Origin: Encephalitozoon hellem ATCC 50504
Lineage: Eukaryota; Microsporidia; Unikaryonidae
DNA: 64,000 nucleotides
Direction: 5' to 3'
NCBI RefSeq assembly: GCF_000277815.2
Contig: NC_018474.1
Location: 1 to 64,000, forward strand
The position numbers were made by a program, and so were the translations under genes. The number at the start of each line of letters is the position of its first letter. The first letter of the stretch is position 1. The notes under the pieces were generated by a model. That model was not told the origin of the DNA and ran no database searches. It saw nothing but the letters and a program-made list of their open reading frames with translations. Below are positions 1 through 64,000 of this stretch, one piece after another.

Positions 1-289
1 CACACAACAAAACTACTCCATAAACCCCTCTCACAAACACAAACAATAATCAAAATCATCAACATACACAATTCACAAAATAAAAAAAAAAGCCAGAATC
101 ACACAACAAAAAAACTAAAACTAACATCACGCACATCATCACACACAAACACAACAGCATAAACACAAACAACTATCTCACACAACACACATCATCACTC
201 ACCCATAACCTAAACACACAACAAACACACACAAAACAAAAAAAACACCACACAGCACCACGCATCACACACAACACACCCTCTCACAC
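1..289. other. G-depleted subtelomeric/rDNA 3' spacer
   Basis: No gene is visible here. The + strand is almost pure A/C/T: I count only 6 G in the first 300 bases. Read on the transcribed (minus) strand, the sequence after the LSU rRNA is therefore rich in T and G and nearly free of C. It is low in complexity but has no clean tandem unit and no telomeric repeat array. It is probably the 3' external spacer of the rRNA unit running toward the chromosome end. The boundary with the LSU is approximate. Confidence 0.6.
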
Positions 290-529
290 ACAAAAACACA
301 AAATGCACAGCCTCAAAATGTCGGAATACTCCTCCATTCGTACAGCTTGCATCCACAACGGTCGTCTTCCGCTAATCATAATACAGCGCAGTCAGTCTTC
401 AGGCTTAGAGGCCTTCAGCCATTATACTCCCGACGTAGCTCCGCAACAGCCAGCAGGCACGCCGCTCCACCAGAGGTCGCAATCAAGAGTTCCTTCTCGT
501 ACTATCAAGATTTACTGCACAGTCAATCA

Positions 530-584
<55 letters not shown>

Positions 585-690
585 GTTGGTGGGTGAACAA
601 TCCAACACTTCGCAATTTCTGCTTCACGATGATAGGAAGAGCCGACATCGAAGAATCAAAAAGCAGCGTCGCTATGATCGCTCGGCTGCT

Positions 691-722
<32 letters not shown>

Positions 723-1007
723 TCACCCATGTCCCAAACACTAATAGGACATGGGATCTCTAGGCCAGGGTTTCCCCCAAAACAATCCCGCAATAGGAAT
801 AGTCTCAAGCAGGCTTATGCCCTTGTGCTCCACGCGTGGTTTCCTTCCCCGCTGAGCCCGCCTTAGGACGTCTGCGTTAATCTTTAGCAGTCGTGCCGCC
901 CCAGCCAAACTCCCCACATCCATAAATAAACCGCTGAGGCGCAGTCATAGTGGTCTCGCACAAACTCCCCACCTCTCTTCATAACCACCCCCAGCACTTC
1001 TCACATG

Positions 1008-1043
<36 letters not shown>

Positions 1044-1140
1044 GATCAGCCCAAGCCCGTTCCCTTGGCTGTAGGTTCACAATACAAGTCGTAGGGACAG
1101 TGGGAATCTCGTTGCTCCATTCATGCGCGTCACTAATTAC

Positions 1141-1193
<53 letters not shown>

Positions 1194-2775
1194 ACTCGCT
1201 TAAACTTAAAAAGTCATAACTAAAAGTGCACTGGGCAGAATTCACTTTGCGTCCTTTCGCAAAGCTATGTTTTTAGTAAACAGTCAGATTCCCCACAATA
1301 AACAGTTCTAGCACGCTAGAGCCAATCCTTCTCCCAAAGTTACACATCCATTTTGCCGACTTCCCTTACAACCTTTAAATAAAACGCTTCCGTGGCAAAC
1401 AGTGGACACCAGATGCGGTATAGGTACGACACATACACTTCTTTTTCATCGGAACAGGCACTCCCCACATCAGTTGCTTCGTCTCTTAACAATCCACAAC
1501 AAAAATCACCCTAGTTCTGCTATCCTAGAGTAAAGGTTACCCCCATCCGTCATCATCAAGTCGCCTCAAAGCATACATACACACAATCGTCAATGCGTCT
1601 CCGTATAAACAGTCGATTCACCCCTAAAAATAGGGAACCCTCGTCCACATCCTAAATCATTTTCTTGTTACTACTACCAAGATCTGCTCATATCACCCCT
1701 CCACCCCCGCTCACGCGAGGACCTTCATCAGAATAATATCGCCCTCTTACTCAGCAAAACCACAGCGGCATCAGATAGCAATTCAATCCCTTCCATTTTC
1801 TCCAGCGCCCAATTCGGTAGGTACGTTGCAACACGTTTCTTAGCGGATGCCAACCTCCATGGCCACCGTCCAACTGTCAAAATCAAACCGCCAGATTCAC
1901 TTCCCTTGCATAAGACTCCTTAGCCGCAAAAAAGGTTCATCCCTCCTCGCACATCATGCTTACCACAATATGCCCACTAGCAACATCATTAAAAGACATC
2001 TTCAAAGTTTAACGACAAAAGTCATTAGTGCTTTACAACATCTTACATAAATAATCAGTCGCCGCCGTCCTGAGAGACATTTCAGAGGGAACCAGCTACC
2101 AGATGGTTCGTTTGGTCTTTCGCCCCTATGTCCATATCATGCCATCGAGTTGCACGTCAGAATGGCTTAGATCCTCCAGAACACTTTCGCATCCCTTCAA
2201 TCAATACAAACATAGTTCACCATCTTTCGGGTCGGATCATCACATCCAATCGCTCTCGCTCAACAATGTAATCATCCTCTCCTTGGTCCGTGTTTCAAGA
2301 CGGGTGGGAAAAAAACCCCCATTCACTCAATCCATTTTCATTTCTCATCATTAATCTTTTCACACTTCAATCACTCTACTTATTCGCTATCGGTCATCAT
2401 CACATATTTAGCCTTGGATGCACATACCACCCACATTCAGGCTGCACTACCAAACAACCCTACTCATCACAAAAAAAGACAACACTTACAGGCCTATCAC
2501 CCCCTAAGAAAACAGATTCCAATCCGTCCTCAGCATCGTCATCCTAATTCACAACTCACACACGTGATTACCACACAGGCTCATATCCTTTCACTCGCCG
2601 CTACTCAGATAATCCTATTTAGTTTCTTCTCCTCCCTTTAGTAATATGCTTAAGTCAAAGGGGTCCACAGGCGCACAAACACCTAATTCAGACATCCGCT
2701 AAAAAAAACGGCATATCGTCCTCCAGCACGTCCTTCATCGCAGATAATGCCAATCAATCCCATGGATAGAGAAAG
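290..2775 (-). rRNA. Large-subunit rRNA with fused 5.8S-like 5' part
   Basis: This is the LSU rRNA on the minus strand. The complement of 487-500 matches the sarcin-ricin region (AGTACGAGA followed by AGGAAC). The 5' part, around 2700-2775, is a 5.8S-like segment that continues directly into the LSU with no second internal spacer, as is characteristic of microsporidia. At about 2.5 kb the molecule is much shorter than usual eukaryotic LSU rRNA. Variable stretches (around 2320-2480) are T/G-rich on the RNA strand, like the flanks. The ends are estimated from where conserved sequence stops and may be off by tens of bases. All short ORFs in this interval are spurious. Confidence 0.9.
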
Positions 2776-2823
2776 AAAAACTAAAAAACTAAAAATCCCC
2801 ACAAAATAATCAAATCAACATAC
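2776..2823 (-). other. Internal transcribed spacer (ITS)
   Basis: This is the only spacer of the rRNA unit, about 48 bp, between the SSU 3' end (…AGGATCA) and the 5.8S-like start of the LSU. On the RNA strand it is T-rich with runs of T and one GGGG. It lacks the GTTT tetranucleotide repeats used to type E. cuniculi strains, which argues against that species. That inference rests on memory of ITS typing. The boundaries are approximate. Confidence 0.75.
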
Positions 2824-4134
2824 TGATCCTGCTGCTGGTTCTCCAACAGCAGCCATGTTACGACTTATATCTTATCTAACACGAAAGACTCAGACCTCTC
2901 AATCTTCGTCCACTGCGTCATCTTAGATAGCGACGGGCGGTGTGTACAAAGGACAGGGACACATTCAAAATAACTTGTTCAATCATTCTTACTAGGAATT
3001 CCACGTTCAGAAGCCCATTACACAGCTTCATCCCTCACAGTAGCCCACATAGGCATCTATCGTAGTGCGCGTGCCGCCCGCTTCATCTCAGGGCATAACG
3101 GACCTGTTCTGTTCCATTCCTCCCTTGCCCCATAGAGCACAGTCAAAAAGGGTCTCACATCTTACGTAACTTAATCCAAAGCTCACGCCATCCATTTAAA
3201 ACGGCCATGCACCACCGCCGTAAGCATCATGTAAAAACACTCTCACACTCACTTCAGAACCGGTAAGTTGCCCCGCGTTGAGTCAAATTAAGCCGCACAC
3301 TCCACTCCTTGTGGTGTCCTTCCGTCAATCTCTTCAAGTTTCACTCTTGCGAGCATACTATCCCCAGAACCCACATACTTAAGATTTCTCTCGGACAACA
3401 CTAAAACAGTCCCGTCCAGTCGGCATCGTTTACTGCTAGAACTAAAACGGTATCTAATCGATTTCGATCCTCTAGCCTTCGTCCTTCATCACCACAAAAG
3501 TCCAAGAACACAGCCTTCGCTTCTCTTCGTCCAGTCAGGGTCTTCGTATTTCACCCCTCGCCCAACTATCCAGTGCCCCTCGTCCTCTGCTACAATAAAA
3601 CTACATCCACTAAAAACCATAAACATCACTCAAAAGACATACAAACAACTACGGACATTTTAACTGCAGCATTCACCATAGACACTACTGGAGCAGGTAT
3701 TACCGCGGCTGCTGGCACCCGACTTGCCCTCCAGTAAATCACAACAAATTTATACTTGCTAAACATCTTACTTCTCATAACCGCCTCCCCAATAAGGATT
3801 AGGCAAGTTTCGCGCCTGCTGCCATCCTTGGACGTAGTAGCCATCTCTCAGGCTCCCTCTCCGGAATCAAACCCTGATCCCCCGTCTCCCGTCTCCGCCT
3901 AGTTAGGCCATTACCCTAACTACCAGCTGATAGGCCTACAACTTACTCGGTACGCAGTAGCTACAAACTACCACCCCCAGAACTTACCTGCAGTTTCCCA
4001 CAGTTACATCCAGGCTCCCAATCAAATCATCGTACTATCACTGAGCCGTCCGTCAATCCCCCATAAAGGCTTCATAAACATGCATGGCTTAGCCCCAGAG
4101 AATAGCATCCACGTCAGGCAGAATCAACCTGATG
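2824..4134 (-). rRNA. Small-subunit (16S-like) rRNA
   Basis: This is the SSU rRNA on the minus strand, about 1.3 kb, the reduced length typical of microsporidia. Near the 5' end (complement of 4105-4130) is the conserved CAGGTTGATTCTGCCTGACG. The 530 loop GCCAGCAGCCGCGGTAA reads on the complement of about 3698-3716. The decoding-site region TTGTACACACCGCCCGTCGC lies on the complement of 2932-2951. The 3' end is close to AGGATCA. The unit is transcribed leftward, so SSU precedes LSU. Exact termini are inferred. Confidence 0.95.
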
Positions 4135-4241
4135 CTAAAAACTCACACACATCATCACAAACACAACACACCACACACAAATACTAACCAGTCACAACAC
4201 AACACATCAAAAATCATTCATCCTCATCATCAACTCTCCTT
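4135..4241. other. G-poor spacer upstream of the rRNA unit
   Basis: This is an A/C-rich stretch immediately upstream of the SSU 5' end; the 60 bases from 4141 contain a single G. It has the same strand bias as the spacer beyond the LSU, so both flanks of the unit are T/G-rich on the RNA strand. The rRNA promoter and 5' external spacer probably lie here, but no promoter element can be named. Confidence 0.5.
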
Positions 4242-4592
4242 CTCTCTCATAGGACTCCCCTCCTTTCTCTCATCACACACACCTATCCCATTTTTGCTGC
4301 TGTTTCCACCATTCTTGTTTTAGTAAGATCATACAGAGAGAAGTATGCACCTTTTGAAAAGCGTAATCATAAGGGCCCAATCACAAAGTGGAGAGTAATC
4401 ACACTAATTTTCATATTAGCTGTCATTACAGATGTGTATAAGCTTGTAGGATGTGGATGTTTGTTCACTTTTGTGAATACCTCGGATATTTCAGGCCTTT
4501 ATATGCAGAATAAATCAATTCTGGGCTACAGCAGCTGTTTCTGTCTTTCCATAAATGCTTTACGCCTTTGGCATAATCATGTGTTAAAGTAA
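4242..4592 (+). pseudogene. ATG-less open frame, possible membrane-protein remnant
   Basis: One frame stays open without any ATG in its first two thirds and ends at TAA 4590-4592. Its translation looks protein-like: a hydrophobic stretch near 4284-4325 (YPIFAAVSTILVLV), a basic linker (RSYREKYAPFEKRNHKG), and a second hydrophobic segment at about 4389-4460 (WRVITLIFILAVITDVYKLV) with nearby cysteines. The only internal ATG, near 4504, would leave about 30 codons. I read it as the 3' part of a decayed or truncated multi-pass membrane-protein gene next to the rDNA, where microsporidian subtelomeric families occur. I do not recognise the family, and chance openness is not excluded. Confidence 0.35.
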
Positions 4593-4748
4593 CCTAAAAC
4601 ACAAATATAGTCACTTCTTTACATGTCCCGATGATATCCAGTATTTTTTTATGCAAATTATAGATGTTGTTGATGAATTTCAAAGTATATAGCTAAATCG
4701 ACTCAAAAATATTTACAACAGCGAATTGTGTACCATTGGCTGTTTAAT
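4593..4748. other. Intergenic, nothing recognised
   Basis: This AT-rich gap lies between the open-frame remnant and the end of UTP6. I see no tRNA, repeat or coding signal on either strand. Confidence 0.5.
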
Positions 4749-5519
4749 TTATATGTCTCTGTCTTTAATGTGTTCTTCAATCCTCTCTCTAAGCTCCTTG
4801 ATGCTTTTAGATATTTCTAGAATCTCTTCTATCTCTTTTTCAGTAAAAGATAAACCGTTTAAGCAGTCAGCAAAGATTGCAAATGCTACCTCACCCCTTT
4901 CCAGATCGTCTTTATCATCAGAATCCAAACCTATTTCCCTATTAAGTGCTTCTATTTTTTCAACGTACATAACCTCCATTCTAAAGAATTCAATTCTTAT
5001 CCTAGTGTTTTTGCTATTCATTCTAATTCCCTTGAGGAACATGGCCCTAGAACTTTCGATGTCCCCCACTTCAAACAGCTTGAACCCGCAGTATATCCAA
5101 AGATCCACATCGAGCGGGTTTCTGGTGCAGCACTCTGCAAATACGTTTTTCATTTCTCCATACATCTTTTTTTCAATGACATATGCAGTGAATTGTGAGA
5201 TTATTTTTGGATCGTTAAATCTGTACAAAGCAGATCTGTACAGCTCTACGATTTTTTTTGATATTTTCATGTCATGGAGCGATGTGCCGGCGTTTTTTTC
5301 TCTCACTCGTTTATCTCTTATCTTTTCTAGTATGCATTCACTTTTTATGTACCGTATGAAGTCCAAAAGCTTTTTCTCCGGCCTTTGCAATCTGAGCTCA
5401 TATTTCCTTCTGGTTTCCACTATCTTTCTTAGTTCGTCTGGGGAGAATATCCCTCTGTTCTTGTAGTCCTCCAACTCGGATATCATTCTCTCCATGCCTA
5501 GTTGTATATTTTCTACCAT
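4749..5519 (-). CDS. UTP6: U3 snoRNP / SSU processome protein Utp6
   Basis: Utp6 is a HAT-repeat subunit of the UTP-B part of the small-subunit processome, acting in nucleolar 18S rRNA maturation. The N-terminus (MVENIQLGMERMISELEDY, then GIFSPDELRKIVETRRKYE) matches the Utp6 family start. Residues ~95-190 hold HAT-type repeats, including NPLDVDLWIYCGFKLFE and NTRIRIEFFRMEVMYVEKI. At 256 aa it is much shorter than fungal Utp6 (over 400 aa), in keeping with microsporidian reduction. It is divergent with the Pol III gene, whose likely start is 70 bp away. The long ORF on the opposite strand here is a shadow. Confidence 0.85.
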   Translation of the reverse strand: MVENIQLGMERMISELEDYKNRGIFSPDELRKIVETRRKYELRLQRPEKKLLDFIRYIKSECILEKIRDKRVREKNAGTSLHDMKISKKIVELYRSALYRFNDPKIISQFTAYVIEKKMYGEMKNVFAECCTRNPLDVDLWIYCGFKLFEVGDIESSRAMFLKGIRMNSKNTRIRIEFFRMEVMYVEKIEALNREIGLDSDDKDDLERGEVAFAIFADCLNGLSFTEKEIEEILEISKSIKELRERIEEHIKDRDI

Positions 5520-5589
5520 GGGCCTTTCTTCTCTTCCTATTTTGTTTCAAACCAAATTTTTCAGAATTCATGGCTGGACCGCCCAACCC

Positions 5590-8500
5590 ATGCTCAAGAG
5601 AGTTGAGGAAGATGAGGTGGACATAAGAATCAGAAGAATATCCTTTGGGTTGTTATCTCCACAAGATATTTCTAGTCTGTCTGTACATGAGATTTCAAGC
5701 AAGGACTTATATGACATAAGTACAAGGGTGCCTCTATCAAACGGGCCTTTAGATCTAAGGCTGGGTGTTGGAAACAAGAAGGATAAGTGTGCAACGTGCG
5801 GAGAAGGGCTTGCAACGTGCATTGGGCATTTTGGGGAGGTAAAGCTCGTGCTTCCGGTTTTCAATATAGGGCTGATTAAGAGTACTATTTCGACGTTGAA
5901 CTGCCTTTGCAAGAGCTGTGGATGCATTCTCCTTAGCGAGAAAAAAAAGATATATTTCAAAAAGAAGCTGAGAGAAAGTACTGGAGGAAACGATACAAAA
6001 TTGATTTTAAGGAAAGTGATCGCTGAGTGCAAGAAAGCGAACATGTGTTTTGTATGTTCTTCTAGAAATGGACAGGTCAAGAAAACGTTTGGATTTAGGA
6101 TAGTACATGAGATTGAAGACCCGGAAAAGAGGAAGAAGGATAGGAGTGCGAAGGGTGGAACGCACTTTTCCCATTACGAGGACATAAATCCTCTGACGGC
6201 TCTCAATGTGTTTAAGATGATGAAAGAGGATGACTATGAGTTACTTGGGTTTTCTGAGTCGCCGGAAAGACTTATAATACAAAATGTTATAGTTCCTCCA
6301 TCTTGCATTCGTCCAAGTGTATCCATGGATGATGAGGGAACAAATGAGGATGACATAACGATTAAGATCAGTGAGATTGTGCATACAAACAAGGTACTAA
6401 AGGAAGGGATAGAGAAGGGAAATCCGCTAAATCTTATCAATGAGGATTGGGACCACCTTCAGCTCCAATGTGCACTACTCATCAACTCTGAGCTTCCACA
6501 AGTTGGCATTCCTGGCCAGCCTGTAAGGGGAATAGTCCAGAGGCTCAAGGGCAAGAACGGAAGGTTTAGATGCAATTTAAGTGGGAAAAGAGTTGACTTT
6601 AGTGGAAGAACTGTTATTTCGCCCGATCCTAACCTAAGTATCGAGGAGGTAGGGATACCTGAGAGGATGGCGAAAATACTAACTATTTCCGAAAGGGTCA
6701 CGAGTTTCAACAAGAAGAAGCTGCAATCTCTTGTACTGAATGGGCCTGAGAAGTATCCAGGGGCTAACTATGTTGTTGGAGAGAAATTCAAGAGGTTTCT
6801 GATGTATGGCAAGAGGGATACTGAGCTTAAGCATGGCGAGATTGTTGAACGGCACTTATTAGACGGGGATATGGTTTTATTTAATAGGCAGCCTTCTCTT
6901 CATCGGATGAGCATTATGTCCCACAAGGTCAAGGTACATAATAGCAAGACTCTTAGATTCAATGAGTGTGTTTGCACACCTTACAATGCAGATTTCGATG
7001 GGGATGAGATGAATGTTCACGTTCCCCAGACAGAGAAAGCACGAGCCGAGGCATCCATTCTAATGTCTGTTTCTAATAACATCGTTACTCCGAGACATGG
7101 GGAGCCTATTATAGCAGCCACGCAGGACTTCATTACTGGACTATACTTAATAACTGGAAAGGATACTTTTTTTGACAGAGAGAGATTTGGCCAGCTTGTG
7201 AGCTATTTTTCTGAAACTAGGATTAATGTAAAGCCAGCCATAAAGAAGCCTGTGGAGCTTTTTACTGGGAAACAGCTGGTGGAAGCGCTTATCAAGGACT
7301 CGTTCTATGGAAGCAGTGAAGGAGCCATGAGTCTTCAAGACAAAAGCATTTCTCTTATAGGAAAGAATAGGTCGTTTAAGTCATTTAGTGATCCTAACGA
7401 TGGAAGTGTGGTGATACTAGACAATGCATACTATTTTGGACGTCTTGATAAGTCAATAATAGGAGGGGAGAATAAGAAAGATAGCCTCATCTATGCAATA
7501 ATGAAGGTAAGCAATAAAGCTGCAGTGAGGGTTATGAATAGTATAACAAAGCTGTGCTCAAGGTATCTTGGGGAAGTTGGATTTAGCATAGGACTTGATG
7601 ATGTGCAACCTGGACCCATATTAAGGCAAAAAAAAGAGATGGTTGTTAATAAGGGGTACTCGGAATGCAAGAACAAGATTTTGGAGCATTCGAAGAGATT
7701 AGAATCCAATGAAGAGGTTCTAGAGATGGAGATATCCTCGATTTTGAATCGGATTAGGGAGGAGTGTGGATCTATATGCATAAAGGAATTAAGCATTAGG
7801 AACTCTCCAAATACTATGCAGGCATGCGGGTCAAAAGGGTCGAAGATTAATGTTTCTCAGATGGTTGCCTGTGTGGGACAGCAGATTGTAAGCGGAACTA
7901 GGATTCCAAACGGAATGGATGACAGGTGCCTTCCTCATTTCCGAAAGGGATCTAAGACTCCGGAATCAAAGGGATTTGTTCTGAATTCTTTCTTTGATGG
8001 ATTGACATCTCCCGAGTTCTTTTTCCACGCAGTGAGTGGAAGAGAGGGGCTTGTCGATACTGCTGTCAAAACGGCTGAAACAGGATATATGCAAAGACGT
8101 CTAATGAAAGCACTTGAAGATTTAAGCATTCAGTATGATGGTAGTGTTAGGAATTCGAATATGGAGGTGGTGCAGTTCGCATATGGAGAAGACCAAATAG
8201 ACCCTGTGATGTCTGAGGGGGATGACCCTTTTAACCTCGAAAGGGTATTTCTGCAGTCCAAGTCTAAGTTCCTGCGGAATCTCGATTTAAGCCAGACCCC
8301 ATATCCTTTCGAACTAAAGGAACAGGATGTTGTTGATAATCTCAGGAAGTCGATACCTAAGGGATATCCTGTTAAGCGTATAGTTAACAAAAGATTTATA
8401 CAAAGCCTCCTTGAATTTATTGAATCGAAGCGTGAAGATAGATTCCTCCTTGATGGGACTTTTTATTCCTACTTTTCATGCGACGGTTTTGCAAAGATAT

Positions 8501-9534
8501 TTTTCTCGACGATATCTCAAAAGATGATGGACTTAATAATTGAACCTGGGACAACTGTTGGAGCAATAGCTGGGCAGAGCATTGGAGAGCCAGGAACTCA
8601 GATGACACTTAAGACATTCCATTTTGCTGGGGTTGCTAGCATGAACATAACTCTTGGAGTCCCACGATTGAAAGAGATAATCAATGCTGTTTGTAATATT
8701 AGCACACCTATTATAAATGCAGAACTGGACGATCCATATAACTTGTTTCGGGCGGAGGTTATAAAGGGTCGGATTGATAAGATCTCTCTGAAGGACGTTT
8801 GCTGCTTGATAACGGAAGTCATTGGAAAGGATGAGATCTTCCTGGATGTAACCATAGATCTAGAAACGCTCTCCCGCCTGAAGTTAAATCTAGATATACA
8901 CAAAATTGAGAAATCTTTAAATCTTCCTGACCAAACAAAGGTCACTAGCGAGAATTCCATAAGGGTGTATGTCAAGAAGATTGACGATCAGAGCTACTTT
9001 AATCTCCAAAAAGTCAAGAAGAAGCTGTTGGGCACAAGAATATGTGGTGCACCGCAGGTTAGTCGGGTGATTATAAATAGCAACAGAGGACACTATAGTC
9101 TTGTCATTGAGGGGCATGGGCTATTGAATGTCATAAATACAGACGGAGTAAAGAGTAGCACAACGACTAGCAACAGCGTAACGGAAGTAGAGGAAGTATT
9201 AGGAATTGAAGCGGCAAGAGCTCAGATAATCCATGAGATTGAATATACCATAAGTAACCATGGAATCAAGATAGATCCAAGGCACATAATGCTTCTGGCA
9301 GATACGATGACATATCGGGGAGAGGTTTTTGGAATAACGAGATTCGGAATTTCAAAGATGTCAAGATCTACTCTTATGCTAGCATCCTTTGAGCAGACAA
9401 GCGACTATCTGTTTGAAGCGGCTGTCCAAAGTAAATCTGACGAGATATGTGGAGTCAGTGAGTCTATAATTCTTGGGATTCCTATTTGCATCGGAACTGG
9501 ATCTATGGATTTGTACTGGAACAGCAAGGCCTAG
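5590..9534 (+). CDS. RPC1: RNA polymerase III largest subunit
   Basis: This is the catalytic largest subunit of RNA polymerase III (5S rRNA, tRNA and small RNA synthesis). It is about 1314 aa. The N-terminal RRISFGLLSPQDISSLSVHEIS and DLYDISTRVP context is of Pol III type rather than Pol I or II. A zinc-binding CATCG…CIGHFG clamp motif follows. The Mg-binding NADFDGD is at residues ~466-472, and the trigger-loop region includes GEPGTQMTLKTFHFAG. There is no heptad CTD, as expected. An upstream ATG at 5494 is in frame but would overlap UTP6. The ATG at 5590 follows GCCCAACCC, the CCC-type signal seen at many starts here, and matches the family N-terminus. Confidence 0.93.
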   Translation: MLKRVEEDEVDIRIRRISFGLLSPQDISSLSVHEISSKDLYDISTRVPLSNGPLDLRLGVGNKKDKCATCGEGLATCIGHFGEVKLVLPVFNIGLIKSTISTLNCLCKSCGCILLSEKKKIYFKKKLRESTGGNDTKLILRKVIAECKKANMCFVCSSRNGQVKKTFGFRIVHEIEDPEKRKKDRSAKGGTHFSHYEDINPLTALNVFKMMKEDDYELLGFSESPERLIIQNVIVPPSCIRPSVSMDDEGTNEDDITIKISEIVHTNKVLKEGIEKGNPLNLINEDWDHLQLQCALLINSELPQVGIPGQPVRGIVQRLKGKNGRFRCNLSGKRVDFSGRTVISPDPNLSIEEVGIPERMAKILTISERVTSFNKKKLQSLVLNGPEKYPGANYVVGEKFKRFLMYGKRDTELKHGEIVERHLLDGDMVLFNRQPSLHRMSIMSHKVKVHNSKTLRFNECVCTPYNADFDGDEMNVHVPQTEKARAEASILMSVSNNIVTPRHGEPIIAATQDFITGLYLITGKDTFFDRERFGQLVSYFSETRINVKPAIKKPVELFTGKQLVEALIKDSFYGSSEGAMSLQDKSISLIGKNRSFKSFSDPNDGSVVILDNAYYFGRLDKSIIGGENKKDSLIYAIMKVSNKAAVRVMNSITKLCSRYLGEVGFSIGLDDVQPGPILRQKKEMVVNKGYSECKNKILEHSKRLESNEEVLEMEISSILNRIREECGSICIKELSIRNSPNTMQACGSKGSKINVSQMVACVGQQIVSGTRIPNGMDDRCLPHFRKGSKTPESKGFVLNSFFDGLTSPEFFFHAVSGREGLVDTAVKTAETGYMQRRLMKALEDLSIQYDGSVRNSNMEVVQFAYGEDQIDPVMSEGDDPFNLERVFLQSKSKFLRNLDLSQTPYPFELKEQDVVDNLRKSIPKGYPVKRIVNKRFIQSLLEFIESKREDRFLLDGTFYSYFSCDGFAKIFFSTISQKMMDLIIEPGTTVGAIAGQSIGEPGTQMTLKTFHFAGVASMNITLGVPRLKEIINAVCNISTPIINAELDDPYNLFRAEVIKGRIDKISLKDVCCLITEVIGKDEIFLDVTIDLETLSRLKLNLDIHKIEKSLNLPDQTKVTSENSIRVYVKKIDDQSYFNLQKVKKKLLGTRICGAPQVSRVIINSNRGHYSLVIEGHGLLNVINTDGVKSSTTTSNSVTEVEEVLGIEAARAQIIHEIEYTISNHGIKIDPRHIMLLADTMTYRGEVFGITRFGISKMSRSTLMLASFEQTSDYLFEAAVQSKSDEICGVSESIILGIPICIGTGSMDLYWNSKA

Positions 9535-9599
9535 GTCTTGGATACCAATAAATTCTGGATTGGCCTTGCTTTATATGCACATTGAATTCATCCCATCAA

Positions 9600-10328
9600 A
9601 TGTCAATCCAAGAGGTAGGCAAAGCCATTGGCAGATTTGCCTCTCTAAGAAGAGCCAAAACGGACTGGGACAATGTGGGAGTAATAGTGGATTCAGGGTC
9701 ACAAAACAATAAAATTCTCTTGACAATAGATCTTACAGAGCCTGTGCTAGAGGAATGCATCGAGCTTGGGGCCAAGAACATTGTTGCATACCATCCCATA
9801 ATATTCAAAGCCATAAAAAAGCTTGGCTCTAAGGAATCTGTTGTTATTGAATGCATTAAGAATGGAATCAGCGTCTTTACTCCTCACACTGCCCTCGACC
9901 CGCTGATGAACACCTATGTATACAATTTAATTAACAACGGTGCCTTTCTGTACAAAAAGAACTGTGGGCCTAACACATCGACTATAAGAAACGCTATAAG
10001 CATTCTCAAAGAGAAAAGTGGAATGGAGAACTTCAGAATATGCCTGGCAAGGGGGCACACGATGGAAAGCATTCCCGAGTATATGCATGTAGGCGTGGGA
10101 GCGACATTTCGGAACATACCTCTCAAAAACTCGATTGTTGTTACTGGGGAAATGAACCACCATGATCTCCTATCGTGCATAGCAAACAATGCAACGGTTA
10201 TTCTAATGGAGCATAGCAATAGCGAAAGGATATGCTTGAAATATATTTCCGAAAAGTTGCAGGAAGAACTTCCGGATTATGAAATATTTATTTCGGCCAA
10301 GGATAAAGATCCTGTTACTATAGTATGA
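9600..10328 (+). CDS. NIF3: NIF3-like metal-binding protein
   Basis: A 242-aa member of the NIF3/YqfO (DUF34) family, conserved from bacteria to humans, with a dinuclear metal site and a debated biochemical function. Family features visible: the start MSIQEVGKAIGRFA, WDNVG near residue 23, the metal-ligand motif AYHPIIFK near residue 65, and the C-terminal GEMNHHDLL carrying the conserved E..H ligands. The open frame extends upstream only to a TTG. The ATG at 9600 follows CATCCC and is the natural start. It lies 65 bp downstream of RPC1 and 54 bp before the P2 gene on the same strand. Confidence 0.9.
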   Translation: MSIQEVGKAIGRFASLRRAKTDWDNVGVIVDSGSQNNKILLTIDLTEPVLEECIELGAKNIVAYHPIIFKAIKKLGSKESVVIECIKNGISVFTPHTALDPLMNTYVYNLINNGAFLYKKNCGPNTSTIRNAISILKEKSGMENFRICLARGHTMESIPEYMHVGVGATFRNIPLKNSIVVTGEMNHHDLLSCIANNATVILMEHSNSERICLKYISEKLQEELPDYEIFISAKDKDPVTIV

Positions 10329-10362
10329 ACCTAGGAATAATGGAGGCTGGATCATATTTGCT

Positions 10363-10376
10363 AAAAAATTTTACCC
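10363..10376 (+). promoter_or_regulatory. AAATTT + CCC start-proximal motif of the P2 gene
   Basis: A run AAAAAATTTT at 10363-10372 is followed by CCC at 10374-10376, 7 bp before the ATG at 10383. AAATTT- and CCC-like elements immediately upstream of start codons are known microsporidian gene signals, with AAATTT especially at ribosomal protein genes. The same combination is seen before SNU13. Confidence 0.6.
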
Positions 10377-10382
10377 TCGAAG

Positions 10383-10694
10383 ATGGAATATGTTGCAGCC
10401 TACGTCATGTTCAATAAGGTAGGAAAGGAGATCAACGAAGGGTCTATGGCTGATCTGTTCAATGCGATAGGTGCAGAGATTGAGCCTGAAACCATGCGCT
10501 TGTTTCTGTCAAAAGTTTCCGATAAAAGTATGGAAGAAGTGATGTCGAAGGGAAAAGAGCTCATGGCATCGCTTGCAATTTCATCGGCTCGGGAATCTGC
10601 ACCTGCACAGGCTGCTGACACGCCAGCCCCGTCGCAGGCTGCCGAAAACAAAGAAGAAGAGGAGGAGGATTTCGATATCTTTGCTGCATTTTAA
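10383..10694 (+). CDS. RPP2: 60S acidic ribosomal stalk protein P2
   Basis: This is the ribosomal stalk P2 protein (103 aa), which recruits translational GTPases. The N-terminal helix domain MEYVAAYVMFNKVG and the SMEEVMSKGKELMAS segment are P2-like rather than P1-like. They are followed by an Ala/Pro hinge (about 70-87) and an acidic run of glutamates. Oddly, the tail ends EEDFDIFAAF instead of the near-universal (S/M)GFGLFD, so the GTPase-binding tip is divergent. A strong AAAAAATTTT-CCC signal precedes the start. Confidence 0.93.
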   Translation: MEYVAAYVMFNKVGKEINEGSMADLFNAIGAEIEPETMRLFLSKVSDKSMEEVMSKGKELMASLAISSARESAPAQAADTPAPSQAAENKEEEEEDFDIFAAF

Positions 10695-10787
10695 TTAAAA
10701 TGTTCTTCTCGATTCTATTTTTATTCTCCCTTATATCTTCTTTTTTCAATTTAGACAAGTTAAAAATGCAGCCTTCATCCCTTCACT

Positions 10788-11447
10788 ATGAGTGAGTGTG
10801 AATACTGCAAGTCTAGAAACATGCTTCCTCTGAGCGGAAAATACTATTGTGAGGAGTGTGAAATATATTACATATATAAAGACAAAAAGCAAGAGTATTC
10901 AAATCTTCCCATAGAAGACGTAAACCAAATGTGTGTTAGGGACCATCTTTGCAGGAGATGTAAGTCGAAATACTCTGAAAAGAAGACCATAGCGTGCACA
11001 ACATTTCGTGAGTACTTCAGAAGGCTTCCACTCTGTGAGAAATGCAAGAAAAGTAATGAAAAATCCATAAAAAACGCCTTCTTCCGGAACTTCATACTTT
11101 ACAAAATGTACGGTAGAGTCTTTTCAGTGCTGTCCATAATACTCTACACCACATGGTTTTACTTGATGGGAAATACAATTCTCTACAAAGTTGCCATGGT
11201 CAACATAATTGCCTATAAAAAGAAAGGGTTGAGACTTTACAGATGCCTGCTTGACTCTATCCTTGTCACCGTTCTCGGACTTTGGAATTGGAGTAGCATA
11301 CCGTTCTACATGTATTGTCTGGCTTCGATGATATATTCTAAAAGATGGTATTACAAAGTTCCTGTTAACCTGGACAGTCCGCCTCAAAACATTCTAGAGT
11401 ACTTGGAGCAGCTCAACATAGGAAAAAGGAAATGCCGGAAAACATGA
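10788..11447 (+). CDS. Ima1/NET5-like inner nuclear membrane protein
   Basis: A 219-aa protein with an N-terminal zinc-binding half and a C-terminal membrane half. Cysteine pairs occur at CEYC (4-7), CEEC (21-24), LCRRC (~55-58) and CEKC (~83-86). Their spacing matches the Ima1 N-terminal domain (Ima1 in fission yeast, TMEM201/NET5 in animals), which links heterochromatin or the nuclear envelope to the cytoskeleton. Hydrophobic segments follow at about 108-132 and 152-185. The assignment rests on cysteine spacing and architecture only; an unrelated zinc-ribbon membrane protein is possible. CATCCC lies just before the start. Confidence 0.5.
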   Translation: MSECEYCKSRNMLPLSGKYYCEECEIYYIYKDKKQEYSNLPIEDVNQMCVRDHLCRRCKSKYSEKKTIACTTFREYFRRLPLCEKCKKSNEKSIKNAFFRNFILYKMYGRVFSVLSIILYTTWFYLMGNTILYKVAMVNIIAYKKKGLRLYRCLLDSILVTVLGLWNWSSIPFYMYCLASMIYSKRWYYKVPVNLDSPPQNILEYLEQLNIGKRKCRKT

Positions 11448-11492
11448 TTTTCAAGACTCAGATAGAAACATTTAATGATAAACACGACTAGA

Positions 11493-12374
11493 TTAAGATT
11501 CTTGAACCTTTTGTTTTTTTAGAGGGGCTTCATCACTAGCATCAGATTTCTCCCTATCTGGGGCTTCTTCTGACCATTCTATCTCAAATAAGTTGATTAC
11601 CGGCGGATTCATTAGCTTCATCTCAATTTGTCTTTTATCAATCCTGTATCCGCAATACTCAAATACGTCTTTGTCTTCGTTACCTAATTCAGCCTCCTCT
11701 CCAACGCTTTTGTTAAGTTCCCTGTTAATTTCCGAGTACGAGTCAGATCCAACCCTTTCATCTTCTTCCTCCTCTCTCCCTTCAGATTCAAATATCCTTT
11801 CCTTCCCCTCGTTAGCCACGTCCTCAACCGCTTCCATAAACGTTCTTGGCTCTCCAGACTCAGCATTCTCATCCTCATCCTCTGTTATGTAATCTGACTC
11901 ATTAGACCCTCCAGCACTTCCCGAGTTTTCTTCTCCATCTTCCTCGTCTTCTTCCTTATCTTCAATCTCCTCAGATGGCTCCTCAATGTCGTTCTTTATC
12001 AGTTTGCTGCTTGGTATTCCCGGGTAACTTACATCAACAATATAGCCTATCCTAATAAATTGCTGGCCTTTATATTTTCCAATAATGAGGATTGATGTTA
12101 GTCCAAACATGTCGTCCAAAGGTATCTTGTTTACATCAGGCGCATCTGCATCAATGCTGAATTCGATCTTACCTTTGGGAATGGGTGCAATTTCAACTTC
12201 CGCAAGTACCTGATCATTTTCATCCGAGTGCACGTCCATGTTGTACAAAACAACAAACTCCACACCGGACTTTATTTCATTGGAGCATGCAAACCGAAAG
12301 CTGAACTTGAGCGGATCCATCAGCTTTTTTGTGGTGCTGTCTACCTCGACACTCTTAAGTTTCAAGTACCCCAT
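11493..12374 (-). CDS. ASF1: Histone H3-H4 chaperone Asf1
   Basis: Asf1 hands H3-H4 dimers to assembly and disassembly pathways in the nucleus. Residues 1-~155 form the conserved Ig-like core: MGYLKLKSVEV, LKFSFRFACSNEIKSGVEF, VLAEVEIAPIPKGKIEFSI, DVNKIPLDDMFGLTSILI, and KGQQFIRIGYIVDVSY. The rest is a long Glu/Asp-rich tail, as in yeast Asf1. The far C-terminus regains an ordered-looking stretch (VFEYCGYRIDKRQIEMKLMNPPVINLFEIEW) that could be a lineage-specific binding peptide. The length is 293 aa. It is convergent with the Ima1-like gene (45 bp apart). Confidence 0.92.
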   Translation of the reverse strand: MGYLKLKSVEVDSTTKKLMDPLKFSFRFACSNEIKSGVEFVVLYNMDVHSDENDQVLAEVEIAPIPKGKIEFSIDADAPDVNKIPLDDMFGLTSILIIGKYKGQQFIRIGYIVDVSYPGIPSSKLIKNDIEEPSEEIEDKEEDEEDGEENSGSAGGSNESDYITEDEDENAESGEPRTFMEAVEDVANEGKERIFESEGREEEEDERVGSDSYSEINRELNKSVGEEAELGNEDKDVFEYCGYRIDKRQIEMKLMNPPVINLFEIEWSEEAPDREKSDASDEAPLKKQKVQES

Positions 12375-12454
12375 TGCCTTTAGAAAGGAGGATCAAATTT
12401 TTAGGTTAAAATGCTAAAAAGTGGTACGAAGACAAAGATAAAAAATTTGATGTT

Positions 12455-15400
12455 ATGGGGCTAACCATGGCATCAAAGGCAGGCAAGAGGATTCATACAA
12501 ACTGCACCATAAGTCTTGAGGACGCACTATCTCTCCTCAATTCGGCAAATGAAGGTGAAAGAATTTCCTTCGAAGGTAACATTCTCAAGGCCTTGGAGAC
12601 CTCATTTAACAAGTCAGCGGAGCAACTGGTTTATTGCCTGAAACTGTGCAAGACCCACAAGCTTGGACGTTTCCACAAGGAGACTATCAGAACGTTTATG
12701 AAAAACAATGAGCTGGTGAATGAGTATGTGGCATCTTTTTTTGCCTGGATAACAGATTTCTTCCCAATAAGCTTTGTTGAGATACTTTTTGAAGAAGAAG
12801 ACACTGTCTGTAAGTACTACAAAAGGGTTCTCACAAAACTCTACAAAAGCTCGAAGATCACAGAATCCAGGCTGTACATGGAAAAGCACGACCCAGATAC
12901 TCTGAGGCATATGACTAGGGTCAAAATAGCGGAGCTGGTGAGATATCCCGGTGTGGTTGTGTATTTGACTAGAAACCTGATGTGCATGCACGAAGAAGAA
13001 CGATTATTTTTGATAAAAAAGTATCTGAAGCGCGGAGATTTCGAATACTATCTGAATGCACTTGCTGACAGCTCTCAAGATTCAGTAAAATATAAGAATG
13101 ATCTTCAAGAATATCTTAACAATGGGGTAGTTGAGGAGGCACCTACAAAGTATATGGTGTTTATGGATGTGTACAATTTCATCAAGAAGAGCAACCATGA
13201 AGTATCTGAAGACGATGAGTCTGCTCAAAGGGTTTTTGGCGGTTACGACGTGGAAAAACTTCTTAAAAGTGACATAGGTGTAATGTTTCTTGCCCAGACT
13301 ATAAAGTATGTGGCAATGCATGCTGGGCACGCACAAAAATGTAAGGACATTGTCTACGAGGCTCTAGAATTAAACATTCCAAGAGACGTAAGCAAGACCC
13401 TATGGAATACTCTAAGCAAAGACAGAAACATATTTATAGAATGTATCGATAGGTTCAAAATTTTAGAGGATGAGGACTTAGGAGGAATTCTTCTCTATGG
13501 AAAAGGTGCTTACAAGGAAAATAGGCCATCTATTTACAAGGCAATGGTCTATGAGGACGGTATCTATAAAAAAGAGGCAGTGGATTATGTTTCTGGTTCC
13601 TTTTCTGTGCACGAGATAATGGATGTACTAGCCAATCAAGACAGTGACGAGAGAGAATTTCTGTCGGAGTGCATTTACAGAAAGGCTCTGGTGGGTGAAT
13701 TTGACTTTAGAGTATTTGAGGTTGGAGATTCCATGTGGATAGAGAAGGCATATGATCAGATGTTTAAGACTCTACGCTTTGATGTTTATGATATATTACT
13801 CGAGAAGAGGCCAGAACTCGCTTTTGACTATTGCTTTCGGCATGCAGACCTTCGCAGAAAATACTTTGAAAAGATAGATAAAAAAAACTGTACAATTGAG
13901 GAGGCCATATGCATCCATAAGATCCTAAAGTATGAATCCGAGCTAATTGAAAATACTGTGGAAGCAGGAGATTCATATGCAGAGGCGGTTTATGGATGTA
14001 ATGAGGATGGAAACGAAGTGTACAAGATGAGTGTGTCAGTGGATCCTATACCTGTTGCAGGTGTTGTTGAGTTTGTTTACCTTCTTACGCTGATACGTCC
14101 GGAAGATGCAAAGTACTATGTATGCGAGTATTTTGATGAAATATGCAGCAGAGGTAGTACTGATCTGAATGAGGAGGCTGTTTCCACCAGTATGGGCTAT
14201 ACCGAAATCCTTGGTCTCAATGACCTAGGTCTAATATGCTCGATTCCATTACACCAGATGATTGATACAATACTCTCAGTTCATCTAAAAAACAAATACT
14301 TGGTTTATACTATTATGAGTCCATTGCTTGAAGTTATAGCCAAGAGTACCCAGAATCTCAGGCTTATTATACTGAAAAACATGGACTCCTGCTCTGTCAC
14401 GCCCAGCCACACAGTCAGATTCATTGATGTTCTTACTCCTCTTCTTCATAATTCTAACATTCAGATTTGTAACGAGAGTAAAAGGCTGCTCATGGAAATA
14501 CCTATCATAACCCCAGAGCTGTCATGTCTCAAGTCTCAGATGGTTCAGTCAATAGTGGATAAGATATATGCTAAATCCTTCTTTGAGGCGATCAGAAGGC
14601 AGCAGTTTAACCATTACCTTTGCTTCAATGCGTTGAATATGCTGGTCCAGAGCCTTATCATGCATATGAAGGATCTCAAGGAGGATGCCTTCGCTATAAT
14701 CAACAGTTTGCAGTTTATCGCCCACCCTAGGGACCTGAAGCAGGTGTTTCCTGTTATATTTGAAAATCTGTCTTCATTTGTCATTGAAAATGCATTTTAT
14801 CTTGACGAATGCTGTAAAGTTGCATCATCGATGATGAAGTTTGGGGAGGACATCTCCTTTGATAAGTTACTCGGCAACATGGGGCGCTCCCTCCGAGTCA
14901 ACAAGTTTCTGGTTGAATGCCTTAAATCCTGTGACGACGAAGTTAACGATAAAGTTATTAACAAGATAATAGGAAAAGAAGCCTGCTGCACAGACACCTC
15001 TAAGGAAAAGTCTGAGGAGGAGCCTCTCTACATAGAGCCCTTTTTCCTGGCGTACGCACCAGAACTACCTCTTTTTAAGAAATACATTCCAGTGTTTAAG
15101 CCACTTCTCAAGAGGCTATTTCTCAGCTCAGACCCGACAAAGCAAGAGATAGCTTCCAAGGCTTTTGAATCTATGGAAGTAATGGAATTTCTTGTATTTT
15201 GTTGTATTATTGGACAATGGAAAACCAGGCTTCTCTGCCTCGAGCTATTTAGCAAAAAGGGCCTTGGGGACGATAGAGCACTGGCAATGCTGTTTATCCT
15301 AAGAAACGATACACATTCGGCACTCCGGAAGAAGGCACTAGAGATATGGAAATCTAATGTCGTGAACACTAACTCAACGTTAAAGAACATTTATAGAACC

Positions 15401-16438
15401 ATCCTTTGGTTCTTAAGGTACAGAGAAAACAGCAGCTCTTTTTACGACGCTATCATGAGCTCCTTGAACGACCTAATTATGAAGTACGATAAGTATGTTG
15501 AAAGATATCTGCAAGATGTCATGAATAAGATGCATTCCGGAAACAACAGTGAAGACATGTTCTGCCCGCTAGGCATGAACGAAGATTCTGAGAAGCTAAA
15601 GAAAATCTCCGAGAAAGAGGTAGTTGAGGTAATACTAATAGAATGTGCCAAGTCCGGTAAGCATTTGGACATGGCACTAGAATTCGGCATCAAGAATTCT
15701 TCAATTGATCTTTTTCGACAGCTTCTGCAAAACCCATTGTATAGAGAAAAAATCATTGGGACAATAGGAAACAGAATTGACGATCTAGCAGTGTCGGAGA
15801 TATTTGCCGACAACAGCAAGCTAGGGATCGATTTGTTCAAGAAGACTGGGAAAACTTTCCTGTTCAAGTTCTTGAAAGGCTCTGATAAAATCAGTCTTCT
15901 TGAATCAATGCTTTCTGAAGAGAAGACAGATCCCACACACATCAAAGAACTCTTGAGACAGATGAGGCCGTCCAAGAAGCTAGAGGAGTATCTCTTAGTA
16001 TCCAATCCCGTTTACACATCGGTCTTTTATGGCTCTGGAGAAAAGATGGAGGATCAGGGCCACCAAAAGGAATTGTTTATCAGAGCATTCAACATGCTAG
16101 AGTATCCGGAATTGCAACCTTTAATAATTCCCGATTATTTGAACCTCCTTCTAGATGTTTCATACAAGAATATCAAGGAGCCTCAAGCCCTGGTCAATGT
16201 TCTTTGTACTTCCAGTTCTTCAAGAACCTTAGAAAGGCTGAACGATATTGTCTCGAGTATGGAGCTTGGAGATTCTTTGTTTACTTTGAGCGGGTACCTT
16301 CTCCGAAATTATCTTTTTTATGAGAAAAGGGAAGCTGTTCTTCCATCACTCGAGTTGATATATAAAAGATATCGGGGAAGACTGGGGGCCTTTGGACTAA
16401 TTATTGAACGCCTTCTTGGAGATCTTGGGCGTGTTTGA
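12455..16438 (+). CDS. Large HEAT/ARM-repeat protein, possibly Gcn1-like
   Basis: A 1327-aa, almost entirely alpha-helical protein with repeated hydrophobic helix pairs and no recognised catalytic motif. Residues ~700-830 (AHPRDLKQVFPVIFENL, then MMKFGEDISFDKLLGNMG) resemble the HEAT region shared by Gcn1 and eEF3, where a 'DPKDL-PYLP-LLPGL' helix is followed by a 'GE--F--L' helix. That similarity is weak, and Gcn1 is normally about twice as long. Other HEAT scaffolds such as Ecm29 or an importin remain possible. An AAAAAATTT element lies just upstream; MASK at the fifth codon is an alternative start. Confidence 0.6.
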   Translation: MGLTMASKAGKRIHTNCTISLEDALSLLNSANEGERISFEGNILKALETSFNKSAEQLVYCLKLCKTHKLGRFHKETIRTFMKNNELVNEYVASFFAWITDFFPISFVEILFEEEDTVCKYYKRVLTKLYKSSKITESRLYMEKHDPDTLRHMTRVKIAELVRYPGVVVYLTRNLMCMHEEERLFLIKKYLKRGDFEYYLNALADSSQDSVKYKNDLQEYLNNGVVEEAPTKYMVFMDVYNFIKKSNHEVSEDDESAQRVFGGYDVEKLLKSDIGVMFLAQTIKYVAMHAGHAQKCKDIVYEALELNIPRDVSKTLWNTLSKDRNIFIECIDRFKILEDEDLGGILLYGKGAYKENRPSIYKAMVYEDGIYKKEAVDYVSGSFSVHEIMDVLANQDSDEREFLSECIYRKALVGEFDFRVFEVGDSMWIEKAYDQMFKTLRFDVYDILLEKRPELAFDYCFRHADLRRKYFEKIDKKNCTIEEAICIHKILKYESELIENTVEAGDSYAEAVYGCNEDGNEVYKMSVSVDPIPVAGVVEFVYLLTLIRPEDAKYYVCEYFDEICSRGSTDLNEEAVSTSMGYTEILGLNDLGLICSIPLHQMIDTILSVHLKNKYLVYTIMSPLLEVIAKSTQNLRLIILKNMDSCSVTPSHTVRFIDVLTPLLHNSNIQICNESKRLLMEIPIITPELSCLKSQMVQSIVDKIYAKSFFEAIRRQQFNHYLCFNALNMLVQSLIMHMKDLKEDAFAIINSLQFIAHPRDLKQVFPVIFENLSSFVIENAFYLDECCKVASSMMKFGEDISFDKLLGNMGRSLRVNKFLVECLKSCDDEVNDKVINKIIGKEACCTDTSKEKSEEEPLYIEPFFLAYAPELPLFKKYIPVFKPLLKRLFLSSDPTKQEIASKAFESMEVMEFLVFCCIIGQWKTRLLCLELFSKKGLGDDRALAMLFILRNDTHSALRKKALEIWKSNVVNTNSTLKNIYRTILWFLRYRENSSSFYDAIMSSLNDLIMKYDKYVERYLQDVMNKMHSGNNSEDMFCPLGMNEDSEKLKKISEKEVVEVILIECAKSGKHLDMALEFGIKNSSIDLFRQLLQNPLYREKIIGTIGNRIDDLAVSEIFADNSKLGIDLFKKTGKTFLFKFLKGSDKISLLESMLSEEKTDPTHIKELLRQMRPSKKLEEYLLVSNPVYTSVFYGSGEKMEDQGHQKELFIRAFNMLEYPELQPLIIPDYLNLLLDVSYKNIKEPQALVNVLCTSSSSRTLERLNDIVSSMELGDSLFTLSGYLLRNYLFYEKREAVLPSLELIYKRYRGRLGAFGLIIERLLGDLGRV

Positions 16439-16494
16439 GCAACTTCATGGACTTTTCCTATGCCACTACTCTTCAGCCGTACAAATAAAAATTT

Positions 16495-17394
16495 ATGATC
16501 CCAGCCATTGCAATGATTCTTAAAAAGGTAGTTGAGAGAAAGCTCAATGGGGCGCCTACGTCTCTGCATCTAACTGAGAGTAAAATATACGTGAGCCTCA
16601 AGAAGAGATACATAATAGAAACGGAATACAACGCACTGAAACTTAGAAGAGTACCTGTGAAGGAAAATGTCAGAACTATAGTCGGATGCGAAGAATGCAT
16701 TTTCCTCTTTTCAGACAAAGGAAGCCTTTATATTCTTTTGCAGGACAGGAGTATTAGAAATGGCTCTTCACTTGGAAAAAAAATTGTTAACACGGGGCTC
16801 TACGATCAATCTTCCGGAAACGTTGTCGTTGGAACAAGCAGAGGAAAGGCTTTGGTATTTACCCAAAATCTTGAAATATGTAAGACGTTCTACGAAACGC
16901 CGTCGGGAATGATAGATCTTTCTGTATCTGATGTGGGGAAAGTGGCCTGCATCTATGAGATTGATCCAACTGTAAGGATATTTGATTTGAAGCATTCTGA
17001 AGTTAAAAGCATGAAGATACCTAGTGGCTTTCCACAGGCGGTTGCATTTGTCAATAATACACATTTCGTGGTTGGAAATGATGCGGGCGAGGTTTATCTT
17101 GCTGACATGACAACTATGAGTATCATTCATTCCTCCACAATGCCTCAAGTGGTTACAACTTTGGTCTGGAAGGATGGATTTCTATTTATTGGAGGAGAGG
17201 ACTCATTATATTTGTCCTCCGTCACAGAGAGCAGTATTGATATCATAGATAGTTACAAATGCAATGGATTTGTCAATGCAATCTGCCTTAACGGTAACCA
17301 CATTGTGATGGGTGTTGGAAAGGAGCCAAAGCTTGGAAGATGGAAAGTAAAAAAGGATGGAGAGCATAAACTTGTTGTTCTAAGGATGGGATGA
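16495..17394 (+). CDS. RRP9: WD40 protein, U3 snoRNP Rrp9-like
   Basis: A 299-aa beta-propeller with weakly conserved WD-type blades. The diagnostic part is the C-terminus: GFVNAICLNGNHIVMGVGKEPKLGRWKVKKD, which matches the Rrp9/U3-55K ending (…VAGVGQE-RLGRW). Rrp9 binds the box B/C motif of U3 snoRNA together with Snu13, which is also encoded in this window. The protein lacks the N-terminal extension of fungal Rrp9. AAAAATTT lies directly before the ATG at 16495; the codon at 16513 is a possible alternative. Confidence 0.7.
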   Translation: MIPAIAMILKKVVERKLNGAPTSLHLTESKIYVSLKKRYIIETEYNALKLRRVPVKENVRTIVGCEECIFLFSDKGSLYILLQDRSIRNGSSLGKKIVNTGLYDQSSGNVVVGTSRGKALVFTQNLEICKTFYETPSGMIDLSVSDVGKVACIYEIDPTVRIFDLKHSEVKSMKIPSGFPQAVAFVNNTHFVVGNDAGEVYLADMTTMSIIHSSTMPQVVTTLVWKDGFLFIGGEDSLYLSSVTESSIDIIDSYKCNGFVNAICLNGNHIVMGVGKEPKLGRWKVKKDGEHKLVVLRMG

Positions 17395-17440
17395 TTGAAA
17401 TTCCATTAACAAGGCTTTAACTAATACCCATAACACCCTG

Positions 17441-18436
17441 ATGAAGATATCACATATAGAGGATGGACTTCTTGTCATCGAGCATGGTGAAGTGAACAGG
17501 AGCTTAAACAAGCTGATCATGTTTGATCTTGACCTGACATTGATCTGTAACAGCCCTGATGAAACATCTACAGATTGGAGATATCTATTTAGGGAGGTGC
17601 CTATCAAAATAAAGGAACTAAACAATCAAGGCTACTTCATCGGAATAGCCTCAAACCAATCACGACTTATCCGGATTAACGCTCTAGAAGCATTTGTGAA
17701 GAAGGTGTGTAGCATCCTTGCTGATCTGGGTGTTCCGATTATCTTCCTAGCAGCCTTGAAGAAGAATGAGTATAGGAAGCCATCTACAGGGATGTATGAA
17801 TATATATGCAAGGAATATATAGACGAGTCCAAAATAACCAAAAAGATTTATGTGGGTGATGCCGTAAATTGTTCTCTCGGCCCTGGCCATACGAATTCGT
17901 GTGATAGCAAGTTTGCATATAATGCTGGAATGGAATTCAAGCATCCAGATGAGTTTTTCAGAGGTACCCAAGTAATATACTTCCACGACTACCTTGACAT
18001 TCAGAAATATAGAAGAGGGCAATTCGAAGCTGACGGGCAGAAGGAAATAGTGTTTGTTTTCGGAAGAAGAAAGCACTGTGGAAAAAGATTTTTTGCCAGA
18101 AAATATTTTCCAGACCACAAGATTATTTCCGAAAAAGAATTTTCTGGTAACCTAAAAAGCTGTGTACTGATCAATTGCAAGGATAAAGGTTTTATTGAGA
18201 TGGTTATGAGCAAGCATCCTGACAGATACTCAATCTACTATCTGAACTATCCAGACCAAGTGATAAACTACTTAAAAACCTTGGCAGCTCTTTCTGGAGA
18301 AGAAGACAAGGAATTCGTACCGATTGACCCTGGCATACTCAGCATCGTTAAAAGATATGGTGTCGAAGTCCCATTTATATTTGATAGCTCCGGATTTGGA
18401 GAGAAAAAGGTAAAGCTATCGAGAATGCAATTGTAG
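17441..18436 (+). CDS. PNKP: Polynucleotide kinase 3'-phosphatase
   Basis: A 331-aa DNA end-processing enzyme of base-excision and strand-break repair. The phosphatase half has the HAD motif FDLDLTLI (DxDxT), ASNQSRL, and the diagnostic RKPSTGMYEYI followed by YVGDAVNC. The C-terminal half (from ~200) carries a P-loop-like GRRKHCGKRFF in place of the usual GxPGxGKS. This suggests a fused kinase domain, like animal PNKP and Pnk1 rather than phosphatase-only Tpp1. The N-terminal FHA domain is absent. The altered P-loop makes kinase activity uncertain. CCC motifs lie at 17428-17438. Confidence 0.85.
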   Translation: MKISHIEDGLLVIEHGEVNRSLNKLIMFDLDLTLICNSPDETSTDWRYLFREVPIKIKELNNQGYFIGIASNQSRLIRINALEAFVKKVCSILADLGVPIIFLAALKKNEYRKPSTGMYEYICKEYIDESKITKKIYVGDAVNCSLGPGHTNSCDSKFAYNAGMEFKHPDEFFRGTQVIYFHDYLDIQKYRRGQFEADGQKEIVFVFGRRKHCGKRFFARKYFPDHKIISEKEFSGNLKSCVLINCKDKGFIEMVMSKHPDRYSIYYLNYPDQVINYLKTLAALSGEEDKEFVPIDPGILSIVKRYGVEVPFIFDSSGFGEKKVKLSRMQL

Positions 18437-18457
18437 TGAGCTTGCCTCTATTTCCCA

Positions 18458-18763
18458 TTAAATCCCCTGTTTAACTATGATATTCTCAAGCATTCTTATT
18501 CTTTCTCTAACACTTGGATTCAAGTCATACAGAGTCTTTCTCACCTTTATGTTCCTAGTGAGGAAGACACCTTTTTCATAGAAGTCCTTGAGAAGCCTGA
18601 CTCTTCCTACACAAATAGAACCCTCGCCGATGCACTTTTCTTTTCCTTCAAAGTCTCCACCGAAAATAGAGCCTGTGACTGCATTCTGAAGGGCATTCTG
18701 CTTTTTGTGATTGTCCTGTCCAACAGTCAAACTTCCCTTGCTGTTTGAAGAGAAAACATCCAT
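18458..18763 (-). CDS. Small hypothetical protein
   Basis: A 101-aa basic protein that I do not recognise. The first ~45 residues are polar and probably disordered (SSNSKGSLTVGQDNHKKQN). The C-terminal half (GRVRLLKDFYEKGVFLTRN, then a helix-rich NPSVRERIRMLENIIVKQG) looks folded. The frame is open upstream only to a TTG at 18784, so the ATG at 18763 is used. It is convergent with PNKP (21 bp between stops) and divergent from the acid phosphatase. The codon pattern resembles its neighbours, supporting a real gene. Confidence 0.6.
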   Translation of the reverse strand: MDVFSSNSKGSLTVGQDNHKKQNALQNAVTGSIFGGDFEGKEKCIGEGSICVGRVRLLKDFYEKGVFLTRNIKVRKTLYDLNPSVRERIRMLENIIVKQGI

Positions 18764-18922
18764 TCTAGTTCTATCTTTCTCCAAGATATGCTGTGATCAA
18801 ACCTGGAAAACCAATTATAAGAGGTGTGCAAATCCCTCAAACTGGATTGGGTGGCAGAGCGTTTTGTTTATCATACTTAAAACATCAGAGAAATTCAAAT
18901 TAGATGAAAAAACCGAACAAGG

Positions 18923-20116
18923 ATGATAAAAACCCTTCTTGGGATGAGCCTTCTATTTGGTGGAGGACGGGATACAAGAAACATAAGTACTGAGAAGGAT
19001 CTAGAGCAATTCCGTAGATACTGCCAGTCGGGATATAAGTTTATACCAAAAGCAGAGAACTATAATCTTGAAAAGCTATTTGTAATATTCAGGCACGGTG
19101 CCCGGGCCCCCACCAGAAATCTCACAAGGGCATGGGAAGGCCAGGAATGCATGTCATGCAACCTCAACAATAGCATGATATCAGACTGTAAGAGGAAGGA
19201 GTGCAGCGAGGGAGACCTAACGTATAGAGGATTCAAGCAAATGGACACCCTTGGGAAATTTATAAAGAATAATTATAAGTCTCTTCTTTTTGATAAGAAA
19301 ATAGAGCAGGGGAGCATAAAGATGAGGGCTACAAAAGTACCCAGAACGCACTCTTCTCTTGCCGGGGTTATAAGAGGCCTTACTGGGGATACTGTGCTGC
19401 AGAATGTAGAAATACCCGTGAGTGACGATACCTTATTAAACACTTTGGGGTGCACATCCCAGAAAGAAAAGGAGGATGTCACGGCATTTTTCGACAAACC
19501 AAATATAATCCAAGACAATCATGCGTTCAACCGCCATCCAAGGCCGCAAGAAAGAGTGGATCACTACTATACAAGCCTATGTAGCAGAGTTCAGGTAGAC
19601 TGCAAGGAGCTGAATTGTGATATAAAGAGCGTGGAAGAACACATAAAAGCAGCAAATGATGCCTGGGAATATCTGGCAAATATCGGGGGTAGTACCGATG
19701 AAAGAAGAAAGACCACATTTGGAAGGTTTGCCAGGGACTTGCTTCTTGACATAGGAGAGGAAAAATACATCTTTCTTTATTCCGCGCATGATTCCTCCAT
19801 GAGTGCAGTACTCACGGGCCTTGACACAGGGATATCCGAATGGCCTTCGTATGCATCGGCACTATTTATCGAGGTGTGGTGTAATATGGGAAAGCAGTAT
19901 GTCCGGATGGTGTTCAATGATAGAGTGGTTAGGCCAAAGTCATTCCCAAGTGACTACATTCCTATAAGAGAATTCATGGGGTTTCTGAAGAAGACTATTC
20001 CCAGCGCTCCAGATAAAAATCCAGAAAAGCCCGATTCCAAAGACACAAGGGATGACACAGACACAGAGGAGAAAATAGAGAAAAATGAGGGTGCAGCGAA
20101 GACCAACCCTGCTTAG
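18923..20116 (+). CDS. Histidine acid phosphatase family protein
   Basis: A 397-aa branch-2 histidine phosphatase. The catalytic RHGxRxP is FRHGARAPT at residues ~56-64, and the proton-donor HD motif is YSAHDSSMSAVL near residue 290. Cysteines in the CMSCNL and CSRVQVDCKELNC segments suggest a disulphide-bonded, lumenal or secreted enzyme. The hydrophobic N-terminus (MIKTLLGMSLLFGGG) may serve as a short signal or anchor. The C-terminal ~45 residues are an acidic/lysine-rich low-complexity tail. A second ATG at 18944 follows both CCC and GGG motifs and could be the true start. Its substrate is unknown. Confidence 0.88.
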   Translation: MIKTLLGMSLLFGGGRDTRNISTEKDLEQFRRYCQSGYKFIPKAENYNLEKLFVIFRHGARAPTRNLTRAWEGQECMSCNLNNSMISDCKRKECSEGDLTYRGFKQMDTLGKFIKNNYKSLLFDKKIEQGSIKMRATKVPRTHSSLAGVIRGLTGDTVLQNVEIPVSDDTLLNTLGCTSQKEKEDVTAFFDKPNIIQDNHAFNRHPRPQERVDHYYTSLCSRVQVDCKELNCDIKSVEEHIKAANDAWEYLANIGGSTDERRKTTFGRFARDLLLDIGEEKYIFLYSAHDSSMSAVLTGLDTGISEWPSYASALFIEVWCNMGKQYVRMVFNDRVVRPKSFPSDYIPIREFMGFLKKTIPSAPDKNPEKPDSKDTRDDTDTEEKIEKNEGAAKTNPA

Positions 20117-20159
20117 CCCAATTTGTAAAATAAAAGTATATGCCTATAAAGCAATCCAT

Positions 20160-21335
20160 TTACTTCCTCTTATAGTCCAGTCTAGTTTCCAATTTCTTTG
20201 CATCTGCTATTTTCCTAGCAGACTTGACAAAGTCTTCATGTTTTACATAATCTCTCTCGTCCTTCAGAGCAATCATGCCAGCCTCTGTACAAACATTTCT
20301 TAGATCTGCTCCATTAAACCCAGCAGTCAATTTCACTAGTGAGTCATAATCAATTTCTTCAATAGCATTCATAGGCCTGGAATGAATCTTCAAGATTTCT
20401 TTCCTTCCTTGCTCATTGGGAAGAGGAATTTCTATCTTTCTATCCAATCTTCCTGGACGCAGAAGTGCAGGGTCAAGGATGTCTGGTCTGTTTGTGGCCA
20501 TGATAACCTTTACATTGTCAAGTTCGTTGAATCCATCCAGTTGATTGAGAAGTTCCATTAACGTTCTCTGGACCTCTCTATCAGACGAGCTCGACTCCCT
20601 AGACCTCTTCCCCCCAATCGCATCAATCTCATCCATGAATATTATACATGGCGCTTTTCTTCTTGCATAGGCAAACATCTCTCTGATCATACGTGACGAC
20701 TCTCCTATGTATTTCTCAATTAGCGCAGACGATACTACCTTCAGAAAATTCACATCCATTGTAGCAGCAACTATCCTTGCTAATAAGGTCTTGCCTGTTC
20801 CAGGAGGCCCATACAGAAGAACCCCCTTTGGGGCACGGACCCCAATTCTCTTGAATATATCGGGGTTTTTTAACGGGAGCTCTATAACCTCTCTTAGTTC
20901 CCTGATCTGGTCCTTAAGCCCTCCAACAGACTCAAAGGAAATACCATCTCCAGGACTTTCCTCACCCATCGAGTGTATCATTGGATCCACTTCTCTGGGA
21001 AGTACAACCATGATAGTCAGAGTTGTAATGTCCAATGCAACTCTTGTCCCAGTGGTTATTTTTTTTCTGTCTATCGCTTTCATACACCCTACGACATACC
21101 TTGGGCCCTGGCTGCTCTTGACTATGAACTTCTCATCACTCAGCTTTTCTAAGACTTCACCAATTATATGCCCCACTGTTTGCAAAGCCTTCACATCGTT
21201 TTCGCTTTTCAGGTAGTGTTTATGGGTCTGCTTATACACCTCTTGCTCCATCTTGAGCGCTTTGTATGCCTTCTCATTGTTGAGTAAGGCTTGTGCATAT
21301 TCCTCGTAAAGCTTGTTTTTCTCCTCCTGAAACAT
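20160..21335 (-). CDS. RPT4: 26S proteasome regulatory ATPase Rpt4
   Basis: One of the six AAA ATPases of the proteasome base. The 391-aa protein has an N-terminal coiled coil, an OB domain ([37 protein letters not shown]) and an AAA domain with Walker A GPPGTGKT (~176-183), Walker [13 protein letters not shown] and the second region of homology [19 protein letters not shown]. The OB and linker sequences identify Rpt4 (PSMC6) among Rpt1-6. The open frame continues to a GTG at 21380, but the first ATG is at 21335. It is divergent with the OB-fold gene, with 45 bp between start codons. Confidence 0.94.
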
Positions 21336-21380
21336 CAAAGGGTTCCATTCAACATGATTTACACATCTACTTGACCCCAC

Positions 21381-23189
21381 ATGGAGGAATATGAAATTTT
21401 GGAGATATACAGAGAAATATCATTGAAAGGTATTTACGACTTCAAAATGTTTTTATTTGACGGAAAGAAGATTAGCGTTAAGAAGGTTTCTGGCAAAATG
21501 AGGGCTAGAGTAAGGAAGGGGATGTGCTACAAGCACGATTGGATCAGAGTGCAGGAGGAGGAGGATGGAATAGTTTTTGAAGTTACCGATCCAAAGACGT
21601 ATTCTTATCTATCTATTTATGGGAGAGAGTTCGATTCCAATGTTTACCTCACTGTGAGAGGCAATGCAGATACAACTTGCTTGGATGCCGGTGAGGGAAC
21701 CACACCTGATCCTAATTCAAATCCAGGTGAATGTTATCCTTGTGAAGTCCCAAAAGAGTTTTCAGAAAGAATTCTCCTTCCATTCTTGAACGACACACTC
21801 CCATACAGTCCTCTTGAAATTCCAATGGCAAAGGACGATGACATACTTAGCAGTAAGGATAAGCATGGTGAGCTTTCTCCAGCCGATTCCCCCAGGGCGA
21901 CTTCCAAGAGTGGGTGGTATAATAGAAGCACGCAGAAGTCTCCAATATGCGGGCGTGTTATATACAAGACAAGGATGAGCTCTGTGACCTACGCAAGAAA
22001 GCACCCTTATTATTTTTTCATTCTTCTGACTTCTGCACTAGACTCTATCAAGGTGTTTGTTTGGGGAGAAGACCTTCCATATTCCTCCATGAAGATTGGA
22101 GATTACATTTGCCTAACTAAGTGCAGAAAAAAGCCTATCATTGAGGGGCCTCTGGTTGTAGAGCACAACAGGTTTACTGAGGCAAGATACTTTTGCTGCA
22201 AAGAAGTTAGTGCTAAGGAGATGTTCAAGATCAAGCTGGATAGATGTCAGGAGATGCCAGCATCTATATTTGCTGAAGCACTTGGAAAAATCGAGTATTT
22301 AAGTGTCCTGAACAGAAGGAATGCAGGATATCTTGAAGAATATTATCTGGTTCGAATGGGAAAATATAAGGTTCTTCTATTCTACAACTCATCGAAAGAA
22401 TTCTACGAAATGGAGGTTGGCAAATATGTAAGAATCACCAATCTAAGGGTTTCAAGACGAGGAAGGTCGGAGTTCTATGTCTCTACCATCTACACACAAA
22501 TAGAGCTTAAGGACATGGCAGAGGACCCTTCAAAAAGAAAGCTCAGTGATGATGAAGCGGATGCCAAGAGGAGAAGCCGGATGGCAATCAATTTCGAAGA
22601 ATCTGAAGACGAAGACGATTTTCTCGAGAAGAAAGAGGAAGAGCCGCCAAAGTGTAATCTTATATTCGGGGCTGTGGGATATATTCCAGATGACTTTTTG
22701 AGCATCGAAGAGATGTACTTGTCCCGAAAAGAGAAGATATCTGGGGAGATGTGCGAGATAATTCCTTTCATGGCACCTTTAGAAATAAATCTGAGGGATA
22801 TCTACAACGAGGTGGAAAAGTTGGTATTGAACGAGTCTAAGAAGTACATGGTTGATGCTATATTGGTTGACGTTGACTTTTCTAACTTTATATTTGATGA
22901 GTCTCCGACACTTATGGATGGCACCTCTGTTACCTACTTCAGCAATGGAGTCCAAGCCCAGCAGCTTCCCGGATACATAAGTATATGCAACGAGGTGACT
23001 GTTGTTGTCTACCTGTTCAATAACTTCTGGATGGATGAGTTTGATTTAGAATCCTTGTACAAACTAGGAGGATGTTCTTCGCTTGAAGAGTTTAGGAGTA
23101 TGAGAGGAAAGGGAATGCGGTTTGTGATTGATGCTTTCCGGGCTTCTGAGGAAACAGTAATGTTCTACTTGACCAAGGTTTTTAGATAG
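21381..23189 (+). CDS. Predicted multi-OB-fold, ssDNA-binding-type protein
   Basis: A 602-aa protein with at least two segments that look like OB folds of the RPA1/RADX kind. The first is residues ~190-275 ([13 protein letters not shown] through [19 protein letters not shown]). The second is ~310-375 ([18 protein letters not shown] through [18 protein letters not shown]). A Lys/Glu-rich linker (~385-430) separates them from a C-terminal domain I cannot place. A role in replication, repair or telomere binding is inferred from fold only; no orthologue is assigned. CCCC lies immediately before the ATG. Confidence 0.5.
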
Positions 23190-23251
23190 AGTTGAAAGAG
23201 ATTTTTGAGTTTTTAAGCTTATGAAATTTCGTAAGATTTCCCTCCCTGCTG

Positions 23252-23683
23252 ATGACTGAGTTTCACCCGAGCTTGTTCAAGAGAAAGAATAAGTCTGAAG
23301 ACATTCCAGAGGCTACATCTGAGGCCAAATCCACATCTATACCTCAGAACACGCTTTATGAGGAGCCGTTGGTTTCACAGCATCGAGTAAAGAAAAAGTA
23401 CGTGACGATATACGGATTTACGCCGGGAAACCTCGATGCTGTTATAGATGCAGTTAAGTCTTGTGGGGATGTCCTAGAGGTGGAGTATGGGAAGAACTGG
23501 ATAAATGTTTTATTTGATAACGAAGACAGTGTAAAGAGATGCCTCAGGCTAAATACAACTATGGTTGAAGATGAGATTATAGGGACTTTTCGACAGGGTG
23601 GAGGAGTCATTGAAGATCACGATATTTTTGTAAGGAAAAAAGGGATTTTTACGTCCATAATGGAGTATTTGTTTGGGGATTAA
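23252..23683 (+). CDS. NUP53: Nup53/Nup35-type nucleoporin (MPPN RRM)
   Basis: A 143-aa protein whose core (~48-120) matches the RRM-like MPPN fold of Nup35/Nup53/Nup59: KKYVTIYGFTPGNLDAVIDAV, then GKNWINVLFDNEDSVKRCLRLN and the 'I-G' strand DEIIGTF. The last residues (GIFTSIMEYLFGD) form the amphipathic membrane-binding helix with bulky aromatic residues typical of this nucleoporin. It is far smaller than yeast Nup53 because the FG-containing flanks are missing. CCCTCCC lies 9 bp before the ATG. Confidence 0.75.
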   Translation: MTEFHPSLFKRKNKSEDIPEATSEAKSTSIPQNTLYEEPLVSQHRVKKKYVTIYGFTPGNLDAVIDAVKSCGDVLEVEYGKNWINVLFDNEDSVKRCLRLNTTMVEDEIIGTFRQGGGVIEDHDIFVRKKGIFTSIMEYLFGD

Positions 23684-23768
23684 ATTGTTTTTGGAGTTTC
23701 CTTGGCGATAACATGTTCTGATTACCAGACGAAGATATTTGAAAATTTCCTTATCTTCACCCAGGGGA

Positions 23769-24635
23769 ATGGATTATGAGCCTGTGATGAACAAACTTAT
23801 AAAGAAGGTGGTAAGGAAGTTCTACGAGCCGCATCATGTTGTCATAACCGACATTCTACTTAAGAAGACTCTTCTTTACGATACTGAGCTCTGTGAAAGA
23901 ATGAAGATGCTTTCGAAGGAGGTCAATCGGTTAGTCATAAAGCTGAAGGAAGACAAGATGATTAAGTATGAAACAAAGGTGGAGAATAGAGAAGACAACG
24001 GACAGATCTTGCGCACTGTGTACTACATCAACTACGCTGAGGTTCGGGATGTTATAAAGTACAAGATATTCAAGATGACAAAGAATCTGGAGAACAGCAT
24101 AAAGATGGCACAAACAGAAGGATATATGTGCATGGAGTGTGGGAGGGAGTATAGTTCCTTAGATGCACAGAGTCTTATGGAAAACTACGTATTCAAATGT
24201 GAGGACTGCAAGGGGGATCTTGTGGAAAATAAGAAGGACAGAAGTGCCGATTGTATGATGTATTCGAACTTGATGTCTGAGCTGGATGACATTGTTCTTT
24301 TATTGAAGGAGACAGATAAGTTCAGCATTCCATCGATGGACTACTTCCAAGTTCTCCAAATGAAAAAGGAAAAGGAGGATAAGCAAGCGCCAGCCCCGAA
24401 AGAAGAAGAGGTTTCTCAGGTGGCTTTTCCATCTGTGCAAGAGTTTGATGTGGGAAAGACCTATGCTGCCGACACTAGGAATGATCACAAGAAGGATATA
24501 AAGATAGATGAATATGTAACTGTGAATGGGGTTAAGAAGTTATTTTCTGATGTTACTGAGGAAGACAAAGAAATGATGAATGAGACTGAATACGAGGAGT
24601 ATTATGAGATATATTCCAGATATCATGAGGACTAG
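23769..24635 (+). CDS. TFA1: Transcription factor TFIIE alpha subunit
   Basis: A 288-aa general transcription factor subunit of the Pol II preinitiation complex, recruiting TFIIH. Residues ~1-105 form the extended winged helix, followed by a zinc ribbon with YMCMECGREYSS and FKCEDCKGDL (CxxC…CxxC, ~125-155). The C-terminus (~205-288) is acidic with a DEYVTVNG…DVTEEDKEMMNETEYEEYYEIY region like the TFIIH-binding tail. The upstream in-frame start is TTG at 23739. The ATG at 23769 sits behind CCC and GGGG and gives the family N-terminus. Confidence 0.88.
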   Translation: MDYEPVMNKLIKKVVRKFYEPHHVVITDILLKKTLLYDTELCERMKMLSKEVNRLVIKLKEDKMIKYETKVENREDNGQILRTVYYINYAEVRDVIKYKIFKMTKNLENSIKMAQTEGYMCMECGREYSSLDAQSLMENYVFKCEDCKGDLVENKKDRSADCMMYSNLMSELDDIVLLLKETDKFSIPSMDYFQVLQMKKEKEDKQAPAPKEEEVSQVAFPSVQEFDVGKTYAADTRNDHKKDIKIDEYVTVNGVKKLFSDVTEEDKEMMNETEYEEYYEIYSRYHED

Positions 24636-24703
24636 GACCATGGGTACAGGCAATAAATGTGAAGTAAGCTTTATCTTAATTTTTGAAATATTTTGAGAGA
24701 AGG

Positions 24704-27373
24704 ATGGGATTTTCTATGAATGAGAATCATGAGATTGAGGTAAGAGCTTTGGTTAGAGTGGATAGGAAGGAGACCTGGGCTAGTAACTCTCTAGCCGTTG
24801 AGAAAGACAAATCCTTGGAAGACAAAATAGTGGCCGTCGTTGACCTGGCAAAGAAGAGTGCTGCTGATGATGTTCTTTCTAAGGCTGTTTCTGAAGTGAT
24901 GGAGTGCCCCTTTCTACGCCATAGATTTTTAGAGTGGGGAAAGGATGAGGCTAGAAAGGGATCAGACGCAATGGGAAACATCCTCGTTTGGCTTAGAATA
25001 AGAAGGAATTATTTTAGCATGTCTGCTGTGGAGATTGTGGAAGAATTTCTAAAACTGGGCTCGGAGCGAATCACAGATGACCTGGACAAAAGGGAGCAAG
25101 GTGTTCTTATTAGCATACTCCAGGAAATCTGTGTGTTTGTGAAAGAAAACATTCTGGGATGCAACAGAGAATCGATTTGCATGTTTCTGTTTAGGATTTT
25201 TCTTAGGCAGAGTAGAGCTATAGACACCACGAAGATATTCGCCTTTGAAGTGTACATCCAGACTGATTTGGCCCTTCCGGACAGAGATCTTGAGGCTATT
25301 GTTCATGAAATGGACTCTCTGGATACATTTGATGTGGGCGGAATGAACTTCAGAGACCATGTTATTTTGTGCATATACAGGCGTATGGTACTCCAGGGGC
25401 CATATGTAATTGAAAAGAAGCATGAGAGTTTCGTTGACATTCTCTCCGAGAAGTTTTCTTCATATCACCCCAGTGAGACTTCCTTAATCAGCCACCCTAC
25501 GCCCTGTTCTAGAATATTGTGTGTGTCGCTTGCATTTAGGTATTTAAAGATGCTTGGTGAAGATAGACAAAATCTTGACTCTAAGCTCTTAAGTCTCTTT
25601 CTGGAAAACATGGTGGGTATTCTAAGAAAGAATGAGTATTCTGAAGAGGAAATTACATGTTTTAGATGTGTTTTTAGAAGCCTTAGGCCTTCTGCAACCA
25701 TTTGCAGGATCATCAGGTCCTTCGTAGTTCTGCTGTTACGAATATTAGATAGTAAGAAGCATGAGTCTCGAATGAGAGCAGCCAAAGTTCTTTGCAGTAT
25801 TCAACTTGATGGAATGGTGATAGGGAAGAAAATAGCCTGGAGGATTCTAAAGATAGCAAGGAAGCATGTTGAAGACAAACGAATTACTGTTGTGAGGGGC
25901 GTGGTAAACATTATTGGCCAGATAAACATAAAGGCTTTAGAGAGTGGAATGCAGAGATTACAGTCTTCTTCAATAAAGAAGATAATATTTGACAAGATCA
26001 AAGATAGCCTTCAGACCGAGGCATGCTACAGAGCGTATATAGATTTGCTAGGCAACAAGGATACCAGGGATGTTGAGTACAAGATTGAAGATATTAGACT
26101 GCTTGCAAAAGTGTTCTATTCCTATGAGGACAAAAACATTTGTAGGTTCATGAAGATAAGCATACCTTCTATAGAGGACGTATTTGTTGCAGAGCTAGCA
26201 GCCTTGTATTCTAAATTTTATCCGGACAGTGTTGATGAGGTATATGCTGCGTCAGTCCTGCTAAACTCTGCGGAAGAAATAGTCAAAAGCAAAAATGTTC
26301 CTTTCTATAACAATGTTCTGAAGGTGCTTATGAATTTAAAGCCAAGGTTTTCTTCCGAGCTAAAGCAAAGGCTTGCAGTGTTTCTCCGAAAGCTTGTGTT
26401 TTATAGCCCATATACAAGAAATGCTGGGATGCTTATCAACATTCTAGGATATGCAGAAATGAGATTTCCTAGAAGGACCGACTACTTTGTTGCAATACTT
26501 GGTTCTTGTGGGAGCCCGTGGATGCGGGATTACTTTTCCGAATATCCGTGGTCCCTGAATAAGGAGCTTGGACTTGTATATAATCTTCGGTTTGATCCTG
26601 ACTTTGGAGTAGTTTACAAGTGGAAGTTGGAAGAGATACTGTCCAGAATGGAAAGCGGGCTAGAGGAGAGGGAGGCGGCTGTTTGCACGGAGTTTCTCTC
26701 ATTTTTAAGTGAAGCTATTGAGCTCAGTGCTGCAACTAGAGCCTACGCTCTTGCCTTTGAGACTTTAGCAAAGAATTGCAGCTTCATAGTGCATGGGGCA
26801 AAGTCAGGCCACACAAATGTCTCCAAGGAAGCATGTATTCTGCTGAAGAAGGCAACGAAAGCCGGAGCCATTCTTCCACACGTGTCAATCCCGGTGATCT
26901 TCTCCTGTCACCTTGTTTCTCCGGAAATGGTCTTTGCATACTTTGAAACAACGCTGAGCACTATGCAAGAGGCCATTGAGAATAAAAGAAGAATGTTCAA
27001 AGAGAAGAGAAAGATTGCTGAGTTCAGGATGGTATCTGATATCTACAATAACTCCAGACATAGGTCCAGAGTTGTAGATAGGCTATTGGATATATTTGAT
27101 GAATGCCCTATCAAGACTTATTATCTTATGGTTCAGGTAACAAAGTTTGAGAAAAAGGACTTTGCCAAAGTCATAAAGGGGATTAACAGCATGGCTCACT
27201 CTTATGACTTTGATAGAAATCGGCTTCTTTTCAAGTTGTATGAGCTGTTTTCTGATATCCACATTCTGAGCAGGACAAGGAGGGAGATAAGAGTCTCCAA
27301 TGAAGATATTCTTTTTGAGGAGGATGTGAGACCTGGTGACATAGATATGCTGAGGCTTTGCACGGTTAAATAA
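24704..27373 (+). CDS. HEAT-repeat protein, cohesin-loader (Scc2) candidate
   Basis: An 889-aa all-helical protein with no enzyme motifs. Two places recall Scc2/NIPBL. Residues ~360-410 (SRMRAAKVLCSIQLDG through ITVVRGVVNIIGQ) resemble its signature HEAT helices ('R-KALKCL… VREAAVELLG'). Around residue 730 (AILPHVSIPVIF, MVFAYFETTLSTMQEAI) resembles the late 'G--P--C-P-LIA' segment. The match is by eye and weak; condensin CAP-G or another HEAT scaffold is possible. The reading frame opens at a TTG (24683); ATG 24704 or 24716 is the start. Confidence 0.5.
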   Translation: MGFSMNENHEIEVRALVRVDRKETWASNSLAVEKDKSLEDKIVAVVDLAKKSAADDVLSKAVSEVMECPFLRHRFLEWGKDEARKGSDAMGNILVWLRIRRNYFSMSAVEIVEEFLKLGSERITDDLDKREQGVLISILQEICVFVKENILGCNRESICMFLFRIFLRQSRAIDTTKIFAFEVYIQTDLALPDRDLEAIVHEMDSLDTFDVGGMNFRDHVILCIYRRMVLQGPYVIEKKHESFVDILSEKFSSYHPSETSLISHPTPCSRILCVSLAFRYLKMLGEDRQNLDSKLLSLFLENMVGILRKNEYSEEEITCFRCVFRSLRPSATICRIIRSFVVLLLRILDSKKHESRMRAAKVLCSIQLDGMVIGKKIAWRILKIARKHVEDKRITVVRGVVNIIGQINIKALESGMQRLQSSSIKKIIFDKIKDSLQTEACYRAYIDLLGNKDTRDVEYKIEDIRLLAKVFYSYEDKNICRFMKISIPSIEDVFVAELAALYSKFYPDSVDEVYAASVLLNSAEEIVKSKNVPFYNNVLKVLMNLKPRFSSELKQRLAVFLRKLVFYSPYTRNAGMLINILGYAEMRFPRRTDYFVAILGSCGSPWMRDYFSEYPWSLNKELGLVYNLRFDPDFGVVYKWKLEEILSRMESGLEEREAAVCTEFLSFLSEAIELSAATRAYALAFETLAKNCSFIVHGAKSGHTNVSKEACILLKKATKAGAILPHVSIPVIFSCHLVSPEMVFAYFETTLSTMQEAIENKRRMFKEKRKIAEFRMVSDIYNNSRHRSRVVDRLLDIFDECPIKTYYLMVQVTKFEKKDFAKVIKGINSMAHSYDFDRNRLLFKLYELFSDIHILSRTRREIRVSNEDILFEEDVRPGDIDMLRLCTVK

Positions 27374-27407
27374 AACATATTGATTTTAAGAGATAGAACG
27401 AAAAGAA

Positions 27408-27479
27408 TGGTTCCACCGAGATTCGAACTCAGATTACTGGATTCAAAGTCCAGGGTGCTAACCATTACACTATGGAACC
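27408..27479 (-). tRNA. trnQ(UUG): tRNA-Gln (anticodon TTG)
   Basis: The complement reads as a 72-nt cloverleaf. The acceptor is GGTTCCA paired with TGGAACC plus discriminator A. The D-arm region is TAGTGTAATGGTTAGCAC, the anticodon loop is CTTTGAA with anticodon TTG, and the T-loop is GTTCGAATC. It has no intron. It sits alone in the gap between a HEAT-protein gene and the Tim22-like gene. The CCA end is not encoded. Confidence 0.95.
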
Positions 27480-27577
27480 TCTTCCCTCCATTTGGGGGTC
27501 CTTCCTGGCAGTGCACTGCTCACTAGGTATAGTGAAAAGTCCTTACAGATAATTTTCAAAAGAATCAAGTCCCCAAT

Positions 27578-27952
27578 ATGAACATGAAATGCATTCGAGA
27601 GAAGATAGAAAAGGTCAAGCCACACTTCTTGAAAGTTGCCTCAGATGCAATCCAAGGATATGCCTTTGGGTGCATGGTGGGTGTACTTTCGTCATCCGGA
27701 AAGCCAACCCTCAGGAATATTCATGAATCCGGGAAGTCCTTTGCAAAGGTTAGTACAATATACTCTGTGACAGAATCAGGCCTCCAGATCTATGGCTTGA
27801 AAGATACGCCACTTAACAGCTTTATTAGTGGGGCTGTTGCTGGAGGCCTTGGGGTAAGTGACAGATCCAAGAGAACTGTCTTGGCTGGTGCAGCGTCATT
27901 TGGATTGTATACAGGAATGTCAAGTGCTTTTTCTACCAAAATCCAGAAATAG
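27578..27952 (+). CDS. TIM22: Tim17/Tim22/Tim23-family mitosomal translocase
   Basis: A 124-aa small membrane protein of the Tim17/22/23 family, expected in the inner membrane of the mitosome, where it would import or insert proteins. The family pattern of glycine-rich short helices is visible: DAIQGYAFGCMVGVL, then NSFISGAVAGGLG and AGAASFGLYTGM. Microsporidia keep a single minimal homologue of this family, usually called Tim22. Four short transmembrane segments fit the length. The start at 27578 follows GTCCCCAAT. Confidence 0.82.
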   Translation: MNMKCIREKIEKVKPHFLKVASDAIQGYAFGCMVGVLSSSGKPTLRNIHESGKSFAKVSTIYSVTESGLQIYGLKDTPLNSFISGAVAGGLGVSDRSKRTVLAGAASFGLYTGMSSAFSTKIQK

Positions 27953-28150
27953 AGCAGCCTCTCTCTTTCTTTACATTCTAGAAAGAAACCAAGGGTAAGA
28001 CTTGTAGATTTTAGAGAGGGCGGGCTGGTAAACATCGAAAGAATGCATGCAAAAGGAGATTGCTTTTCTTCTAAAGGGACCCTTGGGGCATGGCTGTTCG
28101 TTGCAATAACGAAGAATGGCTATTGAGGTTAGGAGAGGAGACCTGAATAC
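27953..28150. other. Unassigned GC-richer intergenic block with hairpin
   Basis: A ~200 bp stretch with no convincing gene, GC-richer than the next 200 bp. It contains a perfect hairpin, TTCGTT-GCAAT-AACGAA (about 28100-28116), and a second AGGT…ACCT pairing near 28126-28144. One frame is open for about 75 codons up to TGA 28127-28129 but has only a late ATG (28043) and no recognised homology. It could be a small structured RNA, but no snRNA, snoRNA, SRP or RNase P hallmark was recognised. Confidence 0.3.
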
Positions 28151-28350
28151 AAATTAAAGTATTAAATTATTTAACAAATTTAGAATTACATATTTAATTC
28201 GTACGCTCTTTACCGTCCGGTCCAAATAATAAAGTGATATCTTGAAATCATGATAAACAAAGTGATATCAAACGCCTAATTGATTAATATATATGTATCT
28301 AATAGATAAGAATTACTATAAATGGTTAAACATTACAAATTCCCTTGCAA
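28151..28350 (+). promoter_or_regulatory. Long AT-rich upstream region of the WOPR gene
   Basis: About 200 bp of AT-rich sequence, unusually long for this genome. It contains TTAAAGTAT at 28154-28162 and an 11-bp direct repeat, AAAGTGATATC, at 28231-28241 and 28259-28269. Wor1/WOPR proteins of fungi bind a TTAAAGTTT-type site, so the AAAGT-bearing elements are candidate autoregulatory sites. That link is inference. CCC lies 8 bp before the ATG. Confidence 0.35.
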
Positions 28351-29070
28351 ATGAACAGGCTCTTTGGTTATATAAAAACTTATGAGGAGGCCTGCCTGGT
28401 GGTTCATGCTGTTCGGCTGGGATATTTAAATGCAATAGAAGGAAGGTTGACGTTAGACGAGAGAGAAAGCATCAGATCTGGAGACATATTTTGTTTTATA
28501 GAATCGCCGAACGGAATCAGGAGATGGACTGATGGAAAGACATGGTCTCCATCGAAAATTCACGGGCAGTTTCTTCTGTATCAGGAGGTTCCGAGGCATA
28601 TGAACAAGAGTGCAATCGGGAAAAGAAACCGGCAGAAGTCCCTTCTAGGAACAAATAAAAGGAGCAGGTCCAGAGAAAAGATAATAAACTGGGACGACAA
28701 GCTTTCTCTCAATAAGAAGACCATCTCGATTTTTTTGCAGAATAAAACCTACCATGTGATAGCATACTTCAGGCCAATGTTCTTCAGAGTATCTTTGATA
28801 AAAATCCCGTTATTCAATCAAATGGACCTTGCTCTAAAAAAACATCCGCAGCTACTTTCTGACGAGTTTCTCGCCACAGTGATTGGCAGGAGCGACTTCC
28901 ATTCGCAGTTCAGCCTCCCAGTGCCCTCAGAGAAGGTGATATTTCCTGAAGTCAAGAGGCACTTATTGGAAGAAATAGCAAGCAGCGTACTCACGGAATG
29001 GATGCGGCTGAAGATGAAGGGCAGCAGTACTGAGGAGAAATATATTTGTTTTTACAACAGCAATAAATGA
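28351..29070 (+). CDS. WOPR (Gti1/Pac2/Wor1-type) transcription factor
   Basis: A 239-aa fungal-type regulator. The first WOPR half is clear: GYIKTYEEACLVVHAVRLG, then LTLDERESIRSGDIFCFIE and GIRRWTDGKTWSPSKIHGQFLLYQEV. The second half (ISIFLQNKTYHVIAYFRP…) follows a basic linker (KRSRSREK). WOPR proteins control morphological switching and development in fungi; in microsporidia a role in the spore/meront switch is only a guess. The frame opens at a TTG (28345); the ATG at 28351 is the start. Its stop is 50 bp before the likely SEC8 start. Confidence 0.92.
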   Translation: MNRLFGYIKTYEEACLVVHAVRLGYLNAIEGRLTLDERESIRSGDIFCFIESPNGIRRWTDGKTWSPSKIHGQFLLYQEVPRHMNKSAIGKRNRQKSLLGTNKRSRSREKIINWDDKLSLNKKTISIFLQNKTYHVIAYFRPMFFRVSLIKIPLFNQMDLALKKHPQLLSDEFLATVIGRSDFHSQFSLPVPSEKVIFPEVKRHLLEEIASSVLTEWMRLKMKGSSTEEKYICFYNSNK

Positions 29071-29120
29071 TAGCTCGATTTGTTTGTGCCTTTTCAAACA
29101 AGAAATCCCAGCATCCCCAC

Positions 29121-31250
29121 ATGAACGAGGCGGATGCATTGCTTAGGGAGATCAGGATAGACTGGGAGACACTCATCACAGAAGACTTCAATCCTCTAAA
29201 GCAGGCACTGAAGAACAGAAATAGTTCTGTGGAGGCATCTAATTTCAGGAATCTTTTCCATAAGGTAGAAAAGGTGATGGAAGAAATCATAGAAAGGAAT
29301 TACAAAGGCTTCAGCGACTCTGTTCTTTCATACATGGAGTCCTATCATCTCAATAGGAAATGCCATGATAATATCCAGGAGATATTCCGAGCTACGAAGG
29401 AGCTTTCTGAGATGAAGATAGAGGTAAAGGACATGGTCAAGGAATACAGCGATGTAAGGGTTTTCAAGGCAAAGGAAGAGATCTGCCTTGCACTCCTCGA
29501 AGTTAGAAAGAACTTTAGTGAGTTCTGTGAAATTAGAGATGGAATTGAAAACGACATGAAGAGAGGTGTAGAGGACCGGCAGATGAGTTCCAAGCTTCTT
29601 GAGGCATCGAAGAAGATCAGGGCTGTATATGATTTGATAGATGAAAATGGCCTGGGTGGAATGGAATGCATCAAAAGATTTAGAAGTGAGGTGGACTCTG
29701 AGGCCGAAGATATCATGAGGCTGGTTTTCAGAAGGATCAACAGATTTGCTTTCTACAATGAATGCGAGTACCAGGATGACTTCAGATGTGTTGTGGTTTT
29801 GAATGTATTACAGAATCTTGAGAAGTATCAGATTGATAGTCTTGAAAAAGAGTATTTTAAGGTAGTTGAATCCACTATTGAAGAAGTAGAAAAAAGCAAA
29901 GAGGAGAATCAAGCAGAGGTGCTCGCAAAGATGGTGATGGGAAGGACTAAAACGATTATTCGAAACTTCAGGATGTTGTTTGAGATGGCTGATGCCTCTT
30001 TTGATGGCCTTTGTAAGAAGTCCAAAAATTTCTTTGAGGAAGAAGAGCTTCCGCTTAGGATCTACAGCCCTAAATGCCAGGAAACCGTTGAGGCAGCAGT
30101 AAACAAAATCATTCGCAAGTTCATTATGAAATACATAGAGGATCCTGAAAAGCAGTGCTATGAAGAGATGTTCTGGGCTGAAAACTTTGTAGACGATATT
30201 GATTATGGGTCTGTGTTTGAAAGCAAGTATCTCATTCACGAAAAGATGACCAGGCCGACACAACTCCAAGCCTCATTCTCTGGAAGCTTCACAAGAATTC
30301 TTTCCTCTGGTATAGACCTGGTTATTTACATGGAAAGGTATGCCATTAACAGCGAGATGAAGCAGTATCTAAGGAAGATCCTGGACGAAAGATATGTGAA
30401 AGAAAAGGAAAGCAGGATTGAAAAGCAGATTATTTGCCTGTTCAATGGTGAAGAATGGCATAGAAATGATTACTTGAGCTATAGGCTATCCTTCTATTCA
30501 AGATACGTCGATCTTGTGGAGAACTTTTCTTCCCACCCGGAGTTTTGTAATATTTCTATAATCTCTGAGTTCCTGGACAACTTCCTTGAAAAGAAGTTTG
30601 ATGTGCATTTCAGAGGCATGTTTAAGTCGGACATAATCAAGGACTGTCTTTCTAGCGGACACACGGACGAAGAGGCAGCTGCATCGTTCAAAAACTCTTT
30701 ATTAGTGAGGGATATGGATAGAAACTCTCTGTTTTTCCAGAAGCAGTACTATGAAAACATGTTTTTTTCTTTGGAGACGCTCAGGGATATTAACAAGCCC
30801 ATTGGAGGCAAGAGATTAGAGTCTCTCTACTCCTCGGCGTTGATAAGATCGAAGTTTCAGGTTGTTCTAGAGATACTGTATTTTTTTGATTTGTTTTATC
30901 GCGAGGGGAACTATGCTAACAAGAACGATTACTATTTGCATAAGATACTAGGCGTTGTAGAAGATGTTTATGGCTCAGCATCTTATTTAGGTATTGAATG
31001 CGAATACTTTGGGTTTATGTTTGAGTGTTTGAACTTTTACATACAAAACAATGTAGCAAGGCTAAATGTGAGGTCTACTGAGGAGTTAAAGTGTTTTCTT
31101 GAAAAAGTAAAGCTCCTGGACGAAATTCTAGGATTTATTAATGAAGAAGATAGTTTGAAGGAAGCTGTCAGGTTCATTGAGGATGCGATTTCTGGAGACT
31201 TTCGAGGGAGAAATGGGAAGGTGCTAAGCAACAAGCTCGCTGGGAAATGA
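29121..31250 (+). CDS. SEC8: Exocyst complex subunit Sec8-like
   Basis: A ~709-aa helical protein. The N-terminus MNEADALLREIRIDWETLI-EDFNPLKQAL and the following coiled-coil region (SYMESYHLNRKCHDNIQEI, RATKELSEMKIEVKDM) match the conserved Sec8 start, where a '…W--M---DFNP---AL' motif precedes a long helix pair. Sec8 is part of the exocyst tethering secretory vesicles to the plasma membrane. The frame also has an ATG at 29067 overlapping the previous stop. The ATG at 29121 follows CATCCCCAC and fits the family better. The rest of the protein is too diverged to assign domains. Confidence 0.65.
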   Translation: MNEADALLREIRIDWETLITEDFNPLKQALKNRNSSVEASNFRNLFHKVEKVMEEIIERNYKGFSDSVLSYMESYHLNRKCHDNIQEIFRATKELSEMKIEVKDMVKEYSDVRVFKAKEEICLALLEVRKNFSEFCEIRDGIENDMKRGVEDRQMSSKLLEASKKIRAVYDLIDENGLGGMECIKRFRSEVDSEAEDIMRLVFRRINRFAFYNECEYQDDFRCVVVLNVLQNLEKYQIDSLEKEYFKVVESTIEEVEKSKEENQAEVLAKMVMGRTKTIIRNFRMLFEMADASFDGLCKKSKNFFEEEELPLRIYSPKCQETVEAAVNKIIRKFIMKYIEDPEKQCYEEMFWAENFVDDIDYGSVFESKYLIHEKMTRPTQLQASFSGSFTRILSSGIDLVIYMERYAINSEMKQYLRKILDERYVKEKESRIEKQIICLFNGEEWHRNDYLSYRLSFYSRYVDLVENFSSHPEFCNISIISEFLDNFLEKKFDVHFRGMFKSDIIKDCLSSGHTDEEAAASFKNSLLVRDMDRNSLFFQKQYYENMFFSLETLRDINKPIGGKRLESLYSSALIRSKFQVVLEILYFFDLFYREGNYANKNDYYLHKILGVVEDVYGSASYLGIECEYFGFMFECLNFYIQNNVARLNVRSTEELKCFLEKVKLLDEILGFINEEDSLKEAVRFIEDAISGDFRGRNGKVLSNKLAGK

Positions 31251-31340
31251 TGTAAAACACAGTTTCAGCAGTTACTAGATAATAGGTGGATAGTACTTCC
31301 TAACAAGGCTTTTGGGATATATACTGGAATAAAGGTGAAT

Positions 31341-32237
31341 ATGATGAGTTCAAAGGAATTAACAACATTGGTCAAGGAATACTCTGGGAGTGGAGTACTT
31401 GAAAGCTCCTGTAGTGATAAACTGGTTGTTAGGGAGTTCGGCGATTCTGGTGGCGAGGAGATAGATATAGGGGTTGTATGGAATAGGGACATATTGCCTC
31501 ATTCTTGGTATCAAGAGCAGATGCTCGACCGAAAAAAAGCGAAAAGATATGAACGCAAAATCAGAAAGGCCGAAGCAAGGGATATATATCACATGACACC
31601 TAAGAAGCTCTCCAAGGCTTTGACCTTTATAGACCTAGCAATACTGCGGAGAATTACTCCAAACGAGCTAGTTGACTATGATGGGTTGGGAAGCGCCGAA
31701 TGCAGAAATATAAGGCATATGATGTCCAAGAATTCAGGGCTTACAAACTTTGTTTCCGATGAGCTGTTAAGAGGGCAGAATTACAGATACTTTTTCAAGC
31801 TGCTTAAACATTTGGAAAGAATAGGAAACTACAATTCATTCTACTGTGTTGTTAAGGCATTCCAGATGCAAAAGCTTGACCTAAAGAGATTGAACACCCT
31901 ATCTGGACACATGGAGAAAAGTGCGAGCTATTTTGACATGAGGCAGGTTTTGGATGACCTAACGACAAGCGATACGTTTCTTATATGTCCTATGGATGTA
32001 TATATCAAAGATGTGGAGGAATCTAATAGAACCAGAAACAACGAGGTGGCATCGATGAGGTTCTGTAGGCTAGTGGAAATATTAATAAAGCTACAGAATC
32101 AGGCTCTAGACCTGGACATATCCCACACTGACGAGCATTTCTTGCTCAGCAAGTTTTGGCATTATTTCCAAAGAGGTTCTTCCTCTAGTAGGAGAGTTGA
32201 TGCAAAAAGATATGACGGGCAGTTTCTACTCATATGA
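31341..32237 (+). CDS. RasGEF (CDC25 homology) domain protein
   Basis: A 298-aa protein whose C-terminal ~210 residues look like a Ras guanine-nucleotide exchange catalytic domain. Visible pieces are KLSKALTFIDLAILRRITPNEL (the 'lT-iD---F--I-p-EL' motif), SGLTNFVSDELLRG, YFFKLLKHLERIGNYNSFYCVVKAF (the catalytic 'A--L--l-N-n----I--a' helices) and KLDLKRLNTLSGHME. The REM domain usual in RasGEFs is missing or unrecognisable. The start is ATG 31341 (GTG at 31335 is not used). No Ras partner is encoded in the window. Confidence 0.75.
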   Translation: MMSSKELTTLVKEYSGSGVLESSCSDKLVVREFGDSGGEEIDIGVVWNRDILPHSWYQEQMLDRKKAKRYERKIRKAEARDIYHMTPKKLSKALTFIDLAILRRITPNELVDYDGLGSAECRNIRHMMSKNSGLTNFVSDELLRGQNYRYFFKLLKHLERIGNYNSFYCVVKAFQMQKLDLKRLNTLSGHMEKSASYFDMRQVLDDLTTSDTFLICPMDVYIKDVEESNRTRNNEVASMRFCRLVEILIKLQNQALDLDISHTDEHFLLSKFWHYFQRGSSSSRRVDAKRYDGQFLLI

Positions 32238-32291
32238 GGGCCACTAACATCAGAAATGTATAAAAGTTTGAGGGTTTTCCTGGGGCTTTTG

Positions 32292-33113
32292 ATGGAGGAG
32301 TTCGAAGCAGACATCCCGATAGACTGCCTATGCTGCACGTCCTCCAGTCTTGTTGCTGGAGGGTACCTGTTTAATGAGGGTGTAAGAAGTGGCAAGATAT
32401 ACTTCTACAGTCTCGAAAGCATGAATATTGAGAGTGAGCTTGCAACATCTGGAACTCTTGATATTAAGATAAATGAGCAAACCTTGTATTCAGCAAACTC
32501 CAGTGATGTTTCTGCTGTCCATCTTGCAAGTGGAAGTGCAGTGAGGATGGACACCGCATATGTCAATACATATGTGGAGATCTGTGACAGCAATGTGTTT
32601 GTTTCTGATGTCGAAGGAGGTGTTGGTGTGTATGATAATGGAATGAGGTTTTTAAAAGCCATTAAGGTCAGCGAGGCGCCTATCTGGGTCTTGAAGGCAA
32701 GCGGCAAAGAATTGATATGTGGGTCTGAAGACGGAATGTTAAGGTTCATAGATACCCGAACATTTTCTGAGCGGCACAGAATGAAGAGAGCCTCTGGAAT
32801 TACATCTATATATGAATGCCCGGAATACTTGTATGTTGGATCATATGATGAATGTATAGAGATTATTGATAAAAGAAAGTATGAGGCTGTAAGAAAGGTA
32901 ATGATTGGGGGAGGAGTATGGAGGATTTGTAGAGAAGGAGGGGCGTTCTATCTGTCCTGTATGTACGAGGGGTTAAAAATATGTGATGACGAGCTGAATG
33001 TTGTTGAAAGGCTTCCAACGAACTCGATTGCATACGGTCTAACTGTAAAAGACAGCAAGGTCTTCTTCACATCGTTTTATGACAGGAAGATATACAAGCT
33101 TGAACGCCCATAG
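32292..33113 (+). CDS. DPH7: Diphthine methyltransferase-like WD40 protein (Dph7)
   Basis: A ~273-aa WD40 propeller. IGGGVWRICREGG near residue 212 matches the signature 'LGGGVWRLKWHP' blade of Dph7/WDR85, the enzyme that demethylates methylated diphthine in eEF2 diphthamide synthesis. Other blades (GSEDGMLRFIDTRTF, VGSYDECIEIIDKR) fit the family order. An upstream in-frame ATG (32256) is possible, but 32292 follows CCTGGGG and gives a better N-terminus. Dph7 identity rests mainly on the GGGVWR motif. Confidence 0.75.
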   Translation: MEEFEADIPIDCLCCTSSSLVAGGYLFNEGVRSGKIYFYSLESMNIESELATSGTLDIKINEQTLYSANSSDVSAVHLASGSAVRMDTAYVNTYVEICDSNVFVSDVEGGVGVYDNGMRFLKAIKVSEAPIWVLKASGKELICGSEDGMLRFIDTRTFSERHRMKRASGITSIYECPEYLYVGSYDECIEIIDKRKYEAVRKVMIGGGVWRICREGGAFYLSCMYEGLKICDDELNVVERLPTNSIAYGLTVKDSKVFFTSFYDRKIYKLERP

Positions 33114-33221
33114 CTAGGAAATGGATAAATGAAGAGAAGAAGACCTAAGGCGAACTTGATGGCTGGAATTTGGCTGATAGGTTGTTTAAGGTTTTAAAAA
33201 GTTGTTTTGTTTACCCTCAAC

Positions 33222-34319
33222 ATGAAGATAAACATTCAGCATCTAAAGAATAAGTTTGTTATTGAGGTTGATAATTTGGATATTACGATAGAAGAACTGA
33301 AGAAGAAGCTTGAGGAAACCATGGGCGAGTCTGTTAGGATTCCTGCAAGCGAGCAGACGCTCATTTTTGAGCGTGAAAAGCTTGAAGACAGTAAAAAGCT
33401 TGGGGACTATGTAAAGGGATCCACTGAAGAGATAAAGCTATTTGTTATCAAGCAGCACAAGAATCCAAATCCTATATCAAAGCCAAGTAACATTTATCAA
33501 AATACAAGTGCATCTGATGTTCAGTCCCATGGACAGGGAGGAGGAAATCCTTACAGTGGGCAAGCGACGCCTAACCCCTACGCAGCCTTCGTGCCACCGT
33601 ATGGAGGATACGGATCTCCCCAGCAGATGTATGGGCAGATGCCATATGGATACGGGTCTCCCCAGCAGATGTACGGGCAAATGCCATATGGATACGGGTC
33701 TCCCCAGCAGATGTACGGACAAATGCCATATGGATATGGATTCCCACAGGGAAGTGGGCCTCATGGACAAAATGATGGATACAACGAGGCATTCTCAAAT
33801 GCTATGATGCAGCAGATGGAGCAAATGCTCAACAACCCAACCTTATTGGATCAGGTACTAAATATACAGAATCCAAGCATGACTCCGGAACAGAAGGAAG
33901 AACAAAAGAAGATGCTAAAGGAAGCTTTGAACATGATGAAAGCAAATCCGTCTCTATTTCAGCAAGCTCTCACGCCGGAGAGACTAAGCTGGGCACTGAA
34001 CACGATGAATGGAGGGCATGGCGGAATGTTCCCATCATATCCTCCAGCAATGGGAGGATTCAACCAGAGGGATCCACGTGCACCATGGATGCATGGATAT
34101 CCCCCACCGGGATATGGAGGCCCGAGACCGGACCACCAGGCCGACGAGCAGGCATATCTTGTGCATCTAGAACAGCTTAAGGCTATGGGATTTGAAGACG
34201 AGGATGCAGCAAGGGCTTTGAGGGAGGCTAGAGGCGATATAAACAGGGCCTTGGACATTCTCCACGAAAACAAAAACAAGAAAGCCCAAGAAAACAATGG
34301 ATCCTCTCCAAAGAATTAA
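33222..34319 (+). CDS. DSK2: Ubiquilin/Dsk2 UBL-UBA shuttle protein
   Basis: A 365-aa proteasome shuttle factor. It has an N-terminal ubiquitin-like domain (residues ~1-75), and a Pro/Gly/Tyr/Gln linker carrying three 14-residue repeats. A STI1-like Met/Asn region follows (ALNMMKANPSLFQQALTPERL), and a C-terminal UBA domain (LVHLEQLKAMGFEDEDAARALREARGDINRALDILHE). The UBA 'MGF-D-D-A--AL' motif is intact. It could deliver substrates to the Rpt4-containing proteasome. The frame opens at TTG 33207; the ATG at 33222 follows TTACCC and starts the UBL sheet. Confidence 0.93.
   Translation: MKINIQHLKNKFVIEVDNLDITIEELKKKLEETMGESVRIPASEQTLIFEREKLEDSKKLGDYVKGSTEEIKLFVIKQHKNPNPISKPSNIYQNTSASDVQSHGQGGGNPYSGQATPNPYAAFVPPYGGYGSPQQMYGQMPYGYGSPQQMYGQMPYGYGSPQQMYGQMPYGYGFPQGSGPHGQNDGYNEAFSNAMMQQMEQMLNNPTLLDQVLNIQNPSMTPEQKEEQKKMLKEALNMMKANPSLFQQALTPERLSWALNTMNGGHGGMFPSYPPAMGGFNQRDPRAPWMHGYPPPGYGGPRPDHQADEQAYLVHLEQLKAMGFEDEDAARALREARGDINRALDILHENKNKKAQENNGSSPKN
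33606..33731 (+). repeat. Three 42-bp tandem repeats inside DSK2
   Basis: Three head-to-tail 42-bp units (start 33606, 33648, 33690) encode GYGSPQQMYGQMPY three times. They differ only at a few third positions, so they arose recently by duplication or are being homogenised. A degenerate fourth unit (GYGFPQG) follows. Copy number is likely variable between strains. Confidence 0.95.
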
Positions 34320-34409
34320 ATGTTCTCCAGCACATCCTTTCTTCCTATGCCGTGATTTTGCGTGCTCTTAAGTACTGTCATTAGCAATTAAGAAATGGCT
34401 TTTATTAAA

Positions 34410-35138
34410 TTAATAAGTTCTAATAGCCCTGTTAAACTGAGCATTGAGATGTTCTTTGTTGCTTAGTGAGGCCTTGTTTTGAAGAATAACCCTTCTGATG
34501 TCATTGTTGGATATCTCAAGGTCGTAATCTATGGCAGATAGAACCAGTCCCTCTATACGAGAAATTTCTGCAGAGTTCATTCCTCTGATAAACAGGCTGT
34601 CAGGATGCCAGGTGTCATAAATGAACTTCGATCCCATGAAACAGCACCCAAAGAAAAACTTGATTAGTTTCTTGCAGTCGCCAAACACAGCCCCAACTTT
34701 CTTCACGTATTTTTCAAGGTAAATGTATCCGGAAATAAGAACAAGAGGCAATTCTCTAGCAGCTCTGAATATGGACTCTATAGATAAGATGGATCTGATG
34801 TTTCTGTGATCTAGGAACCGGAGTATCACGGAATTGATAAGACTAAAGTTGAACCTCAATCTTCTTTCTCTTTCGGAGATAGACGAGAGGAACTCGTCCA
34901 TCGGAAAGCCTACGTATGGCTTCATCAAAGCTCTTTCTTCAATGGCAGATGTACTGCAGAAATCCACTGTCCTCTCTTCTGCAACCTCTTCCACACTATA
35001 GCTTTTTTCTTCAAAAGGCAATCTGGCTTCCTGTCTATCTTCAGAGAGCCATGAACTTTCTATTTTTGGTATCTTCCCATCCATTGCCTTAATGCATTTC
35101 TTTCTAGGTAACGAATATAGGTAACTTCTTTCCTTCAT
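34410..35138 (-). CDS. PHO80/PCL-type cyclin
   Basis: A 242-aa protein with a single cyclin box of the Pho80/Pcl kind in residues ~95-225: LISGYIYLEKYVKK, KKLIKFFFGCCFMGSKFIYDTWH, and MNSAEISRIEGLVLSAIDYDLEIS ('i-----lE---L--ldf-l-'). Such cyclins partner with Pho85/CDK5-like kinases in nutrient or cell-cycle control. The N-terminal ~90 residues are variable and unassigned. It is divergent from the GPI-anchor enzyme across a 252-bp AT-rich region. The ATG at 35084 is an alternative start. Confidence 0.75.
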   Translation of the reverse strand: MKERSYLYSLPRKKCIKAMDGKIPKIESSWLSEDRQEARLPFEEKSYSVEEVAEERTVDFCSTSAIEERALMKPYVGFPMDEFLSSISERERRLRFNFSLINSVILRFLDHRNIRSILSIESIFRAARELPLVLISGYIYLEKYVKKVGAVFGDCKKLIKFFFGCCFMGSKFIYDTWHPDSLFIRGMNSAEISRIEGLVLSAIDYDLEISNNDIRRVILQNKASLSNKEHLNAQFNRAIRTY

Positions 35139-35390
35139 TCTCCAAACTATATTACTGGCGATCTTTCCTTTTATACTTATTCAAAATTTTTGTTTAATAT
35201 ATTTTCTAATCATTAATTTGTGATTTCTTTAACTTTATCTGTTTTCGATGACTTGCGATTGATTTACATAGCCCTCTGTTTATATTTTATCTTAATTAAA
35301 TAGTATGAATAACCAAATTACAAAATTAACATTGACAAAGAATTTGATGGGTAAATTTTGATTATTAGACATGATGTTTCACCCACCTTG
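35139..35390. promoter_or_regulatory. AT-rich divergent promoter region
   Basis: A 252-bp gap between divergent starts (cyclin leftward, GPI enzyme rightward), long for this genome and very AT-rich. It contains TTTAACTTTAT at 35229-35239; its complement ATAAAGTTAAA resembles a WOPR-type site. No other element is recognised except CCC (35382-35384) before the rightward ATG. Confidence 0.35.
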
Positions 35391-37571
35391 ATGATTGTGG
35401 GCTTGCTGGGAATACTTAACATATATTTCTTTCTTACCGGATTGTTCAAGGTTGTAGATCTCCCTAAAGATTCGTCTACAGACCCTGCAGGACCTAAGAA
35501 GTATAACAGGATTGTCTATCTTCTGATCGACGGGCTCCGATTCGACTCTTCCACTAAGACATTGAAGGAAGGCCACATTTTCAACAAAATGAAGCATTTG
35601 CAATCGATTAGTTCGAAATTTCATGCCTTAAGTGTCAGTGGAATCCCAACTGAAACGGGGTCTAGAGTTATAGGATTGGCAACAGGAACGCCCAGCAACT
35701 TCCTAACAAGTGTGGCCAATCTCCAAGGATGCTCGATATACTGGGACAGTATGGTAAGACAGCTTCTCAAGGATGGGCGGTCTGCAGCATTCTTCGGAGA
35801 CCACCAATGGATAAGCTACTTCCCAGAACTCAGGGACAAGACTCATTACATAATGGATCCATATGGAAGGCATGAAATAAGGAAGCAGGAAGATGAGATC
35901 ATAGAGAAGATGTTGCAGAGTGTAAACAACTACGATGTTATCATTGGACACCTGATAAACCTTGACTCCTACGGCCATATTTACGAGACCATAGACCATG
36001 AAGAAATGGAACGCCAACTGATAATATACGACAATCTCATAAACGAAATATACAAGAAAATGGAGGAGGATACATTATTTGTAATATGCAGCGACCATGG
36101 CGTTGACAATAATGGAGCTCATGGAGGTGTTTCTACATTGGAAATGTCTGCAGTGGGGATTTTCATATCAAAGGACGGAAGGTTTATCGATATCCCTCCC
36201 GTTGAAGGAGAGGTGCAAGACCTAAGGAAAAAGCATATCTCGAGAGTATACGACGAGGACCCTCTCCTGATACAAAGTAAGGAGCAGCACCCAACTATCC
36301 ATCAAGATGACATTCTTCCGACACTATGTTATTTGATGGGAATACCTATTCCAAAGGTATCCAGTGGTAACTTCATACATGAGCTTGTCCGCGACATTGG
36401 TGCATACAAGACCTATTATAAACAAAAATGCGACGTACTTAATGTCACATTCGAGGATGATCCAAAAGAACTCAGTGAATATGTCAGATTGAATTATAAG
36501 TTAAGTGAGAAAATGGAAAGTAGATTTGCAGGAAGAGATCATTTCAAGCTGGTTGTTTCGGGTATACTCTCGGCAATAATAGCATTATTTGTAATATTTA
36601 GAGCCCTTGACTCCAGGCTCTATAAGTTCGAGGATCTTGCTCTTTCCTTTGTGATTGTAATGACAGGGCATTCCGTGCTGTCGATAGTGCACGAGGATCT
36701 ATTCTGGGCTGCTCTTTTCTTTATCTCCAACCCCTCGCTCAAGAATCTGCTTGGCACCATAATGCTTCTACAGATGATAAGGCCTCCGTCAGATACAAAT
36801 CTTTTCTATGTCCTTGTGATAGAAAGGATCAAGCTTCCTCCCCTGTTCAATGGAAACCTTCTTTTCGTCCTTGAGCTGCTTTTATTCGGAATACTTGACA
36901 GCATCTCCCACTTTGAAAGAACTTTTTGGTTTTTCTTGAATAGCGTCCTTAGGATATTCAACAACCATCCACATGTCTTCATTTCTCTTTTCAGATACAT
37001 GCTTGGAGCCAAGACAGATAGCGCGTCTTGGAAGCTTGGTCTCTTTGCTTCATCACCTAGTATTGATACCTTAATAGCCTTGGTATTCAGGCCAATGGAA
37101 TCCATATACCTTATTTACATCATTAGAAGTCTTGATGTGAAAAAGAGTATTTACACATATTTCTCGTTGGCAAACATAGCATTCTTCTCCTGCGGATTGC
37201 AAAAATTGTTTCAGTCAATCAACTACGGCGTGTTCTTTACATTCTCAGACAATTTGCTTACAGTACCTGCTGTGGTAATATCTTTCTTCTATTTCATCTA
37301 TCCAAGAATCAGGGCAGTCCAGATATTCATGTCCTGCCAGCCCAGTGTTAACAAAAAGGAAAGACACTTGAAAGCGCCCAGCTTCATGAAGGATATAATT
37401 GCATTCCATAACCTCAACCTATTGGTGGTTATGTGGTCTGGGTATGCAATCTGTGAGTCATTATCGTTCTACAAGTTTCTTGGAATTCGAGCATTTTTTG
37501 AATACCTTTATTATATCTGCGACATCCTTCTGTTCTTGGCGATCACAAAAATTAAAAGAAGGTGTAGTTAG
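35391..37571 (+). CDS. GPI13: GPI ethanolamine phosphate transferase (PIG-O/Gpi13-like)
   Basis: A 726-aa ER membrane enzyme adding ethanolamine phosphate to GPI-anchor mannose. There is an N-terminal transmembrane segment, then an alkaline-phosphatase-fold lumenal domain: VYLLIDGLRFDSS (metal/nucleophile region), SGIPTETGSRVIGLATG, GHLINLDSYGH, and VICSDHGVDNNGAHGG. Then comes QDDILPTLCYLMGIPIP, and from ~390 many transmembrane helices. The IDGLRFD and LPTLCYLMGIPIP motifs fit the PIG-O/Gpi13 branch best; PIG-G/Gpi7 is the alternative. The frame opens at TTG 35358; the ATG at 35391 follows CACCC. Confidence 0.85.
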   Translation: MIVGLLGILNIYFFLTGLFKVVDLPKDSSTDPAGPKKYNRIVYLLIDGLRFDSSTKTLKEGHIFNKMKHLQSISSKFHALSVSGIPTETGSRVIGLATGTPSNFLTSVANLQGCSIYWDSMVRQLLKDGRSAAFFGDHQWISYFPELRDKTHYIMDPYGRHEIRKQEDEIIEKMLQSVNNYDVIIGHLINLDSYGHIYETIDHEEMERQLIIYDNLINEIYKKMEEDTLFVICSDHGVDNNGAHGGVSTLEMSAVGIFISKDGRFIDIPPVEGEVQDLRKKHISRVYDEDPLLIQSKEQHPTIHQDDILPTLCYLMGIPIPKVSSGNFIHELVRDIGAYKTYYKQKCDVLNVTFEDDPKELSEYVRLNYKLSEKMESRFAGRDHFKLVVSGILSAIIALFVIFRALDSRLYKFEDLALSFVIVMTGHSVLSIVHEDLFWAALFFISNPSLKNLLGTIMLLQMIRPPSDTNLFYVLVIERIKLPPLFNGNLLFVLELLLFGILDSISHFERTFWFFLNSVLRIFNNHPHVFISLFRYMLGAKTDSASWKLGLFASSPSIDTLIALVFRPMESIYLIYIIRSLDVKKSIYTYFSLANIAFFSCGLQKLFQSINYGVFFTFSDNLLTVPAVVISFFYFIYPRIRAVQIFMSCQPSVNKKERHLKAPSFMKDIIAFHNLNLLVVMWSGYAICESLSFYKFLGIRAFFEYLYYICDILLFLAITKIKRRCS

Positions 37572-37580
37572 TAGCATGCT

Positions 37581-38696
37581 TTATCTAGCACCGGAGACTT
37601 GACAAGGCTTCTTTTTTGTAAAGAGGGCTACAAAGAACCCTGTTGCCCCCTTATCGTTTCTTTTGCATCTTATTACCTCCTGGCTGAATGGAGACTCGAA
37701 GGGACAGCTGGCGCTCCAGAACCTACTTATGTCCTCCAGTTCATACGCAGAGTCCTTCAGCACCTCCTCAACCACCTCTTCTCCTTCTTCTTTATGGTCA
37801 GAGCATACAGAATATACTAGCTTCTCTGGCTCGAACTTGAAGGCATGCTTAACAATGGCTATCTGAAACAGTTTAAGACTCTCTATCCTTTTTTCATCCT
37901 TCCTATATCCCAAATGCATTCCTGAGCCAGAACAACTCGGGTCGCACAAAATGTAATCGATGCTTTTAAAGTCGTCTGGGCTTGCTTTCATAAAGTCGCC
38001 TTCTATAACCTCTGTATTGCTAACTCCTAGTCTTTCAAGCTGGAGCTGAAGTGTTTTTGCCCTGCTTTCACTTTTTTCAAAGGCATATATCTTTCCGGTA
38101 TTCTTCATAATCATTGACAGCTGGGATGTCTTGTTTCCAGGCGCAGAGCATGTATCTATAACTCTAGATCCCTCCCTAGGGTTCAGTATGTATGCAGGAA
38201 GACAGGACGAAATATTCTGTATTATAAACTTCCCGTCCCTGTATCCAGGAGAGGAAATCATGTCCTTAGAGTCGAGTACTTTGTATACTCCTTCAATACA
38301 CGTTTTTTCATAGCTTAGGGTGCTTATATCCTCCTCCGTCCCGTTCTTCAAGGCATTGATCCTTACAAACACACACGGCTTGGTCAGTCTTAGCTTTCTC
38401 CCGTTAAGAGCCTTCATAAACTTCTTGTACATTCGTGTGTTTCTAATTCTTCTATCTATTATCTCAAAGCATTTCACTATCCCTAGCTCCTGGTCATCCT
38501 CCATATACTTGCATTTTTTTATTACATCAAGCAGCAACTCATGATTTTCAACAACGGTATGAATCAATCTATGATACATTTTGGGATCCTTTGTCTTGTA
38601 GACCTCCCCCTTGATGGTGGACCTTCCCTCAAGCACGTTCCTCACCATCTCGACACATCTCCTATCAAATCTCGACTTACTACTCTCCTTTTTCAT
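37581..38696 (-). CDS. RCM1: rRNA m5C methyltransferase, NSUN5/Rcm1-like
   Basis: A 371-aa NOL1/NOP2/Sun-family SAM methyltransferase. Motifs: IIQNISSCLPAYILNP, the SAM-binding VIDTCSAPGNKTSQL, GDFMKA, and the catalytic DPSCSGSGMHLGYR. The motif VI helper cysteine is in YSVCSDHKEE. PSCSGSG instead of PPCSG is typical of NSUN5/Rcm1, which methylates a 25S/28S rRNA cytosine. In-frame starts upstream are GTG 38756 and ATG 38747; the ATG at 38696 follows TTGGGG and begins MKKESSKSRF. It is convergent with the GPI-enzyme gene (9 bp gap). Confidence 0.88.
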   Translation of the reverse strand: MKKESSKSRFDRRCVEMVRNVLEGRSTIKGEVYKTKDPKMYHRLIHTVVENHELLLDVIKKCKYMEDDQELGIVKCFEIIDRRIRNTRMYKKFMKALNGRKLRLTKPCVFVRINALKNGTEEDISTLSYEKTCIEGVYKVLDSKDMISSPGYRDGKFIIQNISSCLPAYILNPREGSRVIDTCSAPGNKTSQLSMIMKNTGKIYAFEKSESRAKTLQLQLERLGVSNTEVIEGDFMKASPDDFKSIDYILCDPSCSGSGMHLGYRKDEKRIESLKLFQIAIVKHAFKFEPEKLVYSVCSDHKEEGEEVVEEVLKDSAYELEDISRFWSASCPFESPFSQEVIRCKRNDKGATGFFVALFTKKKPCQVSGAR

Positions 38697-38786
38697 TTCA
38701 ACAGCCCCAAAGAGTAATAAAAGCTGCCAAAAATTATTTATTTTCATGCTAAGCACTAACTTTACTCTACATCTAGATTATCTATC

Positions 38787-39704
38787 TCAAATGACCGTTC
38801 TACAGACAGGGCATTTGTTAGAATGCCCAAGTAGCCACTTGTCAACACATCCAGTATGGAACCTGTGGTCACACGGCAGAACTCTTATCTTCTGGTTCAT
38901 AGAAAAATTAGACATGCATATAGTGCACTCACATACCTCATCAGCCTTTCCGGCACTCACAACGTCGGTTTTATTCAATGATTCCTTGGTGGCTGTCACA
39001 GGAGGCTCTGCTGAAGCATCAAATATATCAAAGTTGATCTGTATTTCATATATAACATTTCCCCTTGCTCCCTCGCTCTGGGGCGTAAGGAACAGAAATC
39101 GGAGCTCCTGAGAGGGAACTCGTGGGAAAACAACCCTGAATCCCCTGTTTCCCAGGCTTCTTGACTCTTCAGATCTAGTCTCATTCTGCCCCTCTTCACT
39201 TTGTAAAGGGATTTGTGAAGATCCTCTTTCATTTCCTGTAACAACAATGGATGTAGTTAGCGTGACAGGATCCATGGCCGTCCCGCTTCCAGACCCCTGA
39301 ATCCTTCTACTCCGACTTACAGAGGCCGCTCTGATTCGCCGCCTCCCCCTTGCTTGCCTCTCCTCGGCCTCGCCTATCATTCTACTACATCTGTCGACCA
39401 AATTCCGCTCCTCCACAGTGGGCACCTCATTCTGAGGCCTACTCGAGCTCTTCCTTCCGCGGCCTCTTCTTCCTGCACCTCTTGAACCCTCCGAAGGGGC
39501 AGCTGCCCCCTCATCCCTTTCGCTGCTTCTAGCTTCCATCCTACCATTTATCAAGTCGATTAGCCTACTTCTTAGTCTGCTCATAAAGACTCCTCCAGGA
39601 GTATTGCTCGCATCAGCATCAGATGACTCTATCCTTGCATCCAAAAAACTTAGCATAGACCTCATGATGTTCAAAAAGTTATTATTCCCGTTTCCTCTCG
39701 CCAT
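38787..39704 (-). CDS. RING-H2 finger protein, probable E3 ubiquitin ligase
   Basis: A 305-aa protein with a C-terminal RING-H2 domain (~255-303): CECTICMSNFSMNQKIRVLPCDHRFHTGCVDKWLL…CPVCRTVI, with all eight C3H2C3 ligands. The N-terminal ~150 residues are Ser/Arg/Gly-rich and low in complexity (GRRGRGRKSSSR). No transmembrane segment is evident, so it is a soluble, RNF126/Praja-like arrangement. An ordered middle region (FRVVFPRVPSQELRFLFLTPQ) is unassigned. Target unknown. Confidence 0.88.
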   Translation of the reverse strand: MARGNGNNNFLNIMRSMLSFLDARIESSDADASNTPGGVFMSRLRSRLIDLINGRMEARSSERDEGAAAPSEGSRGAGRRGRGRKSSSRPQNEVPTVEERNLVDRCSRMIGEAEERQARGRRRIRAASVSRSRRIQGSGSGTAMDPVTLTTSIVVTGNERGSSQIPLQSEEGQNETRSEESRSLGNRGFRVVFPRVPSQELRFLFLTPQSEGARGNVIYEIQINFDIFDASAEPPVTATKESLNKTDVVSAGKADEVCECTICMSNFSMNQKIRVLPCDHRFHTGCVDKWLLGHSNKCPVCRTVI

Positions 39705-39875
39705 GCAGGGCTAAGACTTGTAAGGCTCGATTTATTTTCTTGATTGTCTCGAAAACTCTAGAAACCAACAGATTTTCTGGAAGGGAAGAAAAAGAATGAC
39801 ACAACAAACAAACCCGTACGTATAAATTTAATCTCAGACCATGTTTAGACCAGCAAGAAGGGTATCCGCAGACGC

Positions 39876-40877
39876 TCATAGAGGAAACTCCCCACATGAC
39901 ATTTCTGCACGAATTCTTCTTCCTCCAAAAAACCGCCCATTGAGGATGTTGAACGAGTGCCTAGCCTCGTCTTCTGTCGAGTATAGGCAATATACAGCCA
40001 CCTCTCCTTTCTTGCATATCCCAAATCTATCAACACTTCCATACTTCCTCATCTCGCTCTCCATCTCCTGGTCAAAATCTTCATCTGCATCGTCTATGTC
40101 TATCAAGTTTCTCAGCACAACCATTCTTCCCCTGCCAAAGATAACATTCTCAATCCTTTTCTTTATTTCGAATACCTTCTCAGGAATAGCGGGATAGCTT
40201 CTTTTCGGTAACTCCATCTTAATGACACTAGGCCCTATCCTTATTTTCTTTCCATAGAGGCTGATCTTGTTGCTGTATCCTAGGGCTCTCCTTGCATCAA
40301 CAGGCCTCAAGAACTGTACATATCCATATCCCTTGTGCACAAAGGATGACCCGTAAACAAGCCCCACATCCTTAATTCTTCCCATCTTCTCAAAAATGTC
40401 CTTTAGCTGCTCTTCTTCGATATCCAAGTCTATGTTTGATACATAAACAATGGTTTCATCGGGGGGCCCAAGGTCCTTTGGGATTTCAGATGGAAATGTG
40501 GATGTTCTTCCTGCTTTCAAGGTCTTTCCATTAAAAACCATTCCATTGACTTCCTCCATGCACAGATAGGCTGCATGGGGATTGTCAAAGTCTGCAAATG
40601 CACAATCCTTACTACTTATGCATGTCACGGACACTGGTCCAAATACAGAAAGAAGGCCTTGAATAGAATCTCTTGCCGCAGAAATGTTACCTATGTACAC
40701 CTTGTTAAGCAGAGTGCTGTCAAACTTGATGGCCTTAATTCCTTCCTTTGGAATGACCCACTTGTTGTATTTTATCACACTTTTATATGCTGCATCAAGG
40801 TTTTTAAGCTCGTTCTTTTTAGCGCAAGATGTTTCCTCTATAGTCCTCTGGAGCTCCTCATCATTCACGATTATCAT
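39876..40877 (-). CDS. PUF60: PUF60/U2AF65-like splicing factor (three RRMs)
   Basis: A ~333-aa RNA-binding protein with RRM1 (KVYIGNISAARDSIQGLLSVFG…), RRM2 (IVYVSNIDLDIEEEQLKDIF, HKGYGYVQF) and a C-terminal U2AF-homology motif (VVLRNLIDIDDADEDFDQEM through LNGRFFGGRRIRAE). The GRFFGGRR ending and the 'LRNLID--D-D' start are PUF60-like; U2AF65 is the alternative. It implies 3' splice-site recognition in a genome with very few, tiny introns. An upstream ATG (40958) would overlap the separase start. The ATG at 40877 follows GCCCGGA and is preferred. Confidence 0.8.
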   Translation of the reverse strand: MIIVNDEELQRTIEETSCAKKNELKNLDAAYKSVIKYNKWVIPKEGIKAIKFDSTLLNKVYIGNISAARDSIQGLLSVFGPVSVTCISSKDCAFADFDNPHAAYLCMEEVNGMVFNGKTLKAGRTSTFPSEIPKDLGPPDETIVYVSNIDLDIEEEQLKDIFEKMGRIKDVGLVYGSSFVHKGYGYVQFLRPVDARRALGYSNKISLYGKKIRIGPSVIKMELPKRSYPAIPEKVFEIKKRIENVIFGRGRMVVLRNLIDIDDADEDFDQEMESEMRKYGSVDRFGICKKGEVAVYCLYSTEDEARHSFNILNGRFFGGRRIRAEMSCGEFPL

Positions 40878-40943
40878 TCCGGGCTTGATGGTTAGAATGT
40901 TTCTATAGGAACGAATAAATTCTGGATGCGATACCTCAGCATA

Positions 40944-43262
40944 ATGCTTAGGAGACATCAGGAGTTTCTTGAAAAAATCAGATTCAAAGGCCGAGGAAGT
41001 CCTCGAAGAGCTACAGCAGTGAAAAGAGGAACAGAGGCCATAAGAGCGATCAATGAAATACTAAGAAAGCCTGCATACGACTCGGCCCTTTTTGGATTTG
41101 AGATAATCAAGCACATATACATATATGAGCCTATGCTTGGAATTCCAAAGTACTCATTGGATAAGGCTCTCGTGAGTTTGTGCAGCAAGATATTTGTGAA
41201 GGAGATTTATGATGAAATTGAGAGGAGAATCAAATTGCATCTGGAAAAAATACTAAACAGGGAGATGCACTCGATTGACGAATGCATGGGGCATCTGAGT
41301 TACAGTGATTCTCTGTTGGATGAGATAGTTGTCGGATACCTTATAATAAGATATAAAGTGTATGGAGAATACAGAGAGGAGATACGTGGCATCGTGAGAA
41401 GAGTGGGCCCTAGTCTCAAAGCCAAGGCCGAGAAGATATTTGGGTCTTTGCTGGACGATGATGATGCTTGCTTGATAAAATCCAGGATCAGGGAGATTCT
41501 AGCACAGAGAAAGGGGATGATGGCAAACATGAAGAAAGAAAAGCTCTTCCACGGCACCACAGATGAGATAGAATATATAAGAGAAAACTATCCTTTAGTA
41601 TCTTGTTTTTATGATGTTTCCGAAGACATCGGTGTGCCTTATTTCCATTTAAGAAGAAACTTTAGCACCGAATATTTTATGGGAGTCTGCAATTGGAACG
41701 GATTTGCTGAAAACACCTGTGTACTCAGTGAGATGCACAAGGAGAGTATCCTGGAAAACACTGCTTCTCTAAAAGGCCTGTGTTTTCAGATGTGTAAAAA
41801 TAGGGAGTATCACTTAGAGCTGATGCAGGAACTCATAAAGAGGTCTACGTCCTTTGAAAGGGCATTTATGGAGGGCTACGTGATGGTAGCATGCCAAGAA
41901 TACAAAGAGGGTAAGCAAAGGCTTAGAACTGCCTTGGAAATCATCAGAGAAATGGAAATAAGGAGCATTCCCGAGATTCTGCTTTGGATTTATGATCTTC
42001 TTTCTATGTCCCACATGTTTTGCGGTGAATATTTCGAATGTATCTTTTATCTAAACAAGGGAATTGATCTTTCCTACAGGCACCAATTAGGTTTTGTTAC
42101 TCAACATTTTCTCAACTGTAAGCTGGTGGTAGAGAGGATAGGATATATCCCCGGGCCTTCCCCAAACATTGGGTTAGAGTTGCGTGAGATGGCTGATGCC
42201 CGGTATATAGTAGAGAATGAGCAGGAGGCTATTTGTAACAGAATTCTTACAAGCATTGCACTCAAGGGTGAGATGAGCAACCTCAGGGAAATAAGGACTC
42301 TCGAAAGATTTGTACAGCTTAGGCCCTCTACTCTCTGCAGAGATATAGAGAGGATACTGAGGCGTTTTGCGAAGTTTACGGTCATATCTCTGTACTGCAT
42401 AGACGGATGCTTGTTCATCAATGACTTCCAAGGGTTTTCTGAGATAGACAGAGGCTTCAAAGATGCCAAGGCCCGGATAAACAGAATACTGGCCAAATCA
42501 AGGAGTATTCTCAGGGAGAATGTTTCCAACAACGTGGATAAGGCTATGTGGTGGATGAAAAGGATGGAGCTTGATGCAGAGCTGGGTGAAATACTGCATG
42601 AAACTAGCACTAAGTTTGCAGGGCTTTTGGCTCGCAAGGATGTGGTTCTAGTTCTCGACGAGACAACAACGGACTTTCCGTTTGAGTCGATGCCTATTTT
42701 TAGGGATAGCGCTGTATACAGAGTGCCCTCTTTAGAGTATCTTGAGGAGACCCCGAGGCCCAGTGCTTCTGAAAAGTCTTTTTTCTATCTGCTTGATCCT
42801 GAAAACAATCTTCCTAGGACACAGGAAAGAATGAGCGAGTTTCTTAAGTCCTCTGGGATAACAAACGGCGTCACTGGGAGGCCTCTATCGGACTTAGAGT
42901 GCAGGAAAGCCGATAGATATGATGTGCTGCTATATTTTGGACACGGAAATGGCTTGAGATATCTGAAGACTTCTGGAGAGGGAAAAGTCATGCTTCTGTT
43001 CGGATGCAATAGCGCCAAGCTTCTGTGTATAGAAAACTATAGAAGAAACGGAGCAATTCTAAAGCATCTTGGAAAGAACTCCACTGTGATGGGATGTCTT
43101 TGGGAGGTCACTGACAAAGACATCGACAACTTTAGCATTAAGGTTATTGGAGGCCTAGTGAGTGGGTGTAGTAGTCTCGGGGAGTTGGTATCTAGGTTTC
43201 GAAATGAGTTTAGGCTGAGATATCTAAATGGGGCCTCAGTCGTCATCTATGGAGTTTGCTGA
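40944..43262 (+). CDS. ESP1: Separase (Esp1), cohesin-cleaving protease
   Basis: A ~772-aa clan CD (C50) cysteine protease that cleaves cohesin at anaphase. The catalytic dyad is visible: His667 in LLYFGHGNGLRYL and Cys688 in MLLFGCNSAKL. These are followed by the conserved VMGCLWEVTDKDID-FS helix region and a C-terminal …NGASVVIYGV. The long N-terminus is helical and HEAT/TPR-like, far shorter than fungal separases (>1500 aa). Upstream ATG 40926 is in frame; both starts lie close to the divergent PUF60-like gene. Confidence 0.93.
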   Translation: MLRRHQEFLEKIRFKGRGSPRRATAVKRGTEAIRAINEILRKPAYDSALFGFEIIKHIYIYEPMLGIPKYSLDKALVSLCSKIFVKEIYDEIERRIKLHLEKILNREMHSIDECMGHLSYSDSLLDEIVVGYLIIRYKVYGEYREEIRGIVRRVGPSLKAKAEKIFGSLLDDDDACLIKSRIREILAQRKGMMANMKKEKLFHGTTDEIEYIRENYPLVSCFYDVSEDIGVPYFHLRRNFSTEYFMGVCNWNGFAENTCVLSEMHKESILENTASLKGLCFQMCKNREYHLELMQELIKRSTSFERAFMEGYVMVACQEYKEGKQRLRTALEIIREMEIRSIPEILLWIYDLLSMSHMFCGEYFECIFYLNKGIDLSYRHQLGFVTQHFLNCKLVVERIGYIPGPSPNIGLELREMADARYIVENEQEAICNRILTSIALKGEMSNLREIRTLERFVQLRPSTLCRDIERILRRFAKFTVISLYCIDGCLFINDFQGFSEIDRGFKDAKARINRILAKSRSILRENVSNNVDKAMWWMKRMELDAELGEILHETSTKFAGLLARKDVVLVLDETTTDFPFESMPIFRDSAVYRVPSLEYLEETPRPSASEKSFFYLLDPENNLPRTQERMSEFLKSSGITNGVTGRPLSDLECRKADRYDVLLYFGHGNGLRYLKTSGEGKVMLLFGCNSAKLLCIENYRRNGAILKHLGKNSTVMGCLWEVTDKDIDNFSIKVIGGLVSGCSSLGELVSRFRNEFRLRYLNGASVVIYGVC

Positions 43263-43307
43263 GTAAGTAGAATGAAAAACTTATAATTTCACCAAGGGAA
43301 TCCCGGG

Positions 43308-43634
43308 ATGGCTTGGTATTGTATTCAAGACAAGAAACTTAGATTGAGTGTTTGGGCCCGGCCTAATGCAAGAAGCACAGGAGTAAGGGAAGTAACAGAC
43401 ACAGAAATAGTTGTAAATGTAAGGTGATTGAATTAATTTTAGATAAATGCACCGCCAACAGACAACAAAGCTAACAAAGAGTTGACAGGATTTGTTAGCA
43501 AAATGCTTAAGATTCCGAAGTCGTCTGTTAAAATCCTGGCAGGAGCCACAAGTACTCACAAAACAGTTGAGGTGAGTGCTTGGGAAGGAAGCGTGGAAAG
43601 CATGCAAGCAGCTGTTAAGAAGATGCTGGAGTAG
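43308..43634 (+). CDS. DUF167 (YggU-like) protein split by a 24-nt intron
   Basis: This gene has two exons, 43308-43418 and 43443-43634. The spliced product is 100 aa, and neither exon alone makes a plausible protein. Exon 1 ends …EVTDTEIVVN and exon 2 begins INAPPTDNKANKELTGFVSK. Together they reproduce the DUF167 pattern ('L-V-V-PNA… I-V-V-APP-d-KAN--L… K-SVKI--G--S--K-V'). CCCGGG precedes the ATG directly. The family (bacterial YggU, human C15orf40) has a small alpha/beta fold and no firm function. Intron retention would stop translation at the third intron codon. Confidence 0.88.
43419..43442 (+). other. 24-nt spliceosomal intron
   Basis: It begins GTAAGG and ends AATTAATTTTAG, with a TTAAT branch-like element a few bases before the AG. 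The length and form match the ultra-short introns of Encephalitozoon. Removing it restores the DUF167 frame exactly. Although its length is a multiple of three, it contains an in-frame TGA. Confidence 0.88.
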
Positions 43635-43670
43635 TGCAGCGAACCAGAAACTTACTTTATTGAGATGGAT

Positions 43671-44489
43671 TCAGTTATTGGGTCTTCCGTGGTGTTTTAC
43701 AATGAATGGATGGTTCAAGGCCTCTGTAAGCTCCATCCTATCGTTTGGATTCAGCACAAGGAGCCTGGAAATAAAGTCAGAAGCATTGGAGCTGATTGTT
43801 TCTGGAATTGAATACTTCAATGAATTGATTCTTTTATATGCTTCTCTCATGTTCCTATTCTTACTTTCAAACGGTGTTTTTCCTATAAGGAACTCATATG
43901 TCAGGATCCCTAAGCACCACAGATCAATGCCAGAGTCGTGTATGTCGTTATTGACCATCTCTGGAGCAAGGTACTCCATCGTGCCGCAAAAGGTCATTCG
44001 CCTCTTGTCTGCATTGTAGACAGCCCATCCGAAGTCTGCTATCTTTAGTTGGCTGTCCGACCCAAGCAGTAGATTTTCTGGTTTTATATCTCGGTGTATA
44101 ACATTACACTCCTTCATGTAAATCAGTGCAAGTATCACCTGTCTTATGTACTGAGAGGCCTCTTTTTCACTGAACTTGCCTCCCTTTTCACTGAGAAACT
44201 TAAAGAACTCACCCTTTCCTGCGTACTCTAGTATCAAGTATATGTTGTCCTTGTCGTGGAAGTGCCCATACATTCTCAGAATGTTGGGATGCTTCAAGTT
44301 GGTGTGTATTTCTATCTCTCTTCGGATCTGCCTCGCAGTCTCAACCGTTTGGATCTCCTTGATTGGAATAATTTTCAGGGCAACTATGAATCCCTTTTCC
44401 CTCTCCTTTGCAAGCCACACCTGCCCAAACTTACCTCGCCCCAGCAACCTTCCTATTTCAAACTTGTCTAGAGTCCAATACTCCACCAT
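43671..44489 (-). CDS. IPL1: Aurora-type protein kinase (Ipl1)
   Basis: A 272-aa serine/threonine kinase consisting almost only of the catalytic domain. It has the glycine loop GRGKFGQV (17-24), Lys39 in VALKII, an Aurora-like RREIEIHTNLKHPNILRMYGHF, HRDIKPENLLLG, DFGWAV, the activation loop RRMTFCGTMEYLAPEM, and a C-terminal HPFIVKHH. DFGWAV and the 'GT-EYL-PEM' loop are Aurora hallmarks. It would act in kinetochore-microtubule error correction, alongside separase encoded ~400 bp away. AGGGCCC lies before the ATG. Confidence 0.92.
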   Translation of the reverse strand: MVEYWTLDKFEIGRLLGRGKFGQVWLAKEREKGFIVALKIIPIKEIQTVETARQIRREIEIHTNLKHPNILRMYGHFHDKDNIYLILEYAGKGEFFKFLSEKGGKFSEKEASQYIRQVILALIYMKECNVIHRDIKPENLLLGSDSQLKIADFGWAVYNADKRRMTFCGTMEYLAPEMVNNDIHDSGIDLWCLGILTYEFLIGKTPFESKNRNMREAYKRINSLKYSIPETISSNASDFISRLLVLNPNDRMELTEALNHPFIVKHHGRPNN

Positions 44490-44530
44490 TACAGGGCCCT
44501 CAATCGAAATATTTATAGAGCTCGTCTGCT

Positions 44531-45229
44531 CTAGGAATTTAATAAAGCCTTAAGCACAGAATGTATGATCATCTCTTTCCCAGACTCGCATGCACTTCTG
44601 CTCATGTACTTCTCCTTGATCCGATTGATGTGGGCATTGGACGCCACAGCCTCTTTCTCCGTCATGCAGATAAGTATGCTATCTATTGCCGAGCAAAATA
44701 TCAAGCATACGGCAAGTGCCTCTGCTCTGTAATCCACTTCTTTGCTAGAGGTCAAATACTCCTTCATGTAGTTTATAAGCTCTATCCTTACATTGTAGTT
44801 GTTCATAGTAATCTTGTTGAATATTAGACGACTGTTTTCAACCTTGCATATCCTCTTCTCCTCCAACCCTTTGTAGACTCTTAGCCTAACATTCCTCATG
44901 TAGATACTTCCTCCTCTCTTCTCTCCGTTAAGCCTATACATAAGCTCGTCGGGTGGCAATTGGATTTGATAAATCTTGTTCATTGCCTCCAGTAAAAGTG
45001 AGCTATCCAGAGCATTGTCTTTTCCCACAACCCTTCCCTCCTTCAGCCCTATTGCTCCACAGAGCGCAAGCTCAACCACTATGCATGCTCTTAGCGACAA
45101 AGAGACACGATTGCATAAAAACCGGACCTCACTCCTTGTCCTCAACAAAACCACAAGCTGCTCGTACAGCTTGAGACTAGACTCTGCATGCTTGGAATGC
45201 TCCCGTTTACGTGTTGACATTGATTCCAT
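44531..45229 (-). CDS. VPS74: GOLPH3/Vps74-like Golgi protein
   Basis: A 232-aa member of the GPP34 family, PI4P-binding adaptors that hold glycosyltransferases in the Golgi. The family core is clear: SLSLRACIVVELALCGAIGLKEGRVV, NALDSSLLLEAMNKIYQ, VRLRVYKGLEEKRICKVE, and later YRAEALAVCLIFCSAID. The start is ATG 45229 (or 45220), preceded by GGCCC. It is tandem with the Aurora gene, 41 bp apart, on the same strand. Confidence 0.85.
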   Translation of the reverse strand: MESMSTRKREHSKHAESSLKLYEQLVVLLRTRSEVRFLCNRVSLSLRACIVVELALCGAIGLKEGRVVGKDNALDSSLLLEAMNKIYQIQLPPDELMYRLNGEKRGGSIYMRNVRLRVYKGLEEKRICKVENSRLIFNKITMNNYNVRIELINYMKEYLTSSKEVDYRAEALAVCLIFCSAIDSILICMTEKEAVASNAHINRIKEKYMSRSACESGKEMIIHSVLKALLNS

Positions 45230-45359
45230 CCAGGGCCTTATTGGCTGTGATTATTGTTGTGGATTGGTTGATTTTGAGGCGGCGAGTTGTGCATTTTTAA
45301 ACACTATTGGGCACCAGGTTCCATGATTGAAATTCTGTCTGCTTTGCATACTCCTTAGA

Positions 45360-46472
45360 ATGGCAAAGATCAGAGAGCTCAAGAGACTAACAGTATATGA
45401 CATACAGAGGATCTTATGCTGGGCATTCAACATGTCTAAAAGGCCTTCTTTCCTTCCTCTAAGAGCAAGCGATCGTCCAGACACAATCAACATTGTCAAG
45501 TTAGAGGAGACGCCAGAAAACATCTCAAAACTCCTATCCAAGCTCAAGATAGACCACAAGCCACTTATAAATGAGAAGCTGCCATTTGATGACATCATAG
45601 AATGTATTCTGAGAGACGGGGGATATGAAGACATCACACCATCTCTTGATTGTGTAAGGACCGAAAACTTAGATCTCATTCCTTTTGTAGAGTTCGAAGA
45701 TATACACTCTTCAGGAGTGTTTGTTGATGACGAAAAGTCCTTATCAAAGGTTGACATAAGCGAATACAGAAGGGCCCTTGCCCCCAGATCCTATGACATA
45801 ATTGCCCTAGACATAGAAAAGGTCAGGACAAAAACAGGGAAGATGCCCGGGAGAATCACGATGGTTGACTGCAATGGGAAAACCATCTATGACAAAATAA
45901 TCAAGCCAAGAGAGCCTGTGGTAGATTATTTGACCAAATACAGTGGACTGATAAAGGAGGTAGTAGACAAGGGTGTTGATATTGAGCTTGTGAAGGATGA
46001 AATCTTCAACTTTATTGGAACCAACACTGTGATTGTGGGGCATGGCGTCGAAAACGACCTAGACTCGTTGAAACTGTACCATGAAAGGATTATAGACACT
46101 GCACATTTGTTCTTAAGTCCTTTAGGGAGAAAAATATCCCTTGCACAATTATCAAGAACATATCTTTCCAAGGACATTCATGTGGAGACACATGACTCAA
46201 GAATAGATGCAGTAACTTGCCTTGAGCTCCTTTCAGTAAAAATACAGTACATGCTTAGGATGATGGATCCCCAGGGCACAGAATTGAAGATACAAGCAAC
46301 AGTAGAGAGGAAGTGCATTTCTGACCTTCTAAAACATGAGAAGGGCCATCTCAACATAGCAGCCTGTAGCTATAAAGACCTGCTAAAATGCCTCAGGTCC
46401 TACAAAAAAGTCAAGGAATGCCTTTGGATACTTATTTACAGGATCGACGGCAGTATTTACTTCAGCTTTTAA
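45360..46472 (+). CDS. REX1: Rex1-type 3'-5' RNA exonuclease (DEDDh)
   Basis: A 370-aa exoribonuclease of the Rex1/REXO1 family, trimming 5S rRNA, 5.8S and tRNA 3' ends in yeast. DEDDh motifs: ALDIEKVRTK (Exo I, ~142), GHGVENDLDSLKL (Exo II), and THDSRIDAVTCLELL (Exo III with His and Asp). The LAQLSRTYLSKDIH segment is also Rex1-like. The N-terminal ~135 residues are unassigned. The open frame begins at TTG 45327; the first ATG is 45360. It is convergent with SMC6 (25 bp). Confidence 0.88.
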   Translation: MAKIRELKRLTVYDIQRILCWAFNMSKRPSFLPLRASDRPDTINIVKLEETPENISKLLSKLKIDHKPLINEKLPFDDIIECILRDGGYEDITPSLDCVRTENLDLIPFVEFEDIHSSGVFVDDEKSLSKVDISEYRRALAPRSYDIIALDIEKVRTKTGKMPGRITMVDCNGKTIYDKIIKPREPVVDYLTKYSGLIKEVVDKGVDIELVKDEIFNFIGTNTVIVGHGVENDLDSLKLYHERIIDTAHLFLSPLGRKISLAQLSRTYLSKDIHVETHDSRIDAVTCLELLSVKIQYMLRMMDPQGTELKIQATVERKCISDLLKHEKGHLNIAACSYKDLLKCLRSYKKVKECLWILIYRIDGSIYFSF

Positions 46473-46497
46473 TATATTCTGTTACTTCATTTTCTAT

Positions 46498-49428
46498 CTA
46501 CTCGCTCTTGTCAGGCTTTTCCAAGACGATGACATCACAGAAGTCCTCGAAAAGATCCTCTACACCCAAGGGGGTTATCAGAATCCCCTGGAACCCACTT
46601 TCCTTAAAAAAGTCTAGAAGCATTCTTATGGCTTGCTTCCTGTTCAAGTTGTCCATAAACACATCAAACTCGTCAAGTACCTTGATGGGACATGAAAGTG
46701 AAGGCCATAACGACAAAATTAGTGAGACGCTTGCGAAGGATCTCTCTCCTCCAGACAGCATACTTCTAGACCCTGCTTCGGATTGCCCATGTACTTTCAT
46801 TTTGACATCCAGCCTTTTCTTTTCATGGTCAAACTCTAAAACTCCCTCATATCCTCTGATTCGAGTCAGCCTGGAAAATTCTAAGGCCGCATTTCTAGCT
46901 ATTTCGTTCCTCATAGCATCTCTTTTAGTTATCCTCGACTCAACATCCGAAAGAATGCTTTCTATCTTCTTTTTGTATTCGTCGAGAAGACCTTTCTTCA
47001 CATTCTTCATTTTCCTTAGGTGCTCCATTGTAGCCAAGGTCTTCTTTTCATCCTCAACCTCCTTGCACATATCAATCTGTGCTTTTATGCGGATTATTTC
47101 CTTTCTAATTTCATCCTCAGGCCTTGAATCAATCTCTTTTTTTCCATTCTCCACAAGCCTCCTCTTCTCTAAGCTGTAGGCCTCCATCTCCTTCAGATGT
47201 TCCTCCTTCAATCTAAGAGCGTCCAGTCGGCATAAATCTATCTTTCTTTCAATTTTGGAGGCCTCGGCCTTGTTTCTGCAAATATCCTGCCTCAAATTTT
47301 CCGTGCTTGCTATTTTGTACTCTTTGATTTCCCTCTGTTCTCTCTCCAAAGCCCCAATCTCTTCGTTGATCTCGTCCTGCTTCTTCTCTAGCAATGATAT
47401 TTGGTGCTCAAGGCTCTTTATTTCTTCATAGATCTCATCACTATGCATGATCTCCATCTGGGCATCATGGATTTGCTTTTCCTGCTCCATCTCTGCCTCT
47501 AGAGACTTGCACACTCTTCTTCGGTGTTCTATCTCCTCATTCACTTTGCCCATTTCATCTCTTATCTCCTCCGACCTCTTTCCCCAGCTTTTTTCAGGTT
47601 TCTCTTCCATCAGCCTCTTCATCTCCATCTTACACCGTTCAAGTTTTTCGCGAGTGTTCTCAAAGTAGAATCTATCCACGCCTCGAGTAACAAAGTCAGA
47701 CATACTTCCCCCAACTAGCCGGATCTTGTCCCCATTCTTCGTGTATGCACACTCTACAAACCCCGGCCTTGACCTTATTATCTCGTAAGCCTCTTTCCTA
47801 CCCTCCACAAGAATCGTCTGCTCAATAGATGCTGTTATTATCAAATAGTTTGCAACACAAGGACTTCGAATTTCCAGAACATCAAGCACCGTCTTATACT
47901 TCTCATTTCTTTTGTACTTTATCACCTCCGGAGCTCTGGTTGAGAGTGCGGAGATAGGAAAGTCCACTTTATGCTTCCTAAAGATCTTAAGTAGGATGTC
48001 CTTATCCAGCTTGTTCATTACAATAAAAGTGGACAAGGTGCTGTTCAGTACAATGCTAACAGCCTTGCTCCATCTCGGATCTTTGAGCTTTACCTCAAAT
48101 CCAATAGGTCCGACAACCTTCTCATTGAACCTGGTTTTCGAAATCTCGTCAATGACTCCGCCAAAGTTCGGTCCAAAAAAGCTGTTCTGATCGTTTTTGG
48201 AATAGAATTCAATCTGTTTTCTGAGATGAAGAATATTACTCTGCCGCTCAGAGAGCACATCCTCCTCCTCCCTTGCCCTCTTTCTACACTCTTCACCTTC
48301 CACGGCAAGCTTTTCCATCCTCTCATTTAGAGACTCTATTTCAGAAGAAACCTTATTGTACCTCTCTTCAAGCTGAGGAACCAGTCCCTTCACAACTCCA
48401 TCCTGCTTCTCAAAATCTATAGCAATCCTGCTCTTGAAATCCCTCGTCTCCCTCAGCTCCAAGCAGTCGTTTTCTATTTCTCTATACTTCATCCTCAGCT
48501 TACCGATGGCACTGTCAATCTCTTCTTTCCTCTTGTCTCTACTTCTCTTCTTTTCCATCTCCTCGCTTTCGACCATGGTCAGCTTTTCCCGGCCATCTCT
48601 GATTGCCTGCGACAGCTCTTCCAGTTTTGCATTCTCCCTGTCAATTTCCTCTTGCTTGTCTTGGAACTTCTTAAAACACCTCTCCACTTCTATTCTTCTT
48701 TCGTTCACCTTGGCCCATGCCATCTCATCTTCCAGCTCAGCTATAGTTCTCGCCATGGTTTTGACATTTTTTATAATCTCCAGCCTGCTTTCCTCGTCCT
48801 TTATCTGCTTCTCAATCTCCCTTAGCTCCTCATCAACCAGCCCTATCCTTTCTCTCATCGTCTTCACATTGCCCATAGACTCGTCATTCAACTTGCATAC
48901 CTCAGCCATCTCTGTCCCCTGCATAAATAGCTCATAAAGCATTTCAGGATTCATTGTGCTTAGAAATCTCTTGGACTGCTCCTGACTAAGGAAGTTCAAC
49001 GGATTCTCAAACCTCAGCGAAAAGAACTCCAGAACAAGCTCCAGGTCTTCTCTCCTCATAGACCAAACCCTCCTCTCTCCATTCATGATGCTGATAGTTG
49101 CAGATCTCATTCCAATTCTCTTTTCAACAATGATCTTTTCCTTGAAGAACTCCCTCTTAAACCCCTTATGGTTTTCCAGTACAACTCTTACAATAGCATT
49201 CGACTCCCCGCTTTTGATAAGATCCTTGAAGCTGCTTCCACGCTCAAGGCTGTGCGCTCGCTGTCCAAGAACCAATCCAATCCCCACCATGACCGCACTC
49301 TTTCCAGACCCGTTGCATCCTGACACTATTGTCAGAGGTTTTCTCAAGCTGATAAGCAAGTGGCTGTGACACATGAACTTTATGAGCTCTATCGAAACTA
49401 TCGTCTTCTTAAACTTTTCATAGCTCAT
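46498..49428 (-). CDS. SMC6: SMC6, SMC5/6 complex subunit
   Basis: A 976-aa SMC ATPase of the DNA repair and chromosome-topology SMC5/6 complex. The N-terminus ELIKFMCHSHLLISL with Walker A GCNGSGKS (37-44) and FENPLNFLSQEQSKRFL is SMC6-specific ('NP---LsQD-ar-FL'). Two long coiled coils (~190-400 and ~590-850) flank a hinge with GFVECAYTKNGDKIRLVGG. The C-terminal signature is LSGGERSFASVSLILSLW (about 890), with Walker B PIKVLDEFDVFMD. The GGGGTAGG motif precedes the ATG. The large antisense frames here are shadows of coiled-coil codon bias. Confidence 0.94.
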   Translation of the reverse strand: MSYEKFKKTIVSIELIKFMCHSHLLISLRKPLTIVSGCNGSGKSAVMVGIGLVLGQRAHSLERGSSFKDLIKSGESNAIVRVVLENHKGFKREFFKEKIIVEKRIGMRSATISIMNGERRVWSMRREDLELVLEFFSLRFENPLNFLSQEQSKRFLSTMNPEMLYELFMQGTEMAEVCKLNDESMGNVKTMRERIGLVDEELREIEKQIKDEESRLEIIKNVKTMARTIAELEDEMAWAKVNERRIEVERCFKKFQDKQEEIDRENAKLEELSQAIRDGREKLTMVESEEMEKKRSRDKRKEEIDSAIGKLRMKYREIENDCLELRETRDFKSRIAIDFEKQDGVVKGLVPQLEERYNKVSSEIESLNERMEKLAVEGEECRKRAREEEDVLSERQSNILHLRKQIEFYSKNDQNSFFGPNFGGVIDEISKTRFNEKVVGPIGFEVKLKDPRWSKAVSIVLNSTLSTFIVMNKLDKDILLKIFRKHKVDFPISALSTRAPEVIKYKRNEKYKTVLDVLEIRSPCVANYLIITASIEQTILVEGRKEAYEIIRSRPGFVECAYTKNGDKIRLVGGSMSDFVTRGVDRFYFENTREKLERCKMEMKRLMEEKPEKSWGKRSEEIRDEMGKVNEEIEHRRRVCKSLEAEMEQEKQIHDAQMEIMHSDEIYEEIKSLEHQISLLEKKQDEINEEIGALEREQREIKEYKIASTENLRQDICRNKAEASKIERKIDLCRLDALRLKEEHLKEMEAYSLEKRRLVENGKKEIDSRPEDEIRKEIIRIKAQIDMCKEVEDEKKTLATMEHLRKMKNVKKGLLDEYKKKIESILSDVESRITKRDAMRNEIARNAALEFSRLTRIRGYEGVLEFDHEKKRLDVKMKVHGQSEAGSRSMLSGGERSFASVSLILSLWPSLSCPIKVLDEFDVFMDNLNRKQAIRMLLDFFKESGFQGILITPLGVEDLFEDFCDVIVLEKPDKSE

Positions 49429-49568
49429 TCCTACCCCATTTCTTTTTCAACCTAAATCGCTGTTTAGGCATAAATAATACTGCAGTGCAGCGCTCGATAG
49501 CAAAAATGCTAGTTATATGGCGTTAGAGTGATGTTGATGATTAAACAGAAATTTAATAGCATCATGGT

Positions 49569-50213
49569 TTAAGCCAAGGATGAATACTTTCCAGAAGAAG
49601 GTCTTACGAAGGAGCCACTAGGAAAGAACCCAGATTTATCGGTTGTCTTTGCCTCTCCTACATCCTCAGTCGTATTATCTTGCGGCTGCTCTTGGCCCTC
49701 TACACCATCTTCTGTCTTGCCCTCAGCACCTGCCTTTTCATCATCAGAAGTGGTTGTTGTCTTTTCTCCCTTTCCAGCATTCTTGGTGTTATCGACACTA
49801 CTGGCACTACTGGGCTCATTTGCCTTGGCATCGTTCTTCTGCTTTGACATCTTATTGTATCCCTCCATGTAGGAGAAGTCAGGCTTTGTAAGGAATTTGT
49901 TCGGTGTCCCAAATCTGTCCGATGCAAATGCTACCTTATCCAGACTTTCAAGAACAGACCCCGGAACAAACTTAACTTCGTGAGGATTGACAAAGGTTGT
50001 TGTTTCACGTACAATGGCCAGACCGTTCTCAAGTATCATATTTCTAGTCATCTCAGGAGTAAAAGTATCCTTGGCAGTCGTTCTGGTAACTAGATATTCA
50101 TTCTTGTAGCCGCTATCACTATCCCCAGGAAATTCCTCTTTTGGAGAGGCCTTTGCCTCAACGGCAACCTTATAAAGGTAACAGGTGGCCAGCTTAAGTG
50201 TGCTAAACTTCAT
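49569..50213 (-). CDS. Predicted secreted low-complexity protein
   Basis: A 214-aa protein that I do not recognise. From the ATG at 50213 the N-terminus (MKFSTLKLATCYLYKVAVEA, then KASPKEE) looks like a cleavable signal peptide. Residues ~30-115 seem folded (RTTAKDTFTPEMTRNMILENG…). The C-terminal ~90 residues are rich in Thr, Ser, Glu and Lys, like a spore-wall or matrix protein, ending GFFPSGSFVRPSSGKYSSLA. There is an in-frame ATG at 50309 that would add 32 residues and hide the signal; start choice is uncertain. Role at the spore surface is speculation. Confidence 0.6.
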   Translation of the reverse strand: MKFSTLKLATCYLYKVAVEAKASPKEEFPGDSDSGYKNEYLVTRTTAKDTFTPEMTRNMILENGLAIVRETTTFVNPHEVKFVPGSVLESLDKVAFASDRFGTPNKFLTKPDFSYMEGYNKMSKQKNDAKANEPSSASSVDNTKNAGKGEKTTTTSDDEKAGAEGKTEDGVEGQEQPQDNTTEDVGEAKTTDKSGFFPSGSFVRPSSGKYSSLA

Positions 50214-50457
50214 AGTCTTGAGATCATGAAAATCGCAGCTTAAATAGTTTTTTCTGCTCTTACAATGTTTTGGATCTACCAATGATTCGTTCCGCAGTGC
50301 CTGAAACATTCTTCAGATTCATCCATCCATCTTCTTGGTGTATATTGCTTGATGATCCAGGAAGGATGTAAACCATGCGACCCGGCGTCTTATATCATCA
50401 GATTTCATAAAATTGCCTGGCTTGTGGATTTTATATTTGGAAATTAAGGCCCTTGAA

Positions 50458-51351
50458 ATGGTAGTACAGGAGAAAAAATCCAATCTCCCTCCAAAAGGAT
50501 TAAAGAATAAGGGAAATACTTGTTTCTTCAATTCTGCAATGCAGTGTATTTTGTCCATTAGCGAGCTTAACGCCTTTTATCGGGACACCCTTTTTCCAAG
50601 GGAGAAGAAGATATCTAATGCATTCAAACAATTTATACTTGAGTATGAAGATTCGGCACAGTCCTGTGACCCAAGAAACCTCATCAGCGTATTTAACACA
50701 AAGATGAAGCTGTTCAATGGGATGCAGCAGGACTCTCACGAGTTTCTTATTCAGTTTATCGATTTGCTGTATACAGAGTTTGATTGGAATAAAGATGTGT
50801 TTACAACAATAGATGAATTTGAGGAAGCCCGGAAGCAGAATCTGATTGCAAAAACATTACTTTCAATGGATAGACAGATACTAATATGCGAGATGTGTAA
50901 ATACTCTTCTACAACAATTGTCACGAATAGTACCATTCTTATTGAACCCTATGCATCAGTTCAGGAAGGAATAGATCGGTATTACGAAGAGGTGATGCTT
51001 GAGGGAGAAGATAGCTGGAAATGCGATAAATGTGGAAAGAAGAAGGGCACTATAAAGAGGATGGAAAACCTTATACATCCAGAAGTCCTGATAGTGCATA
51101 TATCAAGATTCCATCCACGAGGATCAAAAGACACGGCAAGTGTCGACATTAGCGCCACTTTGTCTTTTAACAATAGAAAGTACAGCCTCTTCGGGGTTGT
51201 GTGCCACACCGGAACTCTGAGTGGGGGACACTACTTTGCAGAGGCCAAAAGGTCAGGTACATGGAGGATCTACAACGATGAACAAGTGACAAAAGGCTTC
51301 AAGGGCTACAATGGATCACATCCCTACATGGCTTTCTACACTCTTTGGTAG
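50458..51351 (+). CDS. Ubiquitin-specific protease (USP, C19)
   Basis: A compact 297-aa deubiquitinase. The Cys box KGLKNKGNTCFFNSAMQ holds nucleophile Cys22, QQDSHEFL is the QQD box, a zinc-binding pair is CEMCK…CDKCG, and the His box is TGTLSGGHYFAEAK, with WRIYND carrying the third catalytic residue. 'NTCFFN' resembles the USP16/USP45 group, but insertions and a ZnF-UBP domain are absent, so no orthologue is named. The frame opens at TTG 50413; ATG 50458 follows GGCCC. Confidence 0.9.
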   Translation: MVVQEKKSNLPPKGLKNKGNTCFFNSAMQCILSISELNAFYRDTLFPREKKISNAFKQFILEYEDSAQSCDPRNLISVFNTKMKLFNGMQQDSHEFLIQFIDLLYTEFDWNKDVFTTIDEFEEARKQNLIAKTLLSMDRQILICEMCKYSSTTIVTNSTILIEPYASVQEGIDRYYEEVMLEGEDSWKCDKCGKKKGTIKRMENLIHPEVLIVHISRFHPRGSKDTASVDISATLSFNNRKYSLFGVVCHTGTLSGGHYFAEAKRSGTWRIYNDEQVTKGFKGYNGSHPYMAFYTLW

Positions 51352-51511
51352 TAGGATTAAATATCTTGGCGTTCCTTCCCAGTTGAAGACAAAAATCATC
51401 TGATTTGTCTTTTTCTGTCTACAAAATATGCGAGTGATTTGCTGTTGGTTGTTTATCTATTGGTTCTCTGTAGGTACAAAAGCAACGACTCTAATATGCA
51501 AAGGTTAGGAT

Positions 51512-52327
51512 ATGGTTTTTTGTATAGGAACCCTTTGGAATGTAGTTCCATGCAGAGGCAAGGCATCACAGAAAGTTATGAAAAGCACATATCTGAAAAG
51601 CTATGAAACTCTTCAAAGTGAGGATGATTCCAACTTTCTTCTAGATAATGATGAGATGGGGGAGGTGCTTACAAGAAATGGTTCTTGGAGGGAAGGAGAT
51701 AGAGGGAGCGAAAGAAAGATATCTAGGAAAGCCGGAAGAGGGGCTTCCAATGTGTCTTCCGAGGTAAGCATTGGAGAAGGGAAGAAGCAAAGGCCAAGAT
51801 CTAATAGTGCAATAAGTAATGATGGGTTTTGGAGCGATAGCTATGAAGATATGTCTGGAGAGGTCGAGTCTAGGAACGGCTCCAAGGAAAAAAAGAAAAG
51901 CAGAGAGAGACATGACAAAAAAGAGTCCAGGGGCAATAGGAGAGTTCCTTCAGAGGAAGTAAAAAGTAGTAGAAGATCTTCAAAGTCAATGGACATGGCT
52001 TCCAAGAAAAGTGAGATACTTGAAAAGTACAGGAGTAGAATATACAATGGAGAAAAAGGACACTATAGTCCTGATGACATTTCCAAGGAGTCAGAAGTGG
52101 AATCCAGTGATTACAGAGAGGAGGAGAAGAACCCTAGAGGTACTTCCAGGCAGAGGCTTGATAGGTATAGAGATTCTAGAGCATTTGAAAGGGATTCCAG
52201 CCATAACCCCGATGACAGTGAAAGCGAAATCACCTTCATAATGGATATTTACGATAAGTCGTCCTTGAATAACAGCTTGAGAGAAAAGATGTTTGAATAC
52301 CTAAGTCAAATGGGAAAGAAAAGCTAG
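51512..52327 (+). CDS. Hypothetical charged low-complexity protein
   Basis: A 271-aa protein that I do not recognise. The body (~40-240) is rich in Ser, Arg, Lys, Glu and Asp (KEKKKSRERHDKKES, SRRSSKSM), like RS-type or disordered proteins. The last ~30 residues (SEITFIMDIYDKSSLNNSLREKMFEYLSQM) look helical. The N-terminus MVFCIGTLWNVVPCRG is hydrophobic. Directly upstream, a 26-codon frame from ATG 51428 is in the same frame and reads like a signal peptide, ended by one TAG at 51506-51508. The true gene may begin there (see findings). Confidence 0.55.
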   Translation: MVFCIGTLWNVVPCRGKASQKVMKSTYLKSYETLQSEDDSNFLLDNDEMGEVLTRNGSWREGDRGSERKISRKAGRGASNVSSEVSIGEGKKQRPRSNSAISNDGFWSDSYEDMSGEVESRNGSKEKKKSRERHDKKESRGNRRVPSEEVKSSRRSSKSMDMASKKSEILEKYRSRIYNGEKGHYSPDDISKESEVESSDYREEEKNPRGTSRQRLDRYRDSRAFERDSSHNPDDSESEITFIMDIYDKSSLNNSLREKMFEYLSQMGKKS

Positions 52328-52393
52328 AATTGTATATCTATTAAACTAGTTCCGAAATCTATCTTTTAGTTGTATGTGCTTACCCGAGTTGCA

Positions 52394-53311
52394 TCAAAGG
52401 TTTCCATTCCTCCCAATAAATGCATTTCTTATCCTATTACTCTGCTTCTCTCCCAAAGGCCTAGAATGCTTTCCATCAATGTCCCAGACCCTGAGCTCCT
52501 TCAACAATCCGCTACTTTCTCCTTTAAGAAACGAGTGCAACTGGCTGATGCTTTTGAAGTGAAGAGATAAGCTTCGTGCCGCATTCTTACCTATTCCCGG
52601 GATGTTCTGCAAGACATTCTGAAGGTGATCAGTCTTCTGCTCCACAGAAAAAGTCTTCGTCTTGGGAACATGGATGCTCCTTGAATGGAGGTGCTTTATG
52701 ATAGCCTTCAGCTCTCCAGGCAGGTCTTGAGGATCGTCGACAAACACAAAGTTCCTGCCGTTCTTAATTTGCTCAAGATAGATTTTTTCTGACTTGATTT
52801 CATATGAGCTCTTCCCTCTGACGTATCTTTTTCCCTCCTCCAACGCCTTTCTGTACTCCTTGTCTTCCCTTGCCTTTACCGCACTTCGGTATCTGTTTCT
52901 GTTCACCACAAGAGAAGTATTATTGTTGCACGCCCCGGCCTCGTCTTTTTCAAAGTCAAGGACATCCAGAGCATATACTGTTTCGTGATCCTTGCATCTA
53001 ACTACCTTTAAATCCTTGCCTTCAGAAAACTTATAGACAAACCTCTTGTCTTTTATTCTGCCCACAAACTCCTCTAGTGCTTGTGGAAAGACAAAATAAT
53101 GATCTGCAAACACAGGGTCGATACATTCCGGAAACAAACTCCAGCATACCTCTTTTGAAGTCGCTTTTGGTTGTGTGCCGTTGGATATAGAATATGGAAT
53201 GTCAAGAATTGTAATGGAGCTGTCGGTATCAAGAATGTTCCCACTGGGATTCTCATTCCCCCCGTTGTTTCTTTCTAGGCTCTCCATAAAGTTTGCATAA
53301 TGGCTATTCAT
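52394..53311 (-). CDS. Helix-hairpin-helix protein, possible XPF/MUS81-superfamily
   Basis: A 305-aa protein with a C-terminal tandem HhH region (~230-300): LQNIPGIGKNAARSLSLHFKSISQLHSFL, then LGEKQSNRIRNAF, resembling the HhH2 domain of XPF, ERCC1, Mus81 and Eme1 family proteins. The middle (YVRGKSSYEIKSEKIYLEQIKNGRNFVFVDDPQDL) could be a degenerate ERCC4-type nuclease fold, but no catalytic ERKxxxD is seen. That would suit a non-catalytic partner such as Eme1 or FAAP24. Identity is tentative. CAGGGCC precedes the ATG. It is tandem with the BRCA2-like gene. Confidence 0.5.
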   Translation of the reverse strand: MNSHYANFMESLERNNGGNENPSGNILDTDSSITILDIPYSISNGTQPKATSKEVCWSLFPECIDPVFADHYFVFPQALEEFVGRIKDKRFVYKFSEGKDLKVVRCKDHETVYALDVLDFEKDEAGACNNNTSLVVNRNRYRSAVKAREDKEYRKALEEGKRYVRGKSSYEIKSEKIYLEQIKNGRNFVFVDDPQDLPGELKAIIKHLHSRSIHVPKTKTFSVEQKTDHLQNVLQNIPGIGKNAARSLSLHFKSISQLHSFLKGESSGLLKELRVWDIDGKHSRPLGEKQSNRIRNAFIGRNGNL

Positions 53312-53359
53312 TAAAGGCCCTGAAAATAACTCAATTTATTCTAAAGATAAGAAGGGCGT

Positions 53360-54820
53360 TTATACAAGAAGCTTAACATATCCTCTTCTGCTGGTGTTGA
53401 GGTGGAGCTCTTTGGTCTTTGCTGGATTCAAATAAACCATTCTTATCACCTGTCCTGCTTTGGCATCTGATGAGGGATTCCACCATGTCACCGTGCATTC
53501 TCCACTGCTGTCTTTGATAAGGAGCTTGGTGTACATACTAATTCTTATGTCATGGGACGAAAATACCCTCTGGGCCTTTCTTGCAAGATCCTCTATCTTA
53601 TCAAGCTCGGGCTCAAGATTCTCAGTCGTACTACTGTAATTTTCTACCTTTACTAGATATTTTGTCTCAATTATCTTGGAAATCATCCCTTCGATGCAGC
53701 TCACCGGCCCCCCATTGCTGTGAATATCAGATATCTTCATTCTAAAGCCCACCCTCTTTCTGTATCCAAGCCTCCGTCTGCAATGGATAACCTGGGTCCC
53801 ATTGCCGTGAAGCCTCAAGAAGGCACTTCCAAGGTCAAAGATGGAAACAGCACCATTTCCTTCAAGCTCCGCACCAAAGATCTTGAGCTTGGCACCAACA
53901 CGTATTTCGTTTTTTTCTATCTTTCTTCTGAGAACCTCATCATATAACGCATAAAGGCTATAATATCCATCAAATACCTCAATCTTCTCCTTGTCCACGC
54001 CAACCACCAAAAGAATCATATATCTCCACGACACCTCGTCCCCCTCAACAATCCTACGGAGTATGGAATACTCGTTCTCTAACCTCATTTTGACCTGCTC
54101 TTCTATTTTATCTACAAAATCATTGAATTCTAATTGTCTGCCTCCAAAGCGGAGGTAAATCCAAGACCATGTGAACTGGGCAAAGACCCTGTTTGAATCT
54201 TCTTTCGTAAACCTTCTTTCTATCTCTCTGTAGACACTCTCAGGACTTATGCACTCTTTTTCTTCCGGAGTACTATAAGATCTTGGCGTCTCTTGTGTAT
54301 CGGCATCTACTTTTTCCATCGTACCATCAAACATCTTATATGCTGTGTCTATGCTTTCTTTTCTAACCTGGATCTTCTTTCTAGATCCTGTGGTAAACCC
54401 AGAAAACACTGTGTCCGGATCTTCATCTCCCAAGTCTGTATGTCTTACATGCAGTTTGTCCGAATCAAGAGGCAAGCATCTTCGAGGAGAGCTTTCCGGT
54501 CGATTTTGGTCGGCATTCAATCTGCCATATCCCTGGACTATACCCACGTCCTCACATCCTTCCTCCTCGGGATTCTCTCTAATCCTCGACGAGTCAGAGT
54601 TGAAGTCATAGAACATCTGATCTCCTTGCTCTAGGGAGCCACACGAGTCCTCCTCTCCCATTCCATTATCCTTATGGCAAGCATTGTCAGAGCTAAAAAA
54701 CGCAGCCTCGTCGCAGCTCATCAGAATTGAGTCAAACCCGCTCGAGCAGTCCTCGGCATCCTTGCTATCACTGCTGCTTTGGAAGAAGCTCTCAAATTCA
54801 AACTCAGAGTCTCCTTCCAT
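53360..54820 (-). CDS. BRCA2: BRCA2/Brh2-like recombination mediator, minimal form
   Basis: A 486-aa homologue of BRCA2, the Rad51 loader of homologous recombination. An acidic disordered N-terminus precedes one BRC-like repeat at ~141-166 (GFTTGSRKKIQVRKESIDTA…MFDG; consensus F-TASGK…S---L). Residues ~205-275 match the BRCA2 helical domain (FAQFTWSWIYLRFGGRQ). OB1 follows (IEVFDGYYSLYALYD, GAKLKIFGAELEG). OB2 closes the protein (TVTWWNPSSDAKAG, then YLNPAKTKELHLNT, like the 'IWRPSSD…L-tsK----L' of human BRCA2). The tower and OB3 are absent. The frame opens at TTG 54868; ATG 54820 is the start. Confidence 0.82.
   Translation of the reverse strand: MEGDSEFEFESFFQSSSDSKDAEDCSSGFDSILMSCDEAAFFSSDNACHKDNGMGEEDSCGSLEQGDQMFYDFNSDSSRIRENPEEEGCEDVGIVQGYGRLNADQNRPESSPRRCLPLDSDKLHVRHTDLGDEDPDTVFSGFTTGSRKKIQVRKESIDTAYKMFDGTMEKVDADTQETPRSYSTPEEKECISPESVYREIERRFTKEDSNRVFAQFTWSWIYLRFGGRQLEFNDFVDKIEEQVKMRLENEYSILRRIVEGDEVSWRYMILLVVGVDKEKIEVFDGYYSLYALYDEVLRRKIEKNEIRVGAKLKIFGAELEGNGAVSIFDLGSAFLRLHGNGTQVIHCRRRLGYRKRVGFRMKISDIHSNGGPVSCIEGMISKIIETKYLVKVENYSSTTENLEPELDKIEDLARKAQRVFSSHDIRISMYTKLLIKDSSGECTVTWWNPSSDAKAGQVIRMVYLNPAKTKELHLNTSRRGYVKLLV
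54323..54400 (-). other. Single BRC-type Rad51-binding repeat
   Basis: 26 codons within the BRCA2-like gene. They match the BRC consensus at G-F-x-T-x-S, K-K-I-x-V, K-E-S-I-D and the closing M-F-D. The FxxA position is Gly instead of Ala, and the Gly of 'SGK' is Arg. No second copy is seen in the protein. Confidence 0.75.
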
Positions 54821-54869
54821 GAACAGAATGCAGGAGGGATCTTGCCAAGATAAAATACAAAATAACAAT

Positions 54870-57560
54870 TTATTCTGTTCTCAGACCAAACAAATTGTCT
54901 CTATCGTTGTTCAACAGGAACCAAATGGTTTTAAAGAAGTTTTCCGGGAGAATAAGAGACTTGCTTGACTTGGCTGTGTTCGGGTCGTTGTAATAAGACT
55001 CCTTCTCTATCTCCTTTGAATCCTTGATCCCAAGCTCAGTCAGTGGAAGGACATCAATGTCCGGCCCAGATCCCATTTCAGACCAACTCTCGAGAAGACT
55101 AACCCTCTCCACAAGGGCTTTCTCTGTAAATGCATCCAGATACTCTTCCTCCTTGATGTTGAGCGGATAAAAGTGGCAGGACTTGTAGAACATCTTCCTA
55201 AGGCTGCTGCGGAATATAAATGTGATAAGGATAATCGGGAATAGCAGCATGGACAGATAAAACCTCTTGTCCGAAGACATTTTTGCAAACGTTGCAATTT
55301 GAAAAAATATGAGTGAAAACATTATGTTCTGGCATGCAGAATCCCAATATCCGCCTCCAGACTCATACTCATTTCTGGAAGAATACAGAAACTCAGTTTT
55401 GAACGCTAGGTAGTTGCAGAAGTAGAAGAATGCCCCAAGAAGGAGGATGGGGGGACAGATGACAGTATAGACTATGGACATCGAGAAGACTGTCAGGCAG
55501 GATGGAAATATGGTCCCGAAGTCAAACGGGGGAGAAAACTCGGCATCGAGCCTCTCTCTTCTTGTCTTTCTCCCTGTAAACGGAAAGATAATGTAGTTTA
55601 TCAACAGAGGCGCAGGCTTCAATAGCGTTAGTGCTGTTCCCACCAGGGTTCTTTGGATGATCGTGTTCGCAAAGAACACGGACGATTCCAGAGACTCGTT
55701 GCTGAATGCCCTAATGACATTGTATATCTTTTCGTTCTTGAACAAAACATCCGCAAAAAGCCTGTAGAAGCTCGATGCAAAGAACACAGATACAAAACCG
55801 TTGAAGAACAGGAAGTTGGAAAGCTTGTCCATCAGCTTCTGCTGGAAAGTCGAGTATGAGTAGATGCCCTCCATATTAACAAGTGCAGTTATGATTGTTG
55901 GAACGAACACCATCATGGAGTTGTATATAAGTGGAAACAGAATTCCCCGCAGAGAGCTTTTGATTGTTTCATGTCTATCTAAAAATGAGGATATCAGCCT
56001 GTTCTCCTTAAACATCTCCGAGCTCAGTAGTAAAGTGACAATATTGGCAACTATGGATGAGAACAGTACAATAAAGAGTATGAAGAACACAGTTCCAAAG
56101 ACGCTATACATGTAGTTATCCACCTCGCTGTTTGTTATGTTTTCCCATATGACATCGTTCGGTGCCGGTGCATCCTCCGTTGCTACAGAAAATATCCTTG
56201 ACCCTATTTGCGACTGCTTCACTATGTTTGCGCTTCTTTGGTCTTTGAACGTGACAAACCCTCTTTTTGTCTTCGAAGGAAGATCTAAAGTAAAATACAT
56301 TTTGTACTTGCCGTAGTTGAGTATATGGTGAAATGAAAAGAAGCTAGCATCTTGCGATATGTCTCCCCTCAGAAAGAGAGTGTTGTTGTGAGAGACAAGC
56401 TCTACGATCCTGATGTCCTTGTTCTTTGCCTCCTCGTTCCTTATAACCTCTTTTTCCTTGCTGATCCTTCTATTCACATTGTTTAGCTTTTCCAGATAGA
56501 AATTCACCCTCGGGATATCCTCCTTAATCTTGTTTTCAAACTGGTTGGCTCCATTAAGGAATAGGACAATAAGCTGTCTCTTTTGGGTATTGTCAAAGAC
56601 GCCCTCTATTTTTGCTTCCTCCACCGTCCTCAGGATATTTTCTCTGAACCCGCTTATACTTTTTTTGCACTTCTCTTGATTCTTTTCAGACCATTCCTTC
56701 ATTCTTACAAACTTTTCGTTAATTTCCTTCTCAATGTGGTAAATATAGCTGTCCTTCTCACTGTAAAGGCTTTGCAAGGTGTTGGTATCATACACAAGCA
56801 CACAATCATCAATCTCTCCAACACCAAGGGAGTTGATGAACTCAAAAAGATCCACATCGTTGTTCACGTAGCTTGGGAGCCTTGAGAGGACCAGTGTTCT
56901 GTTCGGGAGATTCACATATTCCGTAGACTTCTCTGCACTTCCGAGGTTGTTGGACAACTTCTTCAAGGTTATTATTGACGTCATTATTGCTGGATTCCGT
57001 AGATATGCTTGCCTAAGAACAATGTACCTCTTGTAGTATATGAAAATGGAATACATTATGAATGCAGACACAAGGTACACGACAGGTATAATGAGCCCAT
57101 AGCTCCTAGACTCGGGGTCCAGACTTCCCAGCGAGAGCCTGACAAGCCATTGATCCGAGTTTTCTATATTTTCCCGCTGGTTCGTCCAAAATAAGTATCC
57201 CAGCGACGGAATGACCAAGAACGACAGAATAAAGAGAATTCTGTAAAGCATCTTCAGTGTCTGCAGCATCATGAATGCATCCAAGCCTATGATCGACAGA
57301 AGGATCGTGTCGCTCACAGTCACAACCGGAATGATCCAACTAAGAAACCCTGCGTAATTGTAGCAGGGATGTGACGGCCTATCCTTGACATTTGGCGAAT
57401 AGAGCCATGCTGCTCTTTTTCTGAAAATAATATACGCTATTAGGATGCAAAATGTGACGAGCCCTTGGGACACGATGTTTGTTAGCACAGCATTGTCTGC
57501 ACCCCTCAGTGGAGGCTTTTCGACCCTGGTTCCTATGTTTTCCTTGTCTATGTCAGCCAT
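54870..57560 (-). CDS. CSC1: OSCA/CSC1/TMEM63-type mechanosensitive cation channel
   Basis: An 896-aa multi-pass membrane protein of the calcium-permeable stress-gated channel family (DUF221). The order is: N-terminal transmembrane helices with LVTFCILIAYIIFRKRAAWLYSP and the RSN1-like 'GLDAFMMLQTLKMLYRILF'; a cytosolic RNA-recognition-like domain with coiled coil (~260-460: NRTLVLSRLPSYVNNDVDLFEF, KTKRGFVTFKDQRSANIVKQ); then a large C-terminal pore region (~500-830). It would sense osmotic or membrane tension. The ATG at 57560 follows CCGGGG; the open frame extends 34 codons further without support. Confidence 0.9.
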   Translation of the reverse strand: MADIDKENIGTRVEKPPLRGADNAVLTNIVSQGLVTFCILIAYIIFRKRAAWLYSPNVKDRPSHPCYNYAGFLSWIIPVVTVSDTILLSIIGLDAFMMLQTLKMLYRILFILSFLVIPSLGYLFWTNQRENIENSDQWLVRLSLGSLDPESRSYGLIIPVVYLVSAFIMYSIFIYYKRYIVLRQAYLRNPAIMTSIITLKKLSNNLGSAEKSTEYVNLPNRTLVLSRLPSYVNNDVDLFEFINSLGVGEIDDCVLVYDTNTLQSLYSEKDSYIYHIEKEINEKFVRMKEWSEKNQEKCKKSISGFRENILRTVEEAKIEGVFDNTQKRQLIVLFLNGANQFENKIKEDIPRVNFYLEKLNNVNRRISKEKEVIRNEEAKNKDIRIVELVSHNNTLFLRGDISQDASFFSFHHILNYGKYKMYFTLDLPSKTKRGFVTFKDQRSANIVKQSQIGSRIFSVATEDAPAPNDVIWENITNSEVDNYMYSVFGTVFFILFIVLFSSIVANIVTLLLSSEMFKENRLISSFLDRHETIKSSLRGILFPLIYNSMMVFVPTIITALVNMEGIYSYSTFQQKLMDKLSNFLFFNGFVSVFFASSFYRLFADVLFKNEKIYNVIRAFSNESLESSVFFANTIIQRTLVGTALTLLKPAPLLINYIIFPFTGRKTRRERLDAEFSPPFDFGTIFPSCLTVFSMSIVYTVICPPILLLGAFFYFCNYLAFKTEFLYSSRNEYESGGGYWDSACQNIMFSLIFFQIATFAKMSSDKRFYLSMLLFPIILITFIFRSSLRKMFYKSCHFYPLNIKEEEYLDAFTEKALVERVSLLESWSEMGSGPDIDVLPLTELGIKDSKEIEKESYYNDPNTAKSSKSLILPENFFKTIWFLLNNDRDNLFGLRTE

Positions 57561-57747
57561 CCCCGGTTGGGGACTAAAAATTTTATCTTTGTAACCACCA
57601 ACCAAAACACATGTATATGCAGCCTCCAGTGAAAGATGCTTTATTAAGGAGAGGATTCTCAACCACTTAGATGATATGCATGCTGGCAGGGATAAAGAAA
57701 TAAGGTGCCTCGATCAGTTTAATTTTCAGAGGGCTTGGGGGTAAAGA

Positions 57748-58041
57748 ATGAGAATGAAATTTGCAGCGGAAAAGTCAATAAGTCTTTACGACGTGGATGA
57801 TGAAAAGCAGGCCAATATTGTTACCATAAAGGAAAAGGAGAAGGTCCTGATCCTGTCCGCAGACGAGGAGATTGCCCTAAACAAACAGAATATTGAAAAC
57901 GATGTATATTACGATGCAAAGAAGGCATTTTTGTTAGGAGGAAAGGAGAGGCTGGAGGAGAAGCTTGTATCTCTTGATCTGGATGACGAGCAGAAGCTAA
58001 TCCTATCAGACCTTATAATGAGTAAGGAAGTAAAAGAATGA
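57748..58041 (+). CDS. Small hypothetical protein
   Basis: A 97-aa, highly charged protein with a beta-like N-terminal half (MKFAAEKSISLYDVDDEKQ, VLILSADEEIAL) and a helical C-terminal half (ERLEEKLVSLDLDDEQKLILSDLIM). GGGGG lies 8 bp upstream of the ATG, the usual start signal in this window, which supports a real gene. No family is recognised. It is convergent with SNU13 (53 bp). Confidence 0.65.
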   Translation: MRMKFAAEKSISLYDVDDEKQANIVTIKEKEKVLILSADEEIALNKQNIENDVYYDAKKAFLLGGKERLEEKLVSLDLDDEQKLILSDLIMSKEVKE

Positions 58042-58094
58042 ACCTTTGATCTTTTAATTGCGGCTGTGCTGAAAACACATATTTCATCTATGCT

Positions 58095-58457
58095 TCACCT
58101 CAAGGCTTCTCTGATCTTCTCTTCCAGGCGTAGAGACTCCGCCTCCTTTGGTAGGTAGATTGTACATGCGGCAATCGGCCTATGGATGCCGCATGCCACG
58201 CCAAGGGCATTCTTGGAGGGAACATGAACGAAAGGGACGCCTTTATCTTCACATATGACGGGTAGGAACGCCGTTATCTCTTGGGGCTCTGCATCGCATG
58301 CTATGACAACCAGAAGAGCTCTTCCCTTGTTGAGGCACTTTGTCGACTCGTTTATCCCTTTTCTGATGTTCTTTGACTTTGTAGCACTCTGGACTAACCT
58401 TAGTATGTTCTGCGCTTTCTCGTCTGGGACTGGAGAGTATGTCTGAGCTGCCGTCAT
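58095..58457 (-). CDS. SNU13: Snu13 / 15.5K, L7Ae-family k-turn binding protein
   Basis: A 120-aa kink-turn binding protein of U4 snRNP and box C/D snoRNPs including U3. The L7Ae signature is complete: NIRKGINESTKCLNKGRALLVVIACDAEPQEI, LPVICEDKGVPFVHVPSKNALGVACG, and HRPIAACTIY. The frame is open 49 codons upstream, but the ATG at 58457 follows AAAATTTTGCCCCC and gives the exact family length. It works with Rrp9, also encoded here. Confidence 0.93.
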   Translation of the reverse strand: MTAAQTYSPVPDEKAQNILRLVQSATKSKNIRKGINESTKCLNKGRALLVVIACDAEPQEITAFLPVICEDKGVPFVHVPSKNALGVACGIHRPIAACTIYLPKEAESLRLEEKIREALR

Positions 58458-58460
58458 TGC

Positions 58461-58474
58461 GGGGGCAAAATTTT
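58461..58474 (-). promoter_or_regulatory. AAAATTTT-CCCCC start signal of SNU13
   Basis: Read on the minus strand, AAAATTTTG is followed by CCCCC, ending 3 bp before the ATG at 58457. It is the same AAATTT+CCC pair seen before ribosomal P2. It decides the start and shows that the longer upstream frame is not coding. Confidence 0.6.
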
Positions 58475-58496
58475 CGAGGTTTAGACACGCCCTTGA

Positions 58497-58883
58497 ATGA
58501 ATATAAAGTCCAAGTACAACAAGGTGATGAAAGCCTTGACGATCCGCCAGGGCGACTTGTGGCTTGTTCCAAGACTGATAACTCCTCTGGAGAACAGTTT
58601 TCAAACCGAGGCCATAAATGACGAGGAGGTTTGCATTGTCCCCAAGGAGGCCAATTTTCAGCTTCCTAATGTTTTCCTAAGCACTGGGCAGAATCCTGAG
58701 CACCAGAAGCTTACTGGCGCCGTCAGGGGTAGTGAAGATTGGAATGATATCATTGAGGAGGCAATAGAAGCACTCGAGGAAATAGATCTGTCGATTAACA
58801 CCCACCGCATCATGACGAGAAAGTGCCCTATTGACCAGGACGTTCTTAACAGACTTGTATTTGAGAGATACAGGCAGACTTAA
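58497..58883 (+). CDS. Hypothetical protein
   Basis: A 128-aa protein that I do not recognise. It begins with a basic segment (MNIKSKYNKVMKALTIRQGDLWLVPRL), then a probable beta-rich centre (EEVCIVPKEANFQLPNVFLSTG) and an acidic helix (DWNDIIEEAIEALEEIDLSI). GCCC lies just before the ATG. It is divergent from SNU13, with 39 bp between starts. Composition resembles its neighbours. Confidence 0.65.
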   Translation: MNIKSKYNKVMKALTIRQGDLWLVPRLITPLENSFQTEAINDEEVCIVPKEANFQLPNVFLSTGQNPEHQKLTGAVRGSEDWNDIIEEAIEALEEIDLSINTHRIMTRKCPIDQDVLNRLVFERYRQT

Positions 58884-59078
58884 CTGCAGCGCCTGTGCTA
58901 GATAGACTATTTTATGTATACTTGAATGCTATTGGATGGTTTAAAGATATCTATCTTCTACTTATTGGTGAGGATTTTTGTTCTATTCGTTCCTGTGATT
59001 AGATTGTTTGGTTGAGCAAATATTCTTGGTGATGAGGAAACTTTCTAAAGATATAAAGCCGAGCTAGCGATATTCGAT

Positions 59079-60401
59079 ATGAACTTGGCCATAGAGGAAC
59101 CTTCGAAGGTGATAAAGATGAGAATGGGTGGGGCCAGGCTCCACAAACAGGCAAGATATGGTGAAAAGACTCTCCGTAGCGAGAGGAGAAACTACCCCTC
59201 ATATGAGCAAAGGCTGCCTGAAGGGGGCCTGCAGAAAGCTCTATCTGATTCATGCGATGACGAAAACTGTCCTGACGGTGCAATGTTTAACACAAAAGAA
59301 GTTTCTATAGACTTTTTTGATTTAAACTCAGCTGAAAGAAAGCAGCAGATGGAGTTCAAGGATGATTATGACGAGGCTAAGGAAGGGCTGCATCTTTATG
59401 GCCATGATATTTCCAAGGGAGTGCTCGAAAGAAGTTTCATCGAAGGAATGCTGGAAAATGACATTAGAGTTAAGGACATAAAGTACGGAGGAGACCTTAT
59501 ATTTATATACTTTTTTACAGTTGAAGACTCCATTTCGTTCTACAAGCAGTTTCTGCCCTACGTTGAAATACACTTTTCTGAAGCCTATGATTTCGAGCAG
59601 GCTGTATTGCTCTCTTCCTCCGAATGGGCCAGTATCACGCTGTCAAGCATGTACAACTCTTCGAAGGACAATGATGCTTGTGACCAATCTTCGAGTGGAC
59701 TGCTAGAAAACGGCAGCCATTTGGAGAGTAGGAAGTATGTGACGTGTGAGTATATGGAAGACGAAAGTGCTGTGTGTTTTCATGGTACGGATACTGAGTC
59801 TAATGAGTGGCATGGAGAGCTTTCTGAAAGAATTCTTTTTGAGAAGAAGATCGAGCACTTCACACATCTCCGAAACTTCTTTTCAAGGAGCGAGGTAAAA
59901 GCCATGATGCAGAGTTTGGAAGTGGGGAACATTGATTTTGTATTTAAGAACACAAAGGAGTTGGCCGTTGGAAACCAATCAAATAAGGTAATGCAGGAAG
60001 CCATAGGGTTACTCCCAGATGTTGGGATTGCACGAATCATTCAGAATCTTGGATATGATATTGCGCCTATAGCAGCAAATAAGCATGGTGCATACACTGT
60101 CCAAATGCTCATCTCTGTGTCGAAGACATCGCTAACACAGAATCTGCTATCAAAATACTTCAGAAAGTTTGGAGGATTCCTTATAACCCATGAGATAGGA
60201 AACTACACCATCCAGAAGATACTCAGATTTGACCCAAATCTTATCTTTGAGCTTTTTATTTCAAATATCAAGGACGTTGTGGGAAGCGAACTTGGAATAA
60301 AGGTTCTGAAAAGATGCCTGGAATTTTTTCCTGATAAGAAAGCTGCACTGGCCCAGAAGGCTCGGGAGCACGGAAGAAACTTGAATGTTCTGCTACTTTA
60401 A
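59079..60401 (+). CDS. Puf1/Jsn1-type Pumilio RNA-binding protein
   Basis: A 440-aa mRNA-binding protein. Residues ~95-190 resemble a degenerate RRM (HDISKGVLERSFIEGMLEND, GDLIFIYFFTVEDSISFYKQF). The C-terminal half contains Puf-type repeats: LAVGNQSNKVMQEAIGLL, IAANKHGAYTVQMLIS, THEIGNYTIQKILRF, and GSELGIKVLKRCLEF. The RRM-plus-Puf order and short repeat array recall yeast Jsn1/Puf1 and Puf2 rather than the eight-repeat Puf3-5 class. An N-terminal basic stretch (MRMGGARLHKQARYGEKTLR) could also bind RNA. Confidence 0.72.
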   Translation: MNLAIEEPSKVIKMRMGGARLHKQARYGEKTLRSERRNYPSYEQRLPEGGLQKALSDSCDDENCPDGAMFNTKEVSIDFFDLNSAERKQQMEFKDDYDEAKEGLHLYGHDISKGVLERSFIEGMLENDIRVKDIKYGGDLIFIYFFTVEDSISFYKQFLPYVEIHFSEAYDFEQAVLLSSSEWASITLSSMYNSSKDNDACDQSSSGLLENGSHLESRKYVTCEYMEDESAVCFHGTDTESNEWHGELSERILFEKKIEHFTHLRNFFSRSEVKAMMQSLEVGNIDFVFKNTKELAVGNQSNKVMQEAIGLLPDVGIARIIQNLGYDIAPIAANKHGAYTVQMLISVSKTSLTQNLLSKYFRKFGGFLITHEIGNYTIQKILRFDPNLIFELFISNIKDVVGSELGIKVLKRCLEFFPDKKAALAQKAREHGRNLNVLLL

Positions 60402-60412
60402 AGCTTTATAAA

Positions 60413-62092
60413 TTATTCTTCATGTTTATCATTCATGATTTTCGCCTTTATTTCTGAGATTACTTCTCGATGATAGGCCTCGTCAACGAATACTCTCGAC
60501 GGGCTGATCTCCACAAGAGGCTTTGTACCCAATGTTGTTTCTAACAGTAGAATCGCACCATACACATCGTTTTCTGTTACTTTCCCGGTGTTCAGGAGCT
60601 TAGAGTGCGCCTCTGCAAGTCTTGCAAGACTCTCTAGCATTCTTATTGTATTGAGTTCATTAGCTCCCTCAAGCTTTCTTCTATAGTGGTAGTAGCTTAG
60701 CAGAATACCGTTCAGCTCATCAGGAATTGTGCTGCCTCTTTTTCTTGCAATGCCTATATAGTTTCTCAAGATACCACTGTCCCAATGCATAGGATCTTGC
60801 TTCTTCTCTGCAGAATCGGCCTCAGGCCTTCTGGAAAGGATTTTGTCGGCAATCAACAGGTCGTTCTCGCTATTGTTATTGTCAAATAGTCCAAATATAA
60901 GGTCAAACCTACTAATCAAGGGGGTTGCAATCATGATGTTTTCCGAGATGCTTTTGCTGAGGTTGTACTTGTGTCTTGTATTCATTGCCGCAATGACAGA
61001 GCACCTGGTATTCAACGAGGAAACGATTCCAGCTTTTGCTATGCTAAGCGTTTGTTGTTCCATCGCCTCCAGCAGTCCATTCTTTTCATTGATCTTGAGC
61101 TTGTTGAACTCGTCAATACAGCAAATCCCCATGTCTGCAAGTACTAGAGCGCCAGCCTCCAGCACCCATTCTTTTCCTTGCCTCACTGCACATGTTGTAA
61201 GCCCTGCTTGTGTGGTCCCAACTCCATTAGTCAGGATGGAAGGAGATAAAAGTCTTGCACACGTCTTCAGAAGATGGGATTTCCCCGTCCCGGAATCTCC
61301 GACCAAGAGAACATGGGAGTTGGATCTTGCCCCACTCTTTTGGTCTGCATGGGCCCCGCTCACCAGAGACAATAGAAGCCCAAGCTTAACATTCTCGAGT
61401 CCTTGTATTTCTTCGCCAAATGAATTGATGAGAAATAGTCTTTTCTCGAAGTAGCTGAGCTCGTCTAGCTTGTTCATGAATGCCCTCCCAAACGAGTCAT
61501 TCATAGACTCTTCATCCTGCTTGTGCACGGCAAGTGCGTGCATGTATATAGAGCTAACCATCTGCTCGCCTATTTTGAATGGCTTCCATCTTACAAGGAT
61601 AGTTCCTGTTACCAACAGCTTATCTCCTGGAAAGAATTTCCCTGCTAAATCCTCCTCAAGAACCACCTCCAATGTTTCCGACATCGAGCTAGGATTCCCT
61701 ATATCTTGTATTCTTATCTTCTGGCTTGGTATTGCTTCCCCAAAGCATCTTCGATCTTTCAGAAGCGATGAGCCACAGGATTCACACAGCACCTTATTCC
61801 TTCTCTTTCCCGGAGAGCTATACACCTTGACGTTGCACTTCAAGCATATCAGCTCGCTGGTGACATTTCTTATTAAGGTCTCATAGGCTCTTATGACCGT
61901 TCCGCTTACAGAAATGATCCTGTTGACGTTTTTACTGTTGCATGCCTTATCTGTGAACAATGCATACGGAATTTTCTTAAAGGCCTTCTTGTACACATAT
62001 GGATGACTAGAAACGCCCAGAACTATGCTATTTGCCAATTCTGGGTTCTTCTCACAGAGGCCGATCAAGTCCACCTCTTCTTCTGGAATCAT
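60413..62092 (-). CDS. MCM9: MCM9-type helicase (short)
   Basis: A 559-aa MCM AAA+ protein. It has a zinc site C83xxC86…C103xxC106, an OB segment with VVLEEDLAGKFFPGDKLLVTGTILVRWKPF (MCM9-like 'VLEDDLVD-C--GDD--I-G-V--RWKPF'), Walker A GDSGTGKS (265-272), Walker B LADMGICCIDEFNKL (~318-332) and arginine finger SRFDLIF. 'GICCIDEFN' and 'AGIVSSLNTR' also fit MCM9 best, as opposed to MCM2-7. It lacks the N-terminal A domain and the long MCM9 C-terminus. MCM9 works with MCM8 in recombination repair. CGGGG precedes the ATG. Confidence 0.78.
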   Translation of the reverse strand: MIPEEEVDLIGLCEKNPELANSIVLGVSSHPYVYKKAFKKIPYALFTDKACNSKNVNRIISVSGTVIRAYETLIRNVTSELICLKCNVKVYSSPGKRRNKVLCESCGSSLLKDRRCFGEAIPSQKIRIQDIGNPSSMSETLEVVLEEDLAGKFFPGDKLLVTGTILVRWKPFKIGEQMVSSIYMHALAVHKQDEESMNDSFGRAFMNKLDELSYFEKRLFLINSFGEEIQGLENVKLGLLLSLVSGAHADQKSGARSNSHVLLVGDSGTGKSHLLKTCARLLSPSILTNGVGTTQAGLTTCAVRQGKEWVLEAGALVLADMGICCIDEFNKLKINEKNGLLEAMEQQTLSIAKAGIVSSLNTRCSVIAAMNTRHKYNLSKSISENIMIATPLISRFDLIFGLFDNNNSENDLLIADKILSRRPEADSAEKKQDPMHWDSGILRNYIGIARKRGSTIPDELNGILLSYYHYRRKLEGANELNTIRMLESLARLAEAHSKLLNTGKVTENDVYGAILLLETTLGTKPLVEISPSRVFVDEAYHREVISEIKAKIMNDKHEE

Positions 62093-62299
62093 ATCCCCGA
62101 AAGCCTCTAGGTAGCAAAATTTTAAGATCTTTACGAACAGAGAAGGTGGGCATCACTGTCTCAGCGGAAGGAGGTTTCTCTTCTTTGAAAAAGGTTCCAG
62201 ACATCATTTTGCAATAAGGAGAAGGCTGCAAAAAGGGGAAAAGGAGTCGGCTCCGATTGATGAATTCAAACATAAAACAAAATAGAGAGAGTACAATGA

Positions 62300-62866
62300 A
62301 TGATGGAAGACAAAAAAGAGAAGGTCCTCGATGCAGCAAATGTCGTGGAGGCAAAGGCAATGAGTGCAATAGATAATGTTGAGAAGTCGAGTCTCGGAAG
62401 CTCCATCCCGCTTGAGGTAAGTCTCCCTCTCCGCGAGCTGACAAAGTACTTAATGCTTTTCACCATATTTGAGTCTATCCCCGTATACCTGATTTCTTGT
62501 GAAGAGAACAAGAATGAGTTCTTGCACTGGATCTCGAGAGGAACTGGATTCATCTTTCTCATCATAGCAATTATGGCTGCGGCATTAGACATTGTCACCT
62601 TCTATGGAAAGATGTTCAACTTTTACAAATTTGTGGTTCCGGTGACTCTTGTAAAAACGGCATTGGCATTTCTTGTTATAGTGTTTTCTAACATAAGCTC
62701 CATATACGTGGTGTTTTTGGCTGTGCTCTATTCTCTGAGGATAGCTCTGTTTGATGCATTGTTTTTGTACTATCTTGCAATACTTTTGAGAAGAATCGAA
62801 TCTGACGAGTATGACAACAACGGAGAAAGGATTAGAACAAAAGATGAGAAAGGAGAAAAAGTATGA
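62300..62866 (+). CDS. Hypothetical four-helix membrane protein
   Basis: A 188-aa protein with four strong hydrophobic segments at ~46-66, ~79-99, ~109-129 and ~133-161, a charged N-terminus (MMEDKKEKVLDAANVVEAKA) and a charged tail (EYDNNGERIRTKDEKGEKV). Both ends are predicted cytosolic. The topology would suit a tetraspan or small vesicle protein, but no family motif is recognised. The second ATG (62303) is equally possible. Confidence 0.7.
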   Translation: MMEDKKEKVLDAANVVEAKAMSAIDNVEKSSLGSSIPLEVSLPLRELTKYLMLFTIFESIPVYLISCEENKNEFLHWISRGTGFIFLIIAIMAAALDIVTFYGKMFNFYKFVVPVTLVKTALAFLVIVFSNISSIYVVFLAVLYSLRIALFDALFLYYLAILLRRIESDEYDNNGERIRTKDEKGEKV

Positions 62867-62984
62867 TTAAAACCTTTATGATATGTGTAAAGCCATCTCC
62901 TTAAGTCAAGCCATCTATTTACATGGCCCTAGACACCGCAGGTTCTTACAAATATTTATTTAATACACTAGATATAAGATGCAC

Positions 62985-64000
62985 CTATTGAGCCTTTATA
63001 AGTCCAGTCACCACCCCGTCTTCAAAATCAAGCTGTTCTCTACCTGCATCCTCATCGGGGATTATTATCTTTATTCTTTCAACTGGGTGATTTCCTTGGT
63101 CCATCCCAAGCTCCTCTGCTATTCTGCCCCACCAGAGGGATAATAAAGCATTTCTCTTGACTCCTACTCCCTGCTTATAGAAATCAGAAACCAGATACGC
63201 AGCAGAAACATTTTCCCCTATAGCTGCTCTGAGACCAAACTTAAATGCCAGTCTATGATTCTTCTCAACTATGCTTTCAAAGCCATTCAAAAACAAGGCC
63301 GAGAGTCTTAGCTGTGCATCAGATTGCCCAAGGTCTGCCGCCTTAGCATACCACTCTAAGGCCCTTACAACGTCTTTTTCCTGCCCTAGCTCTCCGTTCT
63401 CAAAGCATCTTCCAACCCTAAATTGACAGTTGGGACAGTCTAAAGACCCACCCTTTAGGTAGAGTTTGAATGCATAGGAGTCATCTGGAGATATGATATC
63501 TGGCCCTTTACCTCTTTCATAGCACCTTGCAAGATCATAAAGGGCATATGGATAGGTATGCGTTGCTTTTCTTGCTGCCAGCCTTAGGTAGAAGTACCCT
63601 GTCTCCAGATCACTATCATTTTCTATGTTTCCAAACAGGATAATCACTCCGTAGGTATGCATTGCATCCACCAGCCCAAGCTTTGCTGCGCATCTATAAA
63701 AATGCAATGCATTTCTGGTGTTCCTTTTCTTTCCTACCCCCTTCTCATAGCATTGCGCAACCTTGAAGGTTCCTGTGGGGCTTCCAAGCTGCGCAGATAT
63801 TAGATAATGCCTAAATGCCTTTCTGCAGTCTCTCCTTATTCCAAAAAGGCCTTTTTCATATGAAAGGCCTAGGTAATAGTGCATCTCAGACTCAGACATA
63901 GGATTCAATGCTTGGGCCATGCGGCTAGAGGTACACTTGTTCAGTAGCCCTCTTATAGAGAGGCATTGCTTTTCGGTAAGGTATTTAAGTGCCTTCTCCA
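62985..64000 (-). CDS. Sel1-repeat protein, Skt5/Chs4-like (5' end beyond window)
   Basis: A solenoid of Sel1-like repeats: YLGLSYEKGLFGIRRDCRKA, VAQCYEKGVGKKRNTRNALH, LARCYERGKGPDIISPDDSY, VGRCFENGELGQEKDVVRALEW, and LVSDFYKQGVGVKRNALLSL. The order and spacing resemble fungal Skt5/Chs4 chitin-synthase activators, which would fit the chitin spore wall; other SLR adaptors (Hrd3-like) are possible. The frame is open from the internal ATG (63920) through the right edge, so the N-terminus lies outside this window. The stop is TGA at 62985-62987. Confidence 0.75.
   Translation of the reverse strand, partial: EKALKYLTEKQCLSIRGLLNKCTSSRMAQALNPMSESEMHYYLGLSYEKGLFGIRRDCRKAFRHYLISAQLGSPTGTFKVAQCYEKGVGKKRNTRNALHFYRCAAKLGLVDAMHTYGVIILFGNIENDSDLETGYFYLRLAARKATHTYPYALYDLARCYERGKGPDIISPDDSYAFKLYLKGGSLDCPNCQFRVGRCFENGELGQEKDVVRALEWYAKAADLGQSDAQLRLSALFLNGFESIVEKNHRLAFKFGLRAAIGENVSAAYLVSDFYKQGVGVKRNALLSLWWGRIAEELGMDQGNHPVERIKIIIPDEDAGREQLDFEDGVVTGLIKAQ

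What the first reader, a model, noticed from the sequence alone, without database searches (positions are those of the whole stretch)
53360..54820. Minimal BRCA2 with one BRC repeat and a two-OB DNA-binding core
The 486-aa product shows, in order, an acidic tail, one BRC-like motif, the BRCA2 helical domain, OB1 and OB2, and then ends. BRCA2 families usually have several BRC repeats, or (as in Ustilago Brh2) one repeat plus a fuller DNA-binding domain. Here OB3 and the tower are missing and the whole mediator fits under 500 residues. The FxxA-type position carries Gly instead of Ala, which may weaken or alter Rad51 binding.
Basis: partly seen in the sequence, partly recalled or inferred. Interest (0 to 1): 0.75.

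Follow-up and report, generated by a model that had tools for sequence, protein, structure and literature searches.

The report
Stripped-down BRCA2 of a microsporidian parasite
A tiny fungus-like parasite carries a BRCA2 DNA-repair protein cut down to one Rad51-binding motif and two DNA-binding folds, a shape shared by its relatives; it is mostly an ordinary reduced BRCA2, but it may work without BRCA2's usual partner Dss1, which would make it a useful natural test case.

Summary
The layout is a family trait: 24 relatives share the same-length DNA-binding end, 23 of them with one BRC motif. Published fungal BRCA2s also lack OB3 and may have FxxG; C. elegans BRC-2 (one BRC, one OB fold) is a known minimal BRCA2. 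Gly in FxxA is the family norm (22 of 24 motifs).
Possibly new, within the papers I could search: the turn glycine of the published BRC pattern is missing in 24 of 24; the tower is missing throughout; no Dss1 was found here, and one paper reports none in the microsporidia it examined, yet several Dss1-site residues are invariant. Verdict: a BRCA2 orthologue, probably a Rad51 loader; a new variant of a known kind, of moderate interest.

The parts
53360..54820 (-). BRCA2 orthologue, 486 aa, whole ORF with stop codon
54410..54820 (-). N-terminal acidic, disordered tail, residues 1-137
   Evidence: net charge -26; pLDDT 25-32 by blocks to residue 130
54323..54409 (-). single BRC motif, residues 138-166 (predicted hairpin plus helix)
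   Evidence: PF00634 E 3.8e-8; aligns to BRC4 of 1n0w; strands 137-143 and 149-153, helix 154-164; pLDDT by blocks 67, 75, 80 (131-160) and 55 (161-170)
54386..54397 (-). FTTG, the FxxA-type tetrad with Gly in the Ala position, residues 142-145
   Evidence: G in 22 of 24 family motifs
54047..54256 (-). remnant of the BRCA2 helical domain, residues 189-258
   Evidence: family profile against 1mje/1miu; model against 1iyj from residue 2522 on; no PF09169 hit
53759..54067 (-). OB1, residues 252-354
   Evidence: PF09103 E 4.7e-18; all 24 proteins of alignment A1 match
53363..53746 (-). OB2, residues 359-486, at the very C-terminus
   Evidence: model pLDDT 86-97 by blocks; rodent BRCA2 and many single OB folds match
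53576..53617 (-). 14-residue helix (402-415) where the tower starts in rodent BRCA2
   Evidence: DSSP of the model and alignment to 1mje; that 1mje is a tower-deleted construct is recalled

Best explanation
This is the BRCA2 orthologue of Encephalitozoon hellem (or a very close strain), cut down by genome reduction. It most likely acts as a Rad51 loader. Its one BRC hairpin binds a Rad51 subunit through FTTG in the FxxA site and a weak LFDE-like tail (MFDG, 163-166). The helical remnant plus OB1-OB2 hold single-stranded DNA, and Rad51 is handed to the growing filament. Rad51 keeps Ala in its own self-association motif (FTTA), so the filament contact should be stronger than the BRC contact and favour hand-over. 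The acidic tail may touch RPA (not searched for here). Without the tower it should not sense ss/ds junctions the way tower models propose, and it probably works without Dss1. Shown: domain content, order, conservation, and the presence of Rad51 and Rad52 in the genome. Inferred: binding, loading, relative affinity, the role of the tail, and Dss1 independence.
For: Pfam BRC and OB1. Rodent BRCA2 is the top PDB match by sequence and by fold. 24 relatives with the same DNA-binding end, 23 with a BRC motif. Rad51 in the genome with the Phe-pocket residues M158, I160, A192, L203, M210 all kept (pocket list from PMC4855620). Rad52 present. FTTA in its own Rad51, and Ala in 118 of 121 Rad51 rows, against Gly in 22 of 24 BRC motifs. 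No Dss1 found, in line with PMC8615682.
Against: No binding or loading was tested. The second BRC tetrad is poorly kept outside Encephalitozoon. Rad52 could be the main mediator. OB3, which holds ssDNA with OB2 in rodents, is missing. Foldseek TM-scores to rodent BRCA2 are moderate (0.45-0.49 by model length), partly because a third of the model is disordered. The absence of Dss1 rests on searches without a positive control here.
Confidence: 0.85

Rival explanations
1. Dss1 is gone and the protein's own acidic tail takes its place in cis, lying on the helical remnant and OB1.
For: The tail is acidic in 23 of 23 rows of A1 that have one (net -8 to -44). Columns equivalent to human W2626, E2663 and D2723 are invariant in 24 of 24, and R2659 and G2748 are kept in 23 of 24; these residues touch or adjoin DSS1 in rodents (PMC8191791). 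Some tails have acidic F..F patterns. No Dss1 found.
Against: Both AlphaFold models leave the tail free (pLDDT 25-41 by blocks). No DSS1_SEM1 hit in 24 members. The F..F pattern exceeds shuffles at p 0.008 (uncorrected) only in the related pair P0016 and P0018 of 24 proteins with a tail. The column equivalent to K2630, whose mutation impairs DSS1 binding in human constructs (PMC8394001), is I/L/M/V in all 24. The invariant residues may only hold the HD/OB1 interface.
Confidence: 0.12
2. A decaying relic: it still binds DNA, but Rad51 loading has passed to Rad52.
For: Rad52 is present. The Ala-to-Gly change weakens binding elsewhere. The BRC second half is degenerate in several relatives.
Against: The ORF is intact; the BRC motif is kept in 24 of 25 proteins (the 25th, P0023, 314 aa, starts after the place of the motif); and the end from W.W on is 268-283 residues in all 25. 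This implies selection.
Confidence: 0.06
3. Not a BRCA2 but an RPA- or telomere-type OB protein with a chance BRC-like motif.
Confidence: 0.02

Closest known systems
BRCA2/Brh2 of basidiomycete fungi (Ustilago, Naganishia, Cryptococcus)
   Same: one to three BRC motifs, helical domain-OB1-OB2, no OB3, FxxA or FxxG (PMC10684384, passages)
   Different: about 854-1193 aa; a tower (shown for Naganishia by a model) and a Dss1 partner; their BRC candidates are described as GFxTxxGK, keeping the Gly that 0 of 24 motifs of this family have
C. elegans BRC-2
   Same: small, one BRC, works as RAD-51 loader; no key role seen for DSS-1 (PMC8683258, passage)
   Different: one OB fold and a TR2 region; here two OB folds, and the protein ends with OB2
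Mammalian BRCA2 DNA-binding domain with DSS1 (1MIU, 1MJE, 1IYJ)
   Different: eight BRC repeats, full HD, tower, OB3, DSS1
Microsporidian proteins already named in databases: 'BRCA2 OB1 domain-containing' (UniRef), 'putative BRCA2 domain-containing protein' (Ordospora pajunii), BRCA2-like (Nosema granulosis, Astathelohania contejeani)
   Same: orthologues with the same build
   Different: nothing of substance; A. contejeani has FKTA instead of FxxG

Membership tests
BRCA2 | at least one BRC motif | tested here: met
   PF00634 E 3.8e-8
BRCA2 | OB1 of BRCA2 type | tested here: met
   PF09103 E 4.7e-18
BRCA2 | end of the helical domain directly ahead of OB1 | tested here: met
   profile and fold
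BRCA2, vertebrate and basidiomycete type | full-length helical domain (PF09169) | tested here: not met
   no hit at E<=10; about 70 residues where the model has 187 positions. Treated as reduction, not as exclusion
BRCA2 | OB2 after OB1 | tested here: met
   profile to 1mje through position 489, fold to 1iyj residue 2967; no Pfam OB2 hit
BRCA2, vertebrate type only | OB3 and tower | tested here: not met
   protein ends after OB2; no tower. OB3 is also absent from fungal BRCA2, so these do not define the whole family
BRCA2 | published BRC pattern Fx[ST][AG]xG | tested here: not met
   0 of 24 family BRC motifs; the pattern is already relaxed for fungi (Fx[ST]xxG, FxxV) and the Pfam BRC model does match here, so it is treated as a variant, not as exclusion
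BRCA2 | a Rad51 partner in the same genome | tested here: met
   PF08423 E 9.9e-132
BRCA2 | Dss1/Sem1 partner | tested here: inconclusive
   none found, but the Pfam control rang nowhere; PMC8615682 reports none in the microsporidia it examined (whether E. hellem was among them was not seen)
BRCA2 | binds Rad51 and ssDNA, loads Rad51 on RPA-ssDNA | not testable with these tools

The most novel reading that the evidence does not exclude
Microsporidia lost Dss1 altogether, and their BRCA2 became a Dss1-free loader in which the protein's own acidic tail serves in cis. At the same time the BRC hairpin and the Rad51 pocket changed together: FxTG[SN] without the turn Gly, with Ser190 and often Ile189 in Rad51 (human numbering). 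The tower and OB3 would then be dispensable for loading in nature.
Probability: 0.12. Interest if true: 0.7.

Novelty: new variant of a known kind. Interest (0 to 1): 0.4.

Why it matters
Dss1 is treated as an essential BRCA2 partner in mammals and fungi (PMC10684384, PMC8394001, passages). A natural BRCA2 that keeps several Dss1-site residues where no Dss1 can be found would separate what Dss1 does for folding from what it does for loading. The protein resembles a natural version of a tower-deleted BRCA2 (1mje, recalled) and, at 486 aa, should be easier to make whole than human BRCA2. The asymmetry (Gly in BRC, Ala in Rad51's own motif) gives a simple, testable idea of how a single BRC can let go of Rad51.

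Tried and rejected
Pfam for helical domain, OB2, OB3 and tower: no hits at E<=10 in this protein; a scan of all 24 members of A1 lists none of them, nor DSS1_SEM1, among its 19 families. PF09169 over the whole genome: none, but its control rang nowhere.

Dss1: the Pfam model (control rang nowhere) and two codon patterns for W[DE]..W cores found nothing. A codon pattern for [DE][DE]F[DE][DE]FP with one mismatch gave two hits, as many as its reversed control. One (L003) is the end of a 258-aa ORF. The other (L004) lies inside a 468-aa ORF, in another frame by my arithmetic on the coordinates. Neither looks like Dss1.

Cis-Dss1 tail: not supported by Pfam, by shuffles in 22 of 24 proteins, or by two AlphaFold models.

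Profile search with A2 for wider relatives: only one new protein (P0146), perhaps because search words come from the start of the first row. So BRC/Rad51 pairing by species rests on four named species (E. hellem, O. colligata and N. granulosis FxxG with S168; A. contejeani FxxA with P168), too few to test coupling.

BRC pattern: the count takes motifs found by GFxT[AG]; a looser expression finds the same 24 motifs plus two GFYS stretches in P0011 and P0023 that lie inside OB1 by alignment A1. Two chance matches to Fx[ST][AG]xG lie elsewhere (P0011 at 157, P0018 at 341).

NCBIfam on this protein and two neighbours: no hit near any cut-off. Papers: PMC13174016 and PMC11061109 hold both 'microsporidia' and 'BRCA2' but do not describe this gene in the passages seen. 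[quoted passage not shown]

Full report

How general it is. A sequence search found 23 relatives and an alignment search one more. All 24 proteins of the first alignment (this one and 23 relatives) match OB1 and 14 match the Pfam BRC model at E<=10. A motif search finds one GFxT[AG] motif in 24 of 25 proteins; the 25th (P0023, 314 aa) starts after the place of the motif. The stretch from the invariant W.W to the C-terminus is 268-283 residues in all 25, so I infer that the tower-less, OB3-less build is a family trait. Of the 24 relatives, 9 carry an organism name: 8 are microsporidia (three Encephalitozoon, two Ordospora, Nosema, Astathelohania, Nucleospora), and P0011 is named Biomphalaria pfeifferi, which I take to be a parasite sequence in a snail assembly (inference). 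That the other 15 are microsporidian is inferred from similarity.

The Gly. In 22 of 24 BRC motifs the FxxA Ala is Gly; P0013 and P0020 (A. contejeani) have Ala. The published pattern Fx[ST][AG]xG (Lo 2003, as quoted in PMC10684384) fails in 24 of 24, because the turn Gly five residues after Phe is N, R, K, M, L or Q. FxxG itself is not new: it is reported for fungal BRCA2 (PMC10684384), for Leishmania BRC2 and for some archaeal RadA (PMC9162458). Its cost elsewhere is modest: FHTG 1590 against FHTA 280 uM as a tetrapeptide (PMC4855620), three-fold in Leishmania BRC1, and putting Ala into Leishmania BRC2 did not raise its affinity substantially.

The Rad51 side. E. hellem Rad51 keeps Ala in its own motif (FTTA), as do all 17 named microsporidian Rad51s (E. 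hellem among them) and 118 of 121 rows overall. The five Phe-pocket residues listed in PMC4855620 are unchanged in E. hellem Rad51. Next to them, 16 of 17 named microsporidian Rad51s have Ser at 190 (Edhazardia has Ala) and 12 of 17 have Ile at 189. The 17 named non-microsporidian rows (two of them from one snail) all have Ala190, and 15 of 17 have Val189. Paramicrosporidium, a near outgroup (recalled), was kept apart: Ile189, Ala190. The 121 rows are the query plus the best 120 of 6806 Rad51 hits, not a random sample; I assigned rows to microsporidia by genus name. A. contejeani has FxxA yet also Ser190 and Ile189, so these changes do not simply follow the Gly.

Dss1. No Dss1 was found; the Pfam control was uninformative, so alone this is weak. 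Independently, PMC8615682 (passages) reports that all microsporidia it examined lack Rpn15/Sem1 (Dss1), together with Rpn3, a Dss1 partner in the proteasome. It too rests on sequence searches for a short acidic protein, and I did not see whether E. hellem was in its set. Of the residues whose mutation hurts DSS1 binding in human BRCA2 (PMC8191791), W2626, E2663 and D2723 are invariant here, and R2659 and G2748 are kept in 23 of 24. T2722 is F or Y; I2627 falls at a position that is S, V, A, T or C. K2630 (PMC8394001) is I, L, M or V in all 24. So the site is partly kept: it may be structural, or another acidic partner may sit there. The acidic tail is an obvious candidate, but neither AlphaFold model docks it, no DSS1 profile matches it, and its F..F pattern beats shuffles (p 0.008, uncorrected) in only two related proteins of 24.

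Most likely mechanism. A one-BRC, two-OB loader: BRC captures Rad51, OB1-OB2 hold ssDNA, and Rad51 moves into the filament, where the FTTA contact should outcompete the FTTG contact. Domain content and conservation are shown; the rest is inferred. Rad52 is present (E 2.2e-59; a second match is below the cut-off) and may share the work. The Rad51 family search gave one match (such counts are lower bounds), although PMC3170485 lists one Rad51 paralogue for E. cuniculi.

Known or new. One BRC, lack of OB3, FxxG and small size are all known from other BRCA2s. Several microsporidian orthologues already bear BRCA2 names in databases. In the held library I searched 'microsporidia'+'BRCA2' (8 papers), 'Encephalitozoon'+'BRCA2' (4) and 'microsporidia'+'Dss1' (3). 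I saw these listings and opened passages of four of the papers (PMC13174016, PMC3170485, PMC11061109, PMC13022661); no description of this protein appeared there, and the others were not opened. Sutherland and Holloman 2023 could not be read. I therefore call it a new variant of a known kind: tower-less, apparently Dss1-free, with a shifted BRC signature.

Noticed in passing
window 52394-53311 (-): Next gene, 48 bases downstream on the same strand: 305 aa with a weak C-terminal helix-hairpin-helix (HHH_2 E 0.067; UvrC E 0.56 and FAAP24 E 0.99). It may be another DNA-repair protein; not identified.
   Followed up: partly
window 54870-57569 (-): Upstream neighbour is a calcium-channel/transporter-like membrane protein (RSN1_7TM E 5e-52). 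The E. romaleae BRCA2 orthologue (P0003) is named 'putative integral membrane protein', perhaps a name that slipped from this neighbour.
   Followed up: no
protein P0011: A BRCA2 orthologue of this family is filed under the snail Biomphalaria pfeifferi as 'integral membrane protein'; most likely a microsporidian contaminant in the snail assembly.
   Followed up: no
P0015, P0019-P0024 and P0146, between BRC and the helical remnant: Eight of 25 family proteins share a short motif R[SRM][YF]..P..GH; it is absent from the Encephalitozoon proteins. Unexplained; possibly a second binding motif.
   Followed up: partly
L005 (G000:C9:105025-105468 -): A Rad52 gene is present in the same genome (E 2.2e-59), so two kinds of Rad51 mediator coexist in a 2.25-Mb genome.
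   Followed up: partly
window 50413-51351 (+): ORF that looks by eye like a ubiquitin C-terminal hydrolase; no NCBIfam hit for most of it (50461-51348); not tested with Pfam.
   Followed up: no
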